From the NCBI GenBank assembly GCA_026003615.1, contig BPHQ01000001.1, positions 62,001-126,000 of the forward strand: a stretch of 64,000 nucleotides of DNA. The letters run 5' to 3'. Positions 1-64,000 of this stretch are shown piece after piece; within the stretch, counting starts at the first letter, position 1; every line of letters begins with the position of its first letter. Made by a program: the position numbers and the translations under genes. Below the pieces are notes generated by a model that did no database searches, was not told the origin of the DNA, and saw nothing but the letters and a program-made list of their open reading frames with translations. Source of the stretch: Bellilinea sp. Its GTDB lineage: Bacteria > Chloroflexota > Anaerolineae > Anaerolineales > Anaerolineaceae.

Positions 1-702
1 GCTTGCGATGATTTATTTATCAAGAAGGCCTTACCCAATACGGTCAAATACACCCTGATCGTTGTACCAACCCAAACGGTTTTGAGTCTGATCCTGGCGT
101 TTGCCATGGATCAAAAGCTGCGATTTCGGCGCCTTTTCCGCACCATCTACTACCTGCCATCGGTCACATCCTCTGTGGTCATTTCTCTGATATTTGTGTG
201 GTTATTCAGCCCATTAGGTATTGTCAATCAGCTGTTCAATCTCAATATCAACTGGCTGAATGATCCGCGTTATGCCTTTTATACCATCATGATATTGAAT
301 GTCTTTACCACCAGCGGTACATTAATGCTCATCTTTCTGGCCGGCTTACAGGATATTCCCACGGCGATTTATGAAGCCGCCTCAATAGATGGTGCCAACA
401 AGTTTCAGGTACTGCGTTATATCACCATTCCCATGCTGCGACCGGTGGTGTTTTTTGTGGTCACGGTGGGTTTGATTGGATGTTTTCAGGTATTTGATCA
501 AATTTACGTGATGACCTCGGGTGGCCCGCTGGATTCGACTACCACAGTGGCTTACCTGATCTACAAATGGGCCTTCCGCGACACAACCGTCAAAATGGGG
601 CAGGCAGCTGCTTTATCCTTCATTCTGGCGTTGATCATACTGGTGTTCACCCTGATTCAACGGCGGATTATCGAAGGAAGTGGCAGCGTTGGTTCAGCAT
701 AA
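1..702 (+). CDS. Carbohydrate ABC transporter permease (MalF/UgpA-like), truncated at window start
   Basis: The frame is open from base 1 (ACDDLFIKKALPNTVKYTLIVVPTQTVLSLILAF...). It carries the binding-protein-dependent permease EAASIDGANKFQVLRYITIPMLRP motif. The ORF track starts only at an internal TTG at 82. Confidence 0.9.
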   Translation, partial: ACDDLFIKKALPNTVKYTLIVVPTQTVLSLILAFAMDQKLRFRRLFRTIYYLPSVTSSVVISLIFVWLFSPLGIVNQLFNLNINWLNDPRYAFYTIMILNVFTTSGTLMLIFLAGLQDIPTAIYEAASIDGANKFQVLRYITIPMLRPVVFFVVTVGLIGCFQVFDQIYVMTSGGPLDSTTTVAYLIYKWAFRDTTVKMGQAAALSFILALIILVFTLIQRRIIEGSGSVGSA

Positions 703-713
703 TTTGAGGAGGC

Positions 714-1652
714 ATGATGGCGACACTCACTCAAACGGTTCCTAAAAAAGCAACCTTTTCGGACAGGCTGATTGCGGTTTTGGACCGCGTCAAGACACCG
801 GTATTTTACGCGATTCTGATTGGCTGGGCGATTTTATGTATTGCGCCGCTGTATTTCACGCTCGTTTTCAGTCTCAAACCGGTTGCCAATGTCTATGATC
901 CTCCGTTGTTCTGGCCGATTCCGTTCAGTTTGGAAAATTTCCGGGATGTGATTGGGGCTTTGCCGTTGTTTCCCCGATGGTTATTGAACAGCACCATCAT
1001 TTCGGTGGTGGTGACTCTGGCGCGGGTATTGTTTTGCGCCATGGCGGGCTATGCCTTTGCCCGCATGGAGTTCCCCCTGAAAAAATTTTTGTTCACGGCG
1101 TTGTTGATTTCCATGATGATTCCCGGTCAGGTCACCCTGATTCCGAACTTTCTGGTGGTTGGGCCGGGCATCATTCGCGGCGGATTGAAAATCGGTGATT
1201 GGACGATTCCGACCGGTTTCGGATTGATGGACAATCTCGGCGGGGTGATTCTGCCCGGCATTGTGGCAGCCTTTGGTATCTTCATGATGACCCAATTTTA
1301 CAAGAGCATTCCAAAAGAACTGGAAGAAGCGGCGATGATTGACGGGTTGGGACGCTTTGGCATCTTCTTCCGCATCGTTCTCCCAATCAGCACCACTCAA
1401 CTGTTGACCCTGGCATTGCTGACCTTTCAGGGGGAGTGGAATAGTTTTATGTGGCCATTAACCATCTTGCGTACACCGGAAAACTTCACCTTGCCGATTG
1501 GTTTGAACTGGTTCCGCGGCGAGTACTACACCCTGATCTCGAAGGTGCTGGCGGGCTCACTCTTCAACACCTTGCCAATACTGATCATCTTCTTTATCTT
1601 CCAGCGCTACTTTACGCAGAGCATTGCCGGAACCGGATTGAAAGAAGGTTGA
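714..1652 (+). CDS. Carbohydrate ABC transporter permease (MalG/UgpE-like)
   Basis: EEAAMIDGLGRFGIFFRIVLPIS motif; multiple TM segments; follows the first permease. Confidence 0.9.
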   Translation: MMATLTQTVPKKATFSDRLIAVLDRVKTPVFYAILIGWAILCIAPLYFTLVFSLKPVANVYDPPLFWPIPFSLENFRDVIGALPLFPRWLLNSTIISVVVTLARVLFCAMAGYAFARMEFPLKKFLFTALLISMMIPGQVTLIPNFLVVGPGIIRGGLKIGDWTIPTGFGLMDNLGGVILPGIVAAFGIFMMTQFYKSIPKELEEAAMIDGLGRFGIFFRIVLPISTTQLLTLALLTFQGEWNSFMWPLTILRTPENFTLPIGLNWFRGEYYTLISKVLAGSLFNTLPILIIFFIFQRYFTQSIAGTGLKEG

Positions 1653-1691
1653 TTTCAACACCAAAATTAATGCATCAAGAGGGTAAATTAT

Positions 1692-3884
1692 ATGCTGAAC
1701 GAACGCAACTGGATCGTCACTGAAACTTGTTTTGATCCCAAAAGCCAGAATCATGCGGAGACAATTTTTACCATTGGGAATGGTTATCTCGGCACCCGTG
1801 GGGCGCATGAAGAGCGTTACCCCGGCGAGGAACGTACCACCTTCATTCACGGGGTGTTCGACGATGTCCCCATTGTGTTTACCGAGCTGGTCAACGCGCC
1901 GGATTGGTTGGATTTAACCTTGAATCTGGGCGGGGAGTGGTTTTCGCTCAGTGAGGGGGAGATTCTGGCATACCAGCGCCAGTTAGATCTGCGCAATGGT
2001 TTGTTGAGCCGGCGGGTGGAGTGGCGCAGTCCGCGGGGTGCGTGCTGGCATATACTTTTTGAACGATTTGCCAGTCTGACCAACCCGCATCTGTTATGCC
2101 AACGGGTTACGATCAAAGCGTTCGAGGATACGACTCTTGAAGTGCGAACGACCCTTAGCGGCGATACGGATAACCTGAATTACAAACACTGGGAATGGAT
2201 CGGGCAGGGATTTGGGCAAAACAGCGCCTGGCTTCATCTGCGTACCCGCTCTACGGGAATTGAACTGGGCGCGGCGACACGCCTTTCCATCCTTGGTGGT
2301 CAAAAACTTCGTCAAACTGCCTGGGATACGCGGAACGCCCCAACTCTGGTGGCCGCAACCCAACTGAAAAGCGGTGATGTTGTGGAGATCGAGAAGATCA
2401 CCGCTTTCTATACCTCTCGCGAAACCACCGACCCCCAAAGTGCCGCCCGGCGGGCGCTGGAATCACTCCCTGTAAGTGCGTGGAAGGGATTATGGGAGAG
2501 CCACGCTCGCGCATGGCAGCGCGAGTGGGAAGCCTGCGATGTGGTGATTGAGGGAGATGACCGTGCCCACCTTGCGGTGCGCTTCAGCCTGTTTCAATTG
2601 CTGGCTGCGGCTCCTCGTCAGGACGAAAGGGTAAGCATTGGGGCAAAGGCACTTTCGGGCTATGGATACCGTGGGCATGTCTTTTGGGATACCGAAATTT
2701 TTATGCTGCCTTTCTTTACTTACACCCGCCCGGAAATAGCCCGTAATTTGCTCTCTTACCGTTTTCACACATTGGAGGGGGCACGGAAGAAAGCCCGCGA
2801 AAATGGCTTTAAGGGAGCTCAATTTGCGTGGGAAAGCGCGGCCACAGGGGAAGAAGTAACGCCTACCTGGGTGCCCCATCCTACTGACCGTACCAGGCTG
2901 ATTCGCATCTGGACAGGGGACATTCAAATTCATATATCGGCAGATGTGTGTTATGCCATCTGGCAGTATTGGCAGGCTACCGGTGATGATGATTTCATGA
3001 TTCACCGCGGAGCGGAGATTTTTCTGGATGTGGCTCGTTTTTGGGCAAGCCGGGCAGAGTGGAATGCCGAAACCGGTTGTTACGAATTTACTGATGTCAT
3101 CGGTCCCGATGAATACCACGATCATGTGGATAACAACGCATATACCAATGCACTGGCACGATGGCAACTTTTGACTGCCTTGAAGGTGATGAACTGGCTG
3201 CAAGAGCGAAAGCCGGATAAAGCCGCTGCATTGCGCCGCTTGCTGGAACTGGACGAAAACGAACTGGCTCGTTGGCGCGAAGTGGCGGAAAAGATTTACT
3301 GGAAGCAGGACGCTGCCAGTGGTTTGATCGAGCAATTCGAGGGTTACTTTCAGCGCCGACAGATTGACTTGCAGGCGCTCGAGCCGCGCACCCAGTCTAT
3401 CCAATCACTGTTAGGGATTGAGGGTGCCAGTGAAGCCAACATTCTCAAACAGCCGGATGTGGTCATGCTGGCCTATCTGCTGCCCGAATTGTTCGACGAA
3501 AAGACACTCCGAGCAAATTATGAATATTACAATGCCAGAACGGACCATACCTTTGGTTCATCTCTTGGGCCGGCCATTCACGCCATTATTGCCTGCCGGG
3601 TAGGAAAGCCAGACGAAGCCTACCAACATTTTCTGCGTGCCGCACTGGCCGATTTAGAGGATGTGCGTGGAAACGCTCACGACGGAATTCATGCAGCATC
3701 GGCAGGTGGTATCTGGCAGGCGATTGTATTCGGCTTTGGAGGGCTTAAGTTTGAGCCGGAAGGCCCAAAAGTCAACCCTTGTCTGCCTCGTCACTGGCGG
3801 CGGTTGAAATTTAGGATCAGCTACCGCGGGCAGCCCTATGAGTTTGACCTGCTTAACTCGCCAGCAGGAGGTAAGGGGGGATGA
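1692..3884 (+). CDS. Glycoside hydrolase family 65 disaccharide phosphorylase (maltose/kojibiose/trehalose type)
   Basis: GH65 signatures [54 protein letters not shown]; followed by beta-PGM. Confidence 0.92.
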
Positions 3885-4531
3885 TACGGGCGTTTTTATT
3901 TGATCTTGATGGCGTATTGACGGACACATCCGAATTTCATTATCTGGGGTGGAAGCGGCTGGCGGATGAATTGGGGTTGCCTTTCGACCGCCAGAAAAAC
4001 GAAGCCTTGCGGGGTGTTTCCCGGCGCGAGTCGCTGCTGCTTCTGCTGGATGGCCGCCCTGCCACAGAAGAAGAAATGAATGAGTGGATGGAACGCAAGA
4101 ATCGTTACTACCTCGAATATGTGTCTAAAATGACGCCTCAAGATCTTTTACCGGGGGCATTGGAATTGCTCAAAGAATTGCATCAGGCCGGTTACAAAGT
4201 GGCAATTGTGTCCTCCAGCAAAAACACCCCGCTGGTGCTGGATCGCCTCCAAATCAACAAATGGCTGGATGTGGTGGTGGATGGCAACGCTCCGGTGCTC
4301 AGTAAACCCGCCCCCGATTTATTCTTGCTGGCAGCCAAGCAATTGGGGGTTGAACCGTCAGAATGTCTGGTGATTGAAGACGCCGAAGCCGGCATTGCCG
4401 CGGGAAAAGCGGCCGGGATGCGCACCTTGGGGTTGGGGCCGATTGAACGTGTCGGTTCGGCAGATTACCATTTGGCGGACTTAAAGGGGGTAACGTTGCA
4501 GCGTCTGCGCGAGTTGATTCCCGACCTCTAA
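3881..4531 (+). CDS. pgmB: Beta-phosphoglucomutase (HAD superfamily)
   Basis: [57 protein letters not shown]; overlaps the GH65 stop codon by ATGA. Confidence 0.92.
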
Positions 4532-4537
4532 AAAAGA

Positions 4538-4561
4538 CCTCCCGCCATGTTCGGCGGGAGG
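4538..4561. terminator. Bidirectional Rho-independent terminator
   Basis: CCTCCCGCC-ATGTTC-GGCGGGAGG stem flanked by A-run and T-run between convergent genes. Confidence 0.85.
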
Positions 4562-4574
4562 CTGTTTTCACCAT

Positions 4575-5525
4575 TCAGGGGATGAAGGTGAAAGTGGAAA
4601 TGACTGCTTCGTATAGCCGGTTAAGGTCTGCTTCAACGGCAGGTTCATCAATCGGAAAAAAGATTAACTGGTAAAACCAGCCATTGTGCAGCGCAAAAAC
4701 CATGCGCGAACTCAACCGTCCGGGGACGGGTTCCAGCACCTCAGCCGGCTGACCGTCCAGGGTGATTTGCGTTTGGAGCAGGGTTACCGGGGAATTTGGC
4801 CCTTCAAATTGTTTGCGAAATTCACTGACCAGTTGTTCCAGTGTAGTATCTGAAATTGCCGGGCTGCTGAAAACATCTAAACGGGCAACAACTTCTTCGG
4901 GGTTGGCAGGGTTTTTAGGTTGAGCGTAAACCGCTGCCAGGCCGCGGTCATCACGGATAAAATCCGAAGGGTAGGCAAAACAATAACCGTCGGTAAAATC
5001 TACAAAAGGTGTCATCCCCTCCGTGTTGCAGCGGGCGGGCACCTCTCGCTCGGATTCGCGGACATCGGGCAGCATTGTTCCTCGATTAACCCGTACCTGA
5101 TTACCGTTCTGGTCGGTGCGTACTTCCAGGGTGTTGTCGTTGACCTCGACTAAGAGGCGGTAACCGGGAGTGATGACCTGAATGCACATCTCATCCGGGG
5201 AGGCCAATCCAAGGCAGCCGTCCGGCCATTCAATTGGTGACATCTCGATCAAGTTAATCGCTTCAGGCGCAACACCGAGTTGTTCGGCAATCGTGGAGCG
5301 GACTTTTTCAAAAATCATATCGGCCTCTTCCTGTGGAATGAGGATACCAGTGGTGGGTAGGGGGGTAATTTGTTCATCAACCGGTGGTGAGGGGGGCTTG
5401 TCCAGCGAGGGTTGGGATTGTTCCTGAGTCACCGGAAAGGGTGTAACCGGAGTGGCGGCAGGCGCACAGGCTGGAATCCATAAAACAGTAGCACAAATCA
5501 TCATCCGAAGCCAGCGTTTGACCAT
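4575..5525 (-). CDS. Putative secreted lipoprotein of unknown function
   Basis: Lipobox-like N-terminus (MVKRWLRMMICATVLWIPACAPAA), Pro/Thr-rich linker. Confidence 0.65.
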   Translation of the reverse strand: MVKRWLRMMICATVLWIPACAPAATPVTPFPVTQEQSQPSLDKPPSPPVDEQITPLPTTGILIPQEEADMIFEKVRSTIAEQLGVAPEAINLIEMSPIEWPDGCLGLASPDEMCIQVITPGYRLLVEVNDNTLEVRTDQNGNQVRVNRGTMLPDVRESEREVPARCNTEGMTPFVDFTDGYCFAYPSDFIRDDRGLAAVYAQPKNPANPEEVVARLDVFSSPAISDTTLEQLVSEFRKQFEGPNSPVTLLQTQITLDGQPAEVLEPVPGRLSSRMVFALHNGWFYQLIFFPIDEPAVEADLNRLYEAVISTFTFIP

Positions 5526-5617
5526 AAGAAACCTCCTCCGAAAGTCTATCTTTCTTGTTTCATCATGATGTAGGTGGGTTTAAGACGCCGGAGGAGGTCA
5601 TCGAGTTCCCGAACCGA

Positions 5618-5959
5618 TCAAAGAGCGATGACTTTTTCAGCTTTTTGGAGGGTCTCCAAAATATCGCCCATACCGCCCACAATACCGACTTTGACCTGAT
5701 CTCTTAATCCGAAAAAATCCAGACAGGTGCTGCACAGCACGAATTCGACGCCTTTTTGTTCCATTTCTTTGAGCAAATCAATGACCGGCGAACCCTGGCA
5801 GGCCAGTTTGACCCCTTCGGTGTAAAAAAGGACTTTAGCGGGTAATTCTGCGGATTGCAGTGTAAGGGTAAGGTATTTGATGGCTAAGGTTTGCTGTAAT
5901 TCAAGCGGCGCATTACCCAGTCCGTTTCGGGTGAATAATAAAACGTAATTCCTTTTCAT
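5618..5959 (-). CDS. DsrE-like protein resembling the C-terminal domain of selenium-metabolism protein YedF
   Basis: LFYTEGVKLACQGSPVIDLLKEMEQKGVEFVLCSTCLDFFGLRDQVKVGIVGGMGDI resembles the YedF C-terminal domain; SD GGAGG upstream; no N-terminal TusA domain. Confidence 0.75.
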   Translation of the reverse strand: MKRNYVLLFTRNGLGNAPLELQQTLAIKYLTLTLQSAELPAKVLFYTEGVKLACQGSPVIDLLKEMEQKGVEFVLCSTCLDFFGLRDQVKVGIVGGMGDILETLQKAEKVIAL

Positions 5960-6032
5960 AAAGCACCTCCGTGGATTTTAAGGATAGGTTTACTGGATTG
6001 AAGGGTAATTTATATGAATTTTCTCTAAAATA

Positions 6033-6061
6033 TTGACAAAAATGACCTTATTAGGTATATA
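6033..6061 (+). promoter_or_regulatory. Sigma70-like promoter upstream of Fe(III) ABC operon
   Basis: TTGACA (6033-6038) - 17 nt - TATATA (6056-6061). Confidence 0.6.
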
Positions 6062-6105
6062 TAGCCCGTCCCAACCCTAACCTTACCCATTCAAGGAGTT
6101 ATCGA

Positions 6106-7131
6106 ATGATTAAAACACGATACTGGTTGATTTTACCGCTTATAGCGGCAATTCTTGCAGGTTGTACCACTTTTTCGGCTTCTTCTCAATCGCAGGATGC
6201 CGGTCGTTTGGTAATTTATTCGGGACGCAGTGAAAGTCTGGTTGCCCCCATTATCGAGCAGTTTTCTCAAGCCAGCGGAGTCAAGGTGGAAGTGCGATAC
6301 GGCAACACCTCCGAACTGGCGGCTACTCTGCTGGAAGAGGGTAAAAATTCACCAGCAGATGTGTTCTATGCTCAGGATCCGGGTGGATTAGGCGCAGTAG
6401 CCAACGCGGGTTTGCTTGCCGAATTGCCTGATTCGACGCTGGAAAAAGTGGAAAGCCGTTTCCGTTCCGCAACAGGTTTATGGGTCGGCATTTCCGGTCG
6501 TGCGCGAGTGGTTGTGTATAACACCCAGCGCTTGCAGCCGGCAGATTTACCGGCGGATTTGTTTGGTTTTACCGATCCGCGTTGGAAAGGCAAGATCGGC
6601 TGGGCTCCCACGAATGCCTCGTTTCAGGCGATGGTGACGGCCATGCGCCAGATGTGGGGCGAAGAAAAAACCCGTCAATGGCTGGAGGGCATTCTGGCAA
6701 ATCAGCCGGTGGTGTATGATGGGAACACGGCGGTGGTGGCAGCGGTAGGCAGCGGTGAGGTTGAAGTAGGTTTTGTCAATCATTATTATCTCTACCGCTT
6801 TTTGAGGGAACAGGGTGAATCGTTCCCTGCCCGCAATCACTTCATGAACAATGGAGGGCCGGACTCGCTGGTGATGGTTTCGGGGATTGGCAGACTTGCT
6901 GCCGGCAAGAACGAAGAGAACGCCCTGAAATTCATCAATTTTCTCTTATCACCGGTGGCACAGCAGTACTTTGCCGGACAGACGTTTGAATATCCGCTGG
7001 TAGCGGGTGTCCAAACAGAGGCGGGCTTGACATCATTGGAGAGCCTCAATGCAGCCAATATTTCCGTAGATCAGTTGGCTGATTTGGAAGGCACGTTGAA
7101 TTTGCTCAGGGAAACGGGTGTTCTTCCCTAA
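6106..7131 (+). CDS. fbpA: Fe(III) ABC transporter substrate-binding protein
   Basis: Lipoprotein signal (ILAGCTTF); RLVIYSGRSESLVAPIIEQFSQASGVKVEVRYG; SD AAGGAG. Confidence 0.88.
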   Translation: MIKTRYWLILPLIAAILAGCTTFSASSQSQDAGRLVIYSGRSESLVAPIIEQFSQASGVKVEVRYGNTSELAATLLEEGKNSPADVFYAQDPGGLGAVANAGLLAELPDSTLEKVESRFRSATGLWVGISGRARVVVYNTQRLQPADLPADLFGFTDPRWKGKIGWAPTNASFQAMVTAMRQMWGEEKTRQWLEGILANQPVVYDGNTAVVAAVGSGEVEVGFVNHYYLYRFLREQGESFPARNHFMNNGGPDSLVMVSGIGRLAAGKNEENALKFINFLLSPVAQQYFAGQTFEYPLVAGVQTEAGLTSLESLNAANISVDQLADLEGTLNLLRETGVLP

Positions 7132-7134
7132 AGA

Positions 7135-8760
7135 ATGTTAAGAGAGCGGGTTTTTACAAAGCGGTTTGGGACGTTCCTTTCGTCACCAGCGCGGGGAGCA
7201 TGGTTATACCTGCCTGCCGCGCTGGTGGCGGTGGCAATGAGTTTACCGCTGGTTTATTTGATTGTCCGCGCCAGTGCTGCCGGTCAATCGGCCTGGAAAT
7301 GGCTGTTGAGAGTTCAGACATTCCAAATCGTGGGGCAGAGCGTGGGTTTGGCACTCTCGGTGATGCTGGCCGCACTGTTATTGGGGGTTTCGCTGGCCTG
7401 GCTGGTCACCCGCACGGATCTGGTTGGGAGAAGGATCTGGTCTGCTTTGCTTCCCTTACCGCTGGTCATCCCCAGTTATGTAGGGGCCTATCTGTTTGTA
7501 TCGTTTTTCGCACCGCGCGGTTTGCTTCAAAACCTGCTGGAACGTTGGTTGGGTATCGAGCGACTGCCCTCGGTTTATGGTTTTTGGGGGACTTGGCTGG
7601 TGTTGAGCCTGATGACTTACCCCTATGTCTTTATGGCGGCCAGGGCAGTTCTCAGCCGGAGTGATCGTTCGTTGGAAGAAGCAGCTCGAAGTTTGGGCTA
7701 TTCTGCACTGGAGACCTTTTGGAAAGTAACACTGCCTCAACTTCGGCCAGCGTTGGCGGCTGGCAGTTTGCTGGTGGGTCTGTATGTGTTGCGAGATTTT
7801 GGGGCAGTTTCCATTCTCCGCTTCACCACCTTTACCCGTGCCATTTATCTGCAATATCAATCTTCGATTGATCGCTCGGCCGCAGCGCTGCTTTCGTTGG
7901 TTTTGATCTTGATCACGATTGGCTTCTTGATCGCAGAACAGCGGTTGCGCCATGCGGCTGCTGAAAATCCTCATACGGCTATCCAGCCGGTGCAGCTGAT
8001 TCGATTGGGACGCTGGCAGGTTTTAGCTGTGGGTGTGGTTACATTGGTTTTATTATTAGGGCTTATTTTTCCCAGCAGTGTACTTTTATACTGGTTGATC
8101 CGCGGTTTACTGGTTGGGGAGCAAATTTCCAACTGGCTGCGGCCTTTACTGGGATCGGTCAGCGCAGCGGGGCTGGCAGCATTGGTTACAGTTTTGTTGG
8201 CTTTTCCGGTTTCTATTTTGTCCATTCGCCGGGTTGGCTTGTTCAGCAAGATGTTGGAAAAATGGAGTTACCTTGGTTATGCTGTTCCCGGCATTGTGGT
8301 GGCTTTGGCGCTGGTGTTTTTTGGGGCAAATTTTGTACCTGCCTTATACCAAACCCTCTTCATGCTTTTGTTTGCCTATGTGATTTTATTTCTGCCGCAA
8401 GCTATGGGCAGCCTTCAGGCCTCACTGCGGATGGTGCAGCGAAGTTTAGAGGAGGCTGCCGCCAGCCTGGGGGAAAATCCGTTGCGGGTATTTCAACGGG
8501 TTACCTTGCCACTGATTACGCCGGGTGTGGCTTCTGCCGCTGCGCTGGTTTTTCTGACCACGATGAAGGAATTACCGGCAACCCTGTTGCTTGCACCAAC
8601 CGGTTTTTCCACCCTGGCTACGCAGATTTGGGGAGCCGTTTCGGAGGCTTATTTTGCCCGTGCCGCCGCACCGGCCCTCATCTTGATTCTCGCTTCATCC
8701 ATCTCCATGTATCTCATTAATCATCAAACCACCCTTTCAGGATCATCTCACCGACAATGA
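7135..8760 (+). CDS. fbpB: Fe(III) ABC transporter permease, fused two-domain
   Basis: Two copies of the EEAARSLG/EEAAASLGENPLRVFQRVTLPLI permease motif. Confidence 0.9.
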   Translation: MLRERVFTKRFGTFLSSPARGAWLYLPAALVAVAMSLPLVYLIVRASAAGQSAWKWLLRVQTFQIVGQSVGLALSVMLAALLLGVSLAWLVTRTDLVGRRIWSALLPLPLVIPSYVGAYLFVSFFAPRGLLQNLLERWLGIERLPSVYGFWGTWLVLSLMTYPYVFMAARAVLSRSDRSLEEAARSLGYSALETFWKVTLPQLRPALAAGSLLVGLYVLRDFGAVSILRFTTFTRAIYLQYQSSIDRSAAALLSLVLILITIGFLIAEQRLRHAAAENPHTAIQPVQLIRLGRWQVLAVGVVTLVLLLGLIFPSSVLLYWLIRGLLVGEQISNWLRPLLGSVSAAGLAALVTVLLAFPVSILSIRRVGLFSKMLEKWSYLGYAVPGIVVALALVFFGANFVPALYQTLFMLLFAYVILFLPQAMGSLQASLRMVQRSLEEAAASLGENPLRVFQRVTLPLITPGVASAAALVFLTTMKELPATLLLAPTGFSTLATQIWGAVSEAYFARAAAPALILILASSISMYLINHQTTLSGSSHRQ

Positions 8761-9848
8761 ATCCACCTTTTTTAGAATGCCATCATTTAGAGAAAGCCTA
8801 TCCTGCTCAACCGGCTGTCCGAGATGTTACCTTCCATGCGAATGAGGGAGAAATTCTGGCAGTGGTTGGCCCAAGTGGTTGTGGTAAAACAACTACCTTG
8901 CGATTGATTGCCGGATTTGAACGACCCGATCGGGGTGAAATCCGTATGCAAGGCAGGCTGCTCAGTAATGAACAAACTTTTGTTCCCCCCGAAAAGCGTC
9001 AGATTGGGGTTGTGTTTCAAGATTATGCGCTCTTTCCGCACCTTACTGTGTATGAGAATGTCGCCTTTGGGCTGCGCAGGCAACCCCCACAAGAGGTGAA
9101 TCAGCGGGTAAGCGAAATGCTCGACCTGGTTGGTTTAATCCATCTTGCTAAGAGAATGCCGCATGAACTTTCTGGGGGAGAGCGTCAGCGGGTTGCTCTG
9201 GCGCGGGCGCTGGCGCCTCGTCCGCAGGTTTTGCTGCTGGATGAACCCTTTTCCAGTCTCGACATGGATTTGAGGTTGAAATTGCGAGAGGAGGTGCGCA
9301 GGTTACTCAAAGGGCTTCAACTTACGGCGGTGTTTGTCACCCACGATCAGGAAGAGGCGTTGTTTATGGGGGATCGGCTGGCAGTCATGAATCAGGGTGT
9401 GGTTCAGCAATTCGATCTGCCGGAGCGGATTTTTTCTCAGCCGGTCAATCCTTTTGTGGCTGAGTTTATGGGAAATGCCAATTTCTTGCCCGGCAGGGTG
9501 GTATCGGAAGGGATTGAAACGGAAATCGGCCTGATTCCCCAGCGGGTTCCTCTACCCGCAGGTAGTAGTGTCGAACTGGCCGTGCGAGCCGATGATATTG
9601 GCTTTGACCTGAACGGAGCCGCTAATGGGGTGATCCTCTCGCGGGTTTTCAAGGGAGTCATCAATGTCTATAAAGTTCGCCTCCACTCCGGGCTGGTGTT
9701 GGAGGCCTTTCAACCGCATTACCGTTATTTTCCCGAAGGACAGCCGGTGCGCATTTTTGCGGACGCTGGTCACGATCTGGCCTGTTTTTACAACGGCATT
9801 GCCGTAACCGTGGATGAAAATCACCTTGACAGGGTTACCAAAGGCTGA
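8757..9848 (+). CDS. fbpC: Fe(III)/spermidine-type ABC transporter ATP-binding protein
   Basis: Walker A GPSGCGKTTTLR, signature LSGGERQRVALARAL, Walker B VLLLDEPFSSLD. Confidence 0.92.
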   Translation: MNPPFLECHHLEKAYPAQPAVRDVTFHANEGEILAVVGPSGCGKTTTLRLIAGFERPDRGEIRMQGRLLSNEQTFVPPEKRQIGVVFQDYALFPHLTVYENVAFGLRRQPPQEVNQRVSEMLDLVGLIHLAKRMPHELSGGERQRVALARALAPRPQVLLLDEPFSSLDMDLRLKLREEVRRLLKGLQLTAVFVTHDQEEALFMGDRLAVMNQGVVQQFDLPERIFSQPVNPFVAEFMGNANFLPGRVVSEGIETEIGLIPQRVPLPAGSSVELAVRADDIGFDLNGAANGVILSRVFKGVINVYKVRLHSGLVLEAFQPHYRYFPEGQPVRIFADAGHDLACFYNGIAVTVDENHLDRVTKG

Positions 9849-9854
9849 TATAAC
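9826..9854 (+). promoter_or_regulatory. Near-consensus sigma70 promoter at 3' end of fbpC
   Basis: TTGACA (9826-9831) - 17 nt - TATAAC (9849-9854). Confidence 0.55.
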
Positions 9855-9894
9855 CTCCTCATCAAAATTAATTCTACGAAAGGAGAGGCGTTTT

Positions 9895-9969
9895 ATGTTT
9901 ATTGCAGGATCGGTGCTTGTTCACAATCAAGCCGTATGGGCGCGCCTGCCTTTCGGGAGAATTCGCTGA
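9895..9969 (+). CDS. Putative 24-aa small ORF (MFIAGSVLVHNQAVWARLPFGRIR)
   Basis: Strong SD (AAAGGAGAGG) 7 nt upstream of ATG; promoter upstream, terminator downstream. Confidence 0.4.
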   Translation: MFIAGSVLVHNQAVWARLPFGRIR

Positions 9970-10001
9970 TTCTGCTTTTCTGATCATTGCGATTTCCTGC
10001 G

Positions 10002-10034
10002 GCCACGGGCGTGCTCATCCCCGTGGCTTTTTTA
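10002..10034 (+). terminator. Rho-independent terminator
   Basis: GCCACGGG...CCCGTGGC followed by TTTTTTATTTT. Confidence 0.8.
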
Positions 10035-10133
10035 TTTTCCGGGTGTACTGGAAGGTCCATTGCCGCCTGGCAATGTTTCAACAGGTCACCAGGGTATTTT
10101 GCCTGATATAAGTCAGCAAATCGAGATCATAGA

Positions 10134-10170
10134 CACCAGCCACGGGAGAATCCGAGGCTGGTGCTTTTTT
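10134..10170 (+). terminator. Rho-independent terminator or attenuator just upstream of rsgA
   Basis: CACCAGCC...GGCTGGTG followed by CTTTTTT; 18 nt before the annotated rsgA start. Confidence 0.7.
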
Positions 10171-10187
10171 AACAGGGAATTCCAACC

Positions 10188-11168
10188 ATGTTTCTTCACG
10201 AATGTAAGAACGAACTTTTGGGCGTCATTACCAAAAAAATGAACAGTGCTTTTGAGGTGACCATTGGTCACAGGATCATCCAGTGCCGACTTTCGAGTGG
10301 CTTGAAGGGAAATCGGTCAAAGCCATCAGCAAAACAGGATTCGGCTGGTTCGTTTGCAGGATTGACCGTAGGGGATGAAGTCCGGGTACTTCTAACCGAA
10401 ACCAATGAGGGTGTCATTACAGCTTTACTGCCGCGTCGAAGTGCGTTTGGCAGAAGAGCAGCGCTTTCCATGCCGGATAAATATCCTCACGAACAGGTCA
10501 TTGCGGCGAATGTAGACCAGGTTCTTGCAATTTTTTCTGTGGCTCAACCTGATCCGCACTGGAATTTACTGGATCGCTACCTTGTGGCTTGCGAAGATGC
10601 CGGTTTATCGGCAACAATTTGTATGACCAAAGTGGATTTGCTCGAACACCAAAATCCCCAATTGGCGCAGGAAATCATGCCGATTTTGGATGATTTTCGC
10701 CGGATCGGCTATCGTGTGATTTTTACCAGCACGCGGACGGGTGAAGGTTTGGACGATGTGCGGCGTGTTCTCAGGGGACAGGTGTCACTGGTCATCGGAA
10801 AATCGGGTGTTGGAAAATCATCATTGCTCAATGCGTTACAAACCGGAAAGCCGTTGAAGGTTGGGAATGTCAATCCAACGACCGGAAAGGGGCGGCATAC
10901 GACTACTCATTTGGAGATGTTCCCTCTTGAAGGTGGAGGTGCCGTCATAGATACTCCCGGTATGCGGGAATTCGGTCTGTGGGATATTCCCGTGGAGACA
11001 CTTGCAGAATACTTCCCGGAAATGCGAGATTTTCTAGGGAGATGCAAATACGGCTTGAACTGTGCTCATGATGAGGAACCCGGCTGTGCCGTACGCAAGG
11101 CTGTCTTGGAAGGAATGATCCACCCGCGCCGTTATCGAAGTTACCTGAGGTTAAGAGGTGTGGGATGA
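10188..11168 (+). CDS. rsgA: Small ribosomal subunit biogenesis GTPase RsgA
   Basis: Circularly permuted GTPase motifs: CMTKVDLL, GKSGVGKSSLLNAL, DTPGMREFG; C-terminal Zn knuckle C-x4-C...H...C. Confidence 0.9.
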   Translation: MFLHECKNELLGVITKKMNSAFEVTIGHRIIQCRLSSGLKGNRSKPSAKQDSAGSFAGLTVGDEVRVLLTETNEGVITALLPRRSAFGRRAALSMPDKYPHEQVIAANVDQVLAIFSVAQPDPHWNLLDRYLVACEDAGLSATICMTKVDLLEHQNPQLAQEIMPILDDFRRIGYRVIFTSTRTGEGLDDVRRVLRGQVSLVIGKSGVGKSSLLNALQTGKPLKVGNVNPTTGKGRHTTTHLEMFPLEGGGAVIDTPGMREFGLWDIPVETLAEYFPEMRDFLGRCKYGLNCAHDEEPGCAVRKAVLEGMIHPRRYRSYLRLRGVG

Positions 11169-11647
11169 AAAAGCGTTATAACCCCAGCCAAAAGGATTTT
11201 ACCTGCAAGCACTGTGGAAATTGGGTATCCGTAAATCCAATCCTGAGCGGCGTTTCTAACCGTAATCACTGCCCTTACTGCCTCTGGTCACGCCACCTGG
11301 ATTTATTCGCCGCGGGTGACCGGATGAGTGCTTGTAAAGGTGGTATGAAGCCGATTGGACTGACCATCAAACGGCAGCGCAAAAAGTATGGCAGTTTTCT
11401 GCAAGGTGAATTGATGTTGATCCATCATTGTATCGAATGTGGAACTGTTTCAATCAATCGCCTGGCTGCCGATGATGACGCTGACCTGCTGTTGTCGGTT
11501 TATCAGTATTCCCTCAATCTGGATGGTGAAATCTACCGGAAATTAGCCAGAATCGGAGTTGTTCTGATGGGAAAGGAGGAGAGGTTTCTGATATTTCAGC
11601 GGATTACCGGAAACAGGATTGCCTATGAGAATGAAATGTTCACCTAA
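11165..11647 (+). CDS. RNHCP-domain zinc-ribbon-like protein
   Basis: FTCKHCGNWV...SNRNHCPYCLWSRHLD contains the eponymous RNHCP motif. Confidence 0.88.
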   Translation: MKKRYNPSQKDFTCKHCGNWVSVNPILSGVSNRNHCPYCLWSRHLDLFAAGDRMSACKGGMKPIGLTIKRQRKKYGSFLQGELMLIHHCIECGTVSINRLAADDDADLLLSVYQYSLNLDGEIYRKLARIGVVLMGKEERFLIFQRITGNRIAYENEMFT

Positions 11648-11653
11648 CCAGAA

Positions 11654-11926
11654 TCACCCTTCCAGATAAACCGAATCGACAATTCCAACAATGACGGAAA
11701 TCACGCAGGCATTGGGGTTTTGTAAGACCTGACGGGCGCCGTTGCCTTCACGGTTGATCAAAACAGTATCACCGATGCCTGCGTGGGTGTTGTCGAGGGC
11801 GATGAAGTCGGTATCGGGGGCTTCATCATCCAGGCCAAGCGGCTGTACGACCAGCAAACGCCGATTTTTATAATCGGGATGGCTGATGGTGGTTACCACC
11901 GTACCGACAACTTTGGCCAGTATCAT
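11654..11926 (-). CDS. Microcompartment vertex protein (EutN/CcmL family, BMC-P)
   Basis: MILAKVVGTVVTTISHPDYKNRRLLVVQPL...DTVLINREGNGARQVL...VIVGIVDSV. Confidence 0.92.
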   Translation of the reverse strand: MILAKVVGTVVTTISHPDYKNRRLLVVQPLGLDDEAPDTDFIALDNTHAGIGDTVLINREGNGARQVLQNPNACVISVIVGIVDSVYLEG

Positions 11927-11935
11927 GCGATGCCC

Positions 11936-12256
11936 TCAGGAATATGGATTCCAACCCCGTTGCAAAGTGAGATTGAAGGACTCATCCCTTCGGACTTCCA
12001 GTTCATCCACTATTCCTACCAGCGCCAGGTCTATTGGAACGAATTTTTCATCCGGCAGGGCTAAAGCGGCTTCACGTGCGCGTACCATCACACATAAGTC
12101 ACCCTCACCGGCATGGACAGTGTCGGCTGCGACTTGCAGGCCGCCGATTGGCTGAAGGTGTTTGTTGACTGGCTGAACAACCAGTAATTTTAACCCCTGC
12201 GTGCCGGGGTATTTGATGGTGCAAACGGCATTTCCTTTCACAATTCCGAGTAACAT
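11936..12256 (-). CDS. Microcompartment vertex protein (EutN/CcmL family, BMC-P)
   Basis: MLLGIVKGNAVCTIKYPGTQGLKLLVVQPV...AADTVHAGEGDLCVMVRAREAA...LALVGIVDEL. Confidence 0.92.
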   Translation of the reverse strand: MLLGIVKGNAVCTIKYPGTQGLKLLVVQPVNKHLQPIGGLQVAADTVHAGEGDLCVMVRAREAALALPDEKFVPIDLALVGIVDELEVRRDESFNLTLQRGWNPYS

Positions 12257-12275
12257 GATGGTAGATTAAAATCAA

Positions 12276-12569
12276 TCAGGGAGATTTCTGGAATGTGATT
12301 TGACCTTCGACTTCCAGTGTGTCAATGATTGCCATGATGACCGCATCAACCGGTGTGTCTTTGGTGAGGCTTGTCTGACGGGCTGAGGAACCAGCGCAAG
12401 TCAAGACCAGGTCCCCAATGCCGGCGTCCACCGTGTCAATGGCTACAAAGGGTTTTCCACTGGGGTTTCCAAATTCATCGGTAGGGCGAACGAGCAGGAG
12501 TTTGCGCCCGGCGAGTTTTTCGTCTTTGATGGTTGCCACCGTTGTGCCGATTACTTTGGCGATCAGCAT
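12276..12569 (-). CDS. Microcompartment vertex protein (EutN/CcmL family, BMC-P)
   Basis: MLIAKVIGTTVATIKDEKLAGRKLLLVRPTD...IDTVDAGIGDLVLTCAGSSARQ...VIMAIIDTLEVEG. Confidence 0.92.
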   Translation of the reverse strand: MLIAKVIGTTVATIKDEKLAGRKLLLVRPTDEFGNPSGKPFVAIDTVDAGIGDLVLTCAGSSARQTSLTKDTPVDAVIMAIIDTLEVEGQITFQKSP

Positions 12570-12583
12570 GGTTTTTTCTCCAC

Positions 12584-13513
12584 TCAGTAACTTTTCTGCA
12601 AAGCCGGTTCAGGCGTTTTGTCGGATGAGTTGGCAGGTTGTGCGCCGGAGATGATTTTGACGCTGGCGCTGGCTCCAATTCGGTTGGCGCCTGCCTTGAT
12701 CATCTGCTCGGCATCTTCGTAGGTGCGCACCCCGCCAGAAGCTTTGACACCTAATTGCGGGCCGACGACCCGGCGCATCAAAGCAACATCGTGAACAGTT
12801 GCACCTCCGCCGGAAAAGCCGGTTGAGGTCTTAACAAAATCAGCCCCGACTTCCTTGGAAATCAAACAGGCGATGACTTTTTCTTCATCGGTGAGCAAGG
12901 CAGTTTCAATGATGACCTTGACCAGCACTCCCTTTTCGTGGGCGGTTTTAACCACGCCACGAATGTCACGGGCAACTCGTTGTAAATCACGAGATTTGAG
13001 GGCGCCGATATTGATGACCATATCCACTTCCTGAGCACCAAGTTGAATGGCCTGGGCAGTTTCGTAGGCTTTGACTTCGGGAGTGTTTGCACCCAGTGGA
13101 AAACCGATGACCGTGCAGACCTTAACGTTCGAACCCTGCAGCAGCTTGCTGCACAATTCAATCCAGGTGGGGTTGACACACACGGAAGCAAAACCGAACC
13201 GTTTGGCTTCAAAGCACAGCTGAGCTATTTGTTCCTGAGTCGCTTCCGGCTTGAGCAGGGTGTGGTCAATCATACTGGCAATTTTCAAATCATGCGGAAC
13301 ACCGCCCAACCCGTTGGAAAGCCGTTCTGCACCGGCGTGAATGACCTGACCAACCTTATCGAAACATGTTTGCACACAAATTCCCTCTGCACAGGAGAAT
13401 TTGCAACCATCTTCATTTTGATCGGCGGAGGTCTGACGCTGCATCAGGCTGGTCAGCACTTCTCGGGTGATGATTTCAACCAAGGAAGCGATGGTTTTGG
13501 GGTCGGTGTTCAT
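12584..13513 (-). CDS. deoC: Deoxyribose-phosphate aldolase with N-terminal targeting-like extension
   Basis: [55 protein letters not shown]-terminal amphipathic helix and 4-Cys insert. Confidence 0.93.
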
Positions 13514-13518
13514 TTTGG

Positions 13519-14103
13519 TTAACCTCCCTTGAGGTACTTTTTTTCAATGGCAATGATTTTCTCAACCCTGCGGTTGTGACGACCGCCGGCAAATGCGGTT
13601 TCCAGCCATGTTTTGAGGATTTGGCGGGCTAAGTTGATGCCGATCAGCCCTGCTCCGAGCGTGAGTACATTGGCGTCGTTGTGTTCGCGGCTGTTGATCG
13701 CAGAGGACAGATCATAAGCCAGGGCAGCCCGCACACCGGGAACTTTATTAGCCACCATACAAGAGCCGATTCCGGCGCCGTCAATCATCACACCCCGCCA
13801 TGCTTTTCCGCTGGCAACCTGATCAGCAACCGCATGAGCAAAGTCCGGATAATCCACGGCTTCTTTGCTGTTCGTCCCCACATCAAGAATGGAATAGCCC
13901 CATTCTGACAAATCTTTTTTCAGGACTTCCTTGAGTTCAAAACCGCCATGATCAGCGCCAATGGCAATAACCTGGTTGGTTGGGGGTGTCTTGGTGGAAG
14001 ACGGCACCGATGGATTGACCGCTGGGGTTGAGGTCGAACCCATGGTTTGCTGAATAACTCGCAAGACAATTTCGCGTAATTCTGATTCGGAAAGGGGAGA
14101 CAA
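13519..14103 (-). CDS. rpiB: Ribose-5-phosphate isomerase B (RpiB/LacAB family) with N-terminal extension
   Basis: [56 protein letters not shown]. Confidence 0.93.
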
Positions 14104-14305
14104 GATGATTCACCCGGTTGTGGATTGGATTACGTTGATTATAACCTGAATAGTGGCGGTTGGTTTAAAAAAGAAACGACCCGATGTTCTTTGTTTTCTA
14201 TGTAACCTTTCCCGAAAATCTCTTACACTTGTCACTGGTATTGGAATGGTTTGAGATTATAATAATATTCATTCGTACGAATATATTTTTATCAACGAGG
14301 TGATG

Positions 14306-14560
14306 GAAATGGTGAATATTAAAATCCTGGGTGTGGGTTGTGCAAACTGCAAGCGGCTGGAGGCTGTAACCCGTGAGGTTGTGGCTACGCTTGGAATTGA
14401 GGCTGAATTCGAAAAGGTTACCAATCCTACCGATATCATGCAATACCCGATTCTGGCTACACCGGGTTTGGTCATTGAGGGCAAGGTGGTCTCCTACGGC
14501 AGAATTCCCTCCAAACCCGAAATTGAACAGTGGTTGAAAGAGGCCGTTCAAACGAATTGA
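14306..14560 (+). CDS. Small thioredoxin-like (redox-active disulfide protein 2 / TM0996-type) protein
   Basis: [19 protein letters not shown] CxxC and [18 protein letters not shown]; track start at 14300, GAGGTGATGG upstream of ATG 14306. Confidence 0.85.
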
Positions 14561-14574
14561 ATAGGTAGTCAAAG

Positions 14575-15354
14575 ATGTCCAAAGCCATTCAACAACTTGC
14601 CCAAGCCATTGAAAATCGTCTAGCGGCTGTGCTGGCGACGGTGGTGGAAGTGCGCGGAGCATCGCCGGCGAAGGTTGGTGCACAAATTGTGCTCCTCTCT
14701 GATGGCAAAACCGCCGGTACGGTAGGCGGTGGTAAACTGGAAGCAGCCATATTGAGCGATGCCAAAAAAGCCTTGACCGAACATCATTCCGGTCTTTTCC
14801 ACTACAAATTGGCCGAAGAGGGTCAGGACGCAATTGGTACGCTGTGCGGCGGGGAGGTAACGGTATTCATTCAACCCTTTCTTCCCGCTCCACAGTTAGT
14901 CATTGTGGGCGGCGGACATATTGGAAGACCACTTAAAATCATGGGCGAAGCCGCCGGGTTTGATGTGGTGGTGGTGGATGTGCAGGCCGGATTGGCGAAT
15001 GTCCCTGAACTGGAACAAGTTAATCTGGGTGAAGATTCCTATGTGGTGTTGATCACAACGGATCATGTTTCGGATGAAGCCGCCCTGCGCTATGCCCTGA
15101 CCACACCTGCCCCTTATATTGGGATGATTGGCAGTTTGGCAAAGTGCCGCACCATTCGCGAGCATTTACTGGCAGATGGTTTTGATCCCCATCAGTTGGA
15201 ACGGGTCTATGCACCCATTGGCCTGGATTTGGGCGGAGTAACTCCGCAGGAAATTGCAGTGGCGATACTTGCCGAGGTGATTGCCTGCCGCCACCAGAAA
15301 ACCCGTGATACGGATAGGATCAAATTGCGCCGTTTGGAGATGATCAAAGCGTAA
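14575..15354 (+). CDS. XdhC/CoxF-family molybdenum hydroxylase maturation protein
   Basis: ATVVEVRGASPAKVGAQ, GGGKLEAAIL, LVIVGGGHIGRPL, PIGLDLGGVTPQEIAVAILAEV. Confidence 0.88.
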   Translation: MSKAIQQLAQAIENRLAAVLATVVEVRGASPAKVGAQIVLLSDGKTAGTVGGGKLEAAILSDAKKALTEHHSGLFHYKLAEEGQDAIGTLCGGEVTVFIQPFLPAPQLVIVGGGHIGRPLKIMGEAAGFDVVVVDVQAGLANVPELEQVNLGEDSYVVLITTDHVSDEAALRYALTTPAPYIGMIGSLAKCRTIREHLLADGFDPHQLERVYAPIGLDLGGVTPQEIAVAILAEVIACRHQKTRDTDRIKLRRLEMIKA

Positions 15355-15361
15355 AAAAGTC

Positions 15362-16522
15362 ATGCCGCAATTTAATTACAATTTTCCCTTTACAGCAATT
15401 GTCGGCCAGGAGCGCATGCAGCGCGCCCTCATCTTGAATGCCATCGATTCACGGATTGGCGGTGTTCTCATTCGGGGAGAACGCGGAACGGCCAAATCCA
15501 CCGCGGCGCGCGCTCTGGCAGCCTTGTTGCCGGAACTGAGAGTAATTGAGGGATGCCGGTTTGGATGTGATCCTGACCGGCCGATGGAGTGGTGTACCGA
15601 ATGCCGCCAGCGCTTTCCGGAATGTGTTAAGCCGCCGGTAGTTACCCGCCCAACGCCGTTTGTGAATTTACCTATTTCGGCAACCGAGGATCGCGTTGTT
15701 GGAACGCTGGACATTGAAAAGGCTATTCAAAAAGGGGAAAAAGCCTTCGAGCCGGGGGTTCTGGCGGCCGCGAACCGCGGGTTGCTTTACATTGACGAAG
15801 TCAACCTGCTCGATGATCACGTGGTGGATGTCCTGCTTGACTCGGCTGCGATGGGAGTGAACATTATCGAGCGTGAGGGGGTTTCGTTCAGCCATCCGGC
15901 TCGTTTTATTCTGGTAGGCACCATGAATCCGGAAGAAGGTGATTTACGCCCACAATTGCTGGATCGCTTTGGTCTTTCGGTGCAGGTACGCGGGTTGCGC
16001 AGCGCATTAGAACGGGTTGCCATCATGAAACGGCGGCTGGCCTATGAAGAAAATCCGGAAGCATTTTGCCGCGAATGGCAGGCACGCGAACGCGAATTAG
16101 GTTTTCAAATTCTACAAGCACGCCGTATTGTGCAGGATGTGGAGTACAACCGGGATGACCTGCTGGTGATCACCCAACTGACGGCTCATTTTCAAGTGGA
16201 CGGACATCGTCCGGACATGGTCATCTTAAAGACGGCACGGGCGCAGGCGGCGTTTGAGGGGCGAAACCGAATTTCGTTGGAAGACATTGCCATAGCAGCC
16301 GAATTAGCCCTGCCACATCGTTTGAAACATTCACCTTTTGAGCAGCAATTTACGCAGGTCGAACAATTACGGGATGAAATCGATTCGCTGTTAGGGCTTA
16401 AACCCAGCCAGCAGGGGGAACAACGCCGTCCAATGGGTTTGAAAACCTACGACGAAGTCCTGAAAGAATACGCCGATCCCAACAATCCCTTAAAGGATTT
16501 TGTGGATACCGGTCTTCGTTAA
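15362..16522 (+). CDS. Magnesium chelatase subunit I-like AAA+ ATPase
   Basis: FTAIVGQERMQRALILNAIDSRIGGVLIRGERGTAKSTAARALA; LLYIDEVNLLDDHVVDVLLDSAAMG; FILVGTMNPEEGDLRPQLLDRFGL. Confidence 0.9.
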   Translation: MPQFNYNFPFTAIVGQERMQRALILNAIDSRIGGVLIRGERGTAKSTAARALAALLPELRVIEGCRFGCDPDRPMEWCTECRQRFPECVKPPVVTRPTPFVNLPISATEDRVVGTLDIEKAIQKGEKAFEPGVLAAANRGLLYIDEVNLLDDHVVDVLLDSAAMGVNIIEREGVSFSHPARFILVGTMNPEEGDLRPQLLDRFGLSVQVRGLRSALERVAIMKRRLAYEENPEAFCREWQARERELGFQILQARRIVQDVEYNRDDLLVITQLTAHFQVDGHRPDMVILKTARAQAAFEGRNRISLEDIAIAAELALPHRLKHSPFEQQFTQVEQLRDEIDSLLGLKPSQQGEQRRPMGLKTYDEVLKEYADPNNPLKDFVDTGLR

Positions 16523-16544
16523 AACTGAAGGGATTGAAATCAAA

Positions 16545-16573
16545 CAGCCACCTTGCCAAATGGCAGGTGGCTG
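16545..16573. terminator. Strong stem-loop, probable terminator
   Basis: CAGCCACCTTGCCAAATGGCAGGTGGCTG inverted repeat between operons. Confidence 0.65.
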
Positions 16574-16662
16574 TATCATCTTGTACTTGACGCAGCCCTT
16601 GACAAATTATAAAAACAAGTTAATATTCAACATCACTTAATTATTTACAGGGATTAGACTGT

Positions 16663-17115
16663 ATGGATGAAATCCGAAGAAAATATTTTGAAGTGTTTGA
16701 AAGAGCCATGGGACAGATCATGCAGCGCTCGATGCGTGCTTTCTGGCAATATACCAAAGAACAGGGACTTTCGATGACCCAAATGGTGGCTCTGCGTCAT
16801 ATTCACTACAATCAGGAATGTAACATTTCGCAAATCAGTGAAGAACTGGGAGTGACTGCGGCAGCTTCCAGTCAACTGCTGGATCGTCTGGTTCAGCAGG
16901 GTTTGATTGCCCGCCGGGAAAACCCGAATGATCGCCGTCATAAACAACTGGTTCTGACCGAAAAAGGCCGGAAAATCCTCACCGAAAGTACGGTTGCCCG
17001 CCAGCAGTGGCTTTATGAGCTGGTGGAGCGCCTTTCGGAGGAAGAGATGGAACAGATCATTGAGGCATTAGAATTGATGACCGAGCGAATGAAAGAAATT
17101 GAGCCGGTTTATTAG
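16663..17115 (+). CDS. MarR-family transcriptional regulator
   Basis: wHTH: CNISQISEELGVTAAASSQLLDRLVQQGLIARRENPNDRRHKQLVLTEKG. Confidence 0.9.
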   Translation: MDEIRRKYFEVFERAMGQIMQRSMRAFWQYTKEQGLSMTQMVALRHIHYNQECNISQISEELGVTAAASSQLLDRLVQQGLIARRENPNDRRHKQLVLTEKGRKILTESTVARQQWLYELVERLSEEEMEQIIEALELMTERMKEIEPVY

Positions 17116-17148
17116 CCGTTTCATTACAGATAATGTGGAGGTTAATGA

Positions 17149-19395
17149 ATGTTTCGTATCCTGAAGTACTTAAAGCCATTTGCCCTGCCACTGATTTTGG
17201 CAATTCTGCTTTTATTTGTTCAGGCAAATGCCGATCTGGCATTGCCGGATTACCTTTCGAGAATCGTCAATGTTGGTATACAACAAGGCGGGGTGGAGAA
17301 TGGTTTACCGCTGGCAATGCGTCAGACAACCATGCAGCACCTTGGGCTGTTTTTGACCCCACAAGAAAAAGAACAGGTGTTAGGTTCCTACCGGCTGGTA
17401 GATCAAACCAGCGCCGATTATGCAACTTTGGTGAAGACCTATCCGTTACTGGCTGAGGAACCAGTCTATGTGCTGAGCCAGCCCGATCACCAAATCCTCC
17501 AGAAATTAGAAGTGCCGGTCGCGGAGGGTTTAGTGATCGTTTCCGGTATTGAGCAAATTCTCAAAGACCCCCAGCAGGCTCAAACCCTTATGCCGGGGAT
17601 GTCTTTCGATCTTTCCCGGCTGCCGGCTGGTATGGATCTGTTCACCCTGATGGCCAATCTGCCAGAGTCCCAGCGAGATCAGATTCGTCAGGCAGTCAGC
17701 CAACGCTTTGAAACGATTGGCGGAGAAAAAGCCCTGATTCAGGCTGCTGCGCGGGTTGTAAAGAGCGAATATGATGCGCTTGGCATGGATACTGGCCGGC
17801 TGCAGACCAACTACATTCTGCGGGTGGGCGGACAAATGCTGCTCATCTCACTGCTCTCGGCAGCTGCCATTGTCCTGGTTGGATTTCTGGCATCGCGGGT
17901 GGCGGCTGGACTGGCGCGTAATTTGCGTCACTTGTTGTTTGAACGTGTAATGCGTTTCTCGGCTGCTGAGATTGAAAAATTTTCCATTGCATCGCTCATT
18001 ACACGCTCAACGAACGATATCACTCAGATTCAGATGGTAATGATGATTCTGATTCGCATGGTGTTCTATGCTCCCATCATCGGGATTGGTGGAATCATCC
18101 GGGCGATCAACAAAAGTGCGGATATGTGGTGGATCATCGCTGTGGCGGTGATTTCTCTAATCGGCTTGATCAGCATCGTATTTGCGATTGCTACCCCCAA
18201 ATTCAAAATCATCCAGAGTCTGGTTGATCGTCTGAACCTGATCGCTCGAGAAAACTTAAGCGGGATAATGGTGGTGCGCGCATTCAACCGTCAAAAGCAA
18301 GAGGAACAACGGTTTGAACAAGCCAACCTCGATCTGACCCGTACCAGTCTCTTCGTTAACCGCGTTTTTGTGATGGTCATGCCGTTCATGATGATCATTC
18401 TCAATGGCATTTCCGTGCTGATTCTATGGATCGGTGCCCATCAAGTTGCCCAATCCTCCATGCAGGTTGGCGATATGATGGCGTTCATGCAATATGCCAT
18501 GCAAATTGTGTTTGCCTTCATGATGCTCTCCTTCCTGTTCATCCTTTTCCCGCGTGCCGATGTTTCGGCAAATCGTGTGGCGGATGTACTGGAAACGGAG
18601 GTTTCGGTGGTTGATCCGCCTCAGCCAAAATCCTTCCCGGAGCCGTTTCGAGGACGGATTGAATTCAAGAATGTGTCGTTCCGCTACCCGGATGCAGAGG
18701 AAAACGTGCTTTGCAATTTGAACTTTGTGGCAGAGGCTGGCAAAACCACTGCCATCATTGGGACAACCGGTTCGGGAAAATCCACGGTGGTTAACCTGAT
18801 TCCGCGCTTCTACGATGTGACCGATGGAGCCATCCTGATTGACGGAGTGGATATCCGCGAAGTGCGTCTGAGCGAACTGCGCGATAAAATTGGCTACATT
18901 CCTCAGCAGAGCAATCTGTTCAGCGGGACAATTGAGAGCAATCTGCGGTACGCCAATGAAGAGGCAGCCGAAGAAATCCTCAAACAGGCACTGGAAATTG
19001 CTCAGGCAAGCGAGTTTGTACTTTCTTCCCCAGAAGGTTTGCAAGCCCCGGTTTCGCAGGGAGGTATCAATTACTCGGGGGGGCAAAAGCAGCGGTTGAG
19101 CATTGCGCGGGCGCTGGTAAAGCATGCCCCCATCTATATTTTCGATGATAGCTTTTCGGCGCTGGATTATCGCACGGATGCCCGCTTACGGCGCGCTTTG
19201 AAGCAAAGCCTGAAGGACAGTACGGTGATCATCGTTTCGCAACGGGTGGCAACCATCAAGGATGCCGATCAGATTCTCGTCCTGGATGAAGGCGAGATCA
19301 TCTGCAGAGGTACCCACGAGGAATTACTGGAAAAGTGCGAAGTTTATCGAGAAATTGCCCTCTCGCAATTGAAGAGGGAGGAGGTGCTGGCATGA
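17149..19395 (+). CDS. ABC exporter (fused TMD-NBD), MDR type
   Basis: Walker A GTTGSGKSTVV, YSGGQKQRLSIARAL, IYIFDDSFSALD. Confidence 0.92.
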   Translation: MFRILKYLKPFALPLILAILLLFVQANADLALPDYLSRIVNVGIQQGGVENGLPLAMRQTTMQHLGLFLTPQEKEQVLGSYRLVDQTSADYATLVKTYPLLAEEPVYVLSQPDHQILQKLEVPVAEGLVIVSGIEQILKDPQQAQTLMPGMSFDLSRLPAGMDLFTLMANLPESQRDQIRQAVSQRFETIGGEKALIQAAARVVKSEYDALGMDTGRLQTNYILRVGGQMLLISLLSAAAIVLVGFLASRVAAGLARNLRHLLFERVMRFSAAEIEKFSIASLITRSTNDITQIQMVMMILIRMVFYAPIIGIGGIIRAINKSADMWWIIAVAVISLIGLISIVFAIATPKFKIIQSLVDRLNLIARENLSGIMVVRAFNRQKQEEQRFEQANLDLTRTSLFVNRVFVMVMPFMMIILNGISVLILWIGAHQVAQSSMQVGDMMAFMQYAMQIVFAFMMLSFLFILFPRADVSANRVADVLETEVSVVDPPQPKSFPEPFRGRIEFKNVSFRYPDAEENVLCNLNFVAEAGKTTAIIGTTGSGKSTVVNLIPRFYDVTDGAILIDGVDIREVRLSELRDKIGYIPQQSNLFSGTIESNLRYANEEAAEEILKQALEIAQASEFVLSSPEGLQAPVSQGGINYSGGQKQRLSIARALVKHAPIYIFDDSFSALDYRTDARLRRALKQSLKDSTVIIVSQRVATIKDADQILVLDEGEIICRGTHEELLEKCEVYREIALSQLKREEVLA

Positions 19396-21329
19396 CCCAA
19401 TCCAATAACCTGACACCGGGGAATGGAAAATCCAGACTAGGCGATAGCGGAGCAAACCGTCCGCCTGTCATGGGGCGCGGTCCGATGGGCGGCCGTGGTC
19501 CGATGGGCGGTCACATGATGATGGGGAAAGTCGAAAAAGCCAGAGATTTTAAAGGCACGCTGCGCAAATTGCTGCATTACCTGGACCCGTTCAAAGTCAC
19601 TATTGTGATCGTGATCCTTTTGGCGGCGGGTTCAACCGTTTTTTCAATCCTTGGTCCGAAGATCCTTGGCGGTGCAACCACCAAGTTATTTGAAGGTTTG
19701 CTGGCTCAGTTGAGCGGCACCGGCAGCATTGATTTTGCCGGCATCGGTCAGATTCTGTTGACGGTTTTGGGGTTGTATCTGTTTTCTTCGGTTCTCAGTT
19801 ATCTGCAAGGCTGGCTGATGACCGATGTGGCGATTACGGTGACCTATCAGCTGCGCAAGCAGATCATGTCGAAAATCAACCGGATGCCGTTTCGCTACTT
19901 TGATGGTACGACGCACGGTGAGGTACTTTCGCGCCTGACCAATGATGTGGATACTGTCAACCAAACGCTCAACCAGAGTTTAACCCAAATCATTACATCT
20001 TTTGTCACCGTGGTGGGTGTGCTGGTGATGATGCTGACCATCTCCTGGCAGATGACACTGGTGGCACTGCTGATTGTCCCTCTCTCCTTTGTTGTTGTGA
20101 TGATGATTGTACGCAATTCGCAACGGTTCTTTGCTCAGCAGCAAGAGTACCTGGGAAATGTTAATGGCCATGTCGAAGAGATGTTCAGCGGGCATGTTGT
20201 GGTCAAAGCATTCAACGGCGAAGAAAAAAGTATCCGCAAGATGGCGGAATACAACGAACGCCTGTATGGGGCGGCGTGGAAAGCCCAGTTCTTCTCTGGT
20301 ATCATGATGCCGATTATGTCCTTTATCGGCAATCTGGGCTATGTCGGCGTGACGATCCTCGGCGGCTGGCTGGTCATCCGTGGCTCAATCACGGTTGGCG
20401 ATATTCAGGCGTTCATCCAGTACGTGCGCTCGTTCACCCAGCCGATCACCCAATTGGCGAACATCTCGAATGTTTTACAGCAAACGGTGGCAGCTGCAGA
20501 ACGGGTGTTTGAATTTCTGGAAGAAGAGGAAGAAACTGCCGAAACTACATCGCCGGTGAAATTGGAAAAAGTGCGCGGCGAGGTGGAGTTTCGCAATGTG
20601 CATTTTGGATATTTACCCGATAAACCCGTCATTCGCGGTTTTTCGGCTCACATTCAACCCGGACAGAAAGTTGCCATTGTTGGGCCGACTGGTGCGGGTA
20701 AAACTACCATCGTCAAACTGCTGATGCGCTTTTATGACGTTCAGGATGGGGAAATCTTGATTGATGGGGTAGATATTCGCCGCTTTAGCCGAGAGGATTT
20801 ACGGCGTATGTTCGGCATGGTGCTGCAGGATACCTGGCTGTTCAACGGTACGATCCTCGATAACATCCGCTACGGACGGGAAGATGCCACCGAAGAAGAA
20901 GTCATTCGGGCTGCCAAAGCTGCCCACGTGGATCACTTCGTGCGCACTTTACCGGAAGGATATCAAATGGTCATCAATGAGGAAGTGACCAACATCTCGC
21001 AGGGGCAGAAGCAGCTGCTGACGATTGCACGCGCTATTCTGGCTGACCCAGCCATGCTGATTCTGGATGAGGCTACCAGTTCGGTAGATACCCACACCGA
21101 ATTGTTGATTCAAAAGGCGATGGATAACCTGATGCAGGGGCGCACCAGTTTTATCATTGCTCACCGGCTTTCCACCATTCGCAATGCTGATTTGATTCTG
21201 GTCATGCGTGACGGTAACATCGTTGAGCAGGGAACGCACGAGGAATTGATGGCCAAAGGTGGCTTCTATGCTGACCTGTACAACAGTCAGTTTGAGCCGC
21301 TTGAAGCGGAGGTTGCCCTCGCTTCGTAG
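19392..21329 (+). CDS. ABC exporter (fused TMD-NBD), partner subunit
   Basis: Walker A GPTGAGKTTIV, ISQGQKQLLTIARAI, ILDEATSSVD; ATGA overlap with previous gene supports start at 19392 rather than 19335. Confidence 0.92.
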   Translation: MTQSNNLTPGNGKSRLGDSGANRPPVMGRGPMGGRGPMGGHMMMGKVEKARDFKGTLRKLLHYLDPFKVTIVIVILLAAGSTVFSILGPKILGGATTKLFEGLLAQLSGTGSIDFAGIGQILLTVLGLYLFSSVLSYLQGWLMTDVAITVTYQLRKQIMSKINRMPFRYFDGTTHGEVLSRLTNDVDTVNQTLNQSLTQIITSFVTVVGVLVMMLTISWQMTLVALLIVPLSFVVVMMIVRNSQRFFAQQQEYLGNVNGHVEEMFSGHVVVKAFNGEEKSIRKMAEYNERLYGAAWKAQFFSGIMMPIMSFIGNLGYVGVTILGGWLVIRGSITVGDIQAFIQYVRSFTQPITQLANISNVLQQTVAAAERVFEFLEEEEETAETTSPVKLEKVRGEVEFRNVHFGYLPDKPVIRGFSAHIQPGQKVAIVGPTGAGKTTIVKLLMRFYDVQDGEILIDGVDIRRFSREDLRRMFGMVLQDTWLFNGTILDNIRYGREDATEEEVIRAAKAAHVDHFVRTLPEGYQMVINEEVTNISQGQKQLLTIARAILADPAMLILDEATSSVDTHTELLIQKAMDNLMQGRTSFIIAHRLSTIRNADLILVMRDGNIVEQGTHEELMAKGGFYADLYNSQFEPLEAEVALAS

Positions 21330-21350
21330 AGTGAAGTTGAAACTCCAAGA

Positions 21351-21388
21351 AAAGAACTGCACGACGCGACCGCGTCGTGCAGTTCTTT
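21351..21388 (+). terminator. Rho-independent terminator
   Basis: AAAGAACTGCACGACGCG/CGCGTCGTGCAGTTCTTT long perfect inverted repeat with T-run. Confidence 0.85.
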
Positions 21389-21404
21389 TTCGGATGAATT
21401 GGAT

Positions 21405-21908
21405 TTATGATTGATACCGCATCATCAACGCTTCCAGGTCTTCATCCAGTGCCTGTAGATCTTCCTCGTGTTCGACTTCCTGCGCCAGAATGGTCAACAC
21501 CATGTTGTAGGTGACCGGATCTTTATCCTTCACAATTTCCAGCAGTTTGGTGTAAACGCCAATGGCGCATTGCTCGCCGTGGATATTTTGTGCAAGGATC
21601 TTTTTAACGAAAGGATCGGTGGGGGCGTCGTATCCGCAGTTACTTTCTTTGAACCAGTCTTCTGGGCTGACCAGTGGTGTGCCGCCCAATTGGATAATGC
21701 GCAAGGCAAGCATATCGGCGTGAGCCAGTTCCTCGTTGGCGTGCAGCAACAATTCGGAGGCAATGGCATCTTTCATTGGACCTTTGACAATTTTTGCTCC
21801 CAGCCAGTACTGGTAATAAGCCAGCCATTCATCGGCGTAGGCTTTGTTAAGTAAGGTGAGCAGCTCCTCCACATCCATCCCAACAATTTCACGTCCTTTG
21901 GTTCCCAT
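21405..21908 (-). CDS. Ferritin-like protein, probably DPSL (thioferritin) type
   Basis: HANEELAHADML and QEVEHEEDL ferroxidase-type motifs, paired Cys (ESNCGYD / GEQCAIG); SD AGGAGG supports start at 21908. Confidence 0.75.
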   Translation of the reverse strand: MGTKGREIVGMDVEELLTLLNKAYADEWLAYYQYWLGAKIVKGPMKDAIASELLLHANEELAHADMLALRIIQLGGTPLVSPEDWFKESNCGYDAPTDPFVKKILAQNIHGEQCAIGVYTKLLEIVKDKDPVTYNMVLTILAQEVEHEEDLQALDEDLEALMMRYQS

Positions 21909-22145
21909 TTTTAACCTCCTGAAGATTCGTCTATGAATGCTTTCACCAGTGGAATGATATTTTTCCCTATTATAGGAACATGGAAGGAGGGCGATTAGTG
22001 TCAAAAGTCACATTTCAACGTTTCAATAAAATCGGGACGAATGTCCAAATAAAGTGGATATTTAACGCTTTCCATTAGAAGAAAGAGTCCATATAATTAG
22101 CCCGTTTTTGAAACCTTGTGGTTCAGACAGAATGAGGTGTTAGCC

Positions 22146-23069
22146 ATGCAATATTCAAGTTCTGACAAAATCTCAATGAGGCAAATGCTGCGGGCTTTGC
22201 TGACCCCGGCAGCATTTTCCCGTAAGACTTTCCAGGAGTATTTACTGGTTGCGCTTGGTGCATTCATTCAAGCGCTTTCGATGCGTCTGTTTCTGGTGCC
22301 GGCTCAGCTGGTCAGTGGCGGTGTTAGCGGTGCTTCACAAATCATCAATTTCTTTACCGGCTGGCCGATTGGTTTGATGGTCTTTATTGGTAATGTTCCT
22401 TTGTTTATTCTCGGCTGGCAATATCTGGGCGGGGCGCGTTTTGCCAAGCGCACTGCACTGGCAATTGCTTTGTTCTCCCTTTTTACGGATGCGCTGGTCT
22501 GGTTTATTCCAGCGGAGGGGGTAACCAGCGATCTGGTGCTGGACTGTCTGTACGGCGGGATTTTGCTGGGGGTTGGGCTGGGCCTGGTTTACCGTGGGCA
22601 GGGCACCAGCGGGGGCAGCGATATTCTGGGGCGCATTCTCAATCATCGCCTGGGCATTTCCATCTCACAGGCTTATCTGATCACGGATACGCTGGTTGTA
22701 CTGGCGGGTGGATTTGCCTTTTCGTGGGAAAAGGCTTTGTATGGGTTGCTGGTGATTTATGTCTCCGGGCTGGCAGCCGAGGCGGTTTCGGAAGGTTCCG
22801 GCGTGTTCCGCACGGCGTTGATCATCACCCAACACCCGGATGAGGTTACCCATTCGATTATGAATGTGTTAGAGCGCGGCGTGACCATTTTACCGGGCAC
22901 CGGGGCGTACACGGGTGCAGAACGCCCGGTGCTGTATTGTGTGATCACCCGCTCGGAAGTCAATCCACTGAAAGAACTGGTGCGTGAAATTGATCCACGG
23001 GCTTTCATGGTCATCGGACAGGCACACGAGGCACTTGGAGAGGGCTTTCGTCCGCTGGTGAAAGAGTAG
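22146..23069 (+). CDS. YitT-family (DUF2179) membrane protein
   Basis: FLVPAQLVSGGVSGASQIINF, GQGTSGGSDILGRIL, RGVTILPGTGAYTGAERPVLYCVI. Confidence 0.88.
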   Translation: MQYSSSDKISMRQMLRALLTPAAFSRKTFQEYLLVALGAFIQALSMRLFLVPAQLVSGGVSGASQIINFFTGWPIGLMVFIGNVPLFILGWQYLGGARFAKRTALAIALFSLFTDALVWFIPAEGVTSDLVLDCLYGGILLGVGLGLVYRGQGTSGGSDILGRILNHRLGISISQAYLITDTLVVLAGGFAFSWEKALYGLLVIYVSGLAAEAVSEGSGVFRTALIITQHPDEVTHSIMNVLERGVTILPGTGAYTGAERPVLYCVITRSEVNPLKELVREIDPRAFMVIGQAHEALGEGFRPLVKE

Positions 23070-23072
23070 GCT

Positions 23073-23738
23073 TTACTTTCTCAATAAAAAGGCAGCCACC
23101 AGTAAAACCTGGGCAAGGTGGTAGGTAATCATGACGATGAGCCTGCCGGAGCGGGTGGTGCGGATGAAGCGCTGATTAGCCAGCGTCCAATCTGAAAAGT
23201 AGAAGAAAATTGCCCCCGCCACCGCCAGCCATGCGGCGGATAATGGCCAGGCAGGATTCCAGAGAGTTGCCAAAGCAGAATATACCATTGCGCTGATCGC
23301 CAGAATGTAGAGGAGAATTGCCCATTGAAGCCGTTTTGCGCGGCTTTCAGCCGGTAAAACAGCCAAAACTCGCCGGAAGGCTACCAGCGCAACAATGAGC
23401 AATACTCCGGCACTGAGCAGATGATTGATCCACAACGGGGCAGGGGGGTGATGAAAGGCAAGGATGTAAGACAGTTGTGCCAGGAAAAAGGCTGCCAAAC
23501 CGGCAAGGAAGTAGCGGGGAGGGAGGAGCAGGGAAGTATCACCCCCCAACGAGAAGATTAATCCCATCCCAAACCATGAAGATTTTTGCCATCCACCAGA
23601 AAGGGTGTAGGCAGCAATTAAACAAAGCATCGCCCCGGTTTTAGTGAGCCAGCGCCAGCGGTATTTTTCAAAAAATACGGCTGCCCAGTCGGATATAATG
23701 AGCATCCCACCGGCTGCAAACCAGCCAGCAATCATCAT
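23073..23738 (-). CDS. YhhN-family (lysoplasmalogenase-like) membrane protein
   Basis: GAIFFYFSDWTLANQRF and GRLIVMITYHLAQVLLVAAFL C-terminal signature. Confidence 0.8.
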   Translation of the reverse strand: MMIAGWFAAGGMLIISDWAAVFFEKYRWRWLTKTGAMLCLIAAYTLSGGWQKSSWFGMGLIFSLGGDTSLLLPPRYFLAGLAAFFLAQLSYILAFHHPPAPLWINHLLSAGVLLIVALVAFRRVLAVLPAESRAKRLQWAILLYILAISAMVYSALATLWNPAWPLSAAWLAVAGAIFFYFSDWTLANQRFIRTTRSGRLIVMITYHLAQVLLVAAFLLRK

Positions 23739-24658
23739 CCATCCTTCTTACGATAATATCCCAGCCAACGGAGGGCATCCGGCTTGTTGCGCCAGTTCGG
23801 GTTGACTTTGACTTTGAGTTCAAGGAAAACCTTTCGGCCGCTCATGGCTTCAATTTCTTGCCGGGCGCTGCTGCCAATTTTTTTGAGCATATCACCCCCT
23901 TTGCCAATCACAATCCCCTTGTGGGATTCGCGTTCCACAAATAGAGTAGCATGGATGTAAGCCCCTTCGTCGCCGCGTTCGGTATATTCATCAATCCTCA
24001 CCGCAATGGCATGGGGAACTTCATCGCGCAGGTGCAGCAAGGCTGCCTCACGGATGAGATCGGCGGCAATTTCCCGTTCGTATAAATCGGTGATCTGATC
24101 GGGGTCGAACAAAGCTTCACTGACCGGTAAACGGCTGATCAAAGCCTGCATGAGTTCATCGCGCCCTTCCCCGAGAGTGGCGGAGAAGGGGATTACCTGT
24201 TCGAAGGAATACAGTGCCTGATATTGCCGGATTCGCTCGCTGAGCAAATCTTTGGTAAGCAGGTCTATTTTGTTCAAACCGAGCAAAACAGAGGGCAAGC
24301 CAGTCATCGAATTCAGCCGCTCTGAAATACGGAAATCTTCCGGGGTTGGTGCCACGGACGCATCTACCAGCCACAGGATGACATCAGCATCCTTAAGGGC
24401 ATCTTCGGCGACCTGATTCATGTATTCACCCAGTTTGTGGATGGGCTTGTGCATGCCGGGGGTATCCATAAAGATCAGCTGGGCTTCTGGAAGGGTGAGA
24501 ATACCCAGTTGACGTTGACGAGTCGTTTGTGGACGGGGAGAAACCGCCGCAATTTTCTGCCCCATCAACGCATTCATCAAGGTGGACTTTCCAACGTTCG
24601 GACGGCCTATCAGTGCGATATAGCCTGCCCGGTAAGCAGATGGCGAGGTTTCACTCAT
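23735..24658 (-). CDS. era: GTPase Era
   Basis: GRPNVGKSTLMNALMGQKIAAVSPRPQTTRQR; KH domain ERESHKGIVIGKGGDMLKKIG; internal Met at 24658 fits family length. Confidence 0.95.
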   Translation of the reverse strand: MSETSPSAYRAGYIALIGRPNVGKSTLMNALMGQKIAAVSPRPQTTRQRQLGILTLPEAQLIFMDTPGMHKPIHKLGEYMNQVAEDALKDADVILWLVDASVAPTPEDFRISERLNSMTGLPSVLLGLNKIDLLTKDLLSERIRQYQALYSFEQVIPFSATLGEGRDELMQALISRLPVSEALFDPDQITDLYEREIAADLIREAALLHLRDEVPHAIAVRIDEYTERGDEGAYIHATLFVERESHKGIVIGKGGDMLKKIGSSARQEIEAMSGRKVFLELKVKVNPNWRNKPDALRWLGYYRKKDG

Positions 24659-25556
24659 TTCGAATTGCCTCCGCAGGAGATTTTCTCCACTGGATCGGTG
24701 AATTGACAATGGCAACACCACTGATGATCAACAAGCCACCCAGGATGATTCGTCCACTCAATGTTTCCTGTAAAAAGACAACCCCTAAAATCACTCCGAC
24801 CAGAGGAAAAAGATAAGTAACCAGAGTGGTACGGGTTGGCCCCACCTCTTTCAGTAAACCGTAGTATAGCACAGTGCCAATGCAGGTTGCCATGATGCCC
24901 AGCCAGAGAATTGCCAGCCAGGTCATTGGTAAATGGGGCAGTCTAAGACCGCCTTCCAGCCCGAGGGCAAGTCCCCAGACGGTCAGGTTGGCAAAAAAGT
25001 TTTGACCGAGTGCTTGAACGACCGGGGCCAGGTCAAAGGTGCGCCGGCGGGCAAAGATGATGGCCACCGCATACGAAAGAGAGGCTGCCAATACCCCCAG
25101 TTGTCCCCATCGTTCACCGCTCATGGCTGTACCCAATTCATCGGATACCAGCACCACCACCCCGCTAAAACCAGCCAGCAGTCCAAGGACTTTGGGAAGG
25201 GTGATGCGATCATCCTGCACAAAAATTTGCGCCAGCAGCATGGTGAAGAGCGGGGCGGTCGAGTTGAGAATAGCTGCCATGCCGGAGGTAACATGCTGCT
25301 CGCTCCAGGTGATCAACAAAAACGGTAAAGCGATGTTGAAAACCCCCAATACCAAAAAATCCCAACCATTGGCAAGTTTGGGTAAGCGCGGGCGGGTGAT
25401 CAGCAGGAGAAGAATCAGCCCGGTCAAGGCCACACTCAGCCTTAACGCGGTAAAGGTGAGGGGGGTCAATTCTTCCAGACCAATTTTGATCCACAAAAAT
25501 GTGGCACCCCACACCACCCCAAGGTAGATGAATTTAAACCAGGATTTGAGCGACAC
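24651..25556 (-). CDS. EamA/DMT-family transporter
   Basis: Ten-TM DMT pattern, YLFPLVGVILGVVFLQETLSGRIILGGLLIISGV. Confidence 0.88.
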   Translation of the reverse strand: MSLKSWFKFIYLGVVWGATFLWIKIGLEELTPLTFTALRLSVALTGLILLLLITRPRLPKLANGWDFLVLGVFNIALPFLLITWSEQHVTSGMAAILNSTAPLFTMLLAQIFVQDDRITLPKVLGLLAGFSGVVVLVSDELGTAMSGERWGQLGVLAASLSYAVAIIFARRRTFDLAPVVQALGQNFFANLTVWGLALGLEGGLRLPHLPMTWLAILWLGIMATCIGTVLYYGLLKEVGPTRTTLVTYLFPLVGVILGVVFLQETLSGRIILGGLLIISGVAIVNSPIQWRKSPAEAIRNE

Positions 25557-25567
25557 AGGAAGAATTC

Positions 25568-26437
25568 TCAGTAATTTGTGGTTTGGTCAATCAAGCCTCT
25601 TTCGCGGGCTTGATGATCGCAATAACGAAAGATGAAGATGCTGGCTATACCAAACACGAGAGAAGAGCCTGCGAGGATAAGCAGTAAATCTCCATTACTC
25701 AGCGCTGTAAAGGTGGGAAAGGCTTCAGCAACTGCTCCGACCAGTGAACGGCGAATTAATTCCAGCCAGTAAGTGATTGGCAAGATGTACCCGACCGGCC
25801 GCAGCCAGCCCGGCAATACTTCGAGGGGGAAGATGGCTCCCGTGAAGAGAAACAACCCGCCAGCCACCACATCACCGATGTAGTAGGAGTGGCGGGCGGT
25901 CATCAAGGTGATGCCCGCCAGAATCAAGCCGCCCAGCGCCAGCATCAGCACACCCAAGAAGAGAGCGACGAGGAAAAGCGGCCAATCCACCCGCGACCAA
26001 TCCAACGGAACATTGAGGAACAACACGCCGGCGGCGATGGTAATGACCACCCCAAACGTACCGACGATGAACTTGGCAACCGCCCGCCCGAAAAGGTAAA
26101 AAGGAATATTTACCGGGGCGGTATAAATATACTTCAGCGTGCGATAGTGTTCGCGATCGTCAATGATCGTCCAGGAGACGCCCGTTAAGACGGCCGGAAC
26201 GTACTGGTAAAAAGCATTACCGAGGTAGAGATAGGCGAAAACCGGCGAGTCAAAATTCCCCTGGGTTACGATGGAATACATCAGCACCAAAATAGCCGCA
26301 CCGGCGACTGGTTTGATGATGGAATAGGTGGCAAACAGAAAGGGGTCGGTCCAGTTGGATTCGATTTGCCAGCCCAGCCATGAGGCTGTCAAAAAAGAGC
26401 GCAAATTGATGGATTTTTGCATAGAAACTCCTCTCAT
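25568..26437 (-). CDS. ABC-2 type transporter permease
   Basis: Hydrophobic ABC-2 permease, GAIFPLEVLPGWLRPVGYILPITYWLELIRRSLVG. Confidence 0.85.
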   Translation of the reverse strand: MRGVSMQKSINLRSFLTASWLGWQIESNWTDPFLFATYSIIKPVAGAAILVLMYSIVTQGNFDSPVFAYLYLGNAFYQYVPAVLTGVSWTIIDDREHYRTLKYIYTAPVNIPFYLFGRAVAKFIVGTFGVVITIAAGVLFLNVPLDWSRVDWPLFLVALFLGVLMLALGGLILAGITLMTARHSYYIGDVVAGGLFLFTGAIFPLEVLPGWLRPVGYILPITYWLELIRRSLVGAVAEAFPTFTALSNGDLLLILAGSSLVFGIASIFIFRYCDHQARERGLIDQTTNY

Positions 26438-27279
26438 CGCCGATTTTCAGTCAATCGGCCTTCCCGTACGGCCAATCGTTCAATGTAAGCCAGCAGATAG
26501 CGGGCAGCTGTTACAAACACGATCGAAAGAATGATCAAGATGCCAATTTCGGTTTCGACCCTTAAGAAGCCCAAAGTTGGACCGCTGGCGAAGACCAGCT
26601 GGCGCATGGCGTCCAGCCCCAGTGTGAGAGGGATGACCGAGGCGGCAGCGGCTGCCCAAAAACCCAGATTCTTGACAGGGAAATACATACCCGACACCAG
26701 ATAGACCGGTTCCATTGCCAGATTGGCGAGGTGCCAGGCTTCACGGCTGAGCAACAGAAAAATGGACGCGCTCATCATCCCCAAACCATACAACGCAATC
26801 ATGCTCAGGGAAAAAACGGCAATCAACTGCCAAAAGGACGATACCGCGTAAGTGACGTTGAAGATCAAACTGCCAACCGCAATAATCGCAATTGCCCGCA
26901 ACAGGGTGGCGAATAAGCCGCCAACCGCCATGCCGAGCAGGATGGCCATCATCGGCGCTGGGGAGATGATATAGAGTGCCAGATTGCCCTGTTCTTTTTC
27001 CCAATATAACTGGCTGGACATGCTCCATAAAACATTCATCCAGAAAGCGGTCATTGCCCCGCCGACGACCACAAAACCCACGTAGTCTTCCGGGGCGCCG
27101 ATGGCGCGGTAGACAAAGACATAAGCAGCCACGCTGAGAAGGGGTAAAAAGACATCGAAAAACATCCATGAGCGTTCGCGTTGCATGCCAACGACACGCG
27201 GGTAGGAGCGTCCCACAACGGTCATCAGAAACAGCTGCCAGCCACTGCGTTTTTTCTCAATTGGCGGAAACAGTGACAT
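26434..27279 (-). CDS. ABC-2 type transporter permease
   Basis: Hydrophobic, VSGMYFPVKNLGFWAAAAASVIPLTLGLDAMRQL; SD GGAGGTGG supports start at 27279. Confidence 0.82.
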   Translation of the reverse strand: MSLFPPIEKKRSGWQLFLMTVVGRSYPRVVGMQRERSWMFFDVFLPLLSVAAYVFVYRAIGAPEDYVGFVVVGGAMTAFWMNVLWSMSSQLYWEKEQGNLALYIISPAPMMAILLGMAVGGLFATLLRAIAIIAVGSLIFNVTYAVSSFWQLIAVFSLSMIALYGLGMMSASIFLLLSREAWHLANLAMEPVYLVSGMYFPVKNLGFWAAAAASVIPLTLGLDAMRQLVFASGPTLGFLRVETEIGILIILSIVFVTAARYLLAYIERLAVREGRLTENRR

Positions 27280-28276
27280 TTTCCACCTCCTCCATGCGCT
27301 GTCCAACCAGCTGGACAAAGACATCTTCCAGGGTTGGTTCTCGTTTTTCCAACCGCAAGATGCGGGCAGATTGGGCGGCAAATTCGTTGATGACTTCGGA
27401 CAGCACGGCTTCTTCTTCCAGGGTAATTTCCAGCCGCAGGGAATCTTCTTCTGGGAACTGGTGAAAATGTTTTACCCCGGGAATTTGGAGGAAAGAGTAA
27501 TCATCCAGCAGGCGGGGGGCAATCACCCAAACTTGAAAGAATATCTCGTGCCGCAGATTTTGCTTCAAGCGCGCTGGTGTGTCACATGCCAGCACGCGCC
27601 CTTGATTGATGATGGCCACCCGGTCACAGAGTTCTTCAGCCTCAACCATGTAGTGGGTGGTGAGCAACAGGGTGCGGTGCGGATTTTCGTCCATCCAGCG
27701 GCGGATGAACGAGCGCACATCCCTTGAAGCACCCACATCCAGCCCAAGGGTAGGCTCATCGAGGAAAAGCACTTCTGGATCCGTCAGAAAACCGCGGATG
27801 ATATTCATCTTCTGGCGCAAGCCGGTGGAAAGATCGGAGGATTTGGTGTTGAGCCGGTCGGCAATGCCAACGATCTCGGCCAGTTTTTGGATGCGCCGGT
27901 TGGCCTCAGGGCTGGGGATGCCGTAAAATTGGGCAAACATCCACAAGTTTTCGCGCACGGTTAGCAGGCCATAGCCGGAAGTCTCGCCGCCGGAGACCAT
28001 GTTGATGCGTTTGCGGACTTCAGCCGGTTGTTTGGTCACATCGAAACCGGCGACCCAAGCCTGGCCACTGGTTGGAGAGAGGAGGGTGGTCAGAATTTTG
28101 ATGAGAGTGGTTTTGCCGGCACCGTTTGGTCCCAGCAGCCCAAACAGTTCGCCTTCTCGAATTTCGAGGTTCACATTTTCGAGAGCAAGCAATTCGCGTT
28201 GTTTTTCTTTGCGATTGTTGCGAATTTTGTAAATACGTCCCAGATTTTCGGTTTTGACGGCCAGTGGTTGACTCAT
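27257..28276 (-). CDS. ABC-2 exporter ATP-binding protein
   Basis: GLLGPNGAGKTTLIKILTTLLSPTSGQAWVAGFDV; DLSTGLRQKMNIIRGFLTDPEVLFLDEPTLGLD. Confidence 0.92.
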   Translation of the reverse strand: MSQPLAVKTENLGRIYKIRNNRKEKQRELLALENVNLEIREGELFGLLGPNGAGKTTLIKILTTLLSPTSGQAWVAGFDVTKQPAEVRKRINMVSGGETSGYGLLTVRENLWMFAQFYGIPSPEANRRIQKLAEIVGIADRLNTKSSDLSTGLRQKMNIIRGFLTDPEVLFLDEPTLGLDVGASRDVRSFIRRWMDENPHRTLLLTTHYMVEAEELCDRVAIINQGRVLACDTPARLKQNLRHEIFFQVWVIAPRLLDDYSFLQIPGVKHFHQFPEEDSLRLEITLEEEAVLSEVINEFAAQSARILRLEKREPTLEDVFVQLVGQRMEEVENVTVSAN

Positions 28277-28417
28277 GGGATTTTCTCCAAATCAGATCAT
28301 TTTCGTTAAGTGCTTGTAAGGCTAGCGTAGGTCAAGCGTATGAATTGCGTCAAGCAGTGGAACAAAGTTTCCTGTATTATTGTAATCGAAAAGGGCGACT
28401 TCTCTTCTTCTCCTCCT

Positions 28418-28453
28418 TAAAAAGCGTGCCGGGGTCGGCGTCCCCGGCACGCT
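28418..28453 (-). terminator. Strong stem-loop with T-run on minus strand, in the leader of the ABC-2 operon
   Basis: AGCGTGCCGGGG / CCCCGGCACGCT perfect 12-bp stem; TTTTT follows on minus strand. Confidence 0.65.
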
Positions 28454-28699
28454 GTGATTCCATTATAAAACACAATTGTGACGGATAGGACATCTCTCCA
28501 ATTCAGCCGATAAAAAGGCAATTTTCAAGCCCACGAAATATGATATAGTAATTAAAAATATGTTTTGCAGTCATGACCGGAGATTTTGTGGGGGGACGGT
28601 TCCACTTTTTTTCGAAATCTTATTCCCGGATGACTGAACCCGCCGTTTTGCATGATGGAAAGGAGAAACTCTATTTGTTTTTTGTTGGGGAGGAAAGAA

Positions 28700-29593
28700 A
28701 TGGAACATTCAGGAGAAGAAAATCGTATAAAAGCGTTTCTCGCCTTTGCGGGGAAGGTCATCGTTGTTCACACGGTCACCTATTTTTTGTTTGGGATGAT
28801 CATGTCAAAAGTGTTTGATTATGGGGAGATTTTTCAGCAGGAAATCATTCGCGATTTCATGCGTCCAATTGATTCTACTTCGGTATTTTTAGGGCCGCTT
28901 CTCCAACCGGTCAGGGCCTTCCTTTTTGCATTGGGGTTATGGCCACTTCGTAAAACGATTTTGGAACACCGGCGAGGGTGGCTTACACTGTGGGTTATAT
29001 TTGTAATCTTCGGTATTCTGGGTACGCCGGCTGCTGCGCCCTCCTCGCTGGAAGGGGTGATTTACTCAAAGTTGCCCCTCTGGTATCACCTGCTCGGTTT
29101 GCCGGAAATTTTATTGCAGACCTTGACTTTTTCAATTGTGCTGGTGTGGTGGGAAAAAAGGCGCTTCCAGATTGGTCAGTCCCGCCAGGCGAGTGCTTTG
29201 CCAGCCGAGATTTTGAAAGCGGTCATGCTGGGTTGTTTTGCCTATATGGGTTATGCCGTCGGCAGTATTCTCAGTGCGATTCTGGCCAGAGTGAATATTG
29301 ACATGGAATCGGCTGCTGCTGACTGGAAGACCCAGATTATGTTTGTCATTGCTTTAATTTTCAATGTGATTTTCATAATCCTCGTTTCCAGATGGTGGAT
29401 GAACCGAAAAATTGGGCTGTGGCAGGTTTTTCTTCTTTTCTGGTTTATAGATACGGTTGTACCTTTGACTTATCAGTTGATCTTCCTCTCGCCAATGCCG
29501 ATTTCATTGGCCGTTCTGATCGGCTTTTTCCCTGCTCTGGTGATCACGTTGGGTATGAAGATTGGTTACAAAAGGGAAACATCCGCAGGTTGA
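28700..29593 (+). CDS. Integral membrane protein of unknown function
   Basis: Multiple TM segments; SD GGGGAGG upstream of ATG 28700 (track start 28652). Confidence 0.7.
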   Translation: MEHSGEENRIKAFLAFAGKVIVVHTVTYFLFGMIMSKVFDYGEIFQQEIIRDFMRPIDSTSVFLGPLLQPVRAFLFALGLWPLRKTILEHRRGWLTLWVIFVIFGILGTPAAAPSSLEGVIYSKLPLWYHLLGLPEILLQTLTFSIVLVWWEKRRFQIGQSRQASALPAEILKAVMLGCFAYMGYAVGSILSAILARVNIDMESAAADWKTQIMFVIALIFNVIFIILVSRWWMNRKIGLWQVFLLFWFIDTVVPLTYQLIFLSPMPISLAVLIGFFPALVITLGMKIGYKRETSAG

Positions 29594-29701
29594 ATGCGAT
29601 CTGGCGATTCGATGACGGTGTGGATTCCCCAAATGGTCAGGTAATGAAAAACGGATTGCGCCCAGGAAACTTAAGAGATTAATGGTGAAGGGAAAAAACA
29701 T

Positions 29702-30061
29702 ATGGAATTAAGAATCGTGGAGAAAAATAATCAACGAATTGCAGAAGTTCTTTCCAGCGATGTTCTCATTAAAACTCCGCAAGACGCTCTGGATCTTATT
29801 GCGGAAGTGGGGTATTACGAGGCAATTGGTGTCATTTTGCAGGAAGATCATTTCACACCGGACTTTTTTGATTTGCGGAGCAAAGTGGCAGGTGAAATTT
29901 TGTTGAAGTTTTCCAATTACAAAGTCAAAATGGCGGTAATTGGCCAATTTGAAAAATACACCAGCAAAAGTTTGCAGGCATTTATCCGAGAAAGCAATCG
30001 GGGCAGGGAGGTGTTCTTTGTACCAGATCGAGAAACTGCTCTGAACAAATTAACGGTTTAA
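29702..30061 (+). CDS. DUF4180-like protein
   Basis: DALDLIAEVGYYEAIGVILQEDHFTPDFFDLRSKVAGEILLKFSNYKVKMAVIGQF. Confidence 0.75.
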   Translation: MELRIVEKNNQRIAEVLSSDVLIKTPQDALDLIAEVGYYEAIGVILQEDHFTPDFFDLRSKVAGEILLKFSNYKVKMAVIGQFEKYTSKSLQAFIRESNRGREVFFVPDRETALNKLTV

Positions 30062-30113
30062 GTAAATTCCTGTTTCCTCTCACGGGCAACAAGGAGTCTC
30101 GGATTCGTTGTTC

Positions 30114-31409
30114 TTACTGAAATGTCGGCAGGGCTAACCCGTAGAGGATTGAAATGACCACACAAGAGAGCAACATAACCGGTAAACCACGTTTGCTCCA
30201 AACCTTGCTGGTGATGGGCAGGCGTGTTCTTTCGGACAACCCGACCACCACGACATTCGCCGTCGAGCCGATGATGGTGCCATTACCGCCCAAGCCGGCT
30301 CCAAAAACCAGCGCCCACCATAAAAATGAAGTATTTAAGCCGGGTATGGAAATTTGTTGAATGATGGGAATAAGGGTAATGGTTATGGGAATGTTATCTA
30401 CAATAGAAGATAAAAGAGCGACGATCCACAATAAAAGCACGCCTGCCAAAGCAGGGGAGAGATTAACCAGACGGCTGACCAGATCTGTGAAGAAATCCAA
30501 CACGCCCGCTTGTTGAATTCCACCGATCATCACAAACAGACCAGCAAAAAAGAGCAAAATTTCCCACTGGATTCGTTTCAATAACTCGCTGATATTCGGC
30601 CGGATCCAGATCATGGCCAGAGAAGCAGTTGCCAAAGCCACATACGCAGGGCGTATCTGCAGGAATTCCTCAAGGAAAAACAGTACAATAGCCATTCCAA
30701 TTACGGCAATCACCTTGCGGGCAGTAGGCTGATCCGTATATGCTTCCAGTGGATTGAGCGATTGAAGCGCTTCTGAATTGGGTGATGGGTCCCTTAATTC
30801 GGAACGGAACAACCACCGCAATAACCCGTAACAGACGATCCAGACCACCACTATCAATGGAAAACTATGGATGATAAAATCGGTGAACGAAAAGTTGGCC
30901 GCCGAGGCAATCAGCACATTGGGCGGATCACCCACCAGTGTAGAAACGCCGCCAATATTGGAAAGAATGGCTTCCGAAATCAGGAAAGGCTGAGGGGAGA
31001 AACCAAGAATTTCACAAATTAAAATGGTGACGGGGGCAATCAACACCACTGTGGTGACATTATCCAAAAACATCGAAACAACCGATGTGACCAACGCTAA
31101 TAAGAAAAGCAACGAGCCGGCTTTGCCTTTGGAAAGTTTTCCCACCCAAACGGCCAAAAACTCGAAGAACCCCGTTGGTTCGAGCATGGCGACCAGCAGC
31201 ATCATGCCAAAAAGAAGCCCCAGGGTGTTGAAATCAATGGCATTGACGGCTTGATGCTCGTTATAAAAACCCAGCAGCAGACCACTGGTCACCATGGTAA
31301 CGGCGCCGATCATGGCAATAACGGTACGGTGAATTTTCTCGCTGAAAATCAAGCCGAGACAGATGACAAAAATGAGAGCGGAGACTACCGTGGAGAGCGA
31401 TGAAGCCAT
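30114..31409 (-). CDS. SLC13/ArsB/NhaD-type permease
   Basis: Ion transporter superfamily pattern: LDNVTTVVLIAPVTILICEILG, ILSNIGGVSTLVGDPPNVLIASAANFSF, GNGTIIGSTANVVVVGL. Confidence 0.88.
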   Translation of the reverse strand: MASSLSTVVSALIFVICLGLIFSEKIHRTVIAMIGAVTMVTSGLLLGFYNEHQAVNAIDFNTLGLLFGMMLLVAMLEPTGFFEFLAVWVGKLSKGKAGSLLFLLALVTSVVSMFLDNVTTVVLIAPVTILICEILGFSPQPFLISEAILSNIGGVSTLVGDPPNVLIASAANFSFTDFIIHSFPLIVVVWIVCYGLLRWLFRSELRDPSPNSEALQSLNPLEAYTDQPTARKVIAVIGMAIVLFFLEEFLQIRPAYVALATASLAMIWIRPNISELLKRIQWEILLFFAGLFVMIGGIQQAGVLDFFTDLVSRLVNLSPALAGVLLLWIVALLSSIVDNIPITITLIPIIQQISIPGLNTSFLWWALVFGAGLGGNGTIIGSTANVVVVGLSERTRLPITSKVWSKRGLPVMLLSCVVISILYGLALPTFQ

Positions 31410-31421
31410 AGGTATTCCCCC

Positions 31422-31877
31422 TCAGGAAATCCAATAGGAAAGGAGAGCAACGCCGACATCAACGTGGGAGGCAATTCCAACCAGCCGGCCTTCATGATCT
31501 ACTACCGGCAGATCACGCAAAGCGTGTTTGTGCAAAAGAGCGGCTGTGCGGAACAATCCAGATTCTTCATGCACCGATACGGCCTCACCAATCAGATCCT
31601 GGATGCTCTTTTCAAAAATCTGCGGGTCAGGGCGTTGATTTTCCACAGCACCAAATTCGCGGAGAAAGTCGAAATCGCTCACCAGATGAATAAAATCCGG
31701 CATTCCCATGTCAATCACGTCTTGCAGGCGCAAAATTCCCACCAGACGATGCTCCTCATCCACTACCGGAAGTGTGCCAATATGGTGATCAATGAATAAC
31801 TGAATGGCCTGGCGGATTGTGGAATTCAGGGGTATCGAAACAACATCTCTCTTCATCCATCGCGATATTTGAAGCAT
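31422..31877 (-). CDS. Paired CBS-domain protein
   Basis: Two CBS-like repeats: IGTLPVVDEEHRLVGILRLQDVID and LRDLPVVDHEGRLVGIASHVDV. Confidence 0.88.
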   Translation of the reverse strand: MLQISRWMKRDVVSIPLNSTIRQAIQLFIDHHIGTLPVVDEEHRLVGILRLQDVIDMGMPDFIHLVSDFDFLREFGAVENQRPDPQIFEKSIQDLIGEAVSVHEESGLFRTAALLHKHALRDLPVVDHEGRLVGIASHVDVGVALLSYWIS

Positions 31878-31925
31878 GTCCCCTCGCTTTCCATTTTCTT
31901 AACGGCGTATTGACCAAAGATGAGA

Positions 31926-31950
31926 GGGCAATCTCACGACGAGATTGCCC
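31926..31950. repeat. Inverted repeat, possible weak terminator
   Basis: GGGCAATCTC-ACGAC-GAGATTGCCC. Confidence 0.5.
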
Positions 31951-31990
31951 GGCGGGTCAAATTGAGTGTACCACTTTTTGAGGAGTGATG

Positions 31991-33322
31991 TTAACTGGCA
32001 GCCAGCACCAGACCAAACAAATATCCTGCGGTCATGCTCATGGCAGCAACCAGGGAGACATAGATGGCGGTCTTTTTTCTACCCATGACCCCGTTCAGGA
32101 CGAGGATGGATTGGAGGGAAAGTTCAGGGTCAGCCAGCAGATAAGCCAGCAACGGACCGCGCGCCATGCCTAAATCGAGGAACATTCGGGCAACTGGCAC
32201 TTCCACGAGTGTGGGGAAGTACATGAACACGCCAAACAAGACCCCCACAAGGTTTGCCAACAGGGTATTGCGCCCGGCAATAGCCTGCACCCAAACTGCC
32301 GGGATAATCTCTTTGGCGATCCCAGCCAGAAAGACACCGATGATCAACAAGGGGAAGATTTGCTTCACAAATTTCCAGGTTTCCCAGATCCATCCGCTCA
32401 ATTCATCTTTGGTGAAGGAACGGCTGATCACTGTACCCAAGGCGATTAAGAGCAGTGCTTCGCCGATCAATCGCCCGTTGATGCCGACGATGATTGAGCC
32501 GATTTCCTCTTTTGGTGATGCGACGATGATCGTAAAGGCAATCAGGCTGATGGCAACGTACGTCCAGCGGTTGAAGCCGGAGAAAATGTTTTCAAATCCT
32601 TTCCAGGCGGTAAGACCGATGAAGACCAGTAAAACAATCAGCAAAGCACCCTGAAAAGTCAGGTTGACAGCCGAAAGGCTCTCTCGCAGCTGGGGATTGA
32701 TCTCAAACGGCAGCCGGATCTGAGCATAAACATTGGTCAGCAAGTCAATTTGCAGGGTGCCGACAATCAATACGGCTACCAGCAGTAAAAACACCACCCA
32801 AACTGCCGGTTTGACCTGCGCAGATTGCTCGAACATACCCGCTTCGGTCATCTGAACGGTACGGGTGGCTTCCTCTTTGCGGAATATCCATGCCATTGCC
32901 AGACCGATGATGATGCCAAATGCAATCGAAAGGACGAGACGGGCTACAGCAATATCAAAGCCAATCGCTGCTCCGGTGTAGGTAATGGCAAGGATATTAA
33001 TCGCCGGGCCGACGAACAAGAAGGTGATTGCCGGTCCCAACCCGGCACCGCGCTTCCAGATGCCGGCGAAAAGCGGCAAAATGGTGCAGGAGCAAACCGC
33101 CAGGATAAATCCTCCGAATGCGGAGGCTGGATAACTGATCCACTTGGAGGCTTTTGGGCCAAGGTAGCGAGTGATGGTCTCTTTGGGGATCATTGAACTC
33201 ATGAAACCAGCAATGATGAAAGCCGGTACGAGACACAGTAACACATGCGCAGCCAGATAGTCCAACAGACTGCTCCAACCAGCAAAGAGCAGGGATGAAA
33301 TGGTGTTGAGGATTGATTCCAT
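31991..33322 (-). CDS. ArsP/DUF318-family permease (SO_0444-like)
   Basis: SYPASAFGGFILAVCSCTILPLFAGIWKRGAGLGPAITFLFVGPAINILAITYTG. Confidence 0.88.
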   Translation of the reverse strand: MESILNTISSLLFAGWSSLLDYLAAHVLLCLVPAFIIAGFMSSMIPKETITRYLGPKASKWISYPASAFGGFILAVCSCTILPLFAGIWKRGAGLGPAITFLFVGPAINILAITYTGAAIGFDIAVARLVLSIAFGIIIGLAMAWIFRKEEATRTVQMTEAGMFEQSAQVKPAVWVVFLLLVAVLIVGTLQIDLLTNVYAQIRLPFEINPQLRESLSAVNLTFQGALLIVLLVFIGLTAWKGFENIFSGFNRWTYVAISLIAFTIIVASPKEEIGSIIVGINGRLIGEALLLIALGTVISRSFTKDELSGWIWETWKFVKQIFPLLIIGVFLAGIAKEIIPAVWVQAIAGRNTLLANLVGVLFGVFMYFPTLVEVPVARMFLDLGMARGPLLAYLLADPELSLQSILVLNGVMGRKKTAIYVSLVAAMSMTAGYLFGLVLAAS

Positions 33323-33415
33323 AGTGCTGTCAGTAATTCCTTTGGTTATGCAAGATTTTGAATATTAATTTATAAAATAAAAAGTTACAGAACAATTCAA
33401 GCCAATCTGCTCCAC

Positions 33416-33817
33416 CTATCCGATTTGGTTTTGTACATAGAAGGATTTTGAATCCACTGCTGGGGAGTCTTTGCGTTTGCACTTTGGGCAATCACACTCA
33501 TGCAATTCGGTGAGGTCCTCCCTCCGATTATATTCCGGCAGGGTGGAACGAATGGCGCTTAAGATATCGAATACGTCTTCCCGCACAATGCGATAGTAGA
33601 TGTTCCATCCCTCGCGGCGGTCTTGCAGAATACCCGCTTCACGCAGCACAGCCAGTTGCTGAGAGAGATAGGCCTGGCGAAAACCTAACATAGTCTCCAA
33701 GTGACAGACGCATTCTTCTCCATTGCCCAGTACTTCCAAAATTGCCAGACGAGCCGGATGGGCGAGGGCTTTAAATAATTGAGCAGCTGCCTGAAAACGA
33801 TCAACAGGATCATTCAT
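33416..33817 (-). CDS. ArsR-family transcriptional regulator
   Basis: LFKALAHPARLAILEVLGNGEECVCHLETMLGFRQAYLSQQLAVLREAGILQDRREGWNIYYRI; ATG at 33817 preferred over TTG at 33829. Confidence 0.92.
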   Translation of the reverse strand: MNDPVDRFQAAAQLFKALAHPARLAILEVLGNGEECVCHLETMLGFRQAYLSQQLAVLREAGILQDRREGWNIYYRIVREDVFDILSAIRSTLPEYNRREDLTELHECDCPKCKRKDSPAVDSKSFYVQNQIG

Positions 33818-33818
33818 T

Positions 33819-33871
33819 ATTACATTCAACTCCTTGAATGTAATTGTAAAACATTCGATTGGAATGTCAAG
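33819..33871 (-). promoter_or_regulatory. arsR promoter with two ArsR-like operators
   Basis: Minus strand: TTGACA-16 nt-TACAAT; ATTACATTCAA-GGAG-TTGAATGTAAT (perfect 11-bp arms) and ACATTC-N5-GAATGT. Confidence 0.7.
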
Positions 33872-33913
33872 CGGACAAATGTCATCAAAAATGCTTGAAA
33901 GATGGTAGGGTTA

Positions 33914-35701
33914 TCAGTCCACCGTCAGGGTTTTGCTGAGGTTACGCGGAAAGTCCGGGTCGTAACCTCGCTCTACCGACATGTGATAGGCCAGCAATTG
34001 CAGGGGCAAAACGCTGAGCAGGGATGAAATTTCAGGGCTGGCTGCCGGAAGGGTGATCAGGTCACTGGCATTGGCACGCAAGCGGGCATCTTCCGGTCCT
34101 ATGGCGATGGCGCGTCCTCCCCGACAAGTCACTTCGTTGATTCCACTGACGATCAACGGCACATCTTCGGGCCCGGTTACAAAAAAGACCGGATAGTTGT
34201 CCGTTACTGCTGAAAGCGGCCCGTGCTTAAACTCGGTGGATAACATGCCTTCACAATGGGCGTAGGTGATCTCTTTGAGCTTGAGTGCGCCTTCCAGTGC
34301 CATCGGATAGGTAGCGCCATATCCCAGACAATATAAATCGTTCCATTGATTAATTTCAGGGACAATGGCTTCAATCTGGGGTTCGGCTGCGGTCAGGGTT
34401 TGTTCCATAAGGGCGGGGATGTCTTCCAGCGGTCGGGTGTCTTTGCCGGCCAAACGGTAAGCCAGATACAGGAAAGTTACCACTTGATTGGTGAAGGTTT
34501 TGGTGGCCGGAACGCTGATCTCATAGCCGCAGCACAAGGGCAGCCAGCAGGCGGTTGTCTTGGTGAGGGTTGAACCAATTACATTTGCCAATCCCAAACA
34601 GGTCATGCCCTGCTCTTCGGCAGCCTGCAGTGCATTTAACACATCTTTGGTCTCGCCGGACTGGCTGACAAAAATGCCCACATCCTGCTGGTTGACCGCC
34701 GGCCGGTATTGAGGAATAAACTGGGGCGCCAGCACCGGAATGACTGCGCGGCCAGCCAGTTGAGCAAAGTAAACTGAACCGGCCAGACAAGCATGGTAGC
34801 TGGTGCCGCAACCGATGAAATATACCTGACGGGCTTTGCGAATTGCTTCCAATACTCGCTCCACCTCGGTACTGCCTGCCAGCATGTGTAAGACTTCACG
34901 GGCTACTTGAGGTTGTTCGTAGATTTCTTTGAGCATGAAATGAGCGTAACCACCCTTTTGGACGGCTTCCATGGTTTCGGTGACCCATTCGGGTTCCCGT
35001 TCTATCAATTCACCATCCTTAACCGAGCGCAATTCAACCCGATTAGCCCAAAGCGTGATGATCTCGCCATCCTGAATCCGCAAAATTTTACGGGTGAGGG
35101 GCAGGATGGATGGCAAATCGGAAGAAACACAGGTGAATCCCTCGCCAATCCCAACCACCAGACCACTGCCTTTTTTGATGGCGTACAATTTATCATCATT
35201 GATACGTCCGATGACATAGGCATAATCGCCCTGCAAATCTTCGTAAGCCCGACGGATGGCTTCGATGAAATCAAAGCCGCGGTCAATGTAGCGTTCAACA
35301 GCATGTACACACGATTCGCCGTCGTTGTGCGAGCGAACCGTCATGCCCTCCGCCATGAATTGCTGGCGTAATTCCACATTGTTGACCACATTGCCGTTAT
35401 GAGCGCCGACCATATCCCCGTCCGAATCAAGGTGGGGCTGGGCATTGACCTGAGAAGGAGCGCCAAAGGTAGCCCAGCGCAACTGGGTGATACCGCGGTT
35501 GCCGGTCATTTCGGCCAAATTGTAGCGGGCAGCGACCTCGTCTACTTTACCGACATCTTTACGCAAATCAATCCGGCTGCCGGAGATGGTGGCTGCTCCG
35601 ACCGAATCATAGCCGCGATAAGTCAGACGGCGGGCGGCTTCAATCAGAATTGGGCCAAGAGGCTGCTCTTGCTCAGTGACGATGCCAAAAATTCCACACA
35701 T
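33914..35701 (-). CDS. glmS: Glutamine--fructose-6-phosphate aminotransferase
   Basis: MCGIFGIVTEQEQPLGPILIEAARRLTYRGYDSVG; two SIS domains; C-terminal LPLQLLAYHMSVERGYDPDFPRNLSKTLTVD. Confidence 0.96.
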   Translation of the reverse strand: MCGIFGIVTEQEQPLGPILIEAARRLTYRGYDSVGAATISGSRIDLRKDVGKVDEVAARYNLAEMTGNRGITQLRWATFGAPSQVNAQPHLDSDGDMVGAHNGNVVNNVELRQQFMAEGMTVRSHNDGESCVHAVERYIDRGFDFIEAIRRAYEDLQGDYAYVIGRINDDKLYAIKKGSGLVVGIGEGFTCVSSDLPSILPLTRKILRIQDGEIITLWANRVELRSVKDGELIEREPEWVTETMEAVQKGGYAHFMLKEIYEQPQVAREVLHMLAGSTEVERVLEAIRKARQVYFIGCGTSYHACLAGSVYFAQLAGRAVIPVLAPQFIPQYRPAVNQQDVGIFVSQSGETKDVLNALQAAEEQGMTCLGLANVIGSTLTKTTACWLPLCCGYEISVPATKTFTNQVVTFLYLAYRLAGKDTRPLEDIPALMEQTLTAAEPQIEAIVPEINQWNDLYCLGYGATYPMALEGALKLKEITYAHCEGMLSTEFKHGPLSAVTDNYPVFFVTGPEDVPLIVSGINEVTCRGGRAIAIGPEDARLRANASDLITLPAASPEISSLLSVLPLQLLAYHMSVERGYDPDFPRNLSKTLTVD

Positions 35702-35854
35702 AAGGTCCCTTTGAATTCACAGGATTGGATTTGAACAACGCCAAGTTTATCATAAAGAATCAGTGATGATGAAGACCCGCTGGTTTGCGGTAGATCAAAT
35801 TCATGTTAAACTAGAACTAAATCCTGTTTGAAAATCATCCTGGGGAGTGCTCTC

Positions 35855-36625
35855 ATGCTTTTATGTGTGGATATTGGCAACACGAATATCAAGTTTGGTC
35901 TGTTCGCGGGCGACCAAATGTGCTGCCACTGGCGGATCGCAACCGACCGCAACCGGCTGGCGGATGAATACGCGGTTTTACTGCTCAATTTACTGTCCAC
36001 CTCCGGTCTGAGTGCTGCCAATGTGGAGGGGGTTGCCGTTTCTTCGGTTGTGCCGGCGTTGACCCAGGTATTCGAGGAGGTTTCCCGAAATTACCTGAAG
36101 CAGGAAGCGTTGATGATCGCCGATGGTATTGATTTGGGCATGCGGATTAATACGGAGTACCCCAAAGAAGTCGGTACGGATTTAATCGTTAACGCCCTGG
36201 CTGCCCGCCACCTCTACGGTACACCGGTCATTGTGGTGGGATTTGGCACTGCGACCACTTTTTCAGCAGTTTCGACTGAGGGCAATTTCGAAGGGGTTGC
36301 GATTGCACCGGGGATTTTAACCAGCAGCGATTCGCTGTTCCGTGCCACAGCCACCTTGCCGCAGGTTGCGTTGGCTCACCCCCTGGCGGCAATTGGAAAA
36401 AACACGCTGCAATCCATGCGTTCCGGGATTGTGTTTGGTTTTGCCGAGCTGGTTGACGGGATGGTGCGGCGCATTCGCCGGGAATTGGGCAACCATGCGC
36501 GGGTAGTCGCTACTGGCGGGCTGGCAGAATTGATTGCCCCCGAAAGTCAGACGATCGAAATGGTGGAACCCAATCTAGCCCTGATCGGCTTGCGTTTGCT
36601 CTACGAGCGCAATCGGCTCGGTTGA
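35855..36625 (+). CDS. coaX: Type III pantothenate kinase
   Basis: MLLCVDIGNTNIKFGLFAGDQ, VGTDLIVNALAARHLYG, VVGFGTATTFSAVSTEGNFEGVAIAPG. Confidence 0.93.
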   Translation: MLLCVDIGNTNIKFGLFAGDQMCCHWRIATDRNRLADEYAVLLLNLLSTSGLSAANVEGVAVSSVVPALTQVFEEVSRNYLKQEALMIADGIDLGMRINTEYPKEVGTDLIVNALAARHLYGTPVIVVGFGTATTFSAVSTEGNFEGVAIAPGILTSSDSLFRATATLPQVALAHPLAAIGKNTLQSMRSGIVFGFAELVDGMVRRIRRELGNHARVVATGGLAELIAPESQTIEMVEPNLALIGLRLLYERNRLG

Positions 36626-37693
36626 GGAAGACAAATTGCGCCGTAAAATATCTGCAATGGTCAAATTGTGCCGCTCGGTTAATTGCTGATTGATCATCTC
36701 GATTTGCTTGCGAGGTGAATAAAAGACCTCGCTCCAGCCGTAACCGGCACATGCCGTATCGGCTATCCAATTGCCCGCTTCATCCTGTCCCCACCATTGG
36801 CGGTAATCCTCTTCAAGCTCGGGTCGGATGTGGAGTTCGGGGATGTTAAAGTGGGCCGAGTAGTAATAATCCGGAGGTAACGCGTTGAGCAGGGTTTCAA
36901 AACTATGCACGCGGATATGGATGTTCTCGCTGCCGTCACATTCGGTAATGCGGCACAGCCCACGCAGGGTGGCAAAGGGGGCAATCACTTCTACCCATTG
37001 AATGCGCGGAAAACGCTCTTTGATTTTGTTGATTACCTCGCGCATGACCAACCCGCTGGCAATGCTATCCGCAACAAAAGCAACGGTGATGTTTTCGTGC
37101 TGGATTTTGTTCAAGTCTTTGTCTTTGAAAAGGGTCATTTCGACTTTACGGCTATATACCGGTACACTGCTGTCAAAGACATGGTGAGCATCCAGAATCA
37201 CTTCGTCGCATAAATAGCCGGAGTTGGCATAAATTGCTTCGGTAACCTGATACTTCAATCCTTCACGGGCGATGGGAAATACGGCGATTTGGGTTTGCTG
37301 CTGGCTGGCGAACAGGTTTTGAAAAACCGGTGAAGCGAGCATGCCCTGAATGGCCTGACTGATAAGAAACGAACGTTGTGAACCCATGATCAACTGACCG
37401 GGAAGAGTCAGGCTTTGTATGGATTGGATCTCTTCGGGGCTAAGACCGGTTAAAGCAAGCAAATGGGGGTTGGGTCTGGAAGCATGGGTGTAGATAAATT
37501 GCGCAGTAGCCGGGTTGTGGTAAAGGACCAGATCAATGGAGGTTTGGTTTTCCAAAATCATCCGGCCGGGACGGTAAAAGCCGCTTCCCTTAGTACCGAT
37601 GGTGTAGGGAAGCGGCTCTGTCAGTTTGACCTGACCTGCGGAGCGACCGGGATCATCTTCCGAAAAGTCAAATGGCAAGATAAATTCACTCAT
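36575..37693 (-). CDS. Uncharacterised protein, possibly phosphoribosyltransferase-like
   Basis: Long ORF with SD GGAGGTGC; segment ENITVAFVADSIASGLVMREVINKIKERFP resembles a PRPP-loop region; 3' end overlaps coaX by 51 bp. Confidence 0.6.
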   Translation of the reverse strand: MSEFILPFDFSEDDPGRSAGQVKLTEPLPYTIGTKGSGFYRPGRMILENQTSIDLVLYHNPATAQFIYTHASRPNPHLLALTGLSPEEIQSIQSLTLPGQLIMGSQRSFLISQAIQGMLASPVFQNLFASQQQTQIAVFPIAREGLKYQVTEAIYANSGYLCDEVILDAHHVFDSSVPVYSRKVEMTLFKDKDLNKIQHENITVAFVADSIASGLVMREVINKIKERFPRIQWVEVIAPFATLRGLCRITECDGSENIHIRVHSFETLLNALPPDYYYSAHFNIPELHIRPELEEDYRQWWGQDEAGNWIADTACAGYGWSEVFYSPRKQIEMINQQLTERHNLTIADILRRNLSSSTEPIALVEQTQADQG

Positions 37694-37742
37694 AAAGCAC
37701 CTCCGAAATAATATGCCTGAAAACCCGGCAGGATTTATTTAC

Positions 37743-37796
37743 AAAAAAACAGGCGTGGGGCATTCACTATTTCGTGATTCCACGACCTGCCCGAAT
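37743..37796 (-). terminator. Imperfect stem-loop with T-run on minus strand
   Basis: Minus strand CAGGTCGTGGAATCAC...GTGAATGCCCCACGCCTGTTTTTTTG. Confidence 0.55.
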
Positions 37797-37857
37797 AATT
37801 CTATCGCATTTGTGAAAAAAAGTTAAGCCAAAACTGCACATACAAATTTTTAATAAG

Positions 37858-37889
37858 AAAACCCCCGGCTGTTTTGCAGCGGGGGTTTT
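37858..37889. terminator. Rho-independent terminator
   Basis: AAAACCCCC(G)GCTG-TTTTG-CAGCGGGGGTTTT. Confidence 0.75.
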
Positions 37890-37911
37890 GTGAAAATTAT
37901 CTTTCAATGGT

Positions 37912-38382
37912 TTATGAGTCAAATGTACCGATTTCTTCGCCATTGACCAGTATGGTATAACTCCCGGTGGGGAAAGAACCCAGATGATAGGTTACTTCGA
38001 AGGATTCCAGCATTTGAATACAAACCTGCTCTGGGTCAACTACCGAGTAGACCTCCACCAGAATGCGGTTGTTCTCATCCGGCTGATTGGCGACAATTCG
38101 CAATTGATGGCAGGGGGTTGGCAGGTTCCCCTGTAAAACCAGATTGATTTGAACCGGGTAACTTTCCAAAATCAACAGGTCGGCTGAGTCAATAAACACC
38201 TCGCCATGCTGTAAGACCGCGTCACTTTCGAGCGGCTGGAAAGGATTGGCTGCCGCTGGTGTTTCAATGGCGTCGTCGGAAGGACTGACAACCGCGGTGT
38301 CTGGGTCTGCCTCGACGGGAATGGCACAGGCACTAATCAGGAACATCATTCCCATACTCAATAAAACTAATCGAAACATCAT
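37912..38382 (-). CDS. Putative lipoprotein
   Basis: Signal peptide with lipobox-like MMFLISACA; SD GGAGG. Confidence 0.65.
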   Translation of the reverse strand: MMFRLVLLSMGMMFLISACAIPVEADPDTAVVSPSDDAIETPAAANPFQPLESDAVLQHGEVFIDSADLLILESYPVQINLVLQGNLPTPCHQLRIVANQPDENNRILVEVYSVVDPEQVCIQMLESFEVTYHLGSFPTGSYTILVNGEEIGTFDS

Positions 38383-38488
38383 AGCCTCCTTCTTTGTTGT
38401 TGTACTCAGGACGCTGTAGTTGATTAAATGGTTCCCTCTCCACCAGAAAACTGCTATAATTTTGGTAATAAAACTAAAATTATCGAAA

Positions 38489-38920
38489 ATGAACTTGAAA
38501 TCAACCCTTCAATTCACGGTGGAGATACCGGTTTACCCGGAGCGGGTTTACCGCGCCTGGCTGGATAGTTACGAACATGGTCAATTCACCGGTCAACCGG
38601 CGAATATCCAGGCGGAGGCAGGGGGACGTTTTATTACGCTGAGTGGTCAGGTGAAAAGCAGTCTGATCCGTCTGGTTCCTCATTCGTCCATTGAGCAGAC
38701 CTGGCAGATTGAGGATTTTCCACTGGAAAGTGATTCCAGCATCTTGTTGACACTTCAACCCACGTGCACTGGCTGCGAAGTTCGCCTTCAACACCGCGGT
38801 GTGCCTTTGGAATGGGGTAAAAAATTGCTAAGGTGGTGGGAAGAACAGTATTTCCGCCCGTTGAAAGCCTATTTTGAGGCGATTGTGGGGGATTATGTGG
38901 CAGACATGGGGGATGGCTAA
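38489..38920 (+). CDS. SRPBCC/AHSA1-like domain protein
   Basis: VEIPVYPERVYRAWLDSYEHGQFTGQPANIQAEAGGRFITLSG; Met at 38489 fits family start. Confidence 0.75.
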   Translation: MNLKSTLQFTVEIPVYPERVYRAWLDSYEHGQFTGQPANIQAEAGGRFITLSGQVKSSLIRLVPHSSIEQTWQIEDFPLESDSSILLTLQPTCTGCEVRLQHRGVPLEWGKKLLRWWEEQYFRPLKAYFEAIVGDYVADMGDG

Positions 38921-39063
38921 ATTTGCCGGGTAACAAAGAGAAAGAATAGGAAGTACGGCTGACCCCATTCCTATTTTCGGTCACAATCAGGCAACGGCTA
39001 TTTTGCTTCACCCGAGTCGGTGATAAGATGAAATAAATCACCTTCTCTATTGGAGTTAATGCC

Positions 39064-39930
39064 ATGCAAATCGTCACCGATCGGGGTTGTGATCTCTCTC
39101 ACCAGCAATTAGAGGGATTGCCTCCACTTCATTACGTACCAATGAAACTGACACTGGCGGGTAAGACATATTCCAGCGGGGAAGACCTTTCCTCTGAGGA
39201 TTTTTACCGATTGTTGGAAGCAACCGGTGAGTATCCAACTACTTCTCAGGCCGGCACAGGGGATTTTGTGGAACTTTACCAACGGCTTGCTCAGGATGAC
39301 CCGGAGATTTTATCCATTCATATTTCCTCCGGCTTGAGCGGCACGCTTAACTCTGCCCGTGTTGCGGCTGGAATGGTACCCGAAGCGCGGGTGACCCTGT
39401 GGGACACGATGACCCTTTCTGCGCCAGAGGGCTGGCAGGTCGAAGCCGCCGGACGGGCGATTAAAGCAGGTTGGGAATTAAAAGAAATTATTGCCGTGTT
39501 GGAAAAGGTGCGCAGCCTGACCACTGGCTTTTTTACGCTGGACACCATGAAATATCTCATCCATGGAGGACGCATCAGTCATCTCAAAGGGCTGCTTGCT
39601 TCGCTGTTGAACATTCGACCGGTCATCTCGGTATCCAAGGAAGATGGGCGGTATGTGACGATGGCTCAGGAACGCACTTTCCGCCGTGCCATTCAGCGCA
39701 TGGCGCAGGAAGTGATCAAGATGTATCCACAATCCCGGAAACTGCGCTTGCAGTTGATTCATGGTGACAATCCAGCCGGCATTGAAATGTTACGAGAGGC
39801 GATGGAAAGCCTTGTTGAATGTGAATGGCTGCCACCGGTCACTGTTGGGGCAATTTTGGGCGCGCACACCGGCAGTTCGCTGGTAGGGATTTGCGCCGCT
39901 CCGGCCGAACTGTCCGATTTGCTCCCTTAA
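39064..39930 (+). CDS. DegV-family (fatty-acid-binding) protein
   Basis: MQIVTDRGCDLSHQQLEGL, TSQAGTGDFVELYQRL, SIHISSGLSGTLNSARVA, DTMKYLIHGGRIS. Confidence 0.93.
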   Translation: MQIVTDRGCDLSHQQLEGLPPLHYVPMKLTLAGKTYSSGEDLSSEDFYRLLEATGEYPTTSQAGTGDFVELYQRLAQDDPEILSIHISSGLSGTLNSARVAAGMVPEARVTLWDTMTLSAPEGWQVEAAGRAIKAGWELKEIIAVLEKVRSLTTGFFTLDTMKYLIHGGRISHLKGLLASLLNIRPVISVSKEDGRYVTMAQERTFRRAIQRMAQEVIKMYPQSRKLRLQLIHGDNPAGIEMLREAMESLVECEWLPPVTVGAILGAHTGSSLVGICAAPAELSDLLP

Positions 39931-40099
39931 GATTGTTCGGCTGCTGCGTTGGCAGAGATATTTCCTGAATCGGCTTGCGAATAACCCCGACAGGCCGATT
40001 TCTAATTTCTAATAGATTTATAAAATTTTTTGGTGAAAACCGGTTTCATAAAAGACCACTTTGTTGATAAACTTGTCTAAAATAGAATTTGGAGTAGCG

Positions 40100-40876
40100 A
40101 TGAAAATCGTTGTGTGTCTGAAAATTGCGCCCGACCCAGAGGATTTGGAAATTGGCAGCGACGGTTCGGTTAGCACGACTCATGCCGAATGGACCATCGG
40201 CGGTTTTGACTTACCGGCACTGGAAACAGGCGTCCGCCTGGCGGAAATGCATGGCGGTAAGGTGATTGCCCTCTCCGTTGGGCCGCCAGATATCAATCAA
40301 TCAAAAATTAGAAAAGATATTCTCTCGCGAGGCGCTGAGGAACTCGTACTGGTTGTGGATGAATCCCTGCGAGATGCCTCTACCGCCGAAACAGCCCGGG
40401 TGTTGACAGCTGCCATTCAAAAGATGGGGGATGTACAACTGGTTCTTTTCGGTGAAGGCTCGGCTGACCTCTACTTTCAACAGACCGGTGTGCAGGTTGG
40501 TGAACGGCTTGGGTGGGTCAGTTTGAATGCTGTTCGGGATGTTCGATTGAAAGCAGAAGGGACATTGCAGGTGCAGCGGGTACTTGAACAGGAGATTCAA
40601 GTAATCGAAGTGCCGCTGCCAGCCGCCCTTTCAGTGACCTCAGATATTTGCGAGCCGCGGCTGGCTTCGATGCGGGAAATTCTCCGAGCATCCAAAAAGC
40701 CGGTTTTGGAATGGTCTCTTGCCGATGTGGGCATCGAAAGTCTTGCACCTTCGGTGGAAATTCTTGCGGTGAAGGCACCCCCGCGCACTGCCCGCAAGGC
40801 GATCCTTCTGGACGGTTCGGTAGAGGAAGCGGTCAGGTTGCTGGTGAGTCATCTGAAAAAAGAAGGAGTGCTATAA
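40100..40876 (+). CDS. fixA: Electron transfer flavoprotein beta subunit (FixA-like)
   Basis: MKIVVCLKIAPDPEDLEI, WTIGGFDLPALETGVRLAE, LFGEGSADLYFQQTGVQVGERLG. Confidence 0.9.
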   Translation: MKIVVCLKIAPDPEDLEIGSDGSVSTTHAEWTIGGFDLPALETGVRLAEMHGGKVIALSVGPPDINQSKIRKDILSRGAEELVLVVDESLRDASTAETARVLTAAIQKMGDVQLVLFGEGSADLYFQQTGVQVGERLGWVSLNAVRDVRLKAEGTLQVQRVLEQEIQVIEVPLPAALSVTSDICEPRLASMREILRASKKPVLEWSLADVGIESLAPSVEILAVKAPPRTARKAILLDGSVEEAVRLLVSHLKKEGVL

Positions 40877-40887
40877 GGAGGCGGCTG

Positions 40888-41844
40888 ATGATCAATCCGC
40901 AACGGATCTTGGTGGTAAGTGAAGATGTCAACCTGATTGGTGAGCTGATCGGTGCAGCGCGTCGCCTGAATAGCGAGGGTCGGTCTGTGATTGCAGCCGT
41001 CGTAGCGGGTGATCAATCTGCCGTCCGGCGAGTTGCTTCCTTTGGGGTTGATCAGATTTACCAGATCTCCCAGGTGCCAGAAGGCCACCTTGTGGAGGAT
41101 ATCTTTCTGACTTTGTTGGAATTGATTCATCAGTATGAACCGGCCGTTATCTTAATTGGTGCAACAACCACCGGGCGGTTAATCTGCGGCAGGCTGGCAG
41201 CCCGATTGGACCTCAGCGCAATCACCGATGTTCGCGCTTTCGATTGGCATAAAGACGGACTGAAAGCGCGCCATATGATCTTTGCCGGTGGCGCAGAACG
41301 GCTGGAACGACCCCTGCGTATGCCGGTGCTGATGAGCATCGCCAGAGGTCAGCACGAGGTTGAGGTTGTTCCAAATGCCACATCTCCCGAAGTCGTTACT
41401 CTTCCTTTCATAACGCCGCAAAAGAGGGTAGTACTGCTGGAACGCAAGGATTTACCGCCGGTTTCGGTCAATCTGGTGGATGCCAAACGGGTTGTATGCC
41501 TTGGTCGGGGAATAGCCCGCCAGGAGGATCTGGCGCTGGTGGAGAATTTGGCCAAAGAACTGGGAGCAGAAATTGCCTGCACACGCCCACTTTCCGAAGG
41601 GTTGGGCTGGCTCCCGCGCGAACGGTATATTGGAATTTCTGGTGCCCACATTAGGTCTGATTTGTATATCGGGTTGGGCGTTTCTGGCCAGGTTCAACAC
41701 ACGGTAGGAATCACCGATGCGAAAGTGATTGTGGCGGTAAATCGCGACCCCGATGCCCCCATCTTCAAACAGGCCGATTATGGCATTGCGGCCGATTTGT
41801 ATCAGGTATTGCCGGCTCTGATTCAGGCAATCCAGACAGTATAA
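40888..41844 (+). CDS. fixB: Electron transfer flavoprotein alpha subunit (FixB-like)
   Basis: C-terminal VVCLGRGIARQEDLALVENLAKELGAEIACTRPLSEGLGWLPRERYIGISG...YIGLGVSGQVQHTVGI; SD AAGGAGG before ATG 40888. Confidence 0.9.
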   Translation: MINPQRILVVSEDVNLIGELIGAARRLNSEGRSVIAAVVAGDQSAVRRVASFGVDQIYQISQVPEGHLVEDIFLTLLELIHQYEPAVILIGATTTGRLICGRLAARLDLSAITDVRAFDWHKDGLKARHMIFAGGAERLERPLRMPVLMSIARGQHEVEVVPNATSPEVVTLPFITPQKRVVLLERKDLPPVSVNLVDAKRVVCLGRGIARQEDLALVENLAKELGAEIACTRPLSEGLGWLPRERYIGISGAHIRSDLYIGLGVSGQVQHTVGITDAKVIVAVNRDPDAPIFKQADYGIAADLYQVLPALIQAIQTV

Positions 41845-41851
41845 GGCAACC

Positions 41852-43147
41852 ATGAGCGGTGACAAACTGGATGTGATTGTTGTGGGGGCAGGGGTTGCAG
41901 GCTGCACGGCAGCGCTCTTGCTGGCCCGGCAGGGTTTGGAAGTTGCTTTGATCGAGCGTGGTCCCTTTCCGGGGAGCAAAAATCTCTCCGGAGGGATATT
42001 GTACGGACAGGTTCTTCACCAGATCATTCCCGATTTCTGGGATCAAGCGCCGATCGAGCGATGGATCAACAATCATATCGTTACGTTTCTCACGGATACC
42101 GATTCAATCAGCCTGGATTACAAAACACCCTCGTTCAGTCAACCTCCGTATAATGCGGTGAGTGTATTACGCTCCAGGTTTGACCGCTGGCTGGCAGAGC
42201 AGGCGGAAACCGCCGGGGCAATCCTGATTCCAGGGATTAAGGTGGATCGGCTTTTACGGAAAGAAAATCGAATCATCGGAATTGCGGCTGGGCAGGAAGA
42301 AATGTTTGCGGATGTGATCATCGCAGCCGACGGCGCAAATTCTTTTCTGGCACAGGAAGCAGGATTGCGCCAACGAATTCCCGAAGAGCATGTTGCCATT
42401 GGGATAAAGGAGGTGATTGCCCTGCCCCGAGAGGTTATTGAAAGCCGCTTCCGATTGGAGGGCAATGAGGGCAGTGCCTATAGTATTGTGGGATCTGCAA
42501 CCCAGGGAATCGCCGGAGGAGGCTTTCTTTACACGAACAGGGAGAGTATTTCCATTGGGCTGGTCATTCAACTGGCGGATCTGATAGAACACCGGATAAA
42601 AATCAACGATATTTTTGACCAGTTTTTAAGTCACCCGTGGATCGCTTCACTGATCAAAGGTGGTAAGGTGGTCGAATATGGAGCGCATCTGGTGCCTGAA
42701 GCCGGCTTGAGGATGATGCCTCGTTTATGGATGGATGGGATGTTGGTGATTGGTGATGCCGCTGGCCTGACGATCAATAACGGGTTTTGGGTGCGCGGCA
42801 TGGATTTAGCCATTGGCTCGGCCATTGCGGCAAGCGAAGCGGTGATCAGGTCTTATCAAAACAAGGATTTCAGTGCGGAAAGTCTGGCGTTCTACGGTCA
42901 AAAACTCGAAAAAAGTTTTGTTATGGCAGATTTGAGGACTTTTTCGCGTGCGCCGCATTTCATGCAAAATGAGCGGCTGTATACTGTCTATCCACAGATG
43001 TTGAGTGAGATTTTGCATCAGATTTATCAGCAGGATGCGCACCCTCATCCACCACTGAGCCGAATTGCTCTTGAGGCGGTTCGGCACAATCCTCTGAGTT
43101 TGTGGGATGTACTCAAAGACCTTTGGAACGGAGGCCGGGCTTTATGA
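41852..43147 (+). CDS. fixC: FAD-dependent ETF:quinone oxidoreductase-like protein (FixC)
   Basis: VIVVGAGVAGCTAALLLARQGLEVALIERGPFPGSKNLSGG; MLVIGDAAGLTINNGFWVRGMDLAIGSA. Confidence 0.92.
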   Translation: MSGDKLDVIVVGAGVAGCTAALLLARQGLEVALIERGPFPGSKNLSGGILYGQVLHQIIPDFWDQAPIERWINNHIVTFLTDTDSISLDYKTPSFSQPPYNAVSVLRSRFDRWLAEQAETAGAILIPGIKVDRLLRKENRIIGIAAGQEEMFADVIIAADGANSFLAQEAGLRQRIPEEHVAIGIKEVIALPREVIESRFRLEGNEGSAYSIVGSATQGIAGGGFLYTNRESISIGLVIQLADLIEHRIKINDIFDQFLSHPWIASLIKGGKVVEYGAHLVPEAGLRMMPRLWMDGMLVIGDAAGLTINNGFWVRGMDLAIGSAIAASEAVIRSYQNKDFSAESLAFYGQKLEKSFVMADLRTFSRAPHFMQNERLYTVYPQMLSEILHQIYQQDAHPHPPLSRIALEAVRHNPLSLWDVLKDLWNGGRAL

Positions 43148-43428
43148 ATCGCTTATCGGTTAATGAAAGACTTGCCCTCAATAAATATGAACTGGATGAT
43201 GGACACCCACACATTGTCGTGAACAATGAGGTGTGTGAAGCGGAGTGTAAAATTCGGGCGTGTTTGTTCGTTTGCCCGGCGAATGTTTATAGCGAACAGG
43301 ATGGGAAAATTGTTGCGGATTGGGCTGGCTGTCTGGAATGCGGTACCTGTACGGTAGCCTGTCCGCCGCAGGCATTGCACTGGGAATATCCCCGCGGCGG
43401 TTTTGGCATTCTCTACCGGCATGGTTAA
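43144..43428 (+). CDS. fixX: Ferredoxin-like protein FixX
   Basis: CLECGTCTVACPPQALHWEYPRGGFGI; ATGA overlap with fixC. Confidence 0.92.
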   Translation: MNRLSVNERLALNKYELDDGHPHIVVNNEVCEAECKIRACLFVCPANVYSEQDGKIVADWAGCLECGTCTVACPPQALHWEYPRGGFGILYRHG

Positions 43429-43532
43429 GCGCTGAGTTTAAGGGGTAATTTCGGGGGTAATGGTCTTTCCTTTTCTGGTAAACTGGTCACGGAAAGCTTT
43501 CAGCCAGCAATCACCTGCGTTGAGGAGGACGT

Positions 43533-44408
43533 ATGCCCGCCAGAAGAGCCATGTTGTATGTGCCTGCCGATGATGTACGAAAAATCCAAAAAGCGGCTGG
43601 TCTGGATGTAGATAGCATCTGTCTGGATATTGAGGATGGCGTGGCGGTGAACCGTAAGTCAGCCGCGCGTGAAAATATTGGCGCCGCGCTGCGCACGCTC
43701 CATTTTGGGCGTTCGGAACGGCTGGTACGGATCAACCCGTTGGGTTCGGGATTGGCGGAAGAGGATTTGCGAGCCGTACTGCCGGCTCGACCGGACGGGA
43801 TTGTGCTGCCAAAAGTTGAAGGGGCAGAGGAGGTTCGGTGGGTTTGTCAATTCCTTGCTGCCACCGAAAACGCCAACGGTTGGAAAAGCGGTTCAATCGG
43901 ACTGCTGGTGTTGATCGAAACACCCCAGGCGGTTTTGAATTTGCGGGAAATCTGCTCGGCAGACTCCCGCTTGCAGGGTTTGATTTTCGGTGCAGAAGAT
44001 TTTGCGGGAAGCATTGGCGCCCTGCGCAGCCGCGATGCTCTTGAGTTGTTGTATGCCCGTAGTACGGTGGTAATTCATGCTGCAGCGTATAATTTGCAGG
44101 CGATGGACATGGTCTGGTTGGATCTGCAGGATTTGGAAGGGCTGAGGCAGGAGGCACAAGCCGGAGCGGCAATGGGATTCACCGGCAAGCAGATTATCCA
44201 TCCCAATCAGGTTCAACCGGTGCAGGAAGCTTTCACTCCCTCGGAGGAAGCCATCCAATCTGCCAGGCGAATCATCGAGGCTGCGCAGGCTTATCAGCAG
44301 GCGGGTAAAGGCGCTTTTGCGCTGGACGGCAAGATGGTGGATGCGCCGGTGATCAAGGCTGCCCTGCGAGTTCTGGAACGCGCCAAAGCCGCCGGTAAAA
44401 CCGTGTAA
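43533..44408 (+). CDS. HpcH/HpaI (CitE-like) CoA ester lyase family protein
   Basis: RAMLYVPADDVRKIQKAAGLDVDSICLDIEDGVAVNRKSAAR; GKQIIHPNQVQPVQEAFTPS. Confidence 0.9.
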   Translation: MPARRAMLYVPADDVRKIQKAAGLDVDSICLDIEDGVAVNRKSAARENIGAALRTLHFGRSERLVRINPLGSGLAEEDLRAVLPARPDGIVLPKVEGAEEVRWVCQFLAATENANGWKSGSIGLLVLIETPQAVLNLREICSADSRLQGLIFGAEDFAGSIGALRSRDALELLYARSTVVIHAAAYNLQAMDMVWLDLQDLEGLRQEAQAGAAMGFTGKQIIHPNQVQPVQEAFTPSEEAIQSARRIIEAAQAYQQAGKGAFALDGKMVDAPVIKAALRVLERAKAAGKTV

Positions 44409-44423
44409 CGGATCGAAAATGGC

Positions 44424-45674
44424 TTATTGCCGGCGTACGACAATTAGGGCAATATCGTCCGAACGGCGGGCATGACCGACGAAGTGATGTACCTCGTTCA
44501 AGATTGCTGCATGCACTTCGGCTGCGGGGTGATTGGCAAAGGCCAGCGCCACATCCAGAAGGCGATCTTCACCAAAAAATTCACCTTTTTCATTTTGAGC
44601 CTCGGTGATTCCATCGGTATAGAGAATAAGAAGATCACCCGGAGAAATTCGGATGGTTTTTTGTGTCCAGCGCGCCTGCTCAGAAACTCCCAACGCCATG
44701 CCGGTGGTTTTTAATTCATTCAGGGAGATTTTCCCCTTACCGGATGTGCTGATGAGGAAACCAGGCGGATGGCCGGCGTTGGCATAAGTCAACCTTCCGG
44801 TAAGCGGTTCCAGGATGCCAAAGAAAGCCGTTACAAACATATTGCCGCGCGTATCGGAGAGGATACGCTCGCTAACAGCGCTCATGGTAATGGCGGGCAG
44901 TGTTGGAAAACGCACTGCGTAGGTTCGAAAGAGGGAGCTACTCAACGCCATGAACAGAGCTGCCCCCATGCCTTTGTCGGAAACATCTGCCACCACAAAC
45001 CCCATTTTGTGATTGGAAAGCGGGATGAAATCGTAAAAGTCACCGGAGGTTTCTCTGGCGGGCTGCAAGGCCGTCACAATTTCCCAGCCATTCAGGTGGG
45101 GGGCGTCTTCTGGCAGAATATCAGCCTGAATTTTGCCAGCCATGGCCAATTCCCGGCTGGTCAATTCCTCGTTTTCGGCTGCAGCAGAACGAGGCGTCAC
45201 GAATGCTTCCTCCAGATCTTTCTCGAAAGGGGAGAGGTTGGAATGATTGAAAACCGGATGCGGCAGTTCTTCTTTTTCGGGTGAGGGGGAAGGATCGCGC
45301 TCAACCTGAAGCAAGGCTGCTTTGAACTCTTCTTCGTTAACATCACGGGAGAAGAGGTACAGGGGTACATTGCTAAATTCATCCAGAGGTAAGGTCTCTT
45401 CCGGGCAGTCGAGCAGCAGCACAATTTTCATCGTCGGCCAGAGGGAGTGAATTTCATTGACCAGATAGTGGGCCTGCTCGGCTGAGCTTTTGAAATCCAG
45501 CAAAACAAGGGTCGGCTGAGTCAATTTGCACAATTCAACAATTTCAACAACACTTTGGGCTTCGCCAACCAGTTGAAAATTCTTGATACTCATGATCAAT
45601 GAGGAAAGACCTTTGCGATAGATTGCCTGATCAGAAGCCAGAGCAACCCGTGTGGCAGATTTCAAGGGGTTCAT
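44424..45674 (-). CDS. SpoIIE/RsbU-type PP2C phosphatase with N-terminal receiver-like domain
   Basis: GDFYDFIPLSNHKMGFVVADVSDKGMGAALFMAL; GDLLILYTDGITEAQNEKGEFFGEDRL. Confidence 0.9.
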   Translation of the reverse strand: MNPLKSATRVALASDQAIYRKGLSSLIMSIKNFQLVGEAQSVVEIVELCKLTQPTLVLLDFKSSAEQAHYLVNEIHSLWPTMKIVLLLDCPEETLPLDEFSNVPLYLFSRDVNEEEFKAALLQVERDPSPSPEKEELPHPVFNHSNLSPFEKDLEEAFVTPRSAAAENEELTSRELAMAGKIQADILPEDAPHLNGWEIVTALQPARETSGDFYDFIPLSNHKMGFVVADVSDKGMGAALFMALSSSLFRTYAVRFPTLPAITMSAVSERILSDTRGNMFVTAFFGILEPLTGRLTYANAGHPPGFLISTSGKGKISLNELKTTGMALGVSEQARWTQKTIRISPGDLLILYTDGITEAQNEKGEFFGEDRLLDVALAFANHPAAEVHAAILNEVHHFVGHARRSDDIALIVVRRQ

Positions 45675-45893
45675 TTATTCATGCCTTTTGAGAAACGCTG
45701 ACACCGAAAAAACTTGATGTACCGTAGAATGGCTTGAACCTCGTGCGGCACAAGTTGATTATAACGGTCAATTGTGAATTCTGTCCTCTCCATTTGGTCG
45801 GGATTTTGCCTGATTGGGGATTTTAATAATGGAGTTTCGAATATTGATATAATAAATAATATAAGTCAATAAATATCAAAAGGAGATAGGTTA

Positions 45894-45938
45894 ATGATCA
45901 AAACGCGACTTGATGCATGTTGGTTGGGCAAGTGGTGA
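45894..45938 (+). CDS. Putative 14-aa leader ORF (MIKTRLDACWLGKW)
   Basis: Strong SD AAGGAGATAGG; stop codon 40 nt upstream of the following gene. Confidence 0.3.
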   Translation: MIKTRLDACWLGKW

Positions 45939-45978
45939 TTCTTCCGTTTCTGTCCATGGATCAGATTGGAGAAAAAAA

Positions 45979-47787
45979 ATGAGAAAAACAATATCTTATA
46001 TCTTGACCTTTCTGGCAATTCTCTCCCTTGGAGTTGGTCTTTTACCGAACTCAATTGTTCAAGCCAGTCAGCCAAAAGTTGCCTTTTGGCTGACGGTTTT
46101 ACATAACAACGATGGAGAGTCGGATTTAATCAATCTGGGAAGTGGGTTAGAAGACTTTGGCGGAGCGGCTCGTTTCAAAACATTGGTGGATCGGTTGAAG
46201 TGGGATGCGCTTCACGGCAAACCGCCGGTCCCTTCAGCCCCGCGTAGTGTAGTAATGGTCTCGTCTGGCGATAATTTCCTGGCTGGCCCGGAATTTAATG
46301 CCAGCCTTGAACAGGGGGTGCCATTTTACGATACCATTGCCATGGACTTAATCGGATACGATGCGATTGCTTTGGGGAATCACGATTTTGATTTCGGCCC
46401 AGATGTTTTGGCAGACTTTATTGAAGGATTTTCGGTATCTAAACCACCATTCCTAAGCGTCAATCTGGATTTTTCGGGTGAACCGCGCCTGCAAGCATTG
46501 AAAAACCAGAAGAGGATTGCATCCAGTACCACGGTGAAAACGCCGGCCGGACGGATAGGTATCATTGGGGCAACCACGCCGATGCTTCCCTTTATCTCCA
46601 GTCCGCGCAATGTTCGCGTCAATGAAATGGTTGCCGAAGCGATCATGGGAGAAGTACGGCGCCTGGAAGCGATGAAAATTAATAAAATCATCCTGATCAG
46701 CCACCTGCAAAGCATTACCGAAGACCTTTCCATGGTGCCTTACCTTTCAGGAATTGATATTATCATTGCGGGTGGTGGGGATGAGATGTTGGCCAATCCT
46801 GGCCAATTGCTTGTGCCGGGTGATGAAACCCGTATCTTCGGTTCTTATCCCTTGTGGGCAACCGACTCCGGTGGGGTGCAAGTACCGGTGGTGACAACGG
46901 CAGGCAGTTACGCTTATGTGGGGCGGTTGGTGGCGGGTTTCGACAAAGCCGGTAATCTGGTCATGATTGATGAATCTAAGAGCGGCCCGGTGCGGGTCGC
47001 TGGAGGCGGTCAACCGGATGCGGTTCCCCCAGATGAGGAAGTCCAATCCAGAGTGGTTGAGCCGCTGATTGAGGCGCTCAATCAAATGAGCATGAATGTG
47101 ATTGGGGTCAGTGAAGTGGCTCTGGATGGTACCAGGGTGAACATTCGCAGTCGGGAAACCAATTTAGGCAGCTTAACAGCCGACGCATTGCGCTGGCAGG
47201 CAGCTCAACTTGCCGGATTGTATGGTGTGAGTGTGCCGCAAGTAGCCCTCCAAAATGGGGGCGGTATACGCAATGCCTCTGTGATTTCGCCCGGCAATAT
47301 TACCGAATTGACCACTTTCTCCATTTTGCCATTTCCTAATTTTGTTTCCATTGTGGAGGGAATTTCTCGCGATCAGTTTAAGGAGATTTTAGAAAACGCT
47401 GTTTCGCGGGTGGAATTTGGGGATGGACGGTTTGCCCAGGTTTCTGGATTCCGTTTCACATGGGACCCCGCCGGCATTCCACAAACGCTGGATGCCAACG
47501 GGAACGTCCTTACCGTTGGATCGAGGGTTAGGGAAGTCGTTCTGGACGACGGCACCCCAATTGTCGCCGATGGCAGTGTCATTCCCGGACCGGATTTGAC
47601 CGTTGCGACGATTGATTTTCTGGCACGCGGCGGCGATCAGTATCCCTTCCGGGGGGCAGCCTTTACGACGATTGGTGTTACATACCAGCAGTCTCTTCGG
47701 AATTACATTCAAACCGGGCTGGGAGGGTTAATAACCGTTGCGCAGTATCCTGAGGGTGGTCAGGGTCGGATTAGCCGCCTGCCGTAA
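45979..47787 (+). CDS. Secreted 5'-nucleotidase / UshA-like metallophosphatase
   Basis: Signal peptide MRKTISYILTFLAILSLGVGLLP; TVLHNNDGESDL, SSGDNFLAGPEF, ALGNHDFDFGPDVLADFI. Confidence 0.9.
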   Translation: MRKTISYILTFLAILSLGVGLLPNSIVQASQPKVAFWLTVLHNNDGESDLINLGSGLEDFGGAARFKTLVDRLKWDALHGKPPVPSAPRSVVMVSSGDNFLAGPEFNASLEQGVPFYDTIAMDLIGYDAIALGNHDFDFGPDVLADFIEGFSVSKPPFLSVNLDFSGEPRLQALKNQKRIASSTTVKTPAGRIGIIGATTPMLPFISSPRNVRVNEMVAEAIMGEVRRLEAMKINKIILISHLQSITEDLSMVPYLSGIDIIIAGGGDEMLANPGQLLVPGDETRIFGSYPLWATDSGGVQVPVVTTAGSYAYVGRLVAGFDKAGNLVMIDESKSGPVRVAGGGQPDAVPPDEEVQSRVVEPLIEALNQMSMNVIGVSEVALDGTRVNIRSRETNLGSLTADALRWQAAQLAGLYGVSVPQVALQNGGGIRNASVISPGNITELTTFSILPFPNFVSIVEGISRDQFKEILENAVSRVEFGDGRFAQVSGFRFTWDPAGIPQTLDANGNVLTVGSRVREVVLDDGTPIVADGSVIPGPDLTVATIDFLARGGDQYPFRGAAFTTIGVTYQQSLRNYIQTGLGGLITVAQYPEGGQGRISRLP

Positions 47788-47823
47788 GGAACAGTTAGGA
47801 ATTTCACGCTGTTGAAGACAAGC

Positions 47824-47864
47824 GGCTCACTCCCGTTTAAGAAATGTTGAAACGGGAGTGAGCC
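47824..47864. repeat. Strong intergenic inverted repeat
   Basis: GGCTCACTCCCGTTT...AAACGGGAGTGAGCC, 15-bp perfect arms; no clear T-run. Confidence 0.7.
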
Positions 47865-47873
47865 TCCCGGTGG

Positions 47874-49196
47874 ATGGTGGATGTGCAATTCCAAAAACAA
47901 CGAATTCCTGATTTTTTCTGGTTATTGGGTTTGGTATTACTAGGCCTGCTGGTGGCAACGGCGCAGCCGGTGAAAGGTCAAACTGCTCAGCCACCGGATA
48001 CGTGTGCTATGCCGTTTCAGCCGGTAGCCGTGCCTTTGACGGAACTGGGAACAGCGGAGTATGTGCGGATGGATGGAACCCCGACCGGATTTGAGGGAGG
48101 TTTGTATCCCGATGGGAGGAATGTCCGCCCATCCCTCCATGAAGAGGCCGGGTTGAATATTTCCCGCCAGATTCACCCTCTTTCAAAAGAGGGACGGTTG
48201 GATGAAGAAAACGGACGGATTTTGCTGATTTCAATCGGCATGTCCAACACGGCTACAGAGTTTGCGGCTTTCACGCGTCTGGCACAACAAAAAGCGGAGA
48301 TTAATCCTCGTTTGGTATTAATCAATGGGGCATTACCCAACCAGATCGCCGAACGCTGGGCCAATCCCGAAGGGATTGCCTGGCAGGAACTGGATAGAAA
48401 GATTACGGGATATGGTTTTTCATCTCAACAGGTGCAGGTTGCCTGGGTTAAGTTGACCAATACCGGCGGGGGAGAGTTTCCGCAGAAAGCCCTGGCCTTG
48501 GAAGCAGACCTGCAAAAGGTCATTCAGCTTTTGAAAGAGAGGTTTCCCAATTTAAGACTGGTGTTTCTTTCCAGTCGGACGCGTTCCTATACCTACTGGC
48601 GCGGATTAAGCCCGGAACCACTGGCTTATGAAACGGGGTTTGCGGTTAAGTGGTTGATTGAAAAGCAAATTCGAGGTGATCCTGAATTGAATTTTGATCC
48701 TGAGCGGGGTGAGGTCAAAGCAGCCTATCTTTCGTGGGGGCCTTATTTGTGGAGCGATGGGGAGAATCCCAGAGAAGATGGCTTCCTCTGGCTGGCTAGT
48801 GATTTAACCAAAGATTGTACCCATCCCTCATCGTCAGGGGCTGAGAAGGTAGCCAGACAACTATGGGAGTTTTTCAGCACCGATACCATTACGCGCGATT
48901 GGTTTTTATTCCCCACTACTGCTTCATCGCCCACGGCAGTAGAAGAAATATTCATTTCCACACCTGTGAGCAGGGCAACCTCATCCAATACTCCCCCCGT
49001 GCCTACCAAAATAACCACGCCAGTTCCGCAAAATACCCCCGCTTCTCTCGGTATGACTTCATCCCCTGAACCCGCTGGGGAAGAAGTAAATTCGACGAAA
49101 AGTGCCTTTCCAACAGGACTGGGAGTCACTCTTTTGTTAGCCCTGGTTGGCATTAGCGTTGTATGGGGATGGTTACAGGCAAGAAAGAAAGATTAA
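47874..49196 (+). CDS. Secreted SGNH-hydrolase-like protein with Pro/Thr linker and C-terminal TM segment
   Basis: ILLISIGMSNTATEF, DCTHPSSSGAEKVARQLWEFF (SGNH block V), C-terminal LGVTLLLALVGISVVWGWLQARKKD. Confidence 0.7.
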   Translation: MVDVQFQKQRIPDFFWLLGLVLLGLLVATAQPVKGQTAQPPDTCAMPFQPVAVPLTELGTAEYVRMDGTPTGFEGGLYPDGRNVRPSLHEEAGLNISRQIHPLSKEGRLDEENGRILLISIGMSNTATEFAAFTRLAQQKAEINPRLVLINGALPNQIAERWANPEGIAWQELDRKITGYGFSSQQVQVAWVKLTNTGGGEFPQKALALEADLQKVIQLLKERFPNLRLVFLSSRTRSYTYWRGLSPEPLAYETGFAVKWLIEKQIRGDPELNFDPERGEVKAAYLSWGPYLWSDGENPREDGFLWLASDLTKDCTHPSSSGAEKVARQLWEFFSTDTITRDWFLFPTTASSPTAVEEIFISTPVSRATSSNTPPVPTKITTPVPQNTPASLGMTSSPEPAGEEVNSTKSAFPTGLGVTLLLALVGISVVWGWLQARKKD

Positions 49197-49450
49197 GTCG
49201 TGTGAAACTATAAATAATTTATAAAGAACATCTTGCTCCATTTCAGGTATGATAATTTCAATTATTTTTATGGAAATTATTGATAATTGAATACAGTCTT
49301 GCAAAACCCTTAGAAATTCGGCGTCTGGAAGTCGGCTTCGGTCGGGCTGGGACCAAATTTCATCGTAATGGGTGAACTTCTGTACCGGCAATTGAGCAGG
49401 GGGAAATCCACCCAAAAAGTTGGCTAAACGTTCACAAAAGGGCAGGCAGG

Positions 49451-50752
49451 GTGAAATTCGTGGTTAAGGTTTCGCGTTTTCGTATATTAATCACCGGATT
49501 TGTTCTTGTAATTCTGATGGGGCTGATGGTGGTTGGTTTTACACCAGACCAGATTGTTGTGGCGGATGGCCTGGCGGGATTTGCACTGTCTTTTGATGGA
49601 GCAGATGACATGGTCAACCTTGGCAAGACGGTTGATCTGTTCCCCGATGATGGATGGAAGCAGACCAAAACTATCAGTGTATGGGTAAAACCGGAAGGTG
49701 TGGCCGACTGTTCGGTCATCAATGGTATTCCTCGTATTGAGCCAGCCCAATGTGACAATATTTTTGGGGATTTTGCGCGCTGGTGGGGTATCAGCCGCGG
49801 ACCGACTCAAATCTGGGTGTGGATGGCCTGTTTTGACCCGGATGACCCCAGTACCTATCCACCCTCTTCTCCCATTCGTCTGATTCAGTTTGGTTATACC
49901 CCCAATGAGTGGATGCACATTGCACTGGTGCATGGAAATGGCTATCTTACCGCCTATAAAAATGGTTATTTGATGGGTTCGGTGAACTGTATTGCAACCG
50001 CTCAGCCACCTGCTCAGCCGGTTTTGTTCTTCGGTGGGATGATCAAAGCCGATAACCAAAATCAAAATCACAGTTATTGGGGATTTCAGGGGCAGATGGA
50101 TGAGGTGAGAATTTACTCAATTGCCCTGAGTCAGCAGGAAATTCAGGATACGATGATGAGTGAATTAACCGGCAGCGAGGCTGGACTGGTGGCTTATTAT
50201 AAAATGTCCAATGGAAACGGTTTGGTATTAAGTGATGATAGTGGTCACGGTAAGAATGGTCAATTGATGGACGGAACAGATAGCGTGCCGGGGAATGGAA
50301 CACCACCTCAGTGGGTGTTATCCGGTGCTTTTGACAATCCTCCACCGACATTAGTGCCATCACCGACCAGTACGTGGACATTCACCCCATCTCCATCACC
50401 TTTACCACCCACAATAACCCCTGGCGGAACGGCAACCATCACCGCCGGACCAAGTCCTACTCTGACTTCGTCTCCTTCGCCCGTTCCACCAACAATTACT
50501 CCAAGCCGTACGGTAACACCAACTCGAACGCCAACCTTGACCTTTACGTCGGCACCTCCGACGAATACACCAACCACACGTCCTTCCCGGACACCCCGTC
50601 CGACCTTCACCCCTTCCCCTTCGCCGGTCGGGACAAACACGTGGGTGCCAACCCCCACCAGAGCTCAGGGAACTCCTTTTGATTTTACTCCCACGCGGAC
50701 GATTGATCCGAATATGGACAATTTTATCTTCCTTCCCCTGGTGAAGAAGTAA
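49451..50752 (+). CDS. Secreted LamG/concanavalin A-like protein with long Pro/Thr/Ser linker and C-terminal FIFLPLVKK motif
   Basis: FALSFDGADDMVNLG, KTISVWVKPEG, GQMDEVRIYSIALSQQEI; C-terminal tail DPNMDNFIFLPLVKK. Confidence 0.82.
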   Translation: MKFVVKVSRFRILITGFVLVILMGLMVVGFTPDQIVVADGLAGFALSFDGADDMVNLGKTVDLFPDDGWKQTKTISVWVKPEGVADCSVINGIPRIEPAQCDNIFGDFARWWGISRGPTQIWVWMACFDPDDPSTYPPSSPIRLIQFGYTPNEWMHIALVHGNGYLTAYKNGYLMGSVNCIATAQPPAQPVLFFGGMIKADNQNQNHSYWGFQGQMDEVRIYSIALSQQEIQDTMMSELTGSEAGLVAYYKMSNGNGLVLSDDSGHGKNGQLMDGTDSVPGNGTPPQWVLSGAFDNPPPTLVPSPTSTWTFTPSPSPLPPTITPGGTATITAGPSPTLTSSPSPVPPTITPSRTVTPTRTPTLTFTSAPPTNTPTTRPSRTPRPTFTPSPSPVGTNTWVPTPTRAQGTPFDFTPTRTIDPNMDNFIFLPLVKK

Positions 50753-50775
50753 ATCTTTTTAATCACCCCTTGCTT

Positions 50776-51414
50776 TTAGGGAGTTTGGGGCGGTGCAACC
50801 ACTTTGATTTTCACCCAAAAGGACTTATCTCCGCCGCTGCCCAGGCCGAAAATGACTCCCTGCGGATTCTGTAATTTCCAGTAACTTTCGTATTCCCGCG
50901 GTTGTTCGGGTGCTTTCATGTTGACCGAAATGTCCACCAGTCCATCCGGTGGTACGCTGATGGGAAGATTAAAACTGGGTGGTGCTCCCAGCACATTCCC
51001 CGAATCAAACACCACCCGGTAGCTGGTTGTCCAGGTGCAGGAGCCGGTGTTTTTCAACCGCCAGGTTTTGATAAAAGTTTGGCCGGGAGAAAACTCGCTG
51101 CCATCGGGTATGGTCACATCGCTGACAAATTCGGCACGTTCGCAGGGTTTAACACTTTCAACCGGCGTGAATGTTGGAGAGGATGGAGGCGGTGAACTGG
51201 TTTGGGCTGTCACTGGCGGAGTGGTGGTGATGAGCAGTGCAAATTGTGTGGTCAATGCTGAGACGGTTTGGGCAGCAGCGGTGTTGGCAAAATCTCCTGT
51301 GGGAGTAAGTGCCTGACCGGCTTTGGGTAAATTGCAGCCGGCACTGCTGAGCAGGGTCAGAAAAACACCCAGTCCCAAAAGGATATGAGAAATAATCGGT
51401 TTCGATTTTTTCAT
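50776..51414 (-). CDS. Lipoprotein with NBR1-like Ig (FW) domain
   Basis: GQTFIKTWRLKNTGSCTWTTSYRVVFDSGNVLGAPPSFNLPISVPPDGLVDISVNMKAPEQPREYESYWKLQNPQGVIFG; lipobox-like LSSAGCN. Confidence 0.8.
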   Translation of the reverse strand: MKKSKPIISHILLGLGVFLTLLSSAGCNLPKAGQALTPTGDFANTAAAQTVSALTTQFALLITTTPPVTAQTSSPPPSSPTFTPVESVKPCERAEFVSDVTIPDGSEFSPGQTFIKTWRLKNTGSCTWTTSYRVVFDSGNVLGAPPSFNLPISVPPDGLVDISVNMKAPEQPREYESYWKLQNPQGVIFGLGSGGDKSFWVKIKVVAPPQTP

Positions 51415-51443
51415 GGATGTTGACTGGCTTAAGCATAGCCGTA

Positions 51444-51474
51444 AAAAAGCCGCCCGTCAAGCAAGGACGGGCGG
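51444..51474 (-). terminator. Rho-independent terminator for the minus-strand LamG gene
   Basis: CCGCCCGTC...GACGGGCGG with TTTTTT on minus strand. Confidence 0.8.
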
Positions 51475-51497
51475 TCTGCGTAAAAACCTGCCGTTCT

Positions 51498-52529
51498 TTA
51501 TTTCTTTACCATAGGAAGAAATAGAAAATTGTTCATATTCGGGTCCAGAGTGCGGCTGGGGGTCAGGCTTGGCTGAGGTGTAAAACCGGGCGGTAGGCGG
51601 GTTGCTGTTGGGGTAGGAGAAGGGGTATTGGTGAAAGTGGCCGTCACCGTAAAGGTGGGGGGAAGCGTGGGTGTAGGACCGTTTCCGAACAACTCGGAAA
51701 TAACCCAAAGCGGATAATTGCCTTCGGGATTTTGCCCCTCAATGTGAACGAGAACCCCGTCATTGCCGTTACCGCTGTCATCGTTCAAAATTAGCCCGCT
51801 GCCATTGCTCATTTTATAATAAGCCTTCAAGGCTGACTCGAAAGGAGGAGTTAGTTCATTGTGGATATTTTCTCGAATTTCATCACCGGTCAGCAGCTGA
51901 TTGTAGACTCTGACCTCATCAATTTGCCCGTGGAACAGGAATTTTCGATCGGGGGGAGTAAAACCACCGCCAATATGTAATACCGTATGATCGGCGGGTC
52001 CGCCATCAGCCCCAACACTCATCCCGCTTTCGCGGCTGCCTGCTAAAAATCCAAAACGGTAGGCGTCTAACCGGTTGTTGTGATGAACCAATGTGATGTG
52101 AATCCATTCGCCATTTTCATAGATGATGGGGATGGAGTCAAAGCCGCTGGTTGGACTGTTGTCGAAATTCCATACCCAAATACGGTCTTGCCCGTTGAGG
52201 ATGCCTCGATAAATGCCCCAAAAGCGCGGACGGTCGCCCACAATTAATTGACAACTGCCGGGGTCGGGGCCGGTACAAACGGGAGAGGGTGCCAGCGGCT
52301 TAATCCAAACACTGATGCTTTTGGTGGATTGCCAGCTCGAATCGCCGAAAATGATCAATTCTTTTTTGGTGGCGACATAATTTGACCAGCCGTCAAATTC
52401 AAGAGAATAGTTCACCGGGTCAGCATAACTGGTAGCAGGTTTTTGAAAAAGAGCGCTCGTGCCCATGAAAATGATAATGATGAGCAAGAAAATTCTTTTC
52501 AGGTATCGAATTCTCGAAATAGACTTCAT
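51498..52529 (-). CDS. Secreted LamG-like protein with Pro/Thr linker and C-terminal FLFLPMVKK motif
   Basis: YSLEFDGWSNYVAT, KSISVWIKPL, GQIDEVRVYNQLLTGDEI; tail DPNMNNFLFLPMVKK. Confidence 0.82.
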   Translation of the reverse strand: MKSISRIRYLKRIFLLIIIIFMGTSALFQKPATSYADPVNYSLEFDGWSNYVATKKELIIFGDSSWQSTKSISVWIKPLAPSPVCTGPDPGSCQLIVGDRPRFWGIYRGILNGQDRIWVWNFDNSPTSGFDSIPIIYENGEWIHITLVHHNNRLDAYRFGFLAGSRESGMSVGADGGPADHTVLHIGGGFTPPDRKFLFHGQIDEVRVYNQLLTGDEIRENIHNELTPPFESALKAYYKMSNGSGLILNDDSGNGNDGVLVHIEGQNPEGNYPLWVISELFGNGPTPTLPPTFTVTATFTNTPSPTPTATRLPPGFTPQPSLTPSRTLDPNMNNFLFLPMVKK

Positions 52530-52745
52530 CCTCTGCCTCCTGTTTATTCAACTTACCCCCCCGCGACCCTGTTGAACGCTGTGAAAAGGAGTTAAAAAGA
52601 TACTTTGATTAATTTTATCAGGTATATCAACAAAAAAGTTTTAGAAAAGTTTGAGAATTGTGTTGTTTTTTATAGAACCTTATCTCTAAAAAAGATCTTT
52701 TGATTGGCGTACTCCAAAAGGCCAATTTCAAGTACAATTAGCGGG

Positions 52746-53294
52746 ATGAAATTCGCCCCCTGCCGGATTGCAGATGTCATTCTCATCGAGCCGCGTCTGT
52801 TCGGTGACCAGCGCGGTTTCTTCATGGAGACCTATCAACAAAAAGTATTCGCCGATCACGGAATCACGGCTCAATTTGTTCAGGATAACCATTCCGGGTC
52901 AAGGCGCGGCACATTGCGCGGTCTGCATTATCAGATTCAGCAGGCTCAGGGAAAGCTGGTGCGGGTAGTGGCCGGCGTAATTTTTGATGTGGCCGTGGAT
53001 TTGCGGCGCGGCTCTCCCACCTTTGGTCAATGGGTGGGGGAAGTCCTCTCTGCTGATAACAAGCGCCAGTTGTGGATTCCCCCCGGATTTGCTCACGGCT
53101 TTTATGTAATGAGCGAATGGGCGGAGGTTGTGTATAAAGCCAGTGATTTTTATGCGCCACAGTGGGAGCGAACGCTCCTTTGGAATGACCCGGCCGTGGG
53201 AATTGAATGGCCTCTGTCAGATGAAGTGGAGCTGCTCATTTCTGAAAAGGATCGGGCTGGTTTACCCCTGGCGCAGGCTGAAACCTACCCCTGA
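52746..53294 (+). CDS. rfbC: dTDP-4-dehydrorhamnose 3,5-epimerase
   Basis: DVILIEPRLFGDQRGFFMETYQQK, QDNHSGSRRGTLRGLHYQ, LWIPPGFAHGFYVMSE. Confidence 0.95.
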   Translation: MKFAPCRIADVILIEPRLFGDQRGFFMETYQQKVFADHGITAQFVQDNHSGSRRGTLRGLHYQIQQAQGKLVRVVAGVIFDVAVDLRRGSPTFGQWVGEVLSADNKRQLWIPPGFAHGFYVMSEWAEVVYKASDFYAPQWERTLLWNDPAVGIEWPLSDEVELLISEKDRAGLPLAQAETYP

Positions 53295-53309
53295 TTGGAT
53301 GGAGGAACA

Positions 53310-54395
53310 ATGCAAAATATTCTGGTAACAGGTGGTGCGGGTTTTATCGGTTCTAATTTTATCCATTTTATTTTATATGCCAATTCAACCGTTCGAGTGA
53401 TTAATCTGGATGCACTGACATATGCCGGTAGTCTGGAGAATCTCAAAGGGCTGCCGGACGAAAGTCGTCATGTGTTTGTGCAGGGAGATATTTGCGACCG
53501 CTCACTGGTGGAGCGCCTGCTGCACGAACATGAGATTGATACAGTGGTGCATTTCGCAGCCGAGTCGCATGTAGATCGCTCGATTCACGGTCCTGGACAG
53601 TTTGTACAAACCAACATTGTCGGAACCTATACTTTGCTGGAAGCCTGCCGTCAGTACTGGTTGAAAGAAAACTTTGCTCAATACCGATCGGTGCGATTTC
53701 ATCATGTTTCGACGGATGAGGTTTTTGGATCGCTCAAACCCTCTGATCCCCCCTTCCGAGAAGATACCCCCTATGCTCCCAATTCGCCTTATTCGGCTTC
53801 CAAAGCTGCCAGTGATCATCTGGTGCGCGCTTATTTTCACACTTATGGACTGCCGGTAACCATTTCTAACTGCTCCAACAATTACGGCCCGCGTCAGTTT
53901 CCGGAAAAATTAATTCCCTTGATGATTCTCAACGCACTGGAAGGAAAACCCCTGCCGGTTTATGGGGACGGCCGGCAGATCCGTGATTGGCTGCATGTGC
54001 GCGATCACTGCGAGGCAATTTATCGCATTTTGGAGGACGGAAAGCCTGGCGAGACCTACAATATTGGCGGCAATAACCAGCCTACCAATCTGGAAATCAT
54101 TGAACAAATATGCGTCATTCTGGACGAACTGCGCCCCGACTCGCCTTATCGTCCGCATTTTCAATTGAAACAGCACGTCACCGACCGACCCGGTCATGAC
54201 CGTCGCTATGCCATGGACATCCGCAAAATTGAACGCGAACTGGGCTGGAAGCCTCGTTTTGAACTGGCAGACGGCTTACGCCAGACGGTGGAGTGGTACT
54301 TGAGTAACAGCCAGTGGGTCGCAGCCATTCGCCAACAGCAGGAATATCAGGCGTGGCTGATGAAAAATTACGCTACAAGAGGAGAAGCAAAATGA
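53310..54395 (+). CDS. rfbB: dTDP-glucose 4,6-dehydratase
   Basis: [55 protein letters not shown]. Confidence 0.96.
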
Positions 54396-55264
54396 AGGGA
54401 ATCATTCTTGCCGGTGGTAAAGGTACCCGCCTTCATCCGTTGACCATTGTCACCAGCAAGCAACTCTTGCCGGTTTATGATAAACCGATGGTCTATTATC
54501 CTCTTTCAATGTTGATGCTGGCCGGCATCCGTGAAGTGCTGGTGATCAGCACCCCCGAAGATTTACCCTCCTTCCGGCGGCTGTTGCGGGATGGCAGCCA
54601 GTGGGGGATGAAGTTCAGTTACGCCGAGCAGGATCAACCGCGCGGGCTTGCCGACGCCTTCCGCGTTGGAAAGGATTTTGTTGGCAATGATCCGGTTTGT
54701 TTGATTTTGGGGGATAACATTTTCTTCGGTCACGGGCTGCCGGCAGTCTTGCGCTCGCTGGCAGCGCGGGTGAGCAACGGAGGAGGTGCGGCCATTTTTG
54801 CCTATCCAGTGCAGGATCCGTGGCGTTATGGGGTAATTGAGTTTGATGCCGAAGGCAAAGCGCTGAGTTTAGAAGAAAAACCGGCTAACCCCCGCTCAAA
54901 CTATGCGGTACCGGGCATGTATTTTTACGATAATCAGGTCATCCAGATTGCGGCTGATCTCAAACCATCCCCTCGCGGAGAACTGGAGATCACGGATGTG
55001 AATTTGACGTATATGCGCATGGGAAAATTGTATGTGCAGGAATTAGGGCGGGGGGTTGCCTGGCTGGATGCCGGCACGCATGAATCACTGCTTCAAGCCG
55101 CTGCTTTCATTCAGACCGTTGAAGAAAGACAGGGGATGATGATTTCCAGCCCGGAGGAGATTGCCTATCGGATGGGCTTTATTGACCGCGCGCAGTTGCG
55201 CCGGCTGCTGGATGAATTGGGCAACAGCACTTACCGGTCTCGATTGGAGTCTTTACTGAAATAG
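54392..55264 (+). CDS. rfbA: Glucose-1-phosphate thymidylyltransferase
   Basis: [46 protein letters not shown]. Confidence 0.96.
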
Positions 55265-55268
55265 AGGC

Positions 55269-56168
55269 TCACACTTCCATTGCCAGCGCGAGAGCCTGAT
55301 CCCAGGGGGGTAAGCGTAAACCGAAAACTCGCTCGAACTTGCTGCAATCCAGTGGTGTGAAAAGAGGACGCTGCGCCGGTGTAGGAAAATCGGCGGTCTT
55401 AGCGGGCAGCACCTGCCTGGTTTTTTGTTCGTGTCGCGCCGGGTCAAGTTCCAGGATTTTCTCAACCCATTCCAATCGGCTTGCGGCTCCATCGCCGGCC
55501 AGGTGATAGACCCCCCGGCTACTTTGGATGAAATCAAAGAAGTTTCCTTTGGCCTGAGCCAGAGCCAGACTGATGATTTGGGAAAGCAGCCTGGCCCAGG
55601 TGGGTGATCCGACCTGATCATCCACAATTTTGAGGGTTTCCTGTTGGCGGCTCCAGATCAGCACGCGTTGAACAAAATCGTTCGCCCGCCGGCTGTATAA
55701 CCAGGCGGTGCGCAGCACCCAGCAGGCAGGCGCGTTGGCGAGAACGGCTTGCTCACCAGCCAATTTTGAGCGGCCGTAGTGGTTGAGTGGATGAGTCGGG
55801 TCTTCTTCGGTGTAAGGACGCGAGTGAGAGCCGTCGAAGACATAGTCGGTGGAGATATGCACCAATCCACAGCGCAGGCGAGCAGCCTGTTGAGCCAGTT
55901 GTTCCACAGTCAGGTAGTTGATTTGATCGCAGACTATGGGTTCACTCTCGGCTTTGTCCACGTTGGTGTAGGCTACCGCATTGACAATGAGAGCGGGTTT
56001 CAGCGTCTCCACGGTTGAAATCAGCTCAGCCGGGCGGGTGAAGTCAATTTGCGGGTAATCCAGGGCGATCACCTTGCCCAGCGGCTGCAAGTCGCGGTGT
56101 AATTCCCATCCCAATTGACCAATTTTGCCCAGCAGTACAATGTTTGCAGATGCGGCCATGAAGATCAC
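55269..56168 (-). CDS. rfbD: dTDP-4-dehydrorhamnose reductase
   Basis: NIVLLGKIGQLGWELHRDLQ, VHISTDYVFDGSHSRPYTEEDPTHPLNHYGRSKLAGE. Confidence 0.94.
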   Translation of the reverse strand: MIFMAASANIVLLGKIGQLGWELHRDLQPLGKVIALDYPQIDFTRPAELISTVETLKPALIVNAVAYTNVDKAESEPIVCDQINYLTVEQLAQQAARLRCGLVHISTDYVFDGSHSRPYTEEDPTHPLNHYGRSKLAGEQAVLANAPACWVLRTAWLYSRRANDFVQRVLIWSRQQETLKIVDDQVGSPTWARLLSQIISLALAQAKGNFFDFIQSSRGVYHLAGDGAASRLEWVEKILELDPARHEQKTRQVLPAKTADFPTPAQRPLFTPLDCSKFERVFGLRLPPWDQALALAMEV

Positions 56169-56225
56169 CTGTTGGCTTAATAAGATTATTTCCGAAAATT
56201 ATAACATTGGAACGATTGGATTAAT

Positions 56226-57668
56226 TTGGCGGTGGTTCGTAGTAAAATCATGGAGATGAGCCTTTGGGAAGTCTATCAATCGCCTTTTAGCTGGCGGTAC
56301 GGGTCGCCGGAGATGCGCCGAATCTGGAGCGAGGGAGAAAAACGCCGTACCTGGCGGCGCATTTGGCTGGCATTGGCAGAAGTCCAGGCGCAATTTGGGT
56401 TGGTTGGTGAAGATCAATTAAGTGACCTGCGCCGAAATGTGGAAAATATTGATCTGGAACGGGCTCTGGCCATCGAAGCAGAGATTCATCATGATTTGAT
56501 GGCGGAATTAAGAACCTTCGCCGAGCAGTCACCATTGGGCGGGGGAGTGCTGCATCTCGGCGCTACTTCCATGGATATCGAGGACAATGCCGAGGTGCTT
56601 CGCCTCAGGGCTGCTCTGGATTTGATTCTTGAGCGTTTGAAAGAGGTGTTAATTTTATTTGGAGAACGAATCGAGCAGACGGCCGACCTGCCGATTATCG
56701 GGTTTACTCACCTGCAGCCAGCTGAACCGACCACTCTCGGCTACCGTCTGGCATTCTATGCTCAGGATTTGATTATGGAATGGCAGGCGCTGCACCGATT
56801 GAGGAGAGAATTGCGGGGCAAGGGTTTCAAAGGGGCGGTGGGAACAGCGGCTGCCTATGCCGAGTTGATTGGCAGTGAAAACCTCTCTGCCTTTGAAGAG
56901 ATGCTGAGCCAAAAGTTGAAACTCGCTTTTTACGCGGTTACCACGCAAGTTGCGCCGCGATTACAGGAATATCGTTTGATCAGTGAAATAGCCGCTGTTG
57001 GGGCCGTGCTGAATAAGTTTGCCTTTGATTTGCGCTTTTTACAGTCGCCACCTTTAGGGGAGTGGCAGGAACCGTTTGCTCATCAACAAGTGGGGTCTTC
57101 GGCAATGCCGTTTAAGCGTAATCCAATTCTGGCAGAAAAAATCAACTCGCTGGCGCGGCTTTTGGCGGTCCTGCCGCAGTCAGCATGGGGTAATGCGGCT
57201 TTTTCCTTGCTAGAGCGGACGCTGGATGATTCGGCGAACCGCCGTTCGCTGCTTCCAGAAAGTTTTTTGATTGCCGATGAGATGCTGATGACAAGCAGAC
57301 GCATCTTGAAAGGCATGCACTTTCATCAAACAGCGATCCAGCGCAATTTACAGCAATTTACGCCTTTTGCCGCTACCGAAAGGGTGTTGATGGCGTTAGT
57401 AAAGGAAGGGGCTGACCGGCAAGAAATGCACGAACGCCTGCGAGGACACTCGCTGACCGCCTGGCAAGCGGTTCAAGCCGGGCAGGAAAATCCGCTGGTG
57501 GATTTGTTATCTCAGGACGAACGAATAGGGGGAATACTCGGCGCGGGGCGTATTCACCAACTGATGCGGGTGGATACTTACCTGGGAATTGCCCGACAAG
57601 AAGCGCGCCGAATAGTGGAACAGATTCGCATGGAAATTCAAGAGAACACAAAGGAGCAGCACACATGA
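56226..57668 (+). CDS. purB: Adenylosuccinate lyase
   Basis: YGSPEMRRIWSEGEKRRTWRRIWLALAEVQ, LGATSMDIEDNAEVLRLRAAL, QVGSSAMPFKRNPILAEKI. Confidence 0.92.
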   Translation: MAVVRSKIMEMSLWEVYQSPFSWRYGSPEMRRIWSEGEKRRTWRRIWLALAEVQAQFGLVGEDQLSDLRRNVENIDLERALAIEAEIHHDLMAELRTFAEQSPLGGGVLHLGATSMDIEDNAEVLRLRAALDLILERLKEVLILFGERIEQTADLPIIGFTHLQPAEPTTLGYRLAFYAQDLIMEWQALHRLRRELRGKGFKGAVGTAAAYAELIGSENLSAFEEMLSQKLKLAFYAVTTQVAPRLQEYRLISEIAAVGAVLNKFAFDLRFLQSPPLGEWQEPFAHQQVGSSAMPFKRNPILAEKINSLARLLAVLPQSAWGNAAFSLLERTLDDSANRRSLLPESFLIADEMLMTSRRILKGMHFHQTAIQRNLQQFTPFAATERVLMALVKEGADRQEMHERLRGHSLTAWQAVQAGQENPLVDLLSQDERIGGILGAGRIHQLMRVDTYLGIARQEARRIVEQIRMEIQENTKEQHT

Positions 57669-59080
57669 AGCAGGCAGAAATTGGAATTTACGGTTTAGGA
57701 GTGATGGGGTTCAATTTGGGTCGAAATTTTCAACGCAATGGTTTCCGCGTAGCCGTTTACAACCGTTCACCGGAAAAAGTGCGTTTGTTTGTGGAACAGC
57801 CTGCTGCCGGCGCACAAGCACTGGGAGCTGCCAGTTTGAGTGAACTGGCGCAAATGCTGGAAAGACCGCGCCGTCTGTTGTTGATGCTGCCGGCTGGAAA
57901 GACCGTGGACCAAGCGATTGAGGATGTTTTACCTTACCTGGAAGCTGGCGACATTCTGATGGATGGGGGTAATTCTTATTTTATGGACAGTGACCGACGC
58001 AGTCAGTATCTGGCTGATAAAGGGATCCATTTTATCGGGATGGGCGTTTCAGGTGGAGAAGAGGGTGCATTGTGGGGCCCCAGCCTCATGCCGGGTGGTT
58101 CCCAAACAGCCTGGCAGGTTTTACAGCCCATGCTGACCGCCATCGCCGCAAAGGCTGAAGATGGTGCGGCTTGCGTGAGTTACATCGGCCCGCGTGGGGC
58201 CGGTCATTATGTCAAAATGGTTCATAACGGTATTGAATACGGCGACATGCAGTTGATTGCCGAGGCTTATGAGGTGCTCCGTCGGGTGTTGGGTTTGAGC
58301 GCGGTTCAATTGAGCGAGATTTTCAATCAGTGGAACAACGGCGAATTAAAGTCCTTTTTAATTGAAATTACAGCCAAAGTGCTGGCAAAGAAGGATGAAA
58401 AAACCGGTCAGCCATTGGTAGATTTCATTCTGGATGAGGCCGAGCAGAAAGGCACCGGCAAATGGACGGCTCAAAATGCGTTGGACATCGGCGCTGCCGT
58501 GCCGACCATTGATGCAGCGGTTTACAGCCGGATTCTCTCCTCCATGAAGTCGGAACGAGTCCATGCCAGCACGATTTTCGGTCATACTGCACCGGCTTTT
58601 ACGGGCAATGGCGAGGATTTGATTCGAGCTGTGCGGGAGGCATTGTACGCCAGCAAAATCCTTTCTTATGCGCAGGGCATGGCTATGCTGCGGATCGCCT
58701 CGGCGGAATACGATTATGGTTTGAATCTGGCGGAATTGGCGCGTATCTGGCGGGCGGGTTGTATCATTCGAGCCAGCCTGTTAAACGATATAACCGCCGC
58801 TTATCAGGCAGAACCTGATTTGAAGAATCTCTTACTTTCCTCTTACTTTAGCGAAGTTGTCACTCGCTACCAGCAGTCACTCCGCAGGGTAGTCACGATT
58901 GCCATCGAACAAGGAATTGCCGTGCCAGCAATGTCTGCTTCGCTGGCTTACTTTGATGCCTACCGCAGTGAACGATTGCCTGCGAATTTAATTCAGGCAC
59001 AGCGGGATTTCTTTGGTGCGCATACCTACCGGCGGATTGACCAAGAGGGTGTCTTTCATACCCGCTGGGAGGAGCAGTAA
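57665..59080 (+). CDS. gnd: 6-phosphogluconate dehydrogenase (decarboxylating)
   Basis: IGIYGLGVMGFNLGRNFQRNGFRVAVYNR, GMGVSGGEEGALWGPSLMPGG, VKMVHNGIEYGDMQLIAEAYEVL. Confidence 0.95.
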   Translation: MKQAEIGIYGLGVMGFNLGRNFQRNGFRVAVYNRSPEKVRLFVEQPAAGAQALGAASLSELAQMLERPRRLLLMLPAGKTVDQAIEDVLPYLEAGDILMDGGNSYFMDSDRRSQYLADKGIHFIGMGVSGGEEGALWGPSLMPGGSQTAWQVLQPMLTAIAAKAEDGAACVSYIGPRGAGHYVKMVHNGIEYGDMQLIAEAYEVLRRVLGLSAVQLSEIFNQWNNGELKSFLIEITAKVLAKKDEKTGQPLVDFILDEAEQKGTGKWTAQNALDIGAAVPTIDAAVYSRILSSMKSERVHASTIFGHTAPAFTGNGEDLIRAVREALYASKILSYAQGMAMLRIASAEYDYGLNLAELARIWRAGCIIRASLLNDITAAYQAEPDLKNLLLSSYFSEVVTRYQQSLRRVVTIAIEQGIAVPAMSASLAYFDAYRSERLPANLIQAQRDFFGAHTYRRIDQEGVFHTRWEEQ

Positions 59081-59109
59081 AATCCAGGCCGTTGATTTAT
59101 CTTGACGGT

Positions 59110-60054
59110 TTATTGATTCAAATAAGCCCGATACCAATCAATGGTTTCGGCCAGGGCATCCCGTAAAGGTGTGGCTGTTTGACCAAAGGCACGGGTGAAT
59201 TTGCTGCTATCCATTACAAATGGTTTCTCGAATTCATACATCATCTCAACCGTTTCGCGGGCTTCGGGAATGAACAACCCGCCAATTGCCATCATCCAGC
59301 GTCCCATCCCGCTCATTTTCGGGGGCTGCCCCAGAATTTCAAAAATCATCTCGCCGATTTGACGCTGAGTGACGGCCGGCGCAGTGGGTACATGCCAGAC
59401 CTGTCCGTAAGCCTGATCTTCCGTTGCCAGTCTGACCAGCGCTTTCCCGAAATCTTTGATGTAGGTGTAGCTGTGCGGCAGATTAAGATTGCCGGTAAAG
59501 CTGGCCGTTTTACCCCGCAAAGCGGGGACAAAGACCCGCTCGCCCAGGGTGGAACCCAGCACACGTGGGCCAAAAAAATCGGAACCGCGGCCGATCACAA
59601 CCGGCAGACGGCCTTTTTGATGGGCGTTCAGAGCAGCCTCCGCCATCCTGGCGCGCAGTTGACCTTTGCGGGTGTTGGCGGCGTAAGGCAGCCCTTCGTG
59701 AATTGTCCCATCAACCTCACCATACATATAAAGATTCTCGCCGACGATCAATCGTGCTCCGACAACTGCACAGGCTTCCAGAATGTTTTGCTGTAAGGAG
59801 GGGAATTTTTCCACCCACTGGTGATAGGGTGGTTGGGCACACTGGTACACAAAAGCAGCTCCTTCACAGGCTTGCAATGCCTGTTGAAGGTCATATACAT
59901 CAGCCGGAACAATCTCGACTTCAGCAGGCACATCGGCTTTACCGCTGCGGTTGACCAGACGTACCCGCTGGCCTTGAACCAGCAATTCATCCACAACGGA
60001 AAGCCCCAACGGCCCGCTGCCGAAAACCACATGGAGAGAAGTTTGATTTGACAT
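59110..60054 (-). CDS. NAD-dependent epimerase/dehydratase family protein
   Basis: LHVVFGSGPLGLSVVDELLVQGQRVRLVNRSG; extended-SDR pattern with GRGSDFFGPRV. Confidence 0.85.
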   Translation of the reverse strand: MSNQTSLHVVFGSGPLGLSVVDELLVQGQRVRLVNRSGKADVPAEVEIVPADVYDLQQALQACEGAAFVYQCAQPPYHQWVEKFPSLQQNILEACAVVGARLIVGENLYMYGEVDGTIHEGLPYAANTRKGQLRARMAEAALNAHQKGRLPVVIGRGSDFFGPRVLGSTLGERVFVPALRGKTASFTGNLNLPHSYTYIKDFGKALVRLATEDQAYGQVWHVPTAPAVTQRQIGEMIFEILGQPPKMSGMGRWMMAIGGLFIPEARETVEMMYEFEKPFVMDSSKFTRAFGQTATPLRDALAETIDWYRAYLNQ

Positions 60055-60134
60055 GATTTGTTTCCTTCTAAAAGTTGATCATCGAATTCTTTTTTTACAA
60101 TTTCGTAAAAGCAAAATGCCAACCGGTCATTGGC

Positions 60135-60821
60135 TCATAAATTCATCTGGTCCATTAACCGTTCAATTTCATTGGAGTAAAAAGTGGCTGGATCGCTGAT
60201 TAAGGGTTGAATGTGATTGAAAAGTTCCAGCATGATCATCCCATGAATGTGATACCAGCCAACGATTCCGATATACACCACTTTTTCGGGCAGAGAAGGC
60301 TGAAATTCTCGCATGGAATGGGAAAGGTGAACCTGTAATTGTGGAGGCAGGTTTTCTAAAAAGGACGGGTAAGGGCGGTTTTCCTGCTGATAGGCGCGTT
60401 GCAGGATTTTCAAGATGGGGGCAAAAACTTTGCCCGCGGTGGGGGCAGTGATTTTTTCCTCAGCCTGATAGCCGGGGATGGGATTACCAAAGATTAATTG
60501 AAAATCTATTGGATGATCCAGTGCCCAACGCCGATAGGTGAGCAGGACTTGTCTCAAACAATCCCGTACCGGTTGATCGGCGAAGCGGGCAGCGGTTTCT
60601 TCCAATGCGTTGGCCAGCGCCTCATAAGCTTCTACAATCAGGGCGGTGATCAAGGCATCACGGCTCTCAAAGTAGCGGTACAATGCCGGGCCGCTCATCC
60701 CCATGTGTTTGGCAATCGCATTCAGCGATAGGCTGGCCGTTCCGCCTTCTGCCATTTGAAGGCGGGCAAGGCTTTTGATTTCGTCAATTGTGATCTGGCG
60801 GAATTTTGCTCTTCTTGTCAT
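60135..60821 (-). CDS. TetR-family transcriptional regulator
   Basis: ASLSLNAIAKHMGMSGPALYRYFESRDALITALI HTH; WHG-type C-terminal region. Confidence 0.9.
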   Translation of the reverse strand: MTRRAKFRQITIDEIKSLARLQMAEGGTASLSLNAIAKHMGMSGPALYRYFESRDALITALIVEAYEALANALEETAARFADQPVRDCLRQVLLTYRRWALDHPIDFQLIFGNPIPGYQAEEKITAPTAGKVFAPILKILQRAYQQENRPYPSFLENLPPQLQVHLSHSMREFQPSLPEKVVYIGIVGWYHIHGMIMLELFNHIQPLISDPATFYSNEIERLMDQMNL

Positions 60822-60829
60822 GATTTCTC

Positions 60830-60856
60830 ACATAAGTTATAATATATAACTTATGT
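60830..60856. promoter_or_regulatory. Putative TetR operator, 27-bp palindrome
   Basis: ACATAAGTTATA-ATA-TATAACTTATGT perfect 12-bp arms, 8 nt upstream of the tetR start codon; TTGACA with 17-nt spacing on minus strand. Confidence 0.75.
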
Positions 60857-60919
60857 TATTGCTTGTTTCAATTTTTGTCAAGGGTTTTATTTGAGCAATC
60901 GGGTAAATGATATGAAAGA

Positions 60920-60942
60920 CTTTTCTTGTTGCACAAGAAAAG
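60920..60942. repeat. Inverted repeat
   Basis: CTTTTCTTGT-TGC-ACAAGAAAAG, 10-bp perfect arms. Confidence 0.6.
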
Positions 60943-61027
60943 ATACGCTGCCTGTCAGCCATAAGGCGCGAATGGGTTTAAAATTAGTCCATTCAAAAAC
61001 GTATTATTCCTTGCGGAGGTATCCTTT

Positions 61028-62029
61028 ATGGTTCACCTTACTGAAACCGTTCTAAAATCGAAACAGCGTTTATTCATCCTTCCGGCGGGATATCCGGTTG
61101 GATTGGAAATGGACAAAGCCATCTCTGAATTTGCTACCGATACCAACACGCAAATTCAGGTTCTTGAAGAGGTGTACAAGCGGTTTGGAGGTGCGTTTCT
61201 TTTACCCATTTGGGACCGAATGATCGAGGCTGAAGCGTTTGGCACACCGCTTCAAGTGGAAGCGGAAATGCCGATTGGTGCCTCAGCAGCGATGATTGGT
61301 TCTCAACGGGATGTGGAGGCGATGATCATTCCCCGGCCGGGGCATAAACGCACGACGGTCACACTGGCTATCCCCCGCTTGCTAAAAGAACGTCTTCCAG
61401 ATCCTAAACCATTCGTTTTGGGAATCATGAACGGACCGCTGGCGGTTGCCCGACAGATGATTGGTGAAGAGCATTGGGGGGAAATTCTTAACCAGAAGCC
61501 GGAAGTTTTGGATGCGCTCCTGGATAAAATCATGCGATTTTTACCGGATTATCTGCATGCCTTTTATTTCAATGATGCCGACGGTGTAGTAGTCAGTGAG
61601 CCGTTGGAGGAGACTTTAACTGCCGATCAGCGAGAACGGTTTTCTTTACGTCATGTAAAGCGCTTGATTGGTGAAGTTCAAAGCGAGCAGTTTGGGATTA
61701 TTCTGCACAATCCGCTGGCGGACGAAGCCCAATTGACCCAATTGCAAACCAGTGACGCTGCGGGGTACTGGTTTGGCAGCCGCGTGAATCTGGATTCGGT
61801 GGTTAAGCAATTTGCAGAAGATACACTGGTGATCGGAAATCTGGCAGTGGAGGGGTTGACAACTGCCTCCGTTGAAGCGGTTTTTGAGGAAACCCAACGT
61901 TTGATGAACGCGATGCGTGATGTTCCCAATTACGTGCTGGCGCCGGAGGATGACCTTCCCCCTCATACCCCGCTGGCCAACCTTGACGCCCTCGTCCGGG
62001 CGGTCAATCAATTTAACGCATCACTTTAA
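61028..62029 (+). CDS. Uroporphyrinogen decarboxylase/MtaA-superfamily-like protein
   Basis: RLFILPAGYPVGLEMDKAISEFATDTNTQIQVLEEVYKRFGGAFLLPIWDRMIEAEAFG; overall UroD-like layout. Confidence 0.65.
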   Translation: MVHLTETVLKSKQRLFILPAGYPVGLEMDKAISEFATDTNTQIQVLEEVYKRFGGAFLLPIWDRMIEAEAFGTPLQVEAEMPIGASAAMIGSQRDVEAMIIPRPGHKRTTVTLAIPRLLKERLPDPKPFVLGIMNGPLAVARQMIGEEHWGEILNQKPEVLDALLDKIMRFLPDYLHAFYFNDADGVVVSEPLEETLTADQRERFSLRHVKRLIGEVQSEQFGIILHNPLADEAQLTQLQTSDAAGYWFGSRVNLDSVVKQFAEDTLVIGNLAVEGLTTASVEAVFEETQRLMNAMRDVPNYVLAPEDDLPPHTPLANLDALVRAVNQFNASL

Positions 62030-62469
62030 CCGCCTGACTGACGGCGTTTTTGATCTACGATCCCACCGCTTGCCCCGCGAGCGGTGGTGGTTTGATTGAA
62101 TTCCTCCGGGCTGATTTCCTCGACGTGGGGCGTAAAAATGGGGAGGATCAATAATTGCCCGACCGCATCACCGGCTTCAAAAATCAATGGCTGATCGGTG
62201 GGATTAGCCACCTTAATTAGAATTTCACCCTGATAGCCAGCATCCACTACCCCCGCTCCCAGCAAGTGATTGCTGCGGCCTTTTGGTTTCAGCAAGCCCA
62301 CATATCCAGCAGGGATTTGCACCCCAATGCCGGTTGGGACGATGCCAAACTCATGCGGGGGAATTTCAACCCTCTCAACAGCGTAGAAGTCCAGTCCGGC
62401 ATCTTCGGGATGCTTTCGGGTGGGCAGATAGGCGTTTTCCCGCAAGCGGGCGATCCGGATTCGTTCCAT
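62026..62469 (-). CDS. dut: dUTP diphosphatase
   Basis: HPEDAGLDFYAVERVEIPP, PTGIGVQIPAGYVGLLKPKGRSN, GAGVVDAGYQGEI. Confidence 0.92.
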   Translation of the reverse strand: MERIRIARLRENAYLPTRKHPEDAGLDFYAVERVEIPPHEFGIVPTGIGVQIPAGYVGLLKPKGRSNHLLGAGVVDAGYQGEILIKVANPTDQPLIFEAGDAVGQLLILPIFTPHVEEISPEEFNQTTTARGASGGIVDQKRRQSGG

Positions 62470-62490
62470 GTCCTTGAATCAGGAATGAGA

Positions 62491-62919
62491 TTATCGGCCG
62501 CGCCGCATTCTCAGCCAGGCACTGGTGATGAATGCCAGTGTGGTAAAGGCGGTCAGATAAATCTTGGTAAAATCCACAATGGGTTTGACCTGCACACCCC
62601 CTTCGTTGGCGATGATCACGGCTACTGGCCGGGCAAAAGTTTTGCCGCCTCCGCCGCCGCCTGAACCACTGCCCCGGTTATCGTCCGAACCGCCAGAGCC
62701 GCTGCCAATTCCAAATCCCATGATGCTGATCACTTCGGCAGCCGGCAGGATGAGATTCCCCTGATGTTTGATGGTTTCACCAAATACAGCATTGACATCT
62801 GCCGTTGCCAGGAATTGATCCAGGGTGTCCTGAATCGTCTCCAATGCCGCCGAGGCTAACGCTTCTTCATTGGCGGGGAGTCTGTTTTCACCTTGATTTT
62901 CATTTTCCAAATTACTCAT
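62491..62919 (-). CDS. GerW/YtfJ-family protein with C-terminal hydrophobic segment
   Basis: VFGETIKHQGNLILPAAEVISIMGFGIGSGSGGSDDNRGSGSGGGGGGKTFARPVAVIIANEGGVQVKPI. Confidence 0.85.
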   Translation of the reverse strand: MSNLENENQGENRLPANEEALASAALETIQDTLDQFLATADVNAVFGETIKHQGNLILPAAEVISIMGFGIGSGSGGSDDNRGSGSGGGGGGKTFARPVAVIIANEGGVQVKPIVDFTKIYLTAFTTLAFITSAWLRMRRGR

Positions 62920-63182
62920 TTTGATCTCCTCCGGCTGATCATTTTTAGAAACAAGAACAACACCATTCCGCCCAACACAATCAAAATCTGAACGAGTCGG
63001 GTCACATCAAACACGGGCAGGTAGTGCTGTTCGCCCTGGGGTGTTTGAACCCAAACGCCAATTGGCCTATTCCAGATCATCCCAAACTGGGGGGATGGCT
63101 CAATGCGGAATGCCTGTGAAACCGGGCTGATTTCGTAACCCTGCCACCTGAGTGGCGGACGACTTTCATTTTGGAGAGACAT
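62916..63182 (-). CDS. Small membrane protein of unknown function
   Basis: ORF with ATGA overlap with the GerW-like gene and SD GGAG; one C-terminal TM segment. Confidence 0.6.
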   Translation of the reverse strand: MSLQNESRPPLRWQGYEISPVSQAFRIEPSPQFGMIWNRPIGVWVQTPQGEQHYLPVFDVTRLVQILIVLGGMVLFLFLKMISRRRSK

Positions 63183-63245
63183 TTTCTTCTCCTTTGGATT
63201 AGGTCAATTTTATTATACTGGCAGAGGGGGAATTTGAGCGAATTT

Positions 63246-63791
63246 CTAACCCTTCGGTTGAATGGATTGCAGCAATGAAAGTGGCTGTGGGCGATCGGTG
63301 GGGTCATGGCTGAAATAAGCCAGCAACACCACACCATGCCGGTCGAGGATAAAATCACCCCCTAATTGATGCAAATCACCACCGGTTGCGATCAGCTTTT
63401 CACCCCGTAATAATCTTCGGGCATAAAACCACAGGGTTGGCAAATTCCAGGTGCGAAGGATGGAGCGCTGCAAACCAAAAGCTCGATACAGTTTTTTCTC
63501 CGGATCGAGCAAGATTGGAAATCGAATTTGGGTGATTTCTCTCCAGCGATCCAGCCAGTAACCCTGTTCGAAAGTGACAAGGGCAATGGAAATGCCGGCT
63601 TTGAGGAATTCGTCCTGAAGGCTTTGCAACTGCAAAGCATGTTCCCGGCAGGGAATTCAACCCAGATGGCGCAGAAAAACCAGCAGCAAGTAGGGGTTTC
63701 CTTTCAATAAGTCGTGAAAGGAGTAGGTATTACCATCCGCTGCTGGCAAAGAAAAAGGCGCGATCCGATCGCCGGGGCGCAGGTTGTTCAT
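63246..63791 (-). CDS. Peroxiredoxin-like (AhpC/TSA) selenoprotein; in-frame TGA (63657-63659) read as selenocysteine in a U-x-x-C motif
   Basis: The two track ORFs (63657-63914 and 63246-63635) are in the same frame and join as MNNLRPGDRIAPFSLPAADGNTYSFHDLLKGNPYLLLVFLRHLG-U-IPCREHALQLQSLQDEFLKAGISIALVTFEQGYW... The only interruption is TGA at the expected catalytic Cys. A stem-loop follows it. Confidence 0.82.
63621..63638 (-). promoter_or_regulatory. bSECIS-like hairpin downstream of Sec TGA
   Basis: GCUUUGC-AGUU-GCAAAGC; GU in apical loop; 25 nt between UGA and loop. Confidence 0.65.
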
Positions 63792-63795
63792 TGCT

Positions 63796-64000
63796 TCAAA
63801 TTTCAACGCGAACGCCGCGCCAGAATGCCACGTAATCTTTGATTTGTCGGGCTGCTTCTTTGGGGTTGGGGTAGTACCAGGCCGCGTCTGGATTGCTTTG
63901 GCCGTTGACCACAATTGTGTAATAACTGGCTTCCCCTTTCCATGGGCAGATGGTGTGAGTCTCGCTTTTCACAAAATAATCCCAGTTGACGGCAGATGGG
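63796..64000 (-). CDS. DUF427-family protein, truncated at window end (no start codon in window, absent from ORF track)
   Basis: Minus-strand translation ...VNWDYFVKSETHTICPWKGEASYYTIVVNGQSNPDAAWYYPNPKEAARQIKDYVAFWRGVRVEI*. Confidence 0.85.
   Translation of the reverse strand, partial: PSAVNWDYFVKSETHTICPWKGEASYYTIVVNGQSNPDAAWYYPNPKEAARQIKDYVAFWRGVRVEI

Follow-up and report, generated by a model that had tools for sequence, protein, structure and literature searches.

We analyzed a 64,000-nucleotide stretch of a Bellilinea genome (hereafter, the window) and found that two of its secreted proteins end in a tail that is probably an ultrashort C-terminal sorting or retention signal of exported proteins. 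We observed directly the motif itself, its position at the end of the protein, its occurrence on unrelated exported proteins, the exchange of this tail for other anchors, and its phyletic pattern. The tail matches two NCBIfam models, NF053834 (ultrashort_CTERM) and NF050076 (sort_motif_YLP), both titled 'YLP-box putative sorting motif-containing protein', and is therefore not a new discovery: the YLP-box is named and curated by NCBI, and in the literature that we searched we found no paper on it or on its mechanism. What is new here is comparative sequence evidence – the choice-of-anchor context, the exchange of anchors, and a near-exclusion of C-terminal helices – that points to a role in surface retention.

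The plus-strand gene (49451..50752) encodes a LamG/ConA-like secreted protein of 433 aa, and a divergent minus-strand paralogue (51498..52529) encodes one of 343 aa. Both open reading frames combine a signal peptide (a hydrophobic signal-peptide-like N-terminus by a simple hydropathy rule) with a Laminin_G_3 domain (PF13385; E = 1.1e-13 and 4.5e-11, respectively), a Pro/Thr/Ser linker, and a YLP-box tail. The plus-strand protein ends in TRTIDPNMDNFIFLPLVKK and the minus-strand protein in SRTLDPNMNNFLFLPMVKK, each followed directly by a stop codon. The tails themselves, with their stop codons, are NFIFLPLVKK (50720..50752, plus strand) and NFLFLPMVKK (51498..51530, minus strand). Each aligns with positions 1–10 of 10 of NF053834, scoring 12.6–13.4 bits for the plus-strand tail alone and 12.8 bits for the minus-strand tail against a cut-off of 10.

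An earlier sequence-only reading of this DNA had described near-identical ends on moderately similar bodies, and the alignment bears this out, with 12 of the last 15 residues identical versus 38% identity over 331 aligned positions of the bodies. The low-complexity linkers that it placed before the tails are present in both proteins as Pro/Thr/Ser stretches, and, consistent with its view that the tail is not a transmembrane anchor, both C-termini lack a hydrophobic stretch of transmembrane length. The span that it assigned to the tail (50708–50752) does contain the tail, but needs a small correction: it starts at a Pro codon, and the Asp of DPNM is encoded at 50705–50707. The DPNM[DN]NF segment is specific to the LamG proteins, common to that family only. 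The nearest relative of the plus-strand protein (L081:9230-10627, in genome G002; 81% identity over 296 residues) ends in its linker (TTSP), with the tail absent in three frames just downstream, and represents a natural loss of the tail. An AlphaFold model of the window LamG protein had a mean pLDDT of 39.6 from 2 sequences, too poor for use.

Full-length NCBIfam scans, even with E-values of up to 10 allowed, did not show the YLP-box models, which were revealed by isolated tails only. Both are short models that fail to pick up many members, above all in full-length scans; among 60 isolated tails, NF050076 listed 37 and NF053834 listed 31, and in this isolated-tail scan neither window tail was listed for NF050076. 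We saw no difference between the models and the window tails, which have the same residues at the same extreme C-terminal position. The YLP-box is thus a case in which full-length profile scans miss very short C-terminal tags, which argues for searching isolated C-termini.

The general motif is the last seven to eight residues, without the DPNM part, and has the form [VIL]-[YF]-L-P-[LMI]-[IV]-x-[RK]-stop. In an unbiased 800 kb of the window's genome, with 672 called genes and 248,304 aa, we found four occurrences of the core [FY]LP[LMI][VI]; three of these lie exactly two residues ahead of a stop, one in an unrelated 701-aa protein. Six-frame searches showed the same terminal preference on a larger scale: a stop-type codon followed ~39% of core matches (200/514) in 12 tail-rich genomes versus 4/71 in two tail-poor genomes, and the pattern read backwards gave 16 matches versus the 200 forward in the same 12 tail-rich genomes. 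Position −8, which the search pattern did not fix, was Val, Ile, or Leu in 110 of 133 tails, and position −1, where the pattern allowed six residues, was Arg or Lys in 124 of 133; the invariance of Leu and Pro among the collected tails is partly due to selection, while the −8 bias largely is not. We set aside an apparent surplus of non-aromatic residues at −7 in the tails of Peptidase_C25 (C25) proteins, as the other loci had been chosen by a pattern that requires Tyr or Phe there. The exact end is not absolute, since some tails carry a few extra residues: one extends beyond the core to end in YLPLIVHQEHRSP (L240, genome G332), and YLPLTIADY is the C-terminal end of some C25 proteins. The protein at the former locus (L240:1378-2754), a dehydrogenase, has an acidic Pro-rich repeat linker followed by YLPLIVH and then eight further residues.

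Consistent with the earlier suggestion of a C-terminal tag for sorting or processing in Chloroflexota – a reading that we regard as supported, and with which the NCBIfam models agree – many unrelated exported proteins of this phylum have the tail at their very C-terminus. In the loci that we read, tails are the real C-termini of LamG, beta-helix, DUF11, Kelch, RCC1, ExeM/NucH nuclease, subtilase-like, C25, Bmp, and glucose/sorbosone dehydrogenase (GSDH) proteins, dozens of unrelated proteins that mostly have signal peptides (54 of 59 by the simple hydropathy rule). When 61 tail proteins were aligned with MAFFT, they were alignable in YLPLIxR only. The stop-ended pattern [YF]LP[LMI][VI]x[KR-like] gave 12 matches in a genome of the window's genus, 28 in one of its family, and 10–23 in several genomes from three other families; in many Chloroflexota families the count hardly differed, if at all, from that of the backwards-read control. 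The stricter VYLPLIxR-stop occurred at 66 loci among 84,980 species genomes, 52 of them in Chloroflexota (Chloroflexales, Anaerolineae and relatives, and Ca. Aquidulcis). Among the 14 loci elsewhere, 11 close no open reading frame of at least 30 aa and three close frames of 50–96 aa; matches closing real open reading frames are nearly all from Chloroflexota. Tail proteins have also expanded in tandem: at one locus (L122:7700-15447, genome G251), three RCC1-repeat-type paralogues in a row share the tail VYLPMI[VI]R or VYLPMIVR.

The two window genes are paralogues and share the LamG-specific DPNM[DN]NF segment, as would be expected if the tail were merely inherited LamG-family sequence with no role of its own. 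This explanation is nonetheless very improbable: the tail is terminal and reaches far beyond two paralogues, core matches are enriched next to stops, and a LamG relative in another genome (L090:6498-7421, genome G006) has retained the tail with its linker almost gone. We consider the observation confirmed and the tail more than chance.

Three anchoring solutions – transmembrane helix, lipobox, and YLP-box – lie side by side within 5 kb of the window. Next to the LamG pair, the translation of 47874..49196 (plus strand) is an exported protein of 440 aa with no Pfam hit, which we presume to be SGNH-like; it has an ordinary C-terminal transmembrane helix, ending in ARKKD, and is not a tail protein. 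Aligned with it, a homologue in genome G002 (54% identity) ends not in a helix but in the tail FLPLVTHP (L079; 13.1 bits against NF053834). Between the two tail genes, 50776..51414 (minus strand) encodes a lipoprotein with the lipobox SAGC and an NBR1-like Ig domain (PF16158, E = 4.4e-26).

Similar exchanges recur in other families. The window's genome encodes a Bmp substrate-binding protein as a lipoprotein and genome G016 encodes it as a tail protein; GSDH is a lipoprotein in G002 and a tail protein in G016, with the tail added at the point at which the G002 protein ends. Reading 25 GSDH homologues, we found that ~17 are lipoproteins, none of which has the tail; the others have the tail (L239), the tail plus eight residues (L240), or SLH domains (L246), or are mostly large fusions. 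The tail also follows directly after choice-of-anchor Q modules (368–424 of 437 aa, 492–549 of 564, and 494–556 of 571), a place that known anchors occupy in other lineages. A C-terminal transmembrane helix was found in 0 of 85 tail proteins versus 150 of 645 other exported proteins, a contrast that is partly expected because the background includes membrane proteins. Lipobox-like sequences were found in 5 of 79 tail proteins, most of the five unconvincing, versus 64 of 391 others (p = 0.02). These anchor calls follow a simple lipobox and hydropathy rule as opposed to a trained predictor, and the homologue comparisons were mainly hand-picked. The anchors are not strictly exclusive, since a G002 lipoprotein of the NCBIfam PDIAV_lipo type (L079:8257-9576) has two, a clear lipobox and the YLP tail VYLPLVRK. 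Since similar proteins are exported by clades that lack the tail, its function is replaceable.

Because homologues without the tail are anchored by lipid or membrane, the exchanges point to retention rather than to export, and they speak against the idea that the tail carries Sec-exported proteins through an outer layer of the envelope much as a type IX secretion system (T9SS) does, with retention being secondary. That idea does find some footing in the resemblance of its logic to that of T9SS C-terminal domains (CTDs) and in the multilayered envelope, with an outer layer, of the chloroflexote Litorilinea (PMC13319060). However, BAM and LPS genes are absent in Chloroflexota according to the same paper (PMC13319060), and we judge an export signal unlikely. 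A search for SprA/Sov (TIGR04189) matched 0 of 24 tail-rich genomes, but the control genomes gave no match either.

For retention, the preferred reading, we infer both the process and a surface partner. Tail proteins would be exported through their N-terminal signal peptides, which are of the ordinary kind. Once they are outside the membrane, a putative surface partner would recognize the last seven to eight residues (aromatic-Leu-Pro-aliphatic-aliphatic-x-basic, at or very near the free C-terminus), and this recognition would do the work of a lipid, transmembrane, or SLH anchor by keeping the protein cell-bound. In the window proteins, the Pro/Thr/Ser stretch may be a flexible spacer, keeping the LamG domain at a distance from the surface.

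The sequence-only reading had noted that the tag is neither LPXTG nor PEP-CTERM, and this holds both for the motif and for the enzymes. The YLP-box resembles sortase substrates in its Leu-Pro start, C-terminal position, basic end, and frequent location behind a low-complexity spacer, but it lacks Thr-Gly and a transmembrane helix. We rejected the tail as an LPXTG substrate, as LPLVKK lies at the very end with no helix, and sortase as its partner, as PF04203 is present in 47 of 52 genomes regardless of tails and absent from tail-rich G016 and G321. Like the PEP-CTERM, GlyGly-CTERM/rhombosortase, and MYXO-CTERM/myxosortase systems, the YLP-box marks many unrelated exported proteins that have only a C-terminal tag in common; those tags, however, consist of a motif, a transmembrane helix, and a basic cluster, whereas the YLP-box is seven to eight residues with no helix. 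PEP-CTERM/exosortase was rejected because the tail has neither PEP nor helix and because PF09721 is real in 1 of 24 tail-rich genomes, with one further sub-threshold match; neither sortase nor exosortase tracks the tail. GlyGly-CTERM and MYXO-CTERM, in which a Gly- or Cys-containing motif precedes the transmembrane helix and basic cluster (PMC3237569, PMC11980579), were rejected as the tail lacks both such a motif and a helix.

The T9SS offers a different comparison. Its CTD is likewise a C-terminal signal without a transmembrane helix, and here too a C25-family protease accompanies the signal and often bears it. The T9SS CTD is, however, a folded beta-sandwich as opposed to an ultrashort tail, and the C25 proteins found here score far under the PorU equivalog cut-off. 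T9SS cargo was rejected for the window proteins, whose C-terminal parts are a low-complexity linker and the tail, with no CTD model listed.

A co-occurring protease family, which the earlier reading had proposed looking for, is Peptidase_C25. Within a 300-genome set, strong C25 matches were present in 28 of 28 genomes that have at least five strict tails versus 24 of 272 others (Fisher p about 2e-25, not corrected for shared ancestry), and all but one of those 24 show one to four tails. In a comparison of 26 tail-rich with 26 tail-poor genomes, all of the former had C25, versus one strong and three weak matches among the latter. Two genomes (G178 and G286) have three to four pattern matches, some of which may be chance, and no C25. 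Ordinary cargo does not yield a C25-like pattern, since the common cargo domain Beta_helix is present in 208 of 300 genomes, many tail-poor ones included. Within the window's genus, C25 was found in all five genomes of 91% completeness or more and was absent from the three at 71–77%; its absence from the window's genome (1.65 Mb, 71.5% complete) may be due to incompleteness.

The C25 proteins match PF01364 with E-values down to 1e-95. Their closest solved relative is PorU (6za2), with no gingipain match returned, and against the NCBIfam T9SS_sortase PorU model (NF033707) the best score was 217 bits, with the equivalog cut-off of 420 not reached. The catalytic His and Cys columns are conserved in 42 of 43. 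C25 proteins split into several old groups as opposed to one orthologue, and most have the tail or a variant of it at their C-terminus, so they may be sorting enzyme, cargo, or both. In Chloroflexales and relatives, across several families, C25 has two DUF11 proteins as neighbors, one a large tail protein and the other a membrane protein. An AlphaFold model of a tail-bearing C25 had a mean pLDDT of 38 from 3 sequences, too poor for use.

In four other genomes of the window's genus, C25 proteins are short and their tails degenerate. In three loci (L277, L278, and L279) they are 519–529 aa long, and a degenerate stretch resembling the tail, PLPLVKR in two of them, lies ~20 residues from the C-terminus; the same ~215-aa protein, which starts with a CPxC...C pattern, is always the neighbor. 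A second C25 context occurs in four loci of the window's family (L207, L209, L213, and L230) and four of family f43 (L199, L203, L208, and L215), where C25 lies beside a conserved ~290-aa protein without a Pfam family. A radical-SAM-type protein is present in six of these eight loci (Pfam-confirmed in L207 only), and in the f43 genomes a sortase-like gene lies on the other side (Pfam-confirmed in L199). This context resembles a gene cluster for modifying peptides or proteins.

Two versions of the retention reading account differently for C25. In the first, retention would be non-covalent: the intact tail would act as a short strand or hydrophobic hook that docks into a putative surface receptor or S-layer protein, with C25 proteins being common cargo. 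Consistent with this version, the tail has neither a transmembrane helix nor a classical cleavage motif, its basic last residue near a free C-terminus would suit docking, and C25 proteins bear the tail as cargo would. There is also a precedent in type B T9SS cargo, which is held through partner binding with its signal intact (PMC9143113). Docking leaves the tight C25 pattern unexplained, given that Beta_helix does not show it, and we regard it as plausible, though short of an even chance.

In the second version, retention would be covalent: a C25 transpeptidase would cut at or near the YLP-box and join the protein to a glycan or lipid of the surface, as PorU does with T9SS cargo; for PorU, a single transpeptidation is reported both to remove the CTD and to attach A-LPS (PMC8545088). 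This version would fit the co-occurrence in both genome comparisons, the agreement between C25 presence and genome completeness in the window's genus, the resemblance to PorU, the conserved catalytic columns, and the conserved neighborhood of large tail protein, DUF11 membrane protein, and C25. Against it stand the possibility that C25 proteins are cargo, their several old groups, the unreached PorU cut-off, phyletic counts that are uncorrected for shared ancestry, and the two genomes with pattern matches but no C25. We hold covalent sorting to be plausible, though well short of an even chance, and PorU-like C25 proteases acting as a sortase are accordingly named only tentatively as the leading candidate for the partner. 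A fuller and rather speculative proposal is that Chloroflexota have a covalent sorting system with no outer-membrane translocon, in which PorU-like C25 transpeptidases take the YLP-box as their substrate signal; such a system would be related by evolution to the attachment step of the T9SS but would act on a tag of seven residues.

To our knowledge, little is known about protein retention on the unusual multilayered envelope of Chloroflexota. The anchor exchanges described here suggest a likely function for a motif that had a name, and the phyletic pattern of C25 provides a concrete candidate partner. If C25 is indeed the sorting enzyme, PorU-type sorting would exist outside Bacteroidota and without a T9SS.
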